Source: a virus
IMG/VR virus record: IMGVR_UViG_3300035662_000119
Coordinates: 1 to 29,966 of that record
DNA: 29,966 nucleotides
Direction: 5' to 3' (one strand)
Part shown: positions 1 to 29,966 of the stretch, one piece after another
Numbering within the stretch: the stretch's first letter is position 1
Layout of the letters: the number at the start of each line of letters is the position of its first letter
The notes under the pieces: generated by a model
Seen by the model: the letters and a program-made list of their open reading frames with translations, nothing else
What the model was told of the DNA's origin: nothing
The model's database searches: none
Made by a program: the position numbers and the translations under genes

Positions 1-585
1 ATTCCTGTGAGCAATCTCACGCTTGATCTTGCGGGAGCAGTCATCGACCTCGAGAACGGAAGCGTGTCGTTTGACAAGAACCCGATTCCGCACGTTGGAC
101 ACCTGACCTTTGGTGTTCGCCAGGTCAACCCCCGTAGTGAGGTGGCTCGCAAGGAAGAGGCCATAGCACTCCTGCGCGCCGGCCTGATGGATCCCGATGC
201 CTTCAAGCTCTTCACTCTGAAGGAGGGCTTGGACTTCGCGATGTGGATTGAGGAGGAGCGGTCGGCCTACGAGATGGGTGTGCAGAACATCCTGGTGCTC
301 TACGGCAACGGTCAGGATCCTGGTCAGGTGGTGTTGACCCCCCACACCGCGCGGCCCGACATCCAGATGCGACTGCTCTCATCGTTCATGTCCAGCCCAG
401 TGATGGCCGTCGCCTCTCCCGAGGTTCAGAACGCTTTCGCTGACTACAAGCAGTCGATGCTACAGTTCATGGGGGCAACCCTGCCCCCACAGGTCCCCTC
501 GCCCGAGATGGCCGCAATGGCCATGGGACCACAAAACGCGCCCCCAGGAATGGGTATGCCGGGCATGCCCCCAATGCAGAGGTAA
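1..585 (+). CDS. Portal protein, C-terminal part (5' truncated)
   Basis: The frame is open to the left edge, so this is the 3' end of a longer gene (194 residues visible); the GTG at 7 need not be the real start. The visible part has a helical segment with a 'LLRAGLMDPDAF' turn, typical of the end of a portal wing, then a stem-like stretch with 'PHTARPDIQM', and a disordered Met/Pro/Gly-rich tail (MGMPGMPPM). Portals form the dodecameric ring through which DNA enters and leaves the capsid. The identification rests mainly on position: the next two genes are a scaffold-like acidic coiled coil and the major capsid protein, the usual portal-scaffold-capsid order. The stop is 3 bases before the next ATG. 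I cannot see the portal core, so the family is unresolved. Confidence 0.62.
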   Translation: MPVSNLTLDLAGAVIDLENGSVSFDKNPIPHVGHLTFGVRQVNPRSEVARKEEAIALLRAGLMDPDAFKLFTLKEGLDFAMWIEEERSAYEMGVQNILVLYGNGQDPGQVVLTPHTARPDIQMRLLSSFMSSPVMAVASPEVQNAFADYKQSMLQFMGATLPPQVPSPEMAAMAMGPQNAPPGMGMPGMPPMQR

Positions 586-588
586 CCA

Positions 589-1542
589 ATGGCTACTGAC
601 GAGACCACGCCGGAGACGACTGACGAGACCAGCACCCCGACCCCGAACATCATGGACCTGGATACCAGCGTCCGCGTGGGGGGGAAGGAGATTCCGGTTC
701 GCGAGCTGGCAGCTGCGCGCGAGGAGCTCGAAAGGGCTCGCGAGCAGATGGATCAGCTGTCAAAGTTCCGAGAGGCTGCACTGACTGTGATGCGGCAGGA
801 CGTTCCTGCCGACATGAAGACCGAGGCTGCTCGCCAGCTGCTTCGGGATGCCGGCTTTCCCGAGCAGGAGATTGACCGGCAGGTTGGCGCTTGGGCCCAA
901 GGCGGCCAGGAAGACGAGGACGAGATGGTTGACGAGAACGAGGACCCCGAAGTGGGGGGACAGGACACCGAAGAAGAGGAGGACGACCAGGACACAGAGT
1001 TTGTGGCCCAGTCGATCCTTGACGCCCAGCGCCGCGCTCAGGTTGCTGAGGAAGAGGTCAGGCGGATCAAGGCGGAGCGTCTTGGTCAGCACATGGATCA
1101 GCAGATCAATGGGTCTCTTGACGGAGTTCAGGATGCCCGTACACTGTTGGGCAAGCTCCGCGAACTGAACGGCGACGAGGCCGCCAAGAACGCACGGGCT
1201 GCCATCGAACGGGACATCCGTCAAACGACACTGGATTTCCTGAGGCAGCGCCGAGATGCGTCTGGCACCTTCAACGAAGCCTGGGTAGCGGAAGAGGCAA
1301 AGCGGGCTACGGAGTCTGTGGTTGCCAAGTATCGCTCGGTAATCGGCGACCCCAACCGTCTGGGTCGGGCGCCGGAAACAGCAAGCGGTTCGGATTACTT
1401 CGTTTCCCGCAAGCCGGTGCCGGCTCCCAAGTGGAAGCCCGGACTCAAGACCGGTGACATCGAGACGCAGCTGAACGCATACAACTCAGACGTTCTGAGT
1501 CGTCTGGCTGCTGGCCTCGATAAGGGAACTGACCGCGTCTGA
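589..1542 (+). CDS. Capsid scaffolding protein
   Basis: A 317-residue, highly charged protein with no globular enzyme motif. The Thr/Glu-rich start is followed by a coiled coil (about 35-60, rich in E/R/Q), a strongly acidic low-complexity block (about 105-140, many D/E) and a second long helix rich in Glu, Arg and Ala (about 143-165). The basic C-terminal region (KPVPAPKWKPG onward) could be the coat-binding end. This composition, and its place directly before the major capsid gene, match phage scaffolds such as T7 gp9, which fill the procapsid and leave before DNA packaging. ATG 589 lies 3 bases after the portal stop. No protease domain is visible, so a plain scaffold is more likely than a scaffold-protease fusion. 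Confidence 0.72.
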   Translation: MATDETTPETTDETSTPTPNIMDLDTSVRVGGKEIPVRELAAAREELERAREQMDQLSKFREAALTVMRQDVPADMKTEAARQLLRDAGFPEQEIDRQVGAWAQGGQEDEDEMVDENEDPEVGGQDTEEEEDDQDTEFVAQSILDAQRRAQVAEEEVRRIKAERLGQHMDQQINGSLDGVQDARTLLGKLRELNGDEAAKNARAAIERDIRQTTLDFLRQRRDASGTFNEAWVAEEAKRATESVVAKYRSVIGDPNRLGRAPETASGSDYFVSRKPVPAPKWKPGLKTGDIETQLNAYNSDVLSRLAAGLDKGTDRV

Positions 1543-1568
1543 TTTCCCCTTACCGAAGGAACTGATTC

Positions 1569-3140
1569 ATGGCAACTGCATTTAGCTCAGCTGGAACTCT
1601 CTTCGATACTCATGCAAACCAGATCGAAGAGATCATCAACAAGAACGTCGATACGATCCTCCCCACCCTCGATCCCGCTTGGCGCGACAGTGTCGTGACC
1701 TCGCAGGGCGTGGGCCCGGCCAGTGCGATCGGTCGTGACCTGAAGATCCTCAAGATCTATCGTGGCGGCCTGACTGGCGTCATCGAGAACTCGTGGTCCA
1801 AGAACGACTTTGTCCTCTACGGCGACGCCCCGACCAACTTCGGCGCAAAGCTGTACACGCAGGGCAACACTCAGACTTGGCCCGATGCCCTCGAAGGCCC
1901 GGTCAATCGTCCGTACCGCCTTGGTATCGGCATGCGCGCCATGCTGACCAACCTCGCGGTCACGATGGGTGAGATGACCGCTGAGGCCACCCCGGCCTTC
2001 ATCGGTGATGTCATCGCCCCGAAGCTGAAGGGCTTTGCTCAGAACATGGCCCACACGCTGTGCAACTACTGGTACGTGAGCCAGAACGAGAACTACGCTC
2101 TGTCGTCGTTCACCCACGCTACGGCTAACTTTACCAACAACGTGGACAGCACAACTCAGGAGCAGCTTGTTTTCACTCCGACGAATGGCGCGATTGACCG
2201 CTTTTACGTTGGTCAGCGTGTTGACATCTACGACAACAGCAGTAGCGCTCCTGGATCTACTCGTCAGAACGAGTCAAGCGGCACTCGTCTGAAGCTGTTT
2301 GTTGCTGCCGTGGACGAGCTGAAGGGAGTCGTCACCCTTCGTGGTGAGAACTCGTCTCTCTCGGGTCTGTCAGATGCCACCGTGTACTGGGTGGTTTATG
2401 CCAACAGCCGTGGTAGTACGTCTCCAAACTACACCGGCATCGCTGGCATCAACAGCTGGATGAAGTTTGGTGATAGCAATGGCTCGACTGACAACGCTAC
2501 TAACTGCCTCCTTGGTGGTGAGCGTGACAGCAGCAATGCCATCAATGTCAACGTGCACCCTGAGTTCAAGTCCTTCCTGCAGAGCAGCGTCGGTGCCCTG
2601 ACTGAGCACAAGCTCCGTCAGTACATCCGCCGCTTCCATGCTGCGAAGAACAAGTACGGTCAGACGATCGACTGCCTCATCGCCGCTGATGGCGTGTGGC
2701 TGGCCTACGAGGCTCAGAAGATCGGTCAGTACACTCTGGAGCGCACGGGTCGTCTCTCGTCCCTCAACAACGAGGGCAGCGAGGACGGCTTCAAGTTCAC
2801 CTTCGAAGGCAAGACCTACAACGGCTATACCTCGACCTACATCGAGGACGGCGTGGTCTACGGCCTGAAGAAGGGTGGTGCCAACTGGAAGCGTTACGTC
2901 CCGCCCGCCCCGCAGGGTGTGCAGTCGTTCGCTGAGGCCGAGTCGTTCATCCCGTTCAACTTCGTGATGCCCGCCCTGACCGGCATGTCGACCACCAAGT
3001 GGCCGATTCTTGCCAGCAACGGTTCCCGCATCACTGAGGCTGTGCAGATGCCAGGCATGCTGCGTATGCAGCTGGTGCCTGACCAGCCTGCTGGTCTGAA
3101 GCTGACGGGTTGCAGCTACGACAAGGTGTACTCGAGCTGA
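1569..3140 (+). CDS. Major capsid protein
   Basis: A 523-residue protein, preceded by a clear ribosome site (GAAGGA at 1555-1560, 8 bases before ATG). It is expected to be the HK97-fold shell subunit. An N-terminal arm and E-loop region (about 1-180) comes first. A beta-rich insertion (about 185-300, with 'FYVGQRVDIYDN' and many Ser/Asn/Thr) resembles the extra barrel seen in several phage coats. The helical spine and A-domain follow (about 320-523, 'TEHKLRQYIRRFHAAKNKYGQ', ending 'YDKVYSS'). Codon use is the most biased in the window (GTC, AAG, CTG, AAC), as expected for a very abundant protein. Its stop codon lies at the base of a hairpin. Position after portal and scaffold supports the call; the HK97 fold itself is inferred. 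Confidence 0.82.
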   Translation: MATAFSSAGTLFDTHANQIEEIINKNVDTILPTLDPAWRDSVVTSQGVGPASAIGRDLKILKIYRGGLTGVIENSWSKNDFVLYGDAPTNFGAKLYTQGNTQTWPDALEGPVNRPYRLGIGMRAMLTNLAVTMGEMTAEATPAFIGDVIAPKLKGFAQNMAHTLCNYWYVSQNENYALSSFTHATANFTNNVDSTTQEQLVFTPTNGAIDRFYVGQRVDIYDNSSSAPGSTRQNESSGTRLKLFVAAVDELKGVVTLRGENSSLSGLSDATVYWVVYANSRGSTSPNYTGIAGINSWMKFGDSNGSTDNATNCLLGGERDSSNAINVNVHPEFKSFLQSSVGALTEHKLRQYIRRFHAAKNKYGQTIDCLIAADGVWLAYEAQKIGQYTLERTGRLSSLNNEGSEDGFKFTFEGKTYNGYTSTYIEDGVVYGLKKGGANWKRYVPPAPQGVQSFAEAESFIPFNFVMPALTGMSTTKWPILASNGSRITEAVQMPGMLRMQLVPDQPAGLKLTGCSYDKVYSS

Positions 3141-3156
3141 TCGCTAGGTAGCGATC
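3139..3156 (+). promoter_or_regulatory. Hairpin overlapping the capsid stop codon
   Basis: A perfect 8-bp inverted repeat (GATCGCTA / TAGCGATC, 2-base centre) starts inside the capsid TGA. No T-run follows, so it is a poor terminator. It could protect the 3' end of the capsid message or mark an RNA processing site. It is the first of three hairpins within 140 bases. Confidence 0.5.
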
Positions 3157-3176
3157 TTCCTGGAGGGTCCACATAA

Positions 3177-4019
3177 GTGGCCCGAAAGCGCAAGGGGCTG
3201 CAGGTCAGGCGAGGGCCTGCAGCCCCACTTACGAAGAGGCGTACAGGAGAGGCGGTCATTGCCGTCCTCTCCTGTACGCATTCTCCGTTTACGCCCCCCA
3301 CGGTCCATCGGTGGCTGCTTGACACCCTGGGATCGCTGGAGGGTGTGACCCATCTCGTGCATCTGGGGGACATCTTTGAGGCATCGGCCGCAAGCGTGCA
3401 CCCCGACGAATCGAAGCACGACCTGCTGGACGAGTACAAGCACGCGGCCAGCTTCTTGGCAAGCCTACGATCTGTCCTTCCTAGGGGGACAGTTTTTCAC
3501 GCGATTATGGGCAACCACGACGACAATCTGCAGGCTGCGGATCCCCGTCGTATTCCGGCTGCGCTCAGGGGGGTGAGCAACTTCTTGCATGTCGCGCCCT
3601 TTGCGGATGAGGCTAAGCACTGGCGATGGACTGAGTATCGGAAGGACCGATCGGGCTGCTTGGAGATTGGCCCCGTGATCTTGACTCACGGATTTGACGC
3701 CGGCCGCTCGAGTGACGAGCTAGAGGCGATTCAGTTCTCGAACTTTTGTGGGGGGCACTCCAATCGCCTCGTGGTGCGTGGACACACTCATCGTCCCGTA
3801 CCACCCACGCAGTGCCGACGCACGGCTGCGATTCCGCTTCCGTGGTGGTACATGAACGTGGGCACGTGTGGCCCACTTCAGCCGACGTGGATGAGACGGA
3901 AGGACACATCTCAGTGGGGGGCTGCATTGGGCCTGATCCGGTGTAACATGCGAGCTGTCCCACCCTTCAACGTGAAGGACTGGGATGCCCAGTTACTGAG
4001 GATGCCCGATGCGTTCTAA
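3177..4019 (+). CDS. Calcineurin-like metallophosphoesterase, altered first motif
   Basis: A 280-residue two-metal phosphoesterase. Motifs in order: residues 32-35 'SCTH', where the usual D-x-H has Cys33 in place of Asp; 'GD' at 64-65; 'GNHD' at 112-115; His171 ('LTHGFD'); and 'GHTH' at 202-205. Such enzymes hydrolyse phosphodiesters or phosphomonoesters; the phage substrate is unknown. GTG 3177 is chosen because GGAGGG lies 9-10 bases upstream and the first beta strand (VIAVLS) needs the early start. The basic leader (MARKRKGLQVRR) is encoded by two strong hairpins. The 3' end overlaps the peptidase gene by 11 bases. The loss of the first Asp could reduce activity or reflect a phage subfamily variant. 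Confidence 0.85.
   Translation: MARKRKGLQVRRGPAAPLTKRRTGEAVIAVLSCTHSPFTPPTVHRWLLDTLGSLEGVTHLVHLGDIFEASAASVHPDESKHDLLDEYKHAASFLASLRSVLPRGTVFHAIMGNHDDNLQAADPRRIPAALRGVSNFLHVAPFADEAKHWRWTEYRKDRSGCLEIGPVILTHGFDAGRSSDELEAIQFSNFCGGHSNRLVVRGHTHRPVPPTQCRRTAAIPLPWWYMNVGTCGPLQPTWMRRKDTSQWGAALGLIRCNMRAVPPFNVKDWDAQLLRMPDAF
3194..3226 (+). promoter_or_regulatory. Strong hairpin in the phosphoesterase leader (1 of 2)
   Basis: A perfect 11-bp inverted repeat (GGGGCTGCAGG 3194-3204 / CCTGCAGCCCC 3216-3226) with an 11-base loop. It lies about 17 bases inside the coding region. There is no T-run after it, so it is not a standard terminator. It could slow translation or transcription after the capsid gene. Confidence 0.65.
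3239..3279 (+). promoter_or_regulatory. Strong hairpin in the phosphoesterase leader (2 of 2)
   Basis: A perfect 14-bp inverted repeat (3239-3252 GCGTACAGGAGAGG / 3266-3279 CCTCTCCTGTACGC). The loop can add CGG/CCG pairs with one bulged T. It is inside the coding region, and its right arm encodes the altered first catalytic motif L-S-C-T. With the hairpins at 3139 and 3194 it forms a tight tandem of RNA structures just downstream of the capsid gene. Confidence 0.7.
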
Positions 4020-4308
4020 TAGGGTGGTCATCCAAAGCTGCGGTCGAATCGTGGATCTTCGCTTTGTCTCTGCAAGCGAACTCTCACGTTCGATCCTGGG
4101 CGACTGCGACGCGGGGCGTTCCCGTCGTCGCTATGTGGTGCGGGTGAAGGAGACTCTTGAAGGTCGCCTTCGCTTGGATACGATTGTGCACGAGCTGCTG
4201 CATGCGTTGCATCCAGAGCTCGACGAGAGCGTGGTTGAGGACAGCGCTACCGCGATTGCTCGAGTCCTCTGGAAATTGGGCTACAAGCCCCAGGAGAAAC
4301 AGTCATGA
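4009..4308 (+). CDS. Small HELLH zinc metallopeptidase-like protein
   Basis: A 99-residue protein with the zincin signature H61-E62-L-L-H65 on the helix 'TIVHELLHALHPELDE', with Glu73 or Glu77 placed to be a third zinc ligand. It is shorter than SprT or ImmA-type peptidases, but phages often carry such mini-zincins of unknown role. It could process a virion protein or act during lysis; I see no signal peptide. It starts inside the end of the phosphoesterase gene (11-base overlap), and its own stop overlaps the next ATG (ATGA), so it is translationally coupled on both sides. The zinc-peptidase fold is well supported by the motif; the biological role is not known. Confidence 0.7.
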   Translation: MRSNRVVIQSCGRIVDLRFVSASELSRSILGDCDAGRSRRRYVVRVKETLEGRLRLDTIVHELLHALHPELDESVVEDSATAIARVLWKLGYKPQEKQS

Positions 4309-4622
4309 AGGGCATGTTCGGCAAGGCAATGGGTTACGGCAAGAAGGGCGTCGCCGCAATGAAGGCCTCTAAGGCAGTCAAGGGTGCTCGCATTGCGGGC
4401 AGTGCTGGCAAGAACATTGCCCGTGGCATGGGCCAGGCTGCTAGTCAAGCTGCTTCGGGTGCTAAGCGCATGGGCAGTAAGGTGATGAAGACCACGCCGA
4501 ACAAGCTGATGTCCAGCCTGGGCAAGGTTGCTCGCGACCCCAAGAAGATGCGCAAGCTTGGCAAGAAGATTGCGAAGTACGGCGCGGCTGGCGCGGCTGG
4601 CTACTACATGGGCAAGGACTAA
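4305..4622 (+). CDS. Small basic Lys/Ala/Gly/Met-rich protein
   Basis: A 105-residue, very basic protein built of short amphipathic stretches ('KGVAAMKASKAVKGARIAGSAGK', 'KKMRKLGKKIAKYG') with a small Gly/Ala hydrophobic end (AAGAAGYYMGKD). I do not recognise a family. High Lys and Ala content is common in minor virion proteins that touch DNA or membranes. It is coupled by an ATGA overlap to the HELLH gene and opens a run of five small basic proteins, so a shared virion or DNA-condensing role is a reasonable inference only. Confidence 0.7.
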   Translation: MKGMFGKAMGYGKKGVAAMKASKAVKGARIAGSAGKNIARGMGQAASQAASGAKRMGSKVMKTTPNKLMSSLGKVARDPKKMRKLGKKIAKYGAAGAAGYYMGKD

Positions 4623-4625
4623 GCC

Positions 4626-4787
4626 GTGGCTGAAAAGTGGATTCAGAAGGTTGCTGCAGGCATCAAGCGCCGTGGCACTGAGGGCGTCTGCACTGGACCC
4701 AAGTTTGGTGGTCCTACCTGCAAGCCCGGTTCTCGTCGCTACAACCTAGCCAAGACTTTCAAGCGCATGGCAAAGAAGAAGGGCTAA
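4626..4787 (+). CDS. Very small basic protein with WIQK start
   Basis: A 53-residue product from a GTG start (MAEKWIQKVAAGIKRRG...), ending in 'FKRMAKKKG'. It has two cysteines ('GVCTGP', 'PTCKPGS'). The start is fixed by the 3-base gap after the previous stop and by the conserved-looking W-I-Q-K opening, which I recall from short proteins in uncultured marine phages. The next gene starts 2 bases after its stop, so it is embedded in the basic-protein run. Its function is unknown; a small virion-associated peptide is plausible. Confidence 0.62.
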   Translation: MAEKWIQKVAAGIKRRGTEGVCTGPKFGGPTCKPGSRRYNLAKTFKRMAKKKG

Positions 4788-4789
4788 GC

Positions 4790-5041
4790 GTGTCTGATCG
4801 GCCCAAGTTCCAGTTCAAGGCGAAGCACAAGAATCCGCTGGGGGGACTCTCTGAGCTTGGCCGCCGTGCCTACAACAAGGCTACGGGCGGCAACTTGAAG
4901 CGCCCTCAGCCTGAGGGCGGTTCCCGTCGCAACTCCTTCTGCGCTCGCATGAAGGGTATGAAGCGCAAGCTTACGAGCGCCAAGACCGCACGGGATCCCA
5001 ACTCGCGCATCAACAAGTCCCTCAGGGCCTGGAACTGCTAG
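4790..5041 (+). CDS. Small basic protein, DUF6321-like ('GGLS..GR..YN..TG.NLK')
   Basis: An 83-residue product from GTG 4790. It carries the pattern 'NPLGGLSELGRRAYNKATGGNLKRPQPEGGSRRNSFCARMKGM', then a Lys-rich helix and the end 'LRAWNC'. I recall this GGLS-GR-YN-TG-NLK plus RR-SFCARM pattern from a family seen in cyanophages and some large eukaryotic viruses, probably DUF6321; that assignment is from memory. The two ends (SFCARM and the terminal AWNC) hold the only cysteines. Function is unknown. It sits between two other short GTG-start basic genes with spacings of 1-2 bases. Confidence 0.72.
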   Translation: MSDRPKFQFKAKHKNPLGGLSELGRRAYNKATGGNLKRPQPEGGSRRNSFCARMKGMKRKLTSAKTARDPNSRINKSLRAWNC

Positions 5042-5042
5042 T

Positions 5043-5420
5043 GTGGCCAAGGACGCGTGCTATCGGAAGGTGATGGCATCTTACGGGAAGTGGTCTGCCC
5101 GTGCAGCACAGGCCACCGCTAAGTGCCGCAAAGCCAGTGGCAATGTGCGGAAGACACAGGCCGGCGCGAACCTGAAGCGTTGGACAGCCGAGAAGTGGGT
5201 GGACACCAAGAGCGGTAAGGCATGTGGTGCGGGCGGCAGCAACGAGTACTGTCGGCCCTCCAAGCGGGTGAGCAGCAAGACCCCCATGACGCGGGGTGAG
5301 ATGAGTGGGTCTCAGCTCGCGGCCAAGAAGGCGGAGAAGTCGCGTGTCGGAATGCAGGGTGCGTTTGGCCGCAAGGTCAGCCCGATTCGACGCGTGGCAA
5401 GGAGGCTGAAAGGTGGCTAA
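5043..5420 (+). CDS. Small basic protein, CY.KV repeat plus DUF5872-like domain
   Basis: A 125-residue product from GTG 5043. Residues 1-35 (MAKDACYRKVMASYGKWSAR...KCRK) match the short 'CY-KV...W-SAYAS...KCRK' unit common in phages. Residues 44-90 (NLKRWTAEKWVDTKSGKACG...YCRPSKRVSSKTP) match what I recall as DUF5872, which also occurs in giant eukaryotic viruses. Cysteines are placed as in a small metal or disulfide knuckle (C6, C28, C61, C70). Its 3' end overlaps the next gene by 8 bases. The two-unit fusion and the neighbouring DUF6321-like gene suggest a set that travels together; the biochemical role is unknown. Confidence 0.72.
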   Translation: MAKDACYRKVMASYGKWSARAAQATAKCRKASGNVRKTQAGANLKRWTAEKWVDTKSGKACGAGGSNEYCRPSKRVSSKTPMTRGEMSGSQLAAKKAEKSRVGMQGAFGRKVSPIRRVARRLKGG

Positions 5421-5673
5421 GAAGAAGGCAATCAAGTCGGTTTGGTCTAGGGTCAGCGCGAGGCTGAAGCGTGGTCCGCTCAAGGCTAGGCCACTGCTGG
5501 GACGTGCGAGGCAGATCAATCCGGAGTTGCCGAGTCGGAGATCTAAGAACCTGCATCCCCTCTCCTACGCTACGCTTCAACGAGTCCTGAAGGCGGGGTC
5601 AAAGTCGGCCAAGCCGTTTGCGAACAGGATGCCCCGCCTCGTGAAGAAAGTGAAGCCCTATGGAATCAAGTGA
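5413..5673 (+). CDS. Small basic hypothetical protein
   Basis: An 86-residue, Lys/Arg-rich protein from GTG 5413 (MAKKKAIKSVWSRVSARLKRG...). It has no acidic clusters and no catalytic motif. It overlaps the previous gene by 8 bases and the next by 14. It is the last of the five basic proteins in this block. A nucleic-acid-binding or virion role would fit the charge, but nothing in the sequence proves it. Confidence 0.65.
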   Translation: MAKKKAIKSVWSRVSARLKRGPLKARPLLGRARQINPELPSRRSKNLHPLSYATLQRVLKAGSKSAKPFANRMPRLVKKVKPYGIK

Positions 5674-6223
5674 GCCTGCAGAGCCGGTCGTGAAGTTCGA
5701 GGTTGTCTTTGACCCGGTTTGGGAGGCATGCGCCAATGGACTGCAGATGGATGGTTCGCGTCATCGGATCCTGCCCGATGGTGACTTCATCCTCTGGGTG
5801 CGACGACACTATCAGCGTCCTTCCCTGTTTGAGTACGAGCACCTTGAAACAGGGAACCTCGTGCTTGCTGACTGGATCTACCCCCCCATGTTTGCCCAGG
5901 AGCTCGAGTCCTACCCTCCACGAAATCGTCCGTCCCGAGAATACCTAGATGCTCGTCTTGTTACGGCTGAGCAAATGGTAAATCGGGTAAAGAGGAACTT
6001 GAGAAAATCTGCAGACCTAAAGCAGCAGATCAAGGAAGCTCGTCATGATACTCGCATGGCTGCTGCTTCTCGTTTGAAGAAGGCAGGACTTGAACTAGAA
6101 GCATTGCGTATGGAAATGGGTGCTACGCCTGTTCAGGCTGAGATGGAAGACCCAGAAGGCTTTGGTGTGCTTCATGAAAACCTGAAACGGATCAAGGCTG
6201 GCCGCATCTACTCGCATGGCTGA
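5660..6223 (+). CDS. Hypothetical phage protein with C-terminal coiled coil
   Basis: A 187-residue protein. The first half (about 10-85) looks globular with alternating strands and aromatics ('DFILWVRRHYQRPSLFEYEH'). The second half (about 95-180) is a long charged helix, likely a coiled coil ('MVNRVKRNLRKSADLKQQIKEARHDTRMAA'). I do not recognise a family. ATG 5660 lies inside the previous gene, and the 3' end overlaps the next by 8 bases, which supports coupled expression in the head-tail region. Confidence 0.7.
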   Translation: MESSEPAEPVVKFEVVFDPVWEACANGLQMDGSRHRILPDGDFILWVRRHYQRPSLFEYEHLETGNLVLADWIYPPMFAQELESYPPRNRPSREYLDARLVTAEQMVNRVKRNLRKSADLKQQIKEARHDTRMAAASRLKKAGLELEALRMEMGATPVQAEMEDPEGFGVLHENLKRIKAGRIYSHG

Positions 6224-6488
6224 AGAGTTCCCCAACCAAACACTGGTTGCGGAGGGCTTTGAGGACGCCTTCATTGGCTATGCCTGGTGTCTGCACAGGC
6301 CGCCACTTGCCATTTATGACCGCAAGAAAGCCCAGCGGGTGCTCATGCGGATGGCCGGGATGACGGAAGAGGAGGCGGATGAGTATCTTCAGTACCACGT
6401 GGAGAGCGATTGGAAGGGAGAAGGAACTCCGCTATTCTTGAACCGCTGTTCGATTGAAGAGTTCTTGGACTGGAGCACCTCGGAGTAA
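6216..6488 (+). CDS. Small acidic hypothetical phage protein
   Basis: A 90-residue acidic protein with the pattern 'EDAFIGYAWCLHRPPLAIYDRKKAQRVLMRMAGMTEEEADEYLQYHVESDWKGEGTPLF'. I recall the same layout (AFIG ... P-A-YD ... L...GM-EEA-EY...N..G-GEGTP) from many phage proteins of unknown function. It is a compact alpha/beta protein without catalytic residues that I can identify. The gene overlaps its neighbour upstream by 8 bases and ends 3 bases before the adaptor ATG. Confidence 0.75.
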   Translation: MAEEFPNQTLVAEGFEDAFIGYAWCLHRPPLAIYDRKKAQRVLMRMAGMTEEEADEYLQYHVESDWKGEGTPLFLNRCSIEEFLDWSTSE

Positions 6489-6491
6489 GCC

Positions 6492-7400
6492 ATGGATAGC
6501 AGCGAATCATTCCTGAAGACCGTGATTGAGAGGCTGCGTGGCTATCTCGACGATGCTGACTTTGAGGCCAAGTACGACGACCAGTACCTGCTTCAGCACA
6601 TCGTGATGCCCTCCATCGTGGATGTGCAGGCCCGGCTGTCGCTCAACGCGGACAACCCGATTGTTCTCTCCCACACCCTGAGTTTGGTTGCAAATCAGGA
6701 ATCCTATGTGCTGCCTCCTTGTGTGGGTGAGGTGCTTCGGATTGTCAAGTATCCCGACTCCAACTCTGACGGTCTGCATGACTATGAGTGGAAGCCCCGT
6801 GGCTACTTCGCCGTGGGGGGACCAGGCTGGATCCTTGAGGGGAACATGATCTGCTTCCGTCCCTACCCCAAGGAAGCGGAAGACATCACGCTGCACTACC
6901 TGTCGAACGGCGACATGCGGCCCCATTACTATGACCACTCAGGTTCCGCTAACACCAGCAAGGGATACCTCACGACGAGCACGACTTTCAAGTTCAGTGA
7001 CACGCCCACGCTTGGTCTTCTGGACAAGCGTCCTCATGCTTATGCTGGCTCGATCCTTCGGCTCTACGGGGCCACGACTCATGAGGAGCGAGTCGTGCAG
7101 TCGTATGACGTGGCCACTCGCGTGGCTACCGTTCGTAGGGCCTTCACCCTTACGACTGCGTTGAACTACGACTACGAGGTTGCCCCGCCCAACTTCCAGT
7201 CCATGACCGAAGCAGTGACTCTGGCGTCAGCCATCAAGCTTGGCACGTGGCGGAAGGTCTCGCAGGCCCACCACTCGTTGATGGTTGAGCAATACCGCAT
7301 GGCGCTCAAGACGATCACCGACAACCTCGCGAACATGCAGGCTCGCACCGGCAAGAGTTGGCAGAAGGACACGCCAGACAATCCGGACTGGAGGCCGTGA
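6492..7400 (+). CDS. Head-tail adaptor (gp11-like tail tubular protein A type)
   Basis: A 302-residue protein. The N-terminus is a helical bundle ('FLKTVIERLRGYLDDADFEAKYDDQYLLQHIVMPSIVDVQARL') followed by beta-rich segments (about 55-215) and a C-terminal helical region ('MTEAVTLASAIKLGTWRKVSQAHHSLMVEQYRMAL'). This arrangement is typical of podovirus adaptor proteins that form the ring under the portal and bind the nozzle. A nozzle-like protein is encoded downstream, which supports the reading. The call rests on pattern and context, not on a search. The stop overlaps the next ATG (ATGA-like, at 7398-7402). Confidence 0.6.
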   Translation: MDSSESFLKTVIERLRGYLDDADFEAKYDDQYLLQHIVMPSIVDVQARLSLNADNPIVLSHTLSLVANQESYVLPPCVGEVLRIVKYPDSNSDGLHDYEWKPRGYFAVGGPGWILEGNMICFRPYPKEAEDITLHYLSNGDMRPHYYDHSGSANTSKGYLTTSTTFKFSDTPTLGLLDKRPHAYAGSILRLYGATTHEERVVQSYDVATRVATVRRAFTLTTALNYDYEVAPPNFQSMTEAVTLASAIKLGTWRKVSQAHHSLMVEQYRMALKTITDNLANMQARTGKSWQKDTPDNPDWRP

Positions 7401-8053
7401 TGCTTACCTCAGCCGGGTTTAGTCAGGGGATCCAGAACCGAATGTCGTCTGGTTGGGGCCAGTCCATGTCGTTTCCTGGTCCCCCACGAATGACGCTTGA
7501 GAATCCAGCCGAGTCTGCTCGTGAGTCCGACATCACGGTTGAGGCTGCTCGATTGAACATCCCCTCAATTCCCGCCCCCAACCTCAGCATCACGAGCAAT
7601 CCAAGTTACTCATCGCCCGTTTTCAGCTTTACCTCCAACTACGGCAACCCGGTCAATCTGGCGTTTGAGAACCAGATGAACCTGCAGCAGGTGGAGCAGA
7701 ACGTGCAGTCGATGGTCAACATCTCCAACGACTACGAAGCCCGCATCGCGGCCCTTGAAGCCTGGAAGGCTACGGGAGACACCGCATGCTCGGGCACTAC
7801 CGACATTCCGGTGTTGGAGGATTGGTATTACGACCCGGCTGTTGATGCCAACAACATCCTGAAGATGAGGTTTAGGCTGCGTATCAAGGACGGCCTTATC
7901 ACCTCGTTTGATGGGTCTGTAGATTCCAGCACCGCATGTGCCGGTACTACGGCTAATGGCCTTGAGCCAGTCAACACCTGCCCCGAAGGGCTGCCCACCC
8001 CGGGTGGTGTGGAGTTTGACGAGGTCATGCGAATCGAGTCGATTGGAACCTGA
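7400..8053 (+). CDS. Putative virion (tail or fibre-base) protein
   Basis: A 217-residue protein. ATG 7400 is chosen because it overlaps the adaptor stop; an in-frame GTG at 7397 and an ATG at 7358 are less likely. The N-terminal 100 residues are Ser/Asn/Pro-rich and probably extended. A short coiled coil follows ('LQQVEQNVQSMVNISNDYEARIAALEAWKATG'). The C-terminal half is beta-rich with three cysteines. A trimerising helix followed by a beta domain fits a fibre-adaptor or decoration role, but I do not recognise the family. Confidence 0.6.
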   Translation: MLTSAGFSQGIQNRMSSGWGQSMSFPGPPRMTLENPAESARESDITVEAARLNIPSIPAPNLSITSNPSYSSPVFSFTSNYGNPVNLAFENQMNLQQVEQNVQSMVNISNDYEARIAALEAWKATGDTACSGTTDIPVLEDWYYDPAVDANNILKMRFRLRIKDGLITSFDGSVDSSTACAGTTANGLEPVNTCPEGLPTPGGVEFDEVMRIESIGT

Positions 8054-8055
8054 CG

Positions 8056-8898
8056 ATGATCTACCTCAACTCAAGCACAAATCTGGAAGTGGTGCTCGAC
8101 ACCGCCGTAGCCAGCAACCAGCTAACTTGCTACGCCTCGTGGCGTGACACGCAGGTTGGTGAGTTGACTCCGGGGTTCACCTCCACCGACACGAACGGCG
8201 CAACCCCCGTGAACTTGGTCGCTGCCCCAGCCGTGGGATACATGCGGGGCATCGACTTCATCGCCATCCACAACGACGACAGCTCGTCGGCTTATGTATC
8301 AATCAGTGTGGGCGCTCGGCTGCTTTACAGGGTGAACCTGGCCCCGGACGAGAACCTGCAGTGGACTGACAGCGGTGGGTTTGTGGTGATCTCCGCAGCG
8401 GGTACCGTCAAGAGTTCAATCAACCAGATTGCGGGTGCTGCAGACCTTGGCTTCAACATCGTTGTTCTCAACTCAGATGTGGTCAACAACAACGCTGTGG
8501 CCAACACGATTGCAGACGTGACGGGTTTGTCGTTTGCAATCACCAACAACAAGTTGTACCACTTTGAGTTCTACTGCTACTACACTGCAGCCGCTACAAC
8601 TACTGGCTCTCGCTGGGCGGTCAACGCCAGTGTAGGAACCGCTGGTGGTCTTGTAATGACCAGCGAGTACAGTTTGACCACCACAACAACCACGAGAAAC
8701 GCAACTGTAATGGCTTTTGATAGCCCAGCTACTTCTAATGCCACTAGCGCAGCCACAACTCGAAACTTGGCTACCATGCAAGGCATGATAAAGGCTGATG
8801 CTGATGCGGTCTTGATTGCCCGGTTTGCATCAGAGGTTGCAAGCTCCGCCATCACCTGCAAGGCCGGATCCTTCGTGGTCTATCGTGAGATTATCTGA
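8056..8898 (+). CDS. Virion structural protein, two beta-rich domains
   Basis: A 280-residue, Ala/Thr/Ser-rich protein with almost no charge. Domain 1 (about 1-125; 'IYLNSSTNLEVVLDTAVASNQLTCYASWRD' ... 'VISAAGTVKSS') is a beta-sandwich type I know from phage virion proteins. Domain 2 (about 135-280) has the recurring pattern 'NTIADVTGLSFAITNNKLYHFEFYCYYTAAATTTGSRWAVN' and 'ARFASEVASSAITCKAGSF', seen in many tail-fibre or capsid-surface proteins. It may form surface decoration or fibre trimers. It starts 2 bases after the previous stop. Confidence 0.68.
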   Translation: MIYLNSSTNLEVVLDTAVASNQLTCYASWRDTQVGELTPGFTSTDTNGATPVNLVAAPAVGYMRGIDFIAIHNDDSSSAYVSISVGARLLYRVNLAPDENLQWTDSGGFVVISAAGTVKSSINQIAGAADLGFNIVVLNSDVVNNNAVANTIADVTGLSFAITNNKLYHFEFYCYYTAAATTTGSRWAVNASVGTAGGLVMTSEYSLTTTTTTRNATVMAFDSPATSNATSAATTRNLATMQGMIKADADAVLIARFASEVASSAITCKAGSFVVYREII

Positions 8899-8910
8899 TA
8901 CAGTACGGTC

Positions 8911-9603
8911 GTGCCGCTCTACGCCTACAACGGCCAGCTCTTCCAAGTGGGGGGCGAACTCGCAGCCAACCAGAACTGCTGCTGCGAGAACGTGTGCATT
9001 ATTTGCTCCTGTTTGCCAAGCACTGTGTCTGTCGCATACCCGTCTTGGCAGCCGTATGTTTACGACGACTGTTCTGGATGTGGGGGGTCAAACAACGGAA
9101 GAATTACAGTCCCCTCAAACACAGTTACTGCATACCTGTGCTGTGTTGATGACAGCTACGTGGTGTATCGCGCAAATGCAGTTTATTTGGGCACGGTAAG
9201 TGAATGCTGCGGTGGCTCTTGTATTACGCGTGATGCTTGGCTCACTGTTGCTATTGGAGCTATTTGCGACGGATCCCCGCTATCTTTTAGCGGGTGGCAG
9301 TTGTCTTTGAAGGTTGTGCTGTCAAACTACAACACCTCTAGTTGCACCTCATGTGTAACCAGCTTGTCTGCAAGGTCAATTAGTACAACACCTTGCAGCG
9401 GAATTAGTAGTTCCTTGGACATTTCAGATCCCGAGTCTTTCTTTACTTGTTCAAATACCTGTACCCCCAGTGGCTGTGTGTTTTGGCAGCTTGAATACAC
9501 TGCAAGTAGCAATATTTACTCGGTGGATAGTTGCACTCCAACCGGTTCCTTTACTGCAACAATCCCCGGGTTTGAAGACATTGGTACAGTGACCGTCTCG
9601 TGA
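8911..9603 (+). CDS. Cysteine-rich virion-like protein
   Basis: A 230-residue protein from GTG 8911 with about 21 cysteines (9 %), including 'NCCCENVCIICSC', 'LCC', 'ECCGGSC' and 'SCTSC'. The opening 'MPLYAYNGQLFQVGGELAANQNCCC' is a pattern I recall from phage surface proteins. The rest is Ser/Thr-rich beta structure. Many cysteines could bind metal or form disulfides after release. Codon and base use shifts to more A/T than the flanking genes (for example TGT, AAT, AGT), hinting at separate origin. The ribosome site before GTG is weak. Its TGA overlaps the GTG of the next, also Cys-rich, gene. Confidence 0.68.
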   Translation: MPLYAYNGQLFQVGGELAANQNCCCENVCIICSCLPSTVSVAYPSWQPYVYDDCSGCGGSNNGRITVPSNTVTAYLCCVDDSYVVYRANAVYLGTVSECCGGSCITRDAWLTVAIGAICDGSPLSFSGWQLSLKVVLSNYNTSSCTSCVTSLSARSISTTPCSGISSSLDISDPESFFTCSNTCTPSGCVFWQLEYTASSNIYSVDSCTPTGSFTATIPGFEDIGTVTVS

Positions 9604-9944
9604 TTTCCTGCGACCACTGGTCCCCGTGCACGGTCAAGTCAGGTGGCTGCTGCGCTGCTGGTCACTACGGCGGCCGTCCAAGCCTCGGCACCTGCAATCA
9701 GTGTCCCCACCGGGTAGTGGGGGTAGTTCCTCAGGGTGCTGTCCAGAAAGCAGCCCACTTTGTCACGGGGGCGGCCAAGGCTATCAAGGCCGTTACCCTG
9801 CCGGAAACTCCGGAGTCTCAGGCTCGACTGGCAGTGTGCAGGGAGTGTGAGGAGTGGACCGGGCGGACCTGCAAGGTGTGCGGCTGTTTCACCACCTTGA
9901 AGGTACGGATCCCTAAGGAGAAGTGCCCCAAGGGGAAATGGTGA
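9600..9944 (+). CDS. Double zinc-ribbon-like cysteine protein
   Basis: A 114-residue product from GTG 9600 (GTGA overlap). It has 12 cysteines in two groups: an N-terminal unit 'CDHWSPC...GGCC...GTCNQC' (about 4-35) and a C-terminal unit 'VCRECEEWTGRTCKVCGCFTTLKVRIPKEKCPKGKW'. The second group is a phage family pattern I know (C-x2-C ... C-x2-CGC ... K ... CP-x-KW), probably a zinc ribbon. A linker with one helix joins them (about 45-75). No enzyme motif is visible, so a protein- or nucleic-acid-binding role is inferred. An extended -10-like box overlaps its stop. Confidence 0.75.
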   Translation: MISCDHWSPCTVKSGGCCAAGHYGGRPSLGTCNQCPHRVVGVVPQGAVQKAAHFVTGAAKAIKAVTLPETPESQARLAVCRECEEWTGRTCKVCGCFTTLKVRIPKEKCPKGKW

Positions 9945-9975
9945 TATACTTTCCCGGTCCCCCCACGTCGGGGGG
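9942..9975 (+). promoter_or_regulatory. Possible extended -10 promoter and GC hairpin leader
   Basis: TGATATACT at 9942-9950 fits the extended -10 consensus TGnTATAAT with one mismatch; no good -35 is seen. A start near 9957 would lead straight into a 6-bp C/G hairpin (CCCCCC 9959-9964, loop ACGTC, GGGGGG 9970-9975) before the ATG at 9989. The left arm is also a reverse copy of the dispersed CGTGGGGGGA motif. It would serve the membrane-protein cluster 9989-11219. Confidence 0.4.
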
Positions 9976-9988
9976 TTAGGAGATCCAC

Positions 9989-10108
9989 ATGGAATCGTTC
10001 ATCGGTAGCGTCTGGTTTGCTCTGCTCTGCGGCGTGGTTGGTTACGTCGTGGGTCAGGTCCTTCCCATCGGCAAGCTCACGTCGTGGGTCGGCAGCAAGC
10101 TGGGCTGA
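9989..10108 (+). CDS. 39-residue single-span membrane protein
   Basis: A small gene, ATG 9989 with AGGAG 7-8 bases upstream. The protein opens 'MESFIGSVWFALLCGVVGYV' (residues 1-20) and ends 'LTSWVGSKLG'. One transmembrane helix (about 5-28) is followed by a short basic, amphipathic tail. The FIGSVWFAL opening is a pattern I recall from small phage membrane proteins. It lies in a cluster with a lipoprotein and another membrane protein, so a holin-like or envelope function is possible, though it is short for a classic holin. The lipoprotein gene starts inside its 3' end (25-base overlap). Confidence 0.62.
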   Translation: MESFIGSVWFALLCGVVGYVVGQVLPIGKLTSWVGSKLG

Positions 10109-10617
10109 TTCTTCTCTGCTCACTTGTTCTTGGGTGTTCGGCCTCCCAGCACATCGCTGAGGAGGCCAACGCCATTTCTGGGCACACCCGCCAGATCCAC
10201 CGGCTGGCGGAGCAAATCCGCAACACTTCTCAGGAAGTGGAGTCGATTCGCTCCGCTACCGAGATCCAGGCCGAGGCAGCCGCAATCGACAAATCCGTGG
10301 GGGGAATCCACAAGGCCCTTCCGGGGGTCCGGGATGTGGTGCCTTGGTGGGCCACCCTCCTGCAGTGGCTCCTCATCGCCCTAGCGGGGGCTGCGGTGGT
10401 GTGGATTGGGACGGCCTCTGGGGTGTTCTCTGCCATCCGGGTAGCCATCGGATGGATCCCCCGCCGCAAGGTCAATGAGGCGGAGATGGCTGCAGCCACC
10501 TTGGCCCAAGATAAACCAGAGACCCTCCGAGAATGGATCGCCATGAAGCGAGCCTCGGACAAGGAGTTCGACGCCGCGTGGAAGCGCGCTAACCAGGAGA
10601 CCAAGAGTGCACACTGA
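10084..10617 (+). CDS. Lipoprotein with internal transmembrane segment, spanin-like candidate
   Basis: A 177-residue product from GTG 10084. Residues 7-18 form a lipoprotein signal with lipobox L-V-L-G-C18. A charged helical segment follows (about 22-80, 'EEANAISGHTRQIHRLAEQIRNTSQEVESI'), then a strong transmembrane stretch (about 88-118, 'WWATLLQWLLIALAGAAVVWIG'). A basic turn (PRRK) and a 50-residue charged tail close it. A lipid anchor plus a later membrane span is the topology of unimolecular spanins, which join outer and inner membrane at lysis, but those usually end soon after the span. The GTG start lies inside the small membrane gene. No endolysin is recognisable in the window, so a lysis role is inference. 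Confidence 0.62.
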   Translation: MGRQQAGLILLCSLVLGCSASQHIAEEANAISGHTRQIHRLAEQIRNTSQEVESIRSATEIQAEAAAIDKSVGGIHKALPGVRDVVPWWATLLQWLLIALAGAAVVWIGTASGVFSAIRVAIGWIPRRKVNEAEMAAATLAQDKPETLREWIAMKRASDKEFDAAWKRANQETKSAH

Positions 10618-10948
10618 CGACGTGATCCGGATTCACCAGACCCTGTGCAACCAGGCGCAGGAGTTGATGCGAAAGAAGCAGGCCGACTACACCAACGGGA
10701 CGGACGACCCCTTCCGCAACTTCCAGTTGGGCCCCAGCATGGGGGTGGGTACGGTGCCCTCCGGCATCTTCATCCGGTTTCTGGACAAGGTGAGCAGGCT
10801 GGCTACCTACATCCATAAGGGCCGGTTCGAGGTCAATGAGTCGCTGGCCGACACTGTGGTGGACGCTATCAACTACTTGGTTCTGCTGAAGGCGTCGGTT
10901 ATTCTGGAAGAAGCCAAGGCCGACAACTATGCCTCCAAGACCGAATAA
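10607..10948 (+). CDS. Nucleotide modification-associated domain 1 (DUF1599) protein
   Basis: A 113-residue, all-helical product from GTG 10607. It matches the family pattern: 'AQELMRKKQADYTNGTDDPFRNFQ' (residues about 17-40), 'GIFIRFLDKVSRLATYI' (53-69) and 'NESLADTVVDAINYLVLL' (77-94), with the E/D residues expected for MazG-like metal and nucleotide binding. DUF1599 (Nmad1) is related to the MazG/dUTPase all-alpha pyrophosphatases and is known from phages with altered nucleotide metabolism. It would act on dNTPs or modified nucleotides in the host cytoplasm. It overlaps the lipoprotein by 11 bases and the next gene by 20, an unusual setting for a nucleotide enzyme among membrane genes. Confidence 0.72.
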   Translation: MHTDDVIRIHQTLCNQAQELMRKKQADYTNGTDDPFRNFQLGPSMGVGTVPSGIFIRFLDKVSRLATYIHKGRFEVNESLADTVVDAINYLVLLKASVILEEAKADNYASKTE

Positions 10949-11219
10949 ACCCGTGTTTACCTTCCGAGACATCTGGAACGAAGTGACCCGCACGGGTACC
11001 TTTGCTTCGGTGGTTCTAGGGGTCATCATGATCCCCATCGAGATCGGTCGGAGGGACCAGATCTTGACCAGCCAGCAGGTGACGGTCACTGAACTGAAGG
11101 GCGTGGTAAGCGACCTAGTGAAGACCACCATCAACCTGGCCGGCACCGACCGGGTGCATGACCGCGATCTGGCCGACCTGCGCAACCGGCTGGATCGGCT
11201 GGAGCGCAAGAGTGGCTGA
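10929..11219 (+). CDS. Small membrane protein with coiled-coil tail
   Basis: A 96-residue protein. Residues 23-40 ('GTFASVVLGVIMIPIEIG') form one membrane span. Residues 45-95 form a charged coiled coil ('VTVTELKGVVSDLVKTTINL...DLADLRNRLDRLERKSG'). One span followed by a heptad helix is seen in class II/III-type holin accessories and XhlA-like proteins. The family is not recognised. It overlaps the upstream DUF1599 gene by 20 bases, and the nozzle gene begins within its last codons. Confidence 0.62.
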   Translation: MPPRPNKPVFTFRDIWNEVTRTGTFASVVLGVIMIPIEIGRRDQILTSQQVTVTELKGVVSDLVKTTINLAGTDRVHDRDLADLRNRLDRLERKSG

Positions 11220-13707
11220 CCTAGATACGAACTGGACTTGGAACTTTAGCGGCTCGGTCTCGTCCTCCAAGGCGCAGTCCCGTCCTTCGCTGCCCAAGGA
11301 GACTGCTTGGGATCTGGTGGGCTTCGACGGGAACCACGTGGGGGGACTCCGCCCTCATCCGGGGTTCACCAAGATCGACACCTTCACGGTTCAGGGAACG
11401 CTTGTCAACGTGTTCCCAGTTACGTTCCTTCGGGGTGCAACGAACTATGGGTATGGGCATGTCCTGGTCTACACCAGATCGGGCGACACCTACTTTGATC
11501 TTCGGGGCTACAACGGTTCAGGGTTTACTACGGTCAACCTTAGGACGATTTCGGCGACAAGCCTTGAGGTAGATGTTCAGACGATTGGGCGATTCATCTT
11601 CTGCTTTGCTCGTGGCTATGCGCCCTCGCTGCACTACACGAATGACACCGGCGGTATTACGGTAACGAGTGTAAATACCGCTGGTCCGGGTGCGGCGCCA
11701 ACGGCTGCTTCGATTGCTACCAACCATACGGGAGCGACCGCGCCAACGAACGCGCAGGTGTACGCGAGTCAGGCTACAGATCTTCAGGTGCTGGCTTGGG
11801 ATAAGTCAACTTACTCTGGTAATACGCTCTCGAAGGGTCGATACTCATTTGCTGTTCAGTACATGAGCACGACGACGGGCCGCAAGACTCAGATCAGCAA
11901 GAACACCGAAGTCTTTCTATGGGAGTCGGCTACTGGGTCTGGTTATACTGGTGAGGTCTATTTCTCTGTTGGGTACAAGGCGGGATATGACAAGGCTCTG
12001 ATCTACCGAACGGTCAACCAGGGGACGAGTGGGACTGGAGGTTACTCCGGTGCTCCCATGCACCTTGAGGCGATTGTGAATGTGCCGGGTTCGGGTAGCT
12101 ACACGGTTGCGTCTGTGACCAACAAGGACCGGGTGTTGGTGTACAAGGATGTGTATGTTGAGCGTGGGAACCTCGAGACTGAGATGCCAAAGGGTGGCGT
12201 TGCTCAGTTTCTGGATGGCACCCTGCTCATCAGCCGAATCTCCGGAGCGCCCACCACACCCTCGGAAACGACGCCGCTGGCTCCTCCTAGTGGTCTAGGC
12301 GAGCTGCGCTGGTCCTCCTTGCTGGAGACGCTCCCGGAGAACTTCAGTCCGTTCGGGCGGTGGGTGCCTCAGACTCCAGGGAATGAGATCATTGGCATGC
12401 GCAAAGTCGGATCATTTATGATCGGATTTGGGCAGGACCGGATCTACCACATCCGCCGGCAGGGGGCGTTTGCCCGCATTGAGGAGATGCATCCGGGCTT
12501 CGGCTTGGCCTCAACCTACGGGTTGGAGTCGGTCGGCAACCTGGTCTACTTCGTCAGCAACAAGGGGCTGAAGGCCATTAGTGCTGAGGGTCAGATTGAC
12601 GACGTGCTGGGCCTCAACCAGCTCATCCTGCAGAACTGGGTGGGTACGGTCAGCCAGGTGAACATGGCTTATGACGCCAACACCATGTGTCTCTATACCT
12701 ACCGACCCACCCAAACGGAGACTGGGGCTACGGGACACGCGGCTCTCATGTGGTTCTCCACAAGCCGGCTCACCGAACTGGTAGATCTGCCGTTCCAGTT
12801 CCTTCGTGGGGGGAACTGGAACAACGCATCCGGGCGTCTGGAGCGACGTGCAATCTTCTACAAGCCTCAGTGTGCACTCAGCGCTACTCGCGTTGGCGTC
12901 GGGTATCAGGAGTGGGCAGCCTTTGTTCCAACTAGCGGTTCCAATGAGACCAGTCGGAACAAGATGCTGCTGGGTGATAACGCCCGATTTGCAGCTTATG
13001 ACGATCCAAATGACGGGGGGTTCTCCAATCTTGACCCGTCTGGAGAGTTTGGTAGTGATGCCAACTTCTACGGATGCGCTGGCTATGTCACAAGCATCTC
13101 GTCCTACAACGAGAACATTGCCACAATTCGAGTAGGAGACAAGGTTGCACTCACGAATATTGCCACCGGATTCAACGAATTTGTAGGAATGATCTCACCC
13201 GCTCCGGTCTACATGCGTTGGACCGGCTCAAACCTTGGCACGGAGTTTCAGCCGGGGGCTGGGGAATACAAGGAGTTTTTCAAGGACAAGCAGGTGTCAA
13301 GTGTCGGGTGCTACGTTGAATACAACCTAAGCACCGAGCCCATCACCCTTGATAGTGGGTCTCCCTCAACTCCGGTTGTGGTGCCCTATTGGATGTGCGA
13401 ACTCTACAGGGGATCCCGACCGATTGGGCCAGAGTCGCCTGGATTAGTGGACAACCAACCGACTGCTGGGCCGGCCTATCCGTTTACGAGGCTGACGAGC
13501 GCTAACGCCATACCCACGATCGCTAAGTGCTTTGGGCCCACTATTACGGATCCGGAGGACGTGCCTAACGCCTCGTTCGGAAAGCATGGCGTGGTGGGGT
13601 CTAGCCTGTCTCCCTCGTGGGTGTGCTTCTGGCCGGGGGTCGATATCACCCTGCTTGCTTTGTCGCTAAAAGGCAAGATACTGGACACCGACAGGAGATT
13701 CGTCTAA
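11212..13707 (+). CDS. Tail nozzle (gp12-like tail tubular protein B type)
   Basis: An 831-residue beta-rich protein. GTG 11212 is preferred to the ATG at 11158 because it gives the usual 8-base overlap and a sensible N-terminus (MADLDTNWTWNFSGSVSS). The start has the 'GFDGNHVGGLRPHPGF' element typical of podovirus nozzle/stabilisation proteins, in which a propeller follows. Repeated 'GSFMIGFGQDRIYHIRR' and 'LESVGNLVYFVSNKGLKAIS' units look like beta-propeller blades (about 380-530). The gene lies between the membrane cluster and the internal virion proteins, as in T7-like maps after gp11. The C-terminal third ('YCVE...' region after about 650) is less regular and may be host-facing. Confidence 0.66.
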   Translation: MADLDTNWTWNFSGSVSSSKAQSRPSLPKETAWDLVGFDGNHVGGLRPHPGFTKIDTFTVQGTLVNVFPVTFLRGATNYGYGHVLVYTRSGDTYFDLRGYNGSGFTTVNLRTISATSLEVDVQTIGRFIFCFARGYAPSLHYTNDTGGITVTSVNTAGPGAAPTAASIATNHTGATAPTNAQVYASQATDLQVLAWDKSTYSGNTLSKGRYSFAVQYMSTTTGRKTQISKNTEVFLWESATGSGYTGEVYFSVGYKAGYDKALIYRTVNQGTSGTGGYSGAPMHLEAIVNVPGSGSYTVASVTNKDRVLVYKDVYVERGNLETEMPKGGVAQFLDGTLLISRISGAPTTPSETTPLAPPSGLGELRWSSLLETLPENFSPFGRWVPQTPGNEIIGMRKVGSFMIGFGQDRIYHIRRQGAFARIEEMHPGFGLASTYGLESVGNLVYFVSNKGLKAISAEGQIDDVLGLNQLILQNWVGTVSQVNMAYDANTMCLYTYRPTQTETGATGHAALMWFSTSRLTELVDLPFQFLRGGNWNNASGRLERRAIFYKPQCALSATRVGVGYQEWAAFVPTSGSNETSRNKMLLGDNARFAAYDDPNDGGFSNLDPSGEFGSDANFYGCAGYVTSISSYNENIATIRVGDKVALTNIATGFNEFVGMISPAPVYMRWTGSNLGTEFQPGAGEYKEFFKDKQVSSVGCYVEYNLSTEPITLDSGSPSTPVVVPYWMCELYRGSRPIGPESPGLVDNQPTAGPAYPFTRLTSANAIPTIAKCFGPTITDPEDVPNASFGKHGVVGSSLSPSWVCFWPGVDITLLALSLKGKILDTDRRFV

Positions 13708-14123
13708 TGAGCATGTTTGGACTTCCTGCAGGAATGAATCTTGGAATGCTGTCTGGTCTTTTTGGATCACAGCAGCCAATGTCTGTTAGTCCATTTGGTG
13801 CTCAGGGCGGACCTAATCCGCAATACCAAGATGCAATGGGGAAGTACCAGAAGGAACTTTCTGACCTTCGCAAGCAGGCTGAACGTGCTGGACGGCAACT
13901 AGTTGGAGAGGCTTCGAAGAACAAGAAGTATCTTCAGGAGAGTGTTGGCACTGCAACGGGTCAGGAGCAAGCCCAGTTGAGAGAACTTCTTGGGAATACC
14001 GTCATGCCTCTTGGGCCTCAGGGCATGTCTCCACGCAGTCAGTATTACACGGACATGCTTCCGTTTGTTGATCGTTACAATCAGCTTCGAGATCAATACC
14101 GAGCCATGGGATTGAGGATCTAA
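13707..14123 (+). CDS. Small internal virion protein candidate
   Basis: A 138-residue protein. ATG 13707 shares a base with the nozzle TAA and is chosen over an upstream ATG at 13617. The Gly/Met/Phe-rich start ('MFGLPAGMNLGMLSGLFGS') is followed by a charged helix ('YQDAMGKYQKELSDLRKQAERAGRQL', about 40-65). The helical C-terminus ends 'YNQLRDQYRAMGLRI'. Small size, a hydrophobic start and helical content are like T7 gp14-type ejection proteins. The family is not recognised. It opens the internal-protein block. Confidence 0.6.
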   Translation: MSMFGLPAGMNLGMLSGLFGSQQPMSVSPFGAQGGPNPQYQDAMGKYQKELSDLRKQAERAGRQLVGEASKNKKYLQESVGTATGQEQAQLRELLGNTVMPLGPQGMSPRSQYYTDMLPFVDRYNQLRDQYRAMGLRI

Positions 14124-14124
14124 T

Positions 14125-15474
14125 ATGAGCAGCTTTAGCAACCCATTTGGATCTCCGTTTCAGACGACAAGCTCGTTTACCTATGGTCTTGCTGGAGGGC
14201 AGCCCGGCTCGATGACGCCGGGTCAGATGTTTGAGGCTGGTCGTGCGCGACACAACGAGACAGAGGCACAGCGTCAGGCCCGTGAGAGCCAGATGGCTTT
14301 CCAGGATCTAATGGGTGGTTTTAGCCCACAGACCCTAATGCAGCGGGGCGCGGCTGGTCAACTGGGGGGACACCACCTCCTGGGCGCCGTGGCTCTGGAT
14401 GATCTTGCTGCTCGACAGGCTGAGCAGATGAACTACGGGAACGTCATGGATGCTGCCAATCGCATTCGTGGTGCTGCCGAGAGCGGAGCTTCGGCTGTTC
14501 AGACGGCTGGCGTTGCCGATCTTGCTCGCATGCGTCAGATGGGTGAGGAAGCGATTGGGCTTGCTGACAAGGGCTTTGTTGATCTGCAGAAGCAGATGGG
14601 CGACGCCATGAGTCGCTACGACCGCGACTATGCCCAGGCGCGTGGAGACCAGCAGCGGGCCATTAGTGAGTTTGGTCAGGCGATGGAGGCCCAGCAGAGC
14701 GCGGTGTCTCAAGCTGTTGCACAGCAACAGGCCGAGCGGCGAGATCAGCTGGCTGCCCAGATGGGTGGCGCGATCCCCGGTACCGAAGGCCAGTTCCAGG
14801 AAGCCTCACGCCAGATGCAGGCTGAGGCTGATCGTCTGAAGTTCAAGAGCCTGACTGACATTTCGGTTGAGAAGGAGCGCACGACTGCTGGGCTGCAGCA
14901 GACGCTTGCTGGCATGCAACAGCGCAGTGCGGAGTTCCGTTCGGGTCTGGGTCAGACGGGTGCTCAGATGGGCTATCAGGCTCGTATGGGCCAGCAGCAG
15001 GCTCGTCAGTTGGCTGCTGGTCTCTATCAGGCCTCTGCCCAGCAGCAGGCTCAGGCCGCACAGGCTGCAGCCCAGCTTCGGCTAAGCGGCCAGAACACGG
15101 CAGCCAACTACATTTTGGCTAGGCCGTTCAGTCCGGTCTCCCTGCTGCAGACCATGATTACTGCCATGAATGCCCAGCGTAACGTGGGCCGCTCCCAGTT
15201 TGGGGTGGCCAGCGGCGTCTCGGCCCCCATGGCTGGGGCCCAGTTCGGTGGTGGCGGCATGGGTGCTGCACCCCGTCGATCCCGAAGTTCTCCTGCGGGT
15301 GGTGCTGCGGCTAGCCCGGCTGCTCCCTCCCCAGTTGGTGGTGGGGGGACTGGCCTGATGGGTGAGGCCGATGCTCGAAGGTTGTTTGGTAACACCGGAG
15401 CGTTTGATCCAGGAGCCGAAGAGTATCGCGCTCGACAAGAGTTCCTGCGGGGCCGAGGGTTCTACCAGTCATGA
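14125..15474 (+). CDS. Gln/Ala-rich internal (ejection) virion protein
   Basis: A 449-residue protein, unusually rich in Gln, Ala, Met and Gly. A Phe/Ser-rich start (MSSFSNPFGSPF) is followed by a long helical region (about 50-330) with heptads such as 'AISEFGQAMEAQQSAVSQAVAQQQAERRDQLAAQMGG'. A Gly/Pro/Ala low-complexity linker (about 375-405) and a short charged end follow. Such proteins are typical internal core/ejection proteins that leave the head before DNA. It starts 1 base after the previous stop and overlaps the next ATG by 4 bases. Confidence 0.65.
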   Translation: MSSFSNPFGSPFQTTSSFTYGLAGGQPGSMTPGQMFEAGRARHNETEAQRQARESQMAFQDLMGGFSPQTLMQRGAAGQLGGHHLLGAVALDDLAARQAEQMNYGNVMDAANRIRGAAESGASAVQTAGVADLARMRQMGEEAIGLADKGFVDLQKQMGDAMSRYDRDYAQARGDQQRAISEFGQAMEAQQSAVSQAVAQQQAERRDQLAAQMGGAIPGTEGQFQEASRQMQAEADRLKFKSLTDISVEKERTTAGLQQTLAGMQQRSAEFRSGLGQTGAQMGYQARMGQQQARQLAAGLYQASAQQQAQAAQAAAQLRLSGQNTAANYILARPFSPVSLLQTMITAMNAQRNVGRSQFGVASGVSAPMAGAQFGGGGMGAAPRRSRSSPAGGAAASPAAPSPVGGGGTGLMGEADARRLFGNTGAFDPGAEEYRARQEFLRGRGFYQS

Positions 15475-17198
15475 GTCTTCAATCTCCATTCGGTCCTGAC
15501 ATCAACATGCAGCTCATGGCCCTTCAGGGTCAGGGTGGTCCTTACATTCCCCAGCGCGATCCGGCGGATATGGGCAGCCGAGAGCAGTTCATGCGAATGC
15601 TGTCTGAGACGCGAGACGCCGAGGCTCGTGCCTATCAGCGTCAGCAGGAGAGCGAGGAGCGTGGGTTTGGTCGTCAGCTTGAGTTGCTGAAGGCTGGCAC
15701 TGGTGAACAGGCCAAGTTACAGCAGGATCGCATGGCCCTTGAGCAGCAGGCCAAGGAACGATTCATGTCTCAGCAGCTCGAGCTTGACCGGGAGCAAGAT
15801 GATCTGGAGGCCCAGATCGCAATCTCCACCGGAGAGGAGCGAGCTCGTCTGACTCAGCGGCACTTCGAAGTCAAGCAGAAGAATGAGGAGATGAAGTCTG
15901 CAATCTCCCAGTCTGAGGCTACGGCTGCAGGTCTTTCAGGCATGAGTAAGACTCAGCGTGAGACTCTGATCCAAGGTCTTCGTACTACCTATCAAGCCTT
16001 GGAAGCCCAGACCACTCGAGGCATCAGCGAAGCCAACACGATTGATTTTAGTGCTGGCTTGAAGAATGTTGTGGAGTCTGCACGCAACAAGGCTACCGGT
16101 GCTCTTGCGCCCGGTGGAGGCATTCCAGGTATTGCTTCATACTCTGACCTGCACTATGCGGCTCAGGATCCAGAGTTCATGACAGCCTTGGCAGCAGTTG
16201 TTCCAGACGAGGTCCTCAAGAATTTTGCTGCTTCTTCTGGTGAAGGTGGCGTCGTTGGCGCCATTGCTCGCTTTGGCATTGAAGGTCAGGAAGGACTCCT
16301 GAAGCCTGGTGGCACCATTGCCGACCGAATCAAGGAAGCACAAGCAGCCGCTTCTGTTTCTGGCTCGAAGTCTCGCGCGGTAGCCAGCATGCTTGGTGGC
16401 GACCTGGCCAGCAAACTAGGTATTGATCGTGAGGCGATGACTGGTCTGTTTGCTGATCTGGACATGCTCAAGATTGCCACGCAGTCTGGTGATCCGGATC
16501 GGATCAAGATGGTAAAGGACCGAGTGCGCAACAGTCTGACCAACATTGGGTCGCAGAACGGATTTGGTCAGGAGGGCATGGTTGAGTTCTTCAAGGCTGC
16601 GGCCAAGAGTTTGAAGGAGGGACCCGCTAATGAAAAGGGCGTGTCCGCTCCTCGCTTTGGTGCGGTGACTGGAGAGGGAACCAATCAGGATCTCATCAAC
16701 GCTCTTGGTCGTGGCTTGGGCGAGGAACTTGAGTCAATGGCCACCCTAGTTGGCACGATCTACGGATCTGGAGAGATTCAGCGGGCTGGCGACTACAAGC
16801 GAACGATTGATGCGATCGACCAAGCTTTCAAGCCAAGCGGTCCCGATAAGGAAGTCCTGATGGACGAGAAGCGATTTGCTGCCCTTCTTGAGCCCTTGCT
16901 GGGTGGTGGCGCAAACCTTGCGCAGTCGCAGTACGGTTTCCTTCGACCCGACCTTCAGGACGAGGTTCGCGCGTTGTACGCCACTCTGGCCGACCTTAGT
17001 GGCCAGAACCGGATCACTACTTCGCGACAGAGTGATCTGGCCAAGTTCCTGGCTGATCCTGCAAATGCCCAGTTGCTCAATCAGGATGTCATTGAGCAAA
17101 TGTCCCAGCTTGCCGGAGCCAGGGCGGGTCAGGCTAAGATGAAGTCGCGTAAGTCTGTCGTCTCGCCCACCTCCCCGATCCCGCGCGCCTTCCCGTGA
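15471..17198 (+). CDS. Large internal (ejection) virion protein
   Basis: A 575-residue protein, overlapping the previous stop (ATGA). The first 150 residues are a long Gln/Glu/Arg coiled coil ('EQAKLQQDRMALEQQAKERFMSQQLELDREQDDLEAQI'). A mixed alpha region follows (about 190-540) with no enzyme motif that I can see. The end is basic (KMKSRKSVVSPTSP). It shares the 'M-S-L/F...PFGPDIN' style start with the two preceding proteins, suggesting a common assembly signal at the N-terminus. Together with the 138-, 449- and 1287-residue proteins it fits a T7-type internal core. Confidence 0.63.
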   Translation: MSLQSPFGPDINMQLMALQGQGGPYIPQRDPADMGSREQFMRMLSETRDAEARAYQRQQESEERGFGRQLELLKAGTGEQAKLQQDRMALEQQAKERFMSQQLELDREQDDLEAQIAISTGEERARLTQRHFEVKQKNEEMKSAISQSEATAAGLSGMSKTQRETLIQGLRTTYQALEAQTTRGISEANTIDFSAGLKNVVESARNKATGALAPGGGIPGIASYSDLHYAAQDPEFMTALAAVVPDEVLKNFAASSGEGGVVGAIARFGIEGQEGLLKPGGTIADRIKEAQAAASVSGSKSRAVASMLGGDLASKLGIDREAMTGLFADLDMLKIATQSGDPDRIKMVKDRVRNSLTNIGSQNGFGQEGMVEFFKAAAKSLKEGPANEKGVSAPRFGAVTGEGTNQDLINALGRGLGEELESMATLVGTIYGSGEIQRAGDYKRTIDAIDQAFKPSGPDKEVLMDEKRFAALLEPLLGGGANLAQSQYGFLRPDLQDEVRALYATLADLSGQNRITTSRQSDLAKFLADPANAQLLNQDVIEQMSQLAGARAGQAKMKSRKSVVSPTSPIPRAFP

Positions 17199-17605
17199 AA
17201 TCCGATTCCTCGCCCGACTGGAAAGCCACTACCACCACCCTAGTTGAGAACCACCGCAGACTGGGGTACGGCTATGTTTTCCCACTGCAGGGCTGGACCC
17301 AAGAGACGGTCCCCGACCTGACCGTGGGGGGACAACAGGCAACCCCAGTGGACGTGGGCGATTCCGATCTGGTCGTGGGGGGCCGAGATGTGACCCAGAA
17401 AGTACTGCGAAGGTGGCTCTGGGATCTGCGGGATAGCCGGGCGCTGTCCCCCCATCGACTCGGTCGGTCGGTCGTGTGGCACCTGTGGGATGAGGAGTCC
17501 CAGGAATCGGTATTCGGTATTGCCGCATTTACGCGTTATGATGTGGCCCAGCGACTCGAGAGTCTTCGGTCGCATCAGGAGATGCTGACTCATGGCGAAG
17601 GGTAG
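17195..17605 (+). CDS. Hypothetical protein within the ejection block
   Basis: A 136-residue product from GTG 17195 (GTGA overlap). It is Trp/Arg-rich and looks globular ('LGYGYVFPLQGWTQETVPDL', 'VLRRWLWDLRDSRALSPHR', 'VVWHLWDEESQESVFG'). I do not recognise a family. Codon use is more GC-rich than that of the internal-protein genes around it, and two G6 motifs sit in it (17323, 17374). Its 3' end overlaps the next gene by 14 bases. It could be an assembly factor rather than a virion component. Confidence 0.62.
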   Translation: MKSDSSPDWKATTTTLVENHRRLGYGYVFPLQGWTQETVPDLTVGGQQATPVDVGDSDLVVGGRDVTQKVLRRWLWDLRDSRALSPHRLGRSVVWHLWDEESQESVFGIAAFTRYDVAQRLESLRSHQEMLTHGEG

Positions 17606-18047
17606 AATCAGAGGCGCACTCGGAAGCGCCGGCAAGTTTGTGGGTGGCAACCTGGCTGTCATGGCCATGTTCTCGCTTCTCGGTCCCTACCTCGACCAGA
17701 TGTTGAATGGGTCTCCTGAGGCTGGAGGGATGCCTGAGGGTGGTGAGGGTATGGGTGGTGGTCTGCCCCCAGACCTCCTGGATGCTCTCATGGCTGGCCA
17801 GTCCGGCGGTGGCATGGGTGACGGTGGAGTGTCTGGGGTTGAGCGAATGCTGCGTGCGAGGGAGATGCAGAACCAGCTTGCGGGAAGTGGTGGCGCTGCG
17901 TATGGCAGCTCATTCGCCATGCCAGAGCGCACGATTAGCCCAGAGCTTTTGAGCTTGACGGAATCCTACAGGGATCAGATTGCTGGCCTCTCACAGCAGA
18001 CCCCTCGTGGATTTGCTCAGCTCATGGCTGAGAGGGGTTACTACTAA
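17592..18047 (+). CDS. Gly/Met-rich small virion protein with hydrophobic start
   Basis: A 151-residue protein. The basic start (MAKGRIRGALG) leads into a hydrophobic helix (about 16-38, 'FVGGNLAVMAMFSLLGPYL') and then a Gly/Met-rich flexible stretch. The C-terminal helical part ends 'GFAQLMAERGYY'. A membrane-active segment within an ejection-protein block could help the phage DNA channel cross the cell envelope, but no homology is visible. It is coupled to the next gene by a TAATG overlap. Confidence 0.6.
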   Translation: MAKGRIRGALGSAGKFVGGNLAVMAMFSLLGPYLDQMLNGSPEAGGMPEGGEGMGGGLPPDLLDALMAGQSGGGMGDGGVSGVERMLRAREMQNQLAGSGGAAYGSSFAMPERTISPELLSLTESYRDQIAGLSQQTPRGFAQLMAERGYY

Positions 18048-18769
18048 TGGCTCGTCGCCGTCGTCGTGGTCGTGGAAGGAAGCCTGAGCCAACCCCGACT
18101 CCTCCAGAACCAACTCCGCCAACACCTGAACCTGCAGGTGAGGAAGCTAAGGTGGGGGTTGGAGACGCTAGCGTTTGGCCAGGTCGCGAGAGACCGGGTC
18201 GGGGTAAGTACTTCAACAAGCTGAGTGGCCGGCTGAGGATGGCCAAGCGTCGGGGTGGACGCCTTGGTCAAGCCATTGAGCTAGGCACGAGCTTGGGACC
18301 TCAGGTGATCTCTGGCCGTGGTCTTGGCTTGGGTGCTGGTCGGGTGGGGGCTCTTCGAAGTCTGGCTGGCTTGGGCGGCCTGGGTGCTTTGGCCTACCTG
18401 GCAGCTGATCCGGCATATGACTACCTGACCAAGGAGACTGACGTGTTTGGTCCGGGTCTTCGTACCCGAGAGCAAGCGCGGATGAATTCGGAGGATGTGC
18501 TTCGCAGGCAGAACGACCTGTTCAGGGGCAAGCAGATTGCGAGCATCATGGAGAACGCTCGCATGCAGCAGTCCATCCAGGACAATCTGCAGAGGGTTGC
18601 ACAGAACAACCCTGCTCTTTACAATCAGGTCTCAGCTGGTCGCCGTCTGCCTCGAGGGGCAGTGGTGTTGGGCGGACAGCCTCGGCAAGATCTTCTGATG
18701 GAGCTGGCGCGTGCAATGGACAGCGGCGCATTCCAGCAACCAGACCCGCTGTCCGACTTGATTGGATAA
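18047..18769 (+). CDS. Arg-rich, Pro-rich virion protein
   Basis: A 240-residue protein with a striking start: 'MARRRRRGRGRK' followed by repeated P-E-P-T-P units (about 13-30). A basic central region comes next (about 50-80, 'KYFNKLSGRLRMAKRRGGRL') and then a Gly/Leu-rich hydrophobic helix (about 95-125). The Gln/Asn-rich helical end is 'RARMQQSIQDNLQRVAQNN'-like. The Arg cluster could bind packaged DNA, and the PEPTP arm is probably a spacer. No known family is recognised. It shares one base with the previous stop. Confidence 0.62.
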   Translation: MARRRRRGRGRKPEPTPTPPEPTPPTPEPAGEEAKVGVGDASVWPGRERPGRGKYFNKLSGRLRMAKRRGGRLGQAIELGTSLGPQVISGRGLGLGAGRVGALRSLAGLGGLGALAYLAADPAYDYLTKETDVFGPGLRTREQARMNSEDVLRRQNDLFRGKQIASIMENARMQQSIQDNLQRVAQNNPALYNQVSAGRRLPRGAVVLGGQPRQDLLMELARAMDSGAFQQPDPLSDLIG

Positions 18770-18775
18770 CCCCCC

Positions 18776-19243
18776 ATGCCCGTCTCTCTTCTTACTCAGA
18801 ACTACCCCAACGACTTTCAGGTTGTCACTATTCCCAATGTCAGCGCTGTTCCTCACGACCCCACTCTGATTCTCTACGCAGATCGCGACTTGGTTATTGA
18901 CCAGATCGTGGTTGGCGTGCATGCTGTTGGTGGAACTGATGCTGTTCTGTCGTTTGAGTCCACTACAGACATTGACAACAGCGCTGCTGCTGGAACCGTT
19001 TTGGCTTCCGTGAATGTTGACACCGCCAATGTTGGTGCTGGCAATACGATCGTCACCAGTACACATGGGGTGACTCGACGAAACGATACTGGCGCTCTTC
19101 AGTCTGGCGCGACTGGGACGACTGTCATCAACTCTGCTAACAACGTGATCCCCGCAGGCTCTTGGCTTATCATTGATAGCTCGGGCACCACGACTGGAAC
19201 TCGAGTTTCTGTTCAGGTTCGGTTCCGCAGTCAGCTGGCTTGA
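18776..19243 (+). CDS. Beta-rich virion surface (decoration-like) protein
   Basis: A 155-residue protein of low charge, rich in Val, Thr, Ser and Ala, with alternating strands ('PTLILYADRDLVIDQIVVGVHAVGGTDAVLSFES', 'IPAGSWLIIDSSGTTTGTRVSVQVRF'). This is a small jelly-roll-like pattern common in phage capsid decoration or fibre-knob proteins. It opens 'MPVSLLTQNYPNDFQVV'. It lies 6 bases after the previous stop and is followed by the 17-residue Cys peptide and a terminator, so it is near the end of a transcription unit. Confidence 0.65.
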   Translation: MPVSLLTQNYPNDFQVVTIPNVSAVPHDPTLILYADRDLVIDQIVVGVHAVGGTDAVLSFESTTDIDNSAAAGTVLASVNVDTANVGAGNTIVTSTHGVTRRNDTGALQSGATGTTVINSANNVIPAGSWLIIDSSGTTTGTRVSVQVRFRSQLA

Positions 19244-19257
19244 GAAAGGAACACGAA

Positions 19258-19311
19258 ATGGCGAAGAAGAAGGGCGGCAAGAAGTGCGGCTGTGGATGCG
19301 GTTGCAAGTGA
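19258..19311 (+). CDS. 17-residue Lys/Cys peptide (CGCGCGC), possible metal binder
   Basis: ATG 19258 has a good ribosome site (GAAAGGA, 7-8 bases upstream) and gives MAKKKGGKKCGCGCGCK before TGA. Four cysteines in a C-x-C-x-C-x-C row, after five lysines, look like a minimal metallothionein-style metal site. The gene fills the gap between the decoration-like gene and the terminator exactly, which argues against chance. It could be a metal-binding or virion peptide; an attenuator-type leader peptide is a second possibility, since the terminator begins 24 bases after its stop. Confidence 0.55.
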   Translation: MAKKKGGKKCGCGCGCK

Positions 19312-19334
19312 CGAGACACTGATCCCCCGGAACG

Positions 19335-19370
19335 GGCCCCGGATGACGCGAAAGCTCTCCGGGGCCTTTT
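19335..19370 (+). terminator. Rho-independent terminator
   Basis: GGCCCCGGA (19335-19343) pairs with TCCGGGGCC (19358-19366), followed by TTTT. The loop contains GC-GAAA-GC, a possible inner GNRA mini-hairpin. It ends the structural transcript after the 17-residue peptide, only 15 bases before the ATG of the 1287-residue protein. Confidence 0.85.
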
Positions 19371-19385
19371 ACTGACAGCACCCAT

Positions 19386-22300
19386 ATGGCAACTCAACAG
19401 CCTCCATTCGATGAAGAGGGGTTGGCCCAGTTTGAGCCAATCCGCATGTACGACGCCCCTGGCGTCATCTTGGATCAAATCCTGTCTGGCCGGGGGTCGG
19501 CGGCTTTGGCCATCCGGACGCTGGCTGACTCTCCTAGTTTGTCCCCCCTCGAGAGGCAGGGGATCTCGGGCCGGGTGAAAGAGGCGGTCGGCCGGAATCC
19601 GGTGACCGATACGATCGTTGATCTGGTGACCAACCCCTTTGTGCTGCTGTTAGCGCTGACCAGCCCAATCACGGCGAAGCAGATCATGCGGAACGGGGGT
19701 CGTCTGATTAGCTCAATTCCGCAGGGTGGGTTTGGTAAGAAGGCGATTGACATCGCACGTTCCTCCAACCTCCTGGGCCTGAGCAACTCGGTCAACAACC
19801 GTGGCATCCTGTCGGTGTTGCAGCGGGCACAGAAGCGGTTTGCTGATCTTGTCAACCAAGAGGCTGACCTTGTGCACACGCACGGGTACAAGATTACTCA
19901 GCATCTTGAGCAGAAATACAAGACGAACATCACCTCGCTTGATCCAATGGACTACGCACCAGGTGCACTCCGGGATGAACTGAAGCTGTTGGGTGCAACG
20001 ATCCGGGCGTACCACGAAGGCCGTGATGTTCCAAACTACATCCGCAAGTCAGCTGCCGGCTTGAGGCCTTCGATGAAGACCGTCATGCGGGACGGTAGCG
20101 AGAAGTGGAACCTGGGCCAAGAAGGCAATATCCACATGGACCTCGAGCAGGTTCTCCGCAATCGACGTGGGGGGATTAGCACGAAGGCGGTGCAGGTCAG
20201 GTTTCCAGATCCCACGGTGGACCTGAAAGGAATGCACGAGTCCTACATGAGGGCTCGTGATATCAAGGCCAGCACCTTCATGTACAAGGGGAAGGAGTAT
20301 CGAGTCCCCCCACAGTTCGATGTTACGGAGACCGTGCGTGTGAAGGGTGTGGGCCCCCGCACCCTGCGGCATGAGATCGCGGACTCCGCGAGTGCGTTCC
20401 AGCTGCCAACGCCAGAGGCCATTCCACCCAGCATTCCCGTAAGGCAGGTGATTGGGCAGGAGGAGAAGCAGAGGCAGTGGCACGCGCAGGGTACCTACAA
20501 GCAGTGGCTTCAGGGGTACGCTGGTGGTGCGGGGTTGGAGTACGCGAACGGCATCCGGGATATGTACCGCAGGCGGTGGTACATGCTGGCCGGCAAGGAG
20601 TCTGCTGCGAATGAGGCGCAGGCTATGGCCGGCAATCGGTTTGTGGTGGATGAGGACAAGGTGCTGAAGCTCTATCAGCACATCTCCAAGCTGAAGGACG
20701 ACACGGCATTTGGTCTGCTGGATCCCGACCTGGTAACCATGGTTCGCAAGGGCCGCGTGAGTGACCGCGAGTTCAAGGGCTATGTGCGCCAGGTCGTGGA
20801 GATGAACAGCACTAATCGCTACGCCCCCCGGAACGACTTCATCGAGATCCGCAATGGGAAGCGCATTGATCCTCAGTCAGAGGAGGCAATGGCTGCTCGG
20901 GTTGCAAGCATGCGGGATCCCAAGAACCGCACGATGGGAAGCGCGATGGCGAAGAAAACGCCCAACGCGCAGCACTATGATCCCGAGGACCTGGAAGTTC
21001 TTGAGGCTCAGTTCGGTGGCAGCCAGGGACTGAAGACCGAGATCAAGGCAAGCCGGGACTACGCCACCGCCGCGAAGGAAGAGCCCACCTTCCTCACGAT
21101 GAACACCGCAAGACAGGCGAGCAGGTATGCCCGTGAGTCTGCGGGCAACTACGCGCTCTACATCGACCAGGTGCCAAAGGACGTGATGGCGATCTTCAAC
21201 GCGGAGGTTCGCCGACTCAACAAGCAGGCTGGCATGCTGGATGCGCGGGGCCGACTGAAGGAGACGGTGGGTACGAAGGAGACCTATCGCGAACCCCTCA
21301 GCATGGGCCAGACTCCCAAGTCGATGTACGACGACATCATGGAGGGACGCAGCCGGGGTGGTGAACCCGTGGGGGGATACAACATCAACGACCTCCTGGA
21401 GGCAGGCATGCGTCCGGGTAGAGAAGCGGCTGAGACCATTCAGTTCATGCGGGAGTTCATGATCCCACGGCTGACTGGACAGCCGGGCGCGACCATGAAG
21501 AACATGCTGTCCTACCGGGCGCTGCAGTCTGCCAAGTCAACGGCAGAGTGGCTATCGAAGTCCCCGATGTTCAACTGGGCCACCGATCCAAACACCCTGT
21601 TTGGTAGGGCAAAGGCAAGCATGGAGTCGTTTGCGGCCGCGCCTGCCTCGCTGGCTTCGGCAAGAGCGATGAGTGGTGGAATTGCAAGCTATCTGTATAA
21701 GACCCACCTCTCGCTCAACATGTTCAGCGTGTTGGGTCAGATGCTTCAGACTCCGTCCTTCCTGCTGCCCACGCTGGGTGCTGATGCGTGGTGGGCTGGG
21801 GTAAAGAAGGCGGGACAGCAACTCAACGCGTATGCGAAGGAACGTGCAACCCTGCCTCCCAACATCGCGCAGGCCGAGCGACGCGCGTTGTTGCAGAAGC
21901 ACATTCCGCTCTCGAACGTCGATGGCCGCGACCTGCTGTCGATCACGGATGACCTGCTTGACTCGATTGACGGGAACATCATCAAGAGCCGGTTGCAGGC
22001 GCAGCGTAGGCCAGGGATGCTGGAGTGGGCGCTGCTTGAAGCACCTATGAAGTTCTTTGAGAAGGCTGAGGTGTTCAATCGAATCGTTACCGGCGAGGCG
22101 ACGCAGTTCGCTCTGCGACGGGCAACGATGAAGCCAGGTGCGGGTGGCATCATGAGCTACCGACGCGGCGTGGTGGGGGGCGCCGTCAACGAGATGGATC
22201 AGATTGAGCAGATGGTTGGCTTCGTGAACTACGGAGCCACTCCGCTCAATACGCCGATGGCGCTGGCTTCTCCGTCCAATCCGCTGTTCGGCATCATCAA

Positions 22301-23249
22301 TCTGGCAAGTGCCCCTATTCGGCAGTTCGTGACGTTCCCCCTGCGCAGCATGCTGTACCCCATGACGGTGTCCCCGATTCTTGGTGGGGGCAAGCGCGAG
22401 TTTGGCTTTGGTCGGTTTGGTGGACCGTCGTGGGAGATCAACGCGACGGTGGGCGACTTCATGCGGATCATGGGTACGGGTGCCGTGATCTATGAGGTCG
22501 GCAAGAACATGCTTGGCTCTGACCTCTCCCAGCAGCTGGGTGGTCAGGCGATTACGGATTACCCGCAGAAGATCCTGAGCGGCAAGGTGGGCGACCTGTT
22601 GCCACCCATCATTGATATTCCCTTGGATGCTGTCACCGGGATTCTGCAGTTTGATGATGAGAAGCTGGGAAACACGGTGGCCCGGTTGGTGCCCTCGGGT
22701 GTGGCGCTTCAGCGTTTGAGCTACATGTTGCCGAAGCTTCCTGACCTTCCGGGTGTGGAGATCCAGAGGGAGTATGCGGACTGGGGCTCCATGCGGGAGG
22801 ATGGCACCGTCCCCATCTATCGCTCCGATGGAACGCTGATGGAGTTCAGAGGGGGGATCGGCACCATCCTCCGTGGCATTGGCGCGGACATGGGCAGGTT
22901 CAAGGACGACCGTGAGGCTGTGGCATTCCTGATCCGCAATCGGGATCGGATGACCCAGATGAAGTCGGAGTACAAGAATGCTGTCCTTGCCAACTCCTTC
23001 TCGAAAGCCAAGTCGATTGAGATGGAATTCAAGAAGGCGTTTGGCATGCCCATGAACGTGCAGCAACAGGAATGGGATCGAGCAATCGAGGCACGTGAGC
23101 AGTCTCTGCTGGCCCGTCAGATCGAACGGCTACCCAACGCGTTCGAGCAACAGTACCGGCAGGTGCTTGGTACTGGTTACTCGTCGCAGCTGTCGCCGTT
23201 CTCTTCCGGGTTGGTCCCCCCATCGACTGGGGGCATCGAGCCGGAGTAG
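19386..23249 (+). CDS. Giant internal virion protein (gp16-size)
   Basis: A 1287-residue, mainly helical protein, close to the size of T7 gp16 (about 1318). Several hydrophobic stretches could enter membranes: about 70-90 ('IVDLVTNPFVLLLALTS'), 770-800 ('YLYKTHLSLNMFSVLGQMLQTPSFLLPTLG'), and about 950-990 ('LFGIINLASAPIRQFVTFPLRSMLYPMTVSPILGGG'). The C-terminus is a charged helix ending 'VPPSTGGIEPE'. I see no lytic transglycosylase or peptidase motif at the N-terminus, unlike T7 gp16. It likely forms part of the DNA ejection channel. It starts 15 bases after a strong terminator and has no clear ribosome site. Its 3' end overlaps a convergent gene by 73 bases. Confidence 0.7.
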   Translation: MATQQPPFDEEGLAQFEPIRMYDAPGVILDQILSGRGSAALAIRTLADSPSLSPLERQGISGRVKEAVGRNPVTDTIVDLVTNPFVLLLALTSPITAKQIMRNGGRLISSIPQGGFGKKAIDIARSSNLLGLSNSVNNRGILSVLQRAQKRFADLVNQEADLVHTHGYKITQHLEQKYKTNITSLDPMDYAPGALRDELKLLGATIRAYHEGRDVPNYIRKSAAGLRPSMKTVMRDGSEKWNLGQEGNIHMDLEQVLRNRRGGISTKAVQVRFPDPTVDLKGMHESYMRARDIKASTFMYKGKEYRVPPQFDVTETVRVKGVGPRTLRHEIADSASAFQLPTPEAIPPSIPVRQVIGQEEKQRQWHAQGTYKQWLQGYAGGAGLEYANGIRDMYRRRWYMLAGKESAANEAQAMAGNRFVVDEDKVLKLYQHISKLKDDTAFGLLDPDLVTMVRKGRVSDREFKGYVRQVVEMNSTNRYAPRNDFIEIRNGKRIDPQSEEAMAARVASMRDPKNRTMGSAMAKKTPNAQHYDPEDLEVLEAQFGGSQGLKTEIKASRDYATAAKEEPTFLTMNTARQASRYARESAGNYALYIDQVPKDVMAIFNAEVRRLNKQAGMLDARGRLKETVGTKETYREPLSMGQTPKSMYDDIMEGRSRGGEPVGGYNINDLLEAGMRPGREAAETIQFMREFMIPRLTGQPGATMKNMLSYRALQSAKSTAEWLSKSPMFNWATDPNTLFGRAKASMESFAAAPASLASARAMSGGIASYLYKTHLSLNMFSVLGQMLQTPSFLLPTLGADAWWAGVKKAGQQLNAYAKERATLPPNIAQAERRALLQKHIPLSNVDGRDLLSITDDLLDSIDGNIIKSRLQAQRRPGMLEWALLEAPMKFFEKAEVFNRIVTGEATQFALRRATMKPGAGGIMSYRRGVVGGAVNEMDQIEQMVGFVNYGATPLNTPMALASPSNPLFGIINLASAPIRQFVTFPLRSMLYPMTVSPILGGGKREFGFGRFGGPSWEINATVGDFMRIMGTGAVIYEVGKNMLGSDLSQQLGGQAITDYPQKILSGKVGDLLPPIIDIPLDAVTGILQFDDEKLGNTVARLVPSGVALQRLSYMLPKLPDLPGVEIQREYADWGSMREDGTVPIYRSDGTLMEFRGGIGTILRGIGADMGRFKDDREAVAFLIRNRDRMTQMKSEYKNAVLANSFSKAKSIEMEFKKAFGMPMNVQQQEWDRAIEAREQSLLARQIERLPNAFEQQYRQVLGTGYSSQLSPFSSGLVPPSTGGIEPE

Positions 23250-23536
23250 TCGGGTGGCGTGAGCAGCATGCGAAGCAAAGCTTCGGCTGGCTGACTCTCG
23301 ATCCACCTGACAAACAACTTGGCTGGTCCGTCTGCTCCTTCACGAACCAGCCACTCTCGGTAGAGAACACCGAGAAATCCGATGAAGACTCCGGTCTCCT
23401 CGATCCGCATGGTGTGCACTGCCTGGAACGCACGGATGCGTTCGGCAAAGCGGGCCACCATCGACTCGCTGAGAACCAGTCGTCTTCGCAAATCTTCCAG
23501 GGTGTTGGCTTCCACCCGTCGTTGTAGCCGTGGCAT
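23177..23536 (-). CDS. Hypothetical 119-residue protein, last in the MoxR-VWA operon
   Basis: Minus strand; ATG at 23536 has a perfect AAGGAG 6 bases upstream, which supports a real gene. The helical N-terminal two-thirds ('LEDLRRRLVLSESMVARFAERIRAFQAVHTMRIEETG', 'FIGFLGVLYREWLV') is followed by a disordered acidic tail (DGGTNPEENGDSCDE). I do not recognise a family. It begins 23 bases after the VWA gene stop and so is probably cotranscribed. Its 3' end runs 73 bases into the end of the convergent giant internal protein gene. Confidence 0.68.
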   Translation of the reverse strand: MPRLQRRVEANTLEDLRRRLVLSESMVARFAERIRAFQAVHTMRIEETGVFIGFLGVLYREWLVREGADGPAKLFVRWIESQPAEALLRMLLTPPDYSGSMPPVDGGTNPEENGDSCDE

Positions 23537-23559
23537 GCTGTGCTCCTTGTCGAGGACGA

Positions 23560-25605
23560 CTAGATGGTAGCCGACTTCAGGATGTCGCAGACGATGGGGA
23601 CCACGCTTGTGGCATCTGGGACATTGAAGCTGTTTGAAGCACCAAAGCCCTCGATCATGGTCACGCGGTGGATGCGAGACCCAATGCCCACCCCCACAAC
23701 CGGATAGGGCGACTGTCGGCTCATCCAGTTGAGAGTCTTGGGTGAATCGTGATACCCCTTCGTATAGGCTTTGTCGCAGTCCTGATTGCTCGCAAGATGT
23801 CCGTGAAGATCAAAGTCAGGGGGGAAGGACACGCCACAGGGCTTGCCATCGGTGACCATGATAATTCCCTTGCTGGCATGCGAGTCTTCCATATCCAGCC
23901 GGCGGATCATGTGGTGCAGAGCCACGGTAGCTGGCGTGCCACCGTGATGCTGAATGTAGTTGAGTTCGTCGGTGGTCTGGAACTCGGCAATGCTGCAGAT
24001 GGTGGTCTGGTTCTTGTCGCGATCCACGTGGTTGCTGACTGCAGAGAAGCAGACGGGGATGAGCTTCACGTTCTTGTGGTTCTTGGAACCCTCAATGATC
24101 GCGTGAAGAAAGCCAAGGGCATTTGGCAACAGGTTGACCATGCTGCCACTCACGTCCATCATGATGCCAAGGACCACACTACCAGCTCCAGCTTCTGGTG
24201 GACGATCAAACACATGAGCGTCCCCCCAGCCTGCGAGCTTGTGCAGGGCGCCCTCATCCAGAACCCCGTCCAACTGACCGTGATCGTTGGCAGGTGGGTG
24301 AGCAACACGCCACACTGCAGAGGCGACCTCCTCCGTAAGTCGGTTATTAGGGGCGTAAAGCCGCAGTTGTTGGGGGGACACAAACTCAGGCTTAGCTGTG
24401 CGGGGTGCGGAGATGTAATCCTGAGCCAGCCCAAAGACTGCTGGGACCATGGTCTGATTGGTGTCCTCATCTTCCACAGACTCTTGGCCGTCGCTTGGCC
24501 GACACTCAATCATGTGGTCCTTGCTGCTGTTGGCTTGAGACTCCTCGACTGGGTTCACGCCAACGACGAGCTTGACTTTGCGGGGAGCCTTGCCGTTTGC
24601 GTTGGGATCGAGGGACAGGATGCCACGAATCTCGGTCATCATCTTGCCAAGCTCGACGATCTGGGTGCTTGGGTCTGCAGCCAGCAACTCGGGCCAGTAC
24701 CGCTTGACCACGCTTGCTGCCATGTCGAACTGTGGAAGCTTGGGCAACTTCACCCGATGGCCACTGGTGTTGGTGTTATAGGCCAGTGCTGTGAAGAACC
24801 GCTCGTACTCGCTGTTGCCAAAGGCCTTGCCATCCAGGAACTTCTGGACTGAGGTCTTGCTATCCAGGATGGTGGACTCGTATGACTCGAACAGTTCTGC
24901 CCAACCCGGCCACTTGTCCAGGATAGCCTGGCGATGTCGGGTGGTGCAGAGCGCGGCCCAAGTCTTGAGGAACATGTCGCAGTGCAGGTGATACTGCGGT
25001 TCCTTGTGGATGTTGAGCGAGACCATCGCCATGTTCTGTGCTTCGTGGTATCCAAAACATCGGTCTCCTCTCGCCGCATCGTTGGAATTGGCGTTGTCCA
25101 CCAGAGCTTGGATGCACCTGTAGTTCAGTTCCAGTAGCGTATTGTTGTTGAACTCAAGCGCGTCCAGTCCGATGGCTGTCACCGCATCCACTGCAGAGGC
25201 AAAGTCGGGGGCTGAAGCCATCGTGGCGTAGGGAATCACGATGGTCTCGGGTGAACCAGGGGTGGTGAGAATCTCGGTCTTTCGAGCCTCAATGAGCCCG
25301 TGGCACAGCTTCATGTCCGGGTTCTTCAGTATCTCCTCCTTCTCCTCGTCGGAGCTGAGGTAGATGTGTCGGGCTTGCTCAATCGCGCTACGGAAGTAGA
25401 ACGGCGCACTGCCAAAGCCCGACTGGTTGTAGGAGCCAGAGAGGCGGAAGGTCACCGGATTCTTGATCCAGAGATCCCATACCTCTGCTGCCTGCTCCAG
25501 AACAAACAGCGCGGAGTCGGGGTCCACACGCTTAGTCTTGGTGTTCTCCTTGTGGAACCCATAGTCAAACGTGTTGTCGAACCAGTCATAGATCTTGTTG
25601 AACAT
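23560..25605 (-). CDS. VWA-domain protein (CobT-like), partner of the AAA+ ATPase
   Basis: A 681-residue protein. The C-terminal von Willebrand A domain (about 475-681) has a complete metal site: D484-V-S486-G-S488, T557 ('HGGTPAT') and D586 ('VTDGKP'). The middle (about 345-400) is acidic and low in structure ('DEDTNQ'), as in CobT. The N-terminal 340 residues are helical and not recognised. In MoxR-VWA and CobS-CobT pairs the AAA+ ring acts on a target recruited by the VWA protein. The ATPase gene lies 21 bases upstream. No CobN-like chelatase subunit is visible, so cobalt insertion is not supported; a protein-remodelling role is more likely. ATG 25605 has GGAG upstream. Confidence 0.82.
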   Translation of the reverse strand: MFNKIYDWFDNTFDYGFHKENTKTKRVDPDSALFVLEQAAEVWDLWIKNPVTFRLSGSYNQSGFGSAPFYFRSAIEQARHIYLSSDEEKEEILKNPDMKLCHGLIEARKTEILTTPGSPETIVIPYATMASAPDFASAVDAVTAIGLDALEFNNNTLLELNYRCIQALVDNANSNDAARGDRCFGYHEAQNMAMVSLNIHKEPQYHLHCDMFLKTWAALCTTRHRQAILDKWPGWAELFESYESTILDSKTSVQKFLDGKAFGNSEYERFFTALAYNTNTSGHRVKLPKLPQFDMAASVVKRYWPELLAADPSTQIVELGKMMTEIRGILSLDPNANGKAPRKVKLVVGVNPVEESQANSSKDHMIECRPSDGQESVEDEDTNQTMVPAVFGLAQDYISAPRTAKPEFVSPQQLRLYAPNNRLTEEVASAVWRVAHPPANDHGQLDGVLDEGALHKLAGWGDAHVFDRPPEAGAGSVVLGIMMDVSGSMVNLLPNALGFLHAIIEGSKNHKNVKLIPVCFSAVSNHVDRDKNQTTICSIAEFQTTDELNYIQHHGGTPATVALHHMIRRLDMEDSHASKGIIMVTDGKPCGVSFPPDFDLHGHLASNQDCDKAYTKGYHDSPKTLNWMSRQSPYPVVGVGIGSRIHRVTMIEGFGASNSFNVPDATSVVPIVCDILKSATI

Positions 25606-25626
25606 GGGGGTAGCTCCGTGGGGGGA

Positions 25627-26559
25627 TCAGAAGGGCAAGGTGGAATTGGAGACCTGAACGCTGCACCCCTCAAGAATGTTGGGGAACTTGCCAATGAGCA
25701 AAGCAGCAAGAGCCGAACGCTCCGCGGGATCCGCACTGGAGTTGAGGATGGTGTACTCCAGAGACTCCTGACCATACCGAGCCAGGTCGTGAGCAGCAGC
25801 CAGCACCCGGCGTGTGCTGAGGGCGCGCACGTTGGAGCTGGACTGTCGGGTCTTGGCCGCGATCTCACACAGCGCCTCCGCCCACTTGGTGTCGAGCGTG
25901 GGCACTCGTCGAGTGAGCAGGGCCAACTCATCCTGCCGGTTGAGGTAGGACATCTCGATGACGCGCGTGAATCGCTCGTCCAACGCTGCGTCCAGCGGGC
26001 CGGCGCCAACGTAGCGGGAGCCAGTGTTGGTAGTAGCGATGAACATGGTGTTGGCACCGACCGTCACGGCACGCTGACGCTCCTCGATCCACGCACGACG
26101 GCGATGGTCGAGCAGGGGGAACAGGCCGTTGAGGACGGAGGAGGATGCGCGGTTCAGCTCGTCGAGGACCACAACGTAGTTGCCGGCCTCGATGGCCCGA
26201 ACGAACTCAGTGTCCTGCCACAGGACGGCGCCGTCCTTGACGGTGCGGAATCCGAACCAGTCGCGGGGCTCGCGGACCACGGCGCAGTCCATGATGAGCA
26301 GGGGTCGGTTGGTTTCCTGGGCGATCCACTGGCCAAGGCTGGTCTTGCCGCAGCCGCTGGGGCCAGTGACTCGCAGGTTCTCCGTCGTTCGGGACTGTGC
26401 GATTCCCCCCACGATCGTCTTGATGCGTGGGCTGAGGGACATGTCAACCGGCTCGGGGGGTTGGGTGGGGGTAGTGAAGAGGTCCACTGGGATCTCCTTG
26501 GGTGTGGGGGGACGAATGGCTTCGGTAGCGGGCTTGAACTGTGCGATGTAAGTAGCCAT
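25627..26559 (-). CDS. MoxR/CobS-like AAA+ ATPase
   Basis: A 310-residue protein. ATG 26559 is chosen over the 26-residue longer frame because GGAG lies 7 bases upstream. Walker A is G66-PSGCGKT-73, Walker B is 'VVVLDE' at 129-134, sensor 1 is N178 in 'IATTNTG', the arginine finger is R196 in 'DERFTRV', and a sensor-2-like 'STRR' is near 248-251. The first 45 residues are a Pro-rich, probably flexible arm. This is the AAA+ half of a MoxR-VWA chaperone; such rings use ATP to remodel or load cofactors into target proteins. The VWA gene follows at 21 bases, and the intergenic gap holds one CGTGGGGGGA copy. Confidence 0.88.
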   Translation of the reverse strand: MATYIAQFKPATEAIRPPTPKEIPVDLFTTPTQPPEPVDMSLSPRIKTIVGGIAQSRTTENLRVTGPSGCGKTSLGQWIAQETNRPLLIMDCAVVREPRDWFGFRTVKDGAVLWQDTEFVRAIEAGNYVVVLDELNRASSSVLNGLFPLLDHRRRAWIEERQRAVTVGANTMFIATTNTGSRYVGAGPLDAALDERFTRVIEMSYLNRQDELALLTRRVPTLDTKWAEALCEIAAKTRQSSSNVRALSTRRVLAAAHDLARYGQESLEYTILNSSADPAERSALAALLIGKFPNILEGCSVQVSNSTLPF

Positions 26560-26582
26560 GGGTAGCACTCCGGGGGTAGGGG

Positions 26583-27062
26583 TTAGAGGCCCACCCAGAA
26601 CTGGTAGCACTGGGGGGCAAGTACGCGGACGGCCCACGGCACACGCCGGGGCAGGAGCAGACGATCAACCAGAGGCTGGCCGATCAGAGCGTCCATCCGG
26701 GATCGGATGGCGGTAGTAAGCTGGAAAGCGAGGTAGCGGGGTATGCCACCCTGCAGGCTGCCTGAGAGGTCTACGTCGCCCAGGGGAAGGAAGTCCCAGG
26801 GAGGAGCCTCCGTAGCCCTCAGCCACCTGACCTGTCGATCTGGGGGCACGGGCGGGCCCTTGGTGGCCCAGCCAAACAGAAGCCAATAGTCGAGGCCTCC
26901 CTCGCAGGGGCGCATCCACAGGCCGAGGCCTACCCTACCTCGGAGCAGACCTCTCCTGGGGGAGACCTCGACTTCTGGCACCTGCTTGTCCCATCCGGAT
27001 GTAGCGATCCATAGCCGGCGGGCCTTGGAGGCAAGGGGCCGGTCAGGCCGGAGGGGCTTCAT
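26583..27062 (-). CDS. Unknown Trp-rich protein heading the MoxR-VWA operon
   Basis: The 159-residue form from ATG 27062 is preferred. A longer frame from ATG 27161 (192 residues) would run through the terminator at 27095-27136 and has no ribosome site. The protein is rich in Trp, Arg, Leu and Pro ('KARRLWIATSGWDKQ', 'GLDYWLLFGWATKG', 'PWDFLPLGDVDLSG'). I do not recognise it. It ends 23 bases before the ATPase start, so it may be a target or adaptor of that ring. The start codon lies in the loop of an 11-bp hairpin, and no ribosome site is obvious, so expression may be controlled at translation. Confidence 0.58.
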   Translation of the reverse strand: MKPLRPDRPLASKARRLWIATSGWDKQVPEVEVSPRRGLLRGRVGLGLWMRPCEGGLDYWLLFGWATKGPPVPPDRQVRWLRATEAPPWDFLPLGDVDLSGSLQGGIPRYLAFQLTTAIRSRMDALIGQPLVDRLLLPRRVPWAVRVLAPQCYQFWVGL

Positions 27063-27091
27063 GTGGGCCCAACCGGATGCGACCGGCCCCT
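27034..27091 (-). promoter_or_regulatory. Hairpin enclosing the operon start codon
   Basis: AGGGGCCGGTC (27034-27044) is the exact reverse complement of GACCGGCCCCT (27081-27091). In the minus-strand RNA the 11-bp stem encloses the ATG at 27062 in a 36-base, GC-rich loop. It begins only 3 bases after the terminator T-run. It could limit translation of the first operon gene or bind a regulator. Confidence 0.5.
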
Positions 27092-27094
27092 GTA

Positions 27095-27136
27095 AAGAAA
27101 ATGCCCCGGAGGAACCGGGCGGGTTACCTCCGGGGC
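27095..27136 (-). terminator. Rho-independent terminator (minus strand)
   Basis: Read on the minus strand: GCCCCGGAGG (27136-27127), an inner AACC/GGTT pairing with one bulge, and CCTCCGGGGC (27112-27103), followed by ATTTTCTTTA. The 10-bp stem plus T-run is a clear terminator. It ends the SSB-like transcript, so the MoxR-VWA operon needs its own start or read-through. Confidence 0.85.
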
Positions 27137-27195
27137 TGTCGTGGGGGGACGTCTGGTCCATGGTAGTGGCGGGTGTCCCCGTGTCAACCCGTCAC

Positions 27196-27714
27196 TCAGA
27201 GCAGCTGGCCAGTGAGGAACTCGGTGAAGTACAGCGTCTTGCCATCGCGGCTCGCGTCGTACTTGGCCCGAAGCTTCACGCCAGTCGGAACACCATTGCC
27301 CAGCTTCTTGCTCACAGCCTCCATGTCGGCGGCGAGGTTGTTGGTGCTGGTACCGAGGATGGTGCGCAGGTGGCCCTTCAGGCGCTCGAGGTCGATGCGC
27401 ATGCGGGTCTTGGCACCGTCGTCCGTCAACTGAGCCGGATTGCTCGGCAGGTTGAAGGCCTTGCCCTTGAACGACCGAGGATCGCTGGGGCTACCCGGAT
27501 CGTCAATCATCTGATAGGTGAAGTAGATCAGATTGGACGGGAACACCTGGCCGTCCTTCTGCTTGAACTCGCCGTTGTCGGCCACGATGCCCGTCACCAT
27601 GACGGCATGATCGCCAGCCTCGGGGCGCCAGCCAGCGGCCGAGCCCTCGGTGTTGGCCTCAGCCGACTGGTAGATCTCACTGAACGCATTGAACATGCTT
27701 GACTTGATCGACAC
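27196..27714 (-). CDS. Single-stranded DNA-binding-like protein
   Basis: GTG 27714 is chosen because AAGGAG lies 8 bases upstream; the 57 extra codons in the longer frame are Pro/Trp-rich and unlikely to be coding. The 172-residue product has the pattern 'GWRPEAGDHAVMVTGIVADNGEFKQKDGQVFPSNLIYFTYQMIDDP' then 'FKGKAFNLPSNP' and 'RLKGHLRTILG', which I recall from phage ssDNA-binding/DUF669-type proteins, beta-rich with a GDH start. No acidic DDDIPF tail. It follows the Sak4-like gene, a pairing expected because Sak4 annealases work with SSB. A terminator lies 60 bases after the stop. Confidence 0.62.
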   Translation of the reverse strand: MSIKSSMFNAFSEIYQSAEANTEGSAAGWRPEAGDHAVMVTGIVADNGEFKQKDGQVFPSNLIYFTYQMIDDPGSPSDPRSFKGKAFNLPSNPAQLTDDGAKTRMRIDLERLKGHLRTILGTSTNNLAADMEAVSKKLGNGVPTGVKLRAKYDASRDGKTLYFTEFLTGQLL

Positions 27715-27978
27715 GATGCAAACTCCTTGAAATGGGGGGTAAGAAGAAACGAGACACGGAACGAAGAACTGGAAGTTTAAGTTCCACTTAGTGGAAGGCG
27801 GAGGTGGGACACCGTCGAGGGCCCACCCCCACCCTTCCGGGGGATCGTCGTCAGGGAGCCAAGGGAGATTGGGTACTCCCATCACCCGTCATCGGGCATG
27901 TTAGCGAAGGCGGCTGTGCATCCATCCTGCGCTTGTTACGACCATTGGCTAGTCCCTGACGTGCACAGTAAAACACGG
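27715..27978 (-). promoter_or_regulatory. Structured 264-base intergenic leader of the SSB-like gene
   Basis: This gap holds no convincing gene. It has several short inverted repeats: TTCCAC-TTA-GTGGAA (27782-27796), CCCG-TCAT-CGGG (27885-27896), and CTGTGCA (27914-27920) facing TGCACAG (27962-27968). C-rich and G-rich blocks near 27823-27842 can also pair. It could be a 5' leader, an operator, or a small RNA. No strong promoter box was found. Confidence 0.35.
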
Positions 27979-28878
27979 TCACGAGGTGGCGTCGTTGAAC
28001 GCCTTCTCAAAGTCCTGCCATGCGGTTGGCGAGTTGGTGATGTCGATGTCGGGCAGCGGCTTGAGGGTGCGAGTGCGCACAAGTCGCATGTACCGGGGAT
28101 CCGCGAACGCTAGGATCCTGCGGTTCTCTCGCTTGACGACCACCTTCTGCTGAGTGATCTGCTTGCCACCAATCGTCACGGTCACCGGTTCGGTGGTAGT
28201 GCTCTCCGTGGTCTCACACCTCATGGGCGCGATGATCTCCACGCTCTTGGACAGACGCTCCTTCAGGCCGGGAGGCAGGCTGAGATAGTGATCCTCCACC
28301 TTGCTGTGCTCCGAGATCTCAACCCACTCACGGCTGAGGTGCGCGATCATCCACACACCATATCCATGCTGCCTGAGTCGGTGAGCAATGTCAATGACCG
28401 AGTCATACAACTTCTCCCAAGCCGCTGGTCCATGGGCCTGCTCAAAGGTTTCCTTGCCCATGAGCCGAGCGACGTGGCCCTTCAGCATGCGGATCGCCGG
28501 CGCCAGTGTGTCGATCACCACCATCGAGGGGCGATCCATTCCCTTGTCCGCCAGCTCACACAGCTGCTTGATCTTTGCCTCTACCAGATCCCACGTCAGC
28601 GTGATCGGCTTGCCACCCACATCAATGGGCCGGCCATCCTTGCCGATGCCGGGCCACACCGTTGCATTGGCGTGGGGGGACACCGTGGCCGTGAGATCCA
28701 GATTCAGGATGAACGCGTCAGCGCATCCCTGAAACAGATAGGACTTGCCACTGTTCTGCTCACCGACCACCATGCCCCACATGTTCTTGAGGCTGTAGTG
28801 CGAAGGCTGCGTGAACCCCAAGCCGGGGAATCCCTTGGAGGGAGTGGCGCCGGTGGCCATTGTCTGGAACGTGCTCAT
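27979..28878 (-). CDS. RecA-fold ATPase, Sak4-like annealase
   Basis: A 299-residue protein with Walker A G39-EQNSGKS-46, Walker B 'MVVID' at 119-123, and a polar sensor strand 'WMIAHLSREW' (176-185), the layout of the AAA_24/Sak4 single-strand annealing family. These proteins anneal or exchange single-stranded DNA during phage recombination and replication. The flanking genes support this: an upstream nuclease end and a downstream SSB-like protein. The C-terminal 80 residues carry a basic strand region ('TVTIGGKQITQQKVVVKRENRR') that may bind DNA. Its ATG overlaps the preceding stop (ATGA). Confidence 0.76.
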   Translation of the reverse strand: MSTFQTMATGATPSKGFPGLGFTQPSHYSLKNMWGMVVGEQNSGKSYLFQGCADAFILNLDLTATVSPHANATVWPGIGKDGRPIDVGGKPITLTWDLVEAKIKQLCELADKGMDRPSMVVIDTLAPAIRMLKGHVARLMGKETFEQAHGPAAWEKLYDSVIDIAHRLRQHGYGVWMIAHLSREWVEISEHSKVEDHYLSLPPGLKERLSKSVEIIAPMRCETTESTTTEPVTVTIGGKQITQQKVVVKRENRRILAFADPRYMRLVRTRTLKPLPDIDITNSPTAWQDFEKAFNDATS

Positions 28879-29303
28879 CAGTTGAAGTCTTTCTGTAGTT
28901 CACCGAATGCATCGCCATAGCCACGAGGCCTGACAAAGTCGGTGGGTGATTCGTTGGCAAACTTTACCTCAAACTCCTCCTGGTCCCCGGCAGATGCCGG
29001 AGCCGGGCGGGCCGCAAGGCCGCCCGGCGCAGGCAGCTCGAGACCAATGATCCTGACTGTCCGCTCAAAGCGCACACCCAGTTGGTCCATCCACCCCTGG
29101 AACACGCTCATCGAGATGGAGTATCCGAACTCCTCATTGAAGAAGGAGAGGAAGTCCCCCCTCGAGTTGATGCGATCCTGGTATTTCGCGAACACCGCCT
29201 GAAGCTTGGGCTTCACGATAGTGTTGATGATGTCTGCAGTGAACTCCTTGAATTGGTTCTTCATGGTGTCTCTCACATTCTGCTTGTCGGGGTAGTCACC
29301 CAT
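28878..29303 (-). CDS. HTH-like small protein between nuclease and Sak4
   Basis: A 141-residue form from ATG 29303 is preferred (GGAG 7 bases upstream); an ATG at 29318 lacks a ribosome site. Residues 47-80 ('NSRGDFLSFFNEEFGYSISMSVFQGWMDQLGVRF') look like a helix-turn-helix of the kind found in phage regulators. A Gly/Ala/Pro linker (about 92-106) is coded by strong GC hairpins, and the end is acidic ('DQEEFEVKFANE'). It could regulate the recombination genes or be a recombination accessory. The gene overlaps both neighbours. Confidence 0.6.
   Translation of the reverse strand: MGDYPDKQNVRDTMKNQFKEFTADIINTIVKPKLQAVFAKYQDRINSRGDFLSFFNEEFGYSISMSVFQGWMDQLGVRFERTVRIIGLELPAPGGLAARPAPASAGDQEEFEVKFANESPTDFVRPRGYGDAFGELQKDFN
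28987..29028. repeat. Two adjacent GC hairpins in the linker of the HTH-like gene
   Basis: CCGGC-AGAT-GCCGG (28987-29000) is followed at once by GCCGGGCGG (29002-29010) pairing with CCGCCCGGC (29020-29028). On the plus strand the second stem is capped by CC-GCAA-GG with one bulged G. It encodes the Gly/Ala/Pro linker. The structure may be a by-product of the repeated codons. Confidence 0.5.
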
Positions 29304-29966
29304 CACTGGTCTCCTCATCGCTGTCGGGCAGCACGGCGTCCCTTCGGACGATGGCCACTCCGTTCTGCCTCATGATCTCTGGCCACTCGGTGTAGGGCCT
29401 GAGCACGAAGTCAGAGTAGGGATCCTTCCTGCCTGTCTTTCCCGAAACACTTGCCGGCCAAGGGAACAACCCAGGGTCGGGGCGGAGCATCCGCCACTTG
29501 TTGACCATCGCAACCCGCGAAAGATACTGCCGACGCCACATCTTGTCCAACAGGGCCTCGCCACTTGTGAACGAAATGTTGACAACCGGAGCCGCCTGCC
29601 TCTCGGCTGCAAGGTGGGTGTACTCACCCGTACCGGTGTACCACTCATGGCACCGTTGCATGTAGTTCTCCAGCCGTGGCTCACCTTGGTACACCCGCTC
29701 ATTGCGAGGCTCACCCTTCCGGGGGCCACTCTTGAAGGGGGTGGTGTCCAGCGTGTAGTCCCTGTCCTTCATGCCAAACTCGATGGTCGGCTTCTGCACG
29801 ATCGCGTGCATCATTCCCCCCACCCTCACATCGGGAGGTAGCCCATGCTCCTCCCTGAACTTCTCCTGCCTGAGGTTGGCCTCAAGGATGTGGAGGTAGT
29901 GCTGGGTCTGCGGCTCGATCGTGCAGGACAGAGCGCGTTCGAGGGGGGACAGCGATGTGGTCTTGT
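29296..29966 (-). CDS. PD-(D/E)XK-type nuclease, C-terminal part (cut by window edge)
   Basis: The frame stays open from 29829 to the right edge, so the GTG at 29829 is probably internal; 222 residues are visible. The segment 'LSPLERALSCTIEPQTQHYLHILEANLRQE', followed by 'VRVGGMMHAIVQKPTI', matches the last nuclease-core helix and strand of phage PD-(D/E)XK exonucleases (Q-x2-Y ... V-G-x-x-x-x-I-x-x-KP). The catalytic D/E-x-K residues would be upstream, outside the window. The C-terminal 130 residues are basic and aromatic. Its position before Sak4 and SSB fits a recombination exonuclease. The stop overlaps the next gene by 8 bases. Confidence 0.5.
   Translation of the reverse strand, partial: KTTSLSPLERALSCTIEPQTQHYLHILEANLRQEKFREEHGLPPDVRVGGMMHAIVQKPTIEFGMKDRDYTLDTTPFKSGPRKGEPRNERVYQGEPRLENYMQRCHEWYTGTGEYTHLAAERQAAPVVNISFTSGEALLDKMWRRQYLSRVAMVNKWRMLRPDPGLFPWPASVSGKTGRKDPYSDFVLRPYTEWPEIMRQNGVAIVRRDAVLPDSDEETSDG

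Follow-up and report, generated by a model that had tools for sequence, protein, structure and literature searches.

A probable two-gene MoxR-VWA motor among the replication genes of a family of uncultured phages

Four adjacent genes on one strand of a viral genome, two of them encoding an AAA+ ATPase and a VWA protein, raise the questions of which genes form a working unit and of what this unit does. The window (the whole stretch of DNA analyzed, 29,966 bases) corresponds to a complete IMG/VR record from a virus of bacteria. The initial annotation described an operon that might serve protein remodelling or host takeover, in which two proteins of no recognized family ("orphans") could be the target or the adaptor of the ATPase. 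The genes concerned and their upstream neighbours, in their order along the minus strand, are as follows.

27979..28878, minus strand: Sak4-like recombinase/annealing ATPase, context (Pfam AAA_24, E 2e-10; phrog_124, E 1e-7)
27196..27885, minus strand: SSB-like gene upstream of the Trp-rich gene, context (dN/dS 0.06)
26583..27161, minus strand: Trp-rich orphan, start uncertain (27161 or 3′ of a leader hairpin, e.g. 27062)
25627..26559, minus strand: MoxR-type AAA+ ATPase, 310 aa, with helix-2 insert, NorQ/CbbQ/CobS-like
23560..25605, minus strand: VWA protein, 681 aa, with an N-terminal helical region (no family given) and a C-terminal VWA
23842..24165, minus strand: VWA/MIDAS core, residues 481-588 (DVSGS, GGTP, TDG)
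23177..23536, minus strand: 119-aa orphan with an acidic tail, predicted from sequence to be mostly helical

The four ORFs from the Trp-rich orphan to the 119-aa orphan are separated by 21-23 nt, and a GGAG Shine-Dalgarno-like site lies upstream of the start codon in each of the last three. We compared them with contig 3300035670_000297 (51.7 kb), whose proteins are 72-92% identical. The dN/dS was ~0.15 for the 119-aa gene, ~0.15 for the VWA gene, ~0.09 for the MoxR gene and ~0.23 for the Trp-rich gene, and third codon positions held most of the changes in all four ORFs. Therefore, all four ORFs are genes, all are under purifying selection, and the four-gene operon of the initial annotation stands. 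Its order was retained in three phages, with the identity of the VWA protein falling to 35%. The 119-aa ORF shares 73 nt with the end of a convergent plus-strand gene of 1287 aa, which adjoins the end of the cassette in the window. The SSB-like label rests on the gene's position after Sak4 and on the character of its sequence; its product had no match in Pfam or PHROG.

The Trp-rich protein is encoded by a real gene, but the start first proposed for it, the ATG at 27062 (159 aa), is not conserved: it is CTC or CTA in relatives. The open frame reaches back to 27161 (192 aa). Changes concentrated at third positions ruled out a non-coding region for its main part. Neither orphan matched Pfam, PHROGs or NCBIfam. 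The structure model of the Trp-rich orphan had a mean pLDDT of 48.7, with residues 1-64 the worst.

The MoxR gene starts at a conserved ATG; a GTG at 26637 merely lengthens the ORF into the upstream gene. Its product matched Pfam AAA_5 (E 5e-21) and phrog_249 (CobS-like, "porphyrin biosynthesis"; E 1e-36). It carries Walker A (GPSGCGKTS), Walker B (VVLDELNRA), sensor 1 (TTN), the arginine finger (DERF) and sensor 2 (STRR), and these catalytic motifs were kept in an alignment of 11 homologues. The helix-2 insert, FRTVKDGAVLWQ, was taken from the alignment, not from a structure. In sequence searches of the PDB, CbbQ, NorQ (the best bacterial matches) and single midasin modules scored about equally; for example, a single midasin AAA module scored 53 bits and CbbQ 52 bits. 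We rejected midasin as a special relative of the ATPase, since its very low E-value is a sum over several AAA repeats. Among the matches listed, at least 14 cellular loci carry homologues, which are 23-35% identical to the ATPase along parts of its length. In a MoxR tree, the clade of the window formed one group (support 0.98), joined to a sister clade (1.00). Judged by its sequence, the ATPase is an intact MoxR AAA+ protein of the NorQ/CbbQ/CobS group, in agreement with the initial annotation.

The match of the VWA protein to Pfam VWA_2 was weak, and no sequence match to it was detected in 50,697 phage records. The metal site is complete, as first proposed: a MIDAS of the form DxSxS-T-D (D484-S486-S488, T557 and D586) is invariant in 13 homologues. 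No HExxH peptidase motif is present in the protein. The predicted structure had a mean pLDDT of 63 and a pTM of 0.45, with a pLDDT of about 80 in the VWA part. In a Foldseek search, this model of modest confidence matched NorD in NorQD complexes (E 1.9e-5). NorD was also the best fold match (Z 17.1 over 220 residues, within query residues 373-681 of the same modest-confidence model), exceeding VWA-only and Rea1-MIDAS matches. The nearest viral models, in BFVD, were CobT-like/VWA proteins of Gordonia, haloarchaeal and Thermus phages. The C-terminal third is thus predicted to fold most like NorD. We left the N-terminal half uninterpreted because of the modest confidence of the model.

These matches bear on a second reading, in which the pair would supply CobS and CobT functions to a CobN of the host and raise cobalamin synthesis. 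This role has been proposed for viral cobST (PMC8651126), and the phrog_249 match and the CobT-like annotation of the BFVD neighbours speak for it and agree with the kinship to phage CobS/CobT-like genes noted initially. Equivalog models gave a different picture: neither protein hit the NCBIfam models of CobS (TIGR01650) or CobT at E 0.1, whereas a cyanophage CobS does score on TIGR01650, below its cut-off. The N-terminal region of the VWA protein is unlike the CobT domains in Pfam, and its VWA part matched NorD rather than a CobT model. A search for CobN (PF02514) had no hit in 12 related viral records, which may be fragments, and a control search found it in 5 of 14 genomes; as first noted, no chelatase subunit is in sight. 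A CobN in the host is possible. Even so, the cobalamin reading is not supported here, and we consider it very unlikely. The conserved MIDAS and the NorD-like fold argue for protein remodelling over the default "cobalamin" annotation, and remodelling, one of the functions first suggested, is the best reading.

How constant is the pair itself? Scans with VWA patterns returned close relatives only, while MoxR and Sak4 scans gave a wider set. Scanning viral contigs with a MoxR profile yielded 34 loci, 31 of them with DNA downstream of MoxR. In all 31, a large partner ORF began no more than 26 nt after the end of MoxR (gap 0-26 nt). A MIDAS-type VWA was seen in 25 of these partners, and the other six end at a contig edge; none of the 31 partner ORFs, six of them cut by the contig, contained HExxH. 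The MoxR proteins of the sister clade were 52-55% identical over the full alignment, and those of a group of larger phages were 37-40% identical and paired with a VWA protein of ~1130 aa. Across these three groups, the MoxR and VWA genes stay together as a stable two-gene unit. Viral MoxR-VWA ("CobST") pairs have been described before; the window pair adds a member and extends their range to a new family of uncultured phages.

In the window and sister clades, the pair sits among replication genes (UDG, DNA polymerase, nuclease, Sak4). This location bears on a possible role as a virion-assembly chaperone, which we hold to be a tentative and somewhat doubtful alternative. A chaperone role has been proposed for the MoxR-vWA pair of jumbo phages (PMC7824862) and, with interaction data, for p618-p892 of Acidianus two-tailed virus (PMC4124505), and the convergent 1287-aa gene at the cassette end could be seen in the same light. 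However, the pair lies outside the virion block in both clades, and no peptidase domain is fused to the VWA protein.

The two orphans behaved differently from the pair. Whole contigs of the sister clade carry both of them, yet neither adjoins MoxR-VWA: they are adjacent to each other, the 119-aa homologue directly following the Trp gene, and come immediately behind Sak4 and the SSB-like gene. The cassette of that clade lies between an ORF of 174-192 aa and the UDG gene. In one contig (L025) this site is empty: only 3 nt separate the homologous ORF from the UDG gene that follows it. A scan with a Sak4 profile found 15 loci with the order Sak4, Trp gene, 119-aa gene and no MoxR-VWA between them; 10 of these 15 contigs had MoxR-VWA elsewhere. 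More distant phages kept Sak4, and several had a Trp homologue (best E 4e-9 to 2e-11, others 1e-6); the 119-aa gene was not found in them. Eight records of this distant clade (20-54 kb, possibly incomplete) had no match to MoxR or VWA.

Both orphans accompany MoxR-VWA in the window clade only. The arrangements in the sister clade and in the further clade rule them out as obligate partners, so the proposal that they are its target or adaptor failed. The observation named at the outset as refuting that proposal, absence of the orphans from related operons, was made in part: they are absent beside the pair in the sister clade, while the four-gene order is kept in three phages. Since the orphans are separate from the cassette in the sister clade, we regard them as separate genes that flank MoxR-VWA in the window clade. 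The most economical account puts the cassette between the Trp and 119-aa genes in this clade alone; the direction of its move is inferred, helped by the distant-clade Trp locus that lacks the cassette. Might the two proteins have been recruited as adaptor or substrate once they flanked the cassette, giving a complex of four components in the window clade? Three phages share the order, the close spacing and the purifying selection, which would fit, as would the detection of the 119-aa gene only in two clades, both with MoxR-VWA; this orphan may have a functional link with the pair. Phage replication regions, however, often retain their gene order through descent alone. With both sets of genes present but apart in the sister clade, and with a Trp homologue persisting where MoxR-VWA was not detectable, we think a four-component complex improbable.

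The region before the Trp gene contains two further elements.

27160..27187, minus strand: sigma-70-like site, TTGACA-16-TACCAT, immediately 5′ of the leader hairpins (a consensus match only, at 10 of 12 positions)
27103..27151, minus strand: two-hairpin RNA element (CGU-C6-ACG, then a stem of 13-14 bp) between the SSB-like and Trp genes, in 16 sequences

In relatives, TTG and TAnnAT of the promoter-like site were kept at the same spacing. The first part of the RNA element is the invariant CGUCCCCCCACGA. Over the 16 sequences, 99.3% of cells were paired; four pairs had compensatory changes, with no broken pair among those four, and one stem pair was seen as C-G, G-C, A-U and U-A. Rfam gave no matches to the element. 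A model of the element matched nowhere but here, apart from weak hits at the corresponding position in the distant clade. Substitutions in the stem change the amino acids encoded, and one sequence (L096) has a stop codon, possibly a sequencing error, that breaks the Trp frame within the element. For these reasons a leader or terminator is favoured over coding sequence here. The tail 3′ of the stem was T-rich in most sequences and poor in one (L077); the element may be a simple terminator, though this is not certain. It is conceivable, and we put it forward with some doubt, that the hairpin pair is a new cis-acting RNA family, more than a terminator, with control over the Trp gene and also, in the window clade, over the cassette that follows.

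Taken together, the core of the locus is probably a two-gene viral MoxR-VWA motor, NorQD-like and driven by ATP, and the orphans are separate genes of the replication region. We favour this reading because of the adjacency in 31 loci, the conserved catalytic and MIDAS residues, the NorD-like fold, and the grouping of MoxR with NorQ, CbbQ and midasin by sequence. In NorQD, cryo-EM placed a finger of the VWA domain in the MoxR pore, where ATP turnover twists the NorD linker and opens the target (PMC13036017); the MIDAS is required for the target and dispensable for binding of the ATPase (PMC9976466). By analogy, MoxR subunits would form an ATPase ring in which the VWA protein could dock as NorD does in NorQ, a target protein would be held by the metal site together with the divergent N-terminal region, and would be pulled or twisted into an assembled or active state as ATP is turned over. 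The target would most likely be a phage or host protein needed in replication or assembly. In the window, the Trp-rich and 119-aa genes would share a transcript with the cassette while lying outside the conserved motor.

The motor might also act on a host complex, as a takeover or counter-defence remodeller. The genes do lie in an early-type replication region. The PADLOC matches were short, generic AAA hits; we rejected a defence or anti-defence label on that ground and regard such a role as unlikely. For the Thermus phage pair and for phage Mic1, the literature searched gave no usable information on timing. For the two-gene motor, these results remove the two candidate partners that gene order alone had suggested. 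The motor is a cassette of two genes found at different places of the same replication region; as its position varies, the target should be sought beyond the neighbouring genes.

Among known systems, cobaltochelatase CobS-CobT(-CobN) shares the AAA+ plus VWA-MIDAS architecture and the PHROG 249 match, and differs in that neither window protein matches its equivalog models and no CobN was found in the 12 related records. Midasin/Rea1 resembles the window pair in AAA modules that singly score like CbbQ and in a MIDAS domain found among the VWA fold matches; it is one giant fused eukaryotic protein with six AAA modules. The p618-p892 pair of Acidianus two-tailed virus is likewise a viral MoxR plus VWA pair, and ORF892 appeared in the fold search as a weak structural match (E 7e-5), but it belongs to another kind of virus and is a virion component with a part in tail development. 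NorQ-NorD and CbbQ-CbbO of bacteria share adjacent genes for a helix-2-insert MoxR and a partner with a C-terminal VWA. The window VWA protein is only ~11-16% identical to these partners, with an N-terminal region that is unrelated or unassigned, and the window system lacks a NOR or Rubisco target. In jumbo phages, an N-terminal HExxH metallopeptidase is fused to the VWA, unlike in the window protein. Hardycor1 is a viral precedent (PMC7911831), and the MoxR of S-CREM1 has been assigned to the CGN subfamily (PMC9964418). There is also a likeness to the viral cobST/MoxR-vWA pairs of haloarchaeal tailed viruses, cyanophages, Thermus phages P23-45 and P74-26, and Gordonia phages. The window VWA protein differs from these in having its own N-terminal region and no HExxH, which many of them carry; the window pair agrees with them in the adjacent, same-strand genes for an AAA+ ATPase and a large VWA-MIDAS protein, in MoxR similarity, in the VWA fold and in its location, as those pairs too are often in replication regions.

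The stretch between the SSB-like gene and the Trp-rich orphan gene carries a conserved two-hairpin RNA element, with copies in relatives of the phage.

27103-27151 (-), two-hairpin RNA element of the window
L025:11576-11627, L074:3203-3252 and L094:5493-5542, copies in related uncultured phages

Its stem showed compensatory changes, and CGUCCCCCCACGA was invariant. The element, which had no match in Rfam, may be a terminator, an attenuator or a leader.

The MoxR-VWA/orphan locus has a convergent neighbour, which was kept in this position in all three clades. No match to the encoded protein was found in Pfam or PHROG.

19386-23249 (+), 1287-aa protein

Three further genes were noted in the window.

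3177-4019 (+), 280-aa protein, calcineurin-type metallophosphoesterase-like
8911-9603 (+), 230-aa Cys-rich protein, no family assigned
9600-9944 (+), 114-aa Cys-rich protein, no family assigned

The first lies directly after the putative capsid gene and looks like a calcineurin-type metallophosphoesterase from the motifs HLGD, GNHDD and GHTHRP, read by eye. The two Cys-rich protein genes adjoin each other within the structural gene block.

In L025, the phage in which the sister clade's site for MoxR-VWA is empty, the DNA polymerase ORF (L025:2745-5117) contains some 80 extra residues, rich in Ser and Thr, around positions 414-495. This segment is absent from the sister-clade polymerases and may reflect either an insertion or an error in the reading frame.

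A related MoxR and VWA partner were found in large uncultured phages (L039-L055, contigs of up to 168 kb; for example, L049:7392-12281). Their VWA partner lacks the GGTP motif and has DQSGSM as its MIDAS; it is about 1130 aa long, and their MoxR about 500 aa.
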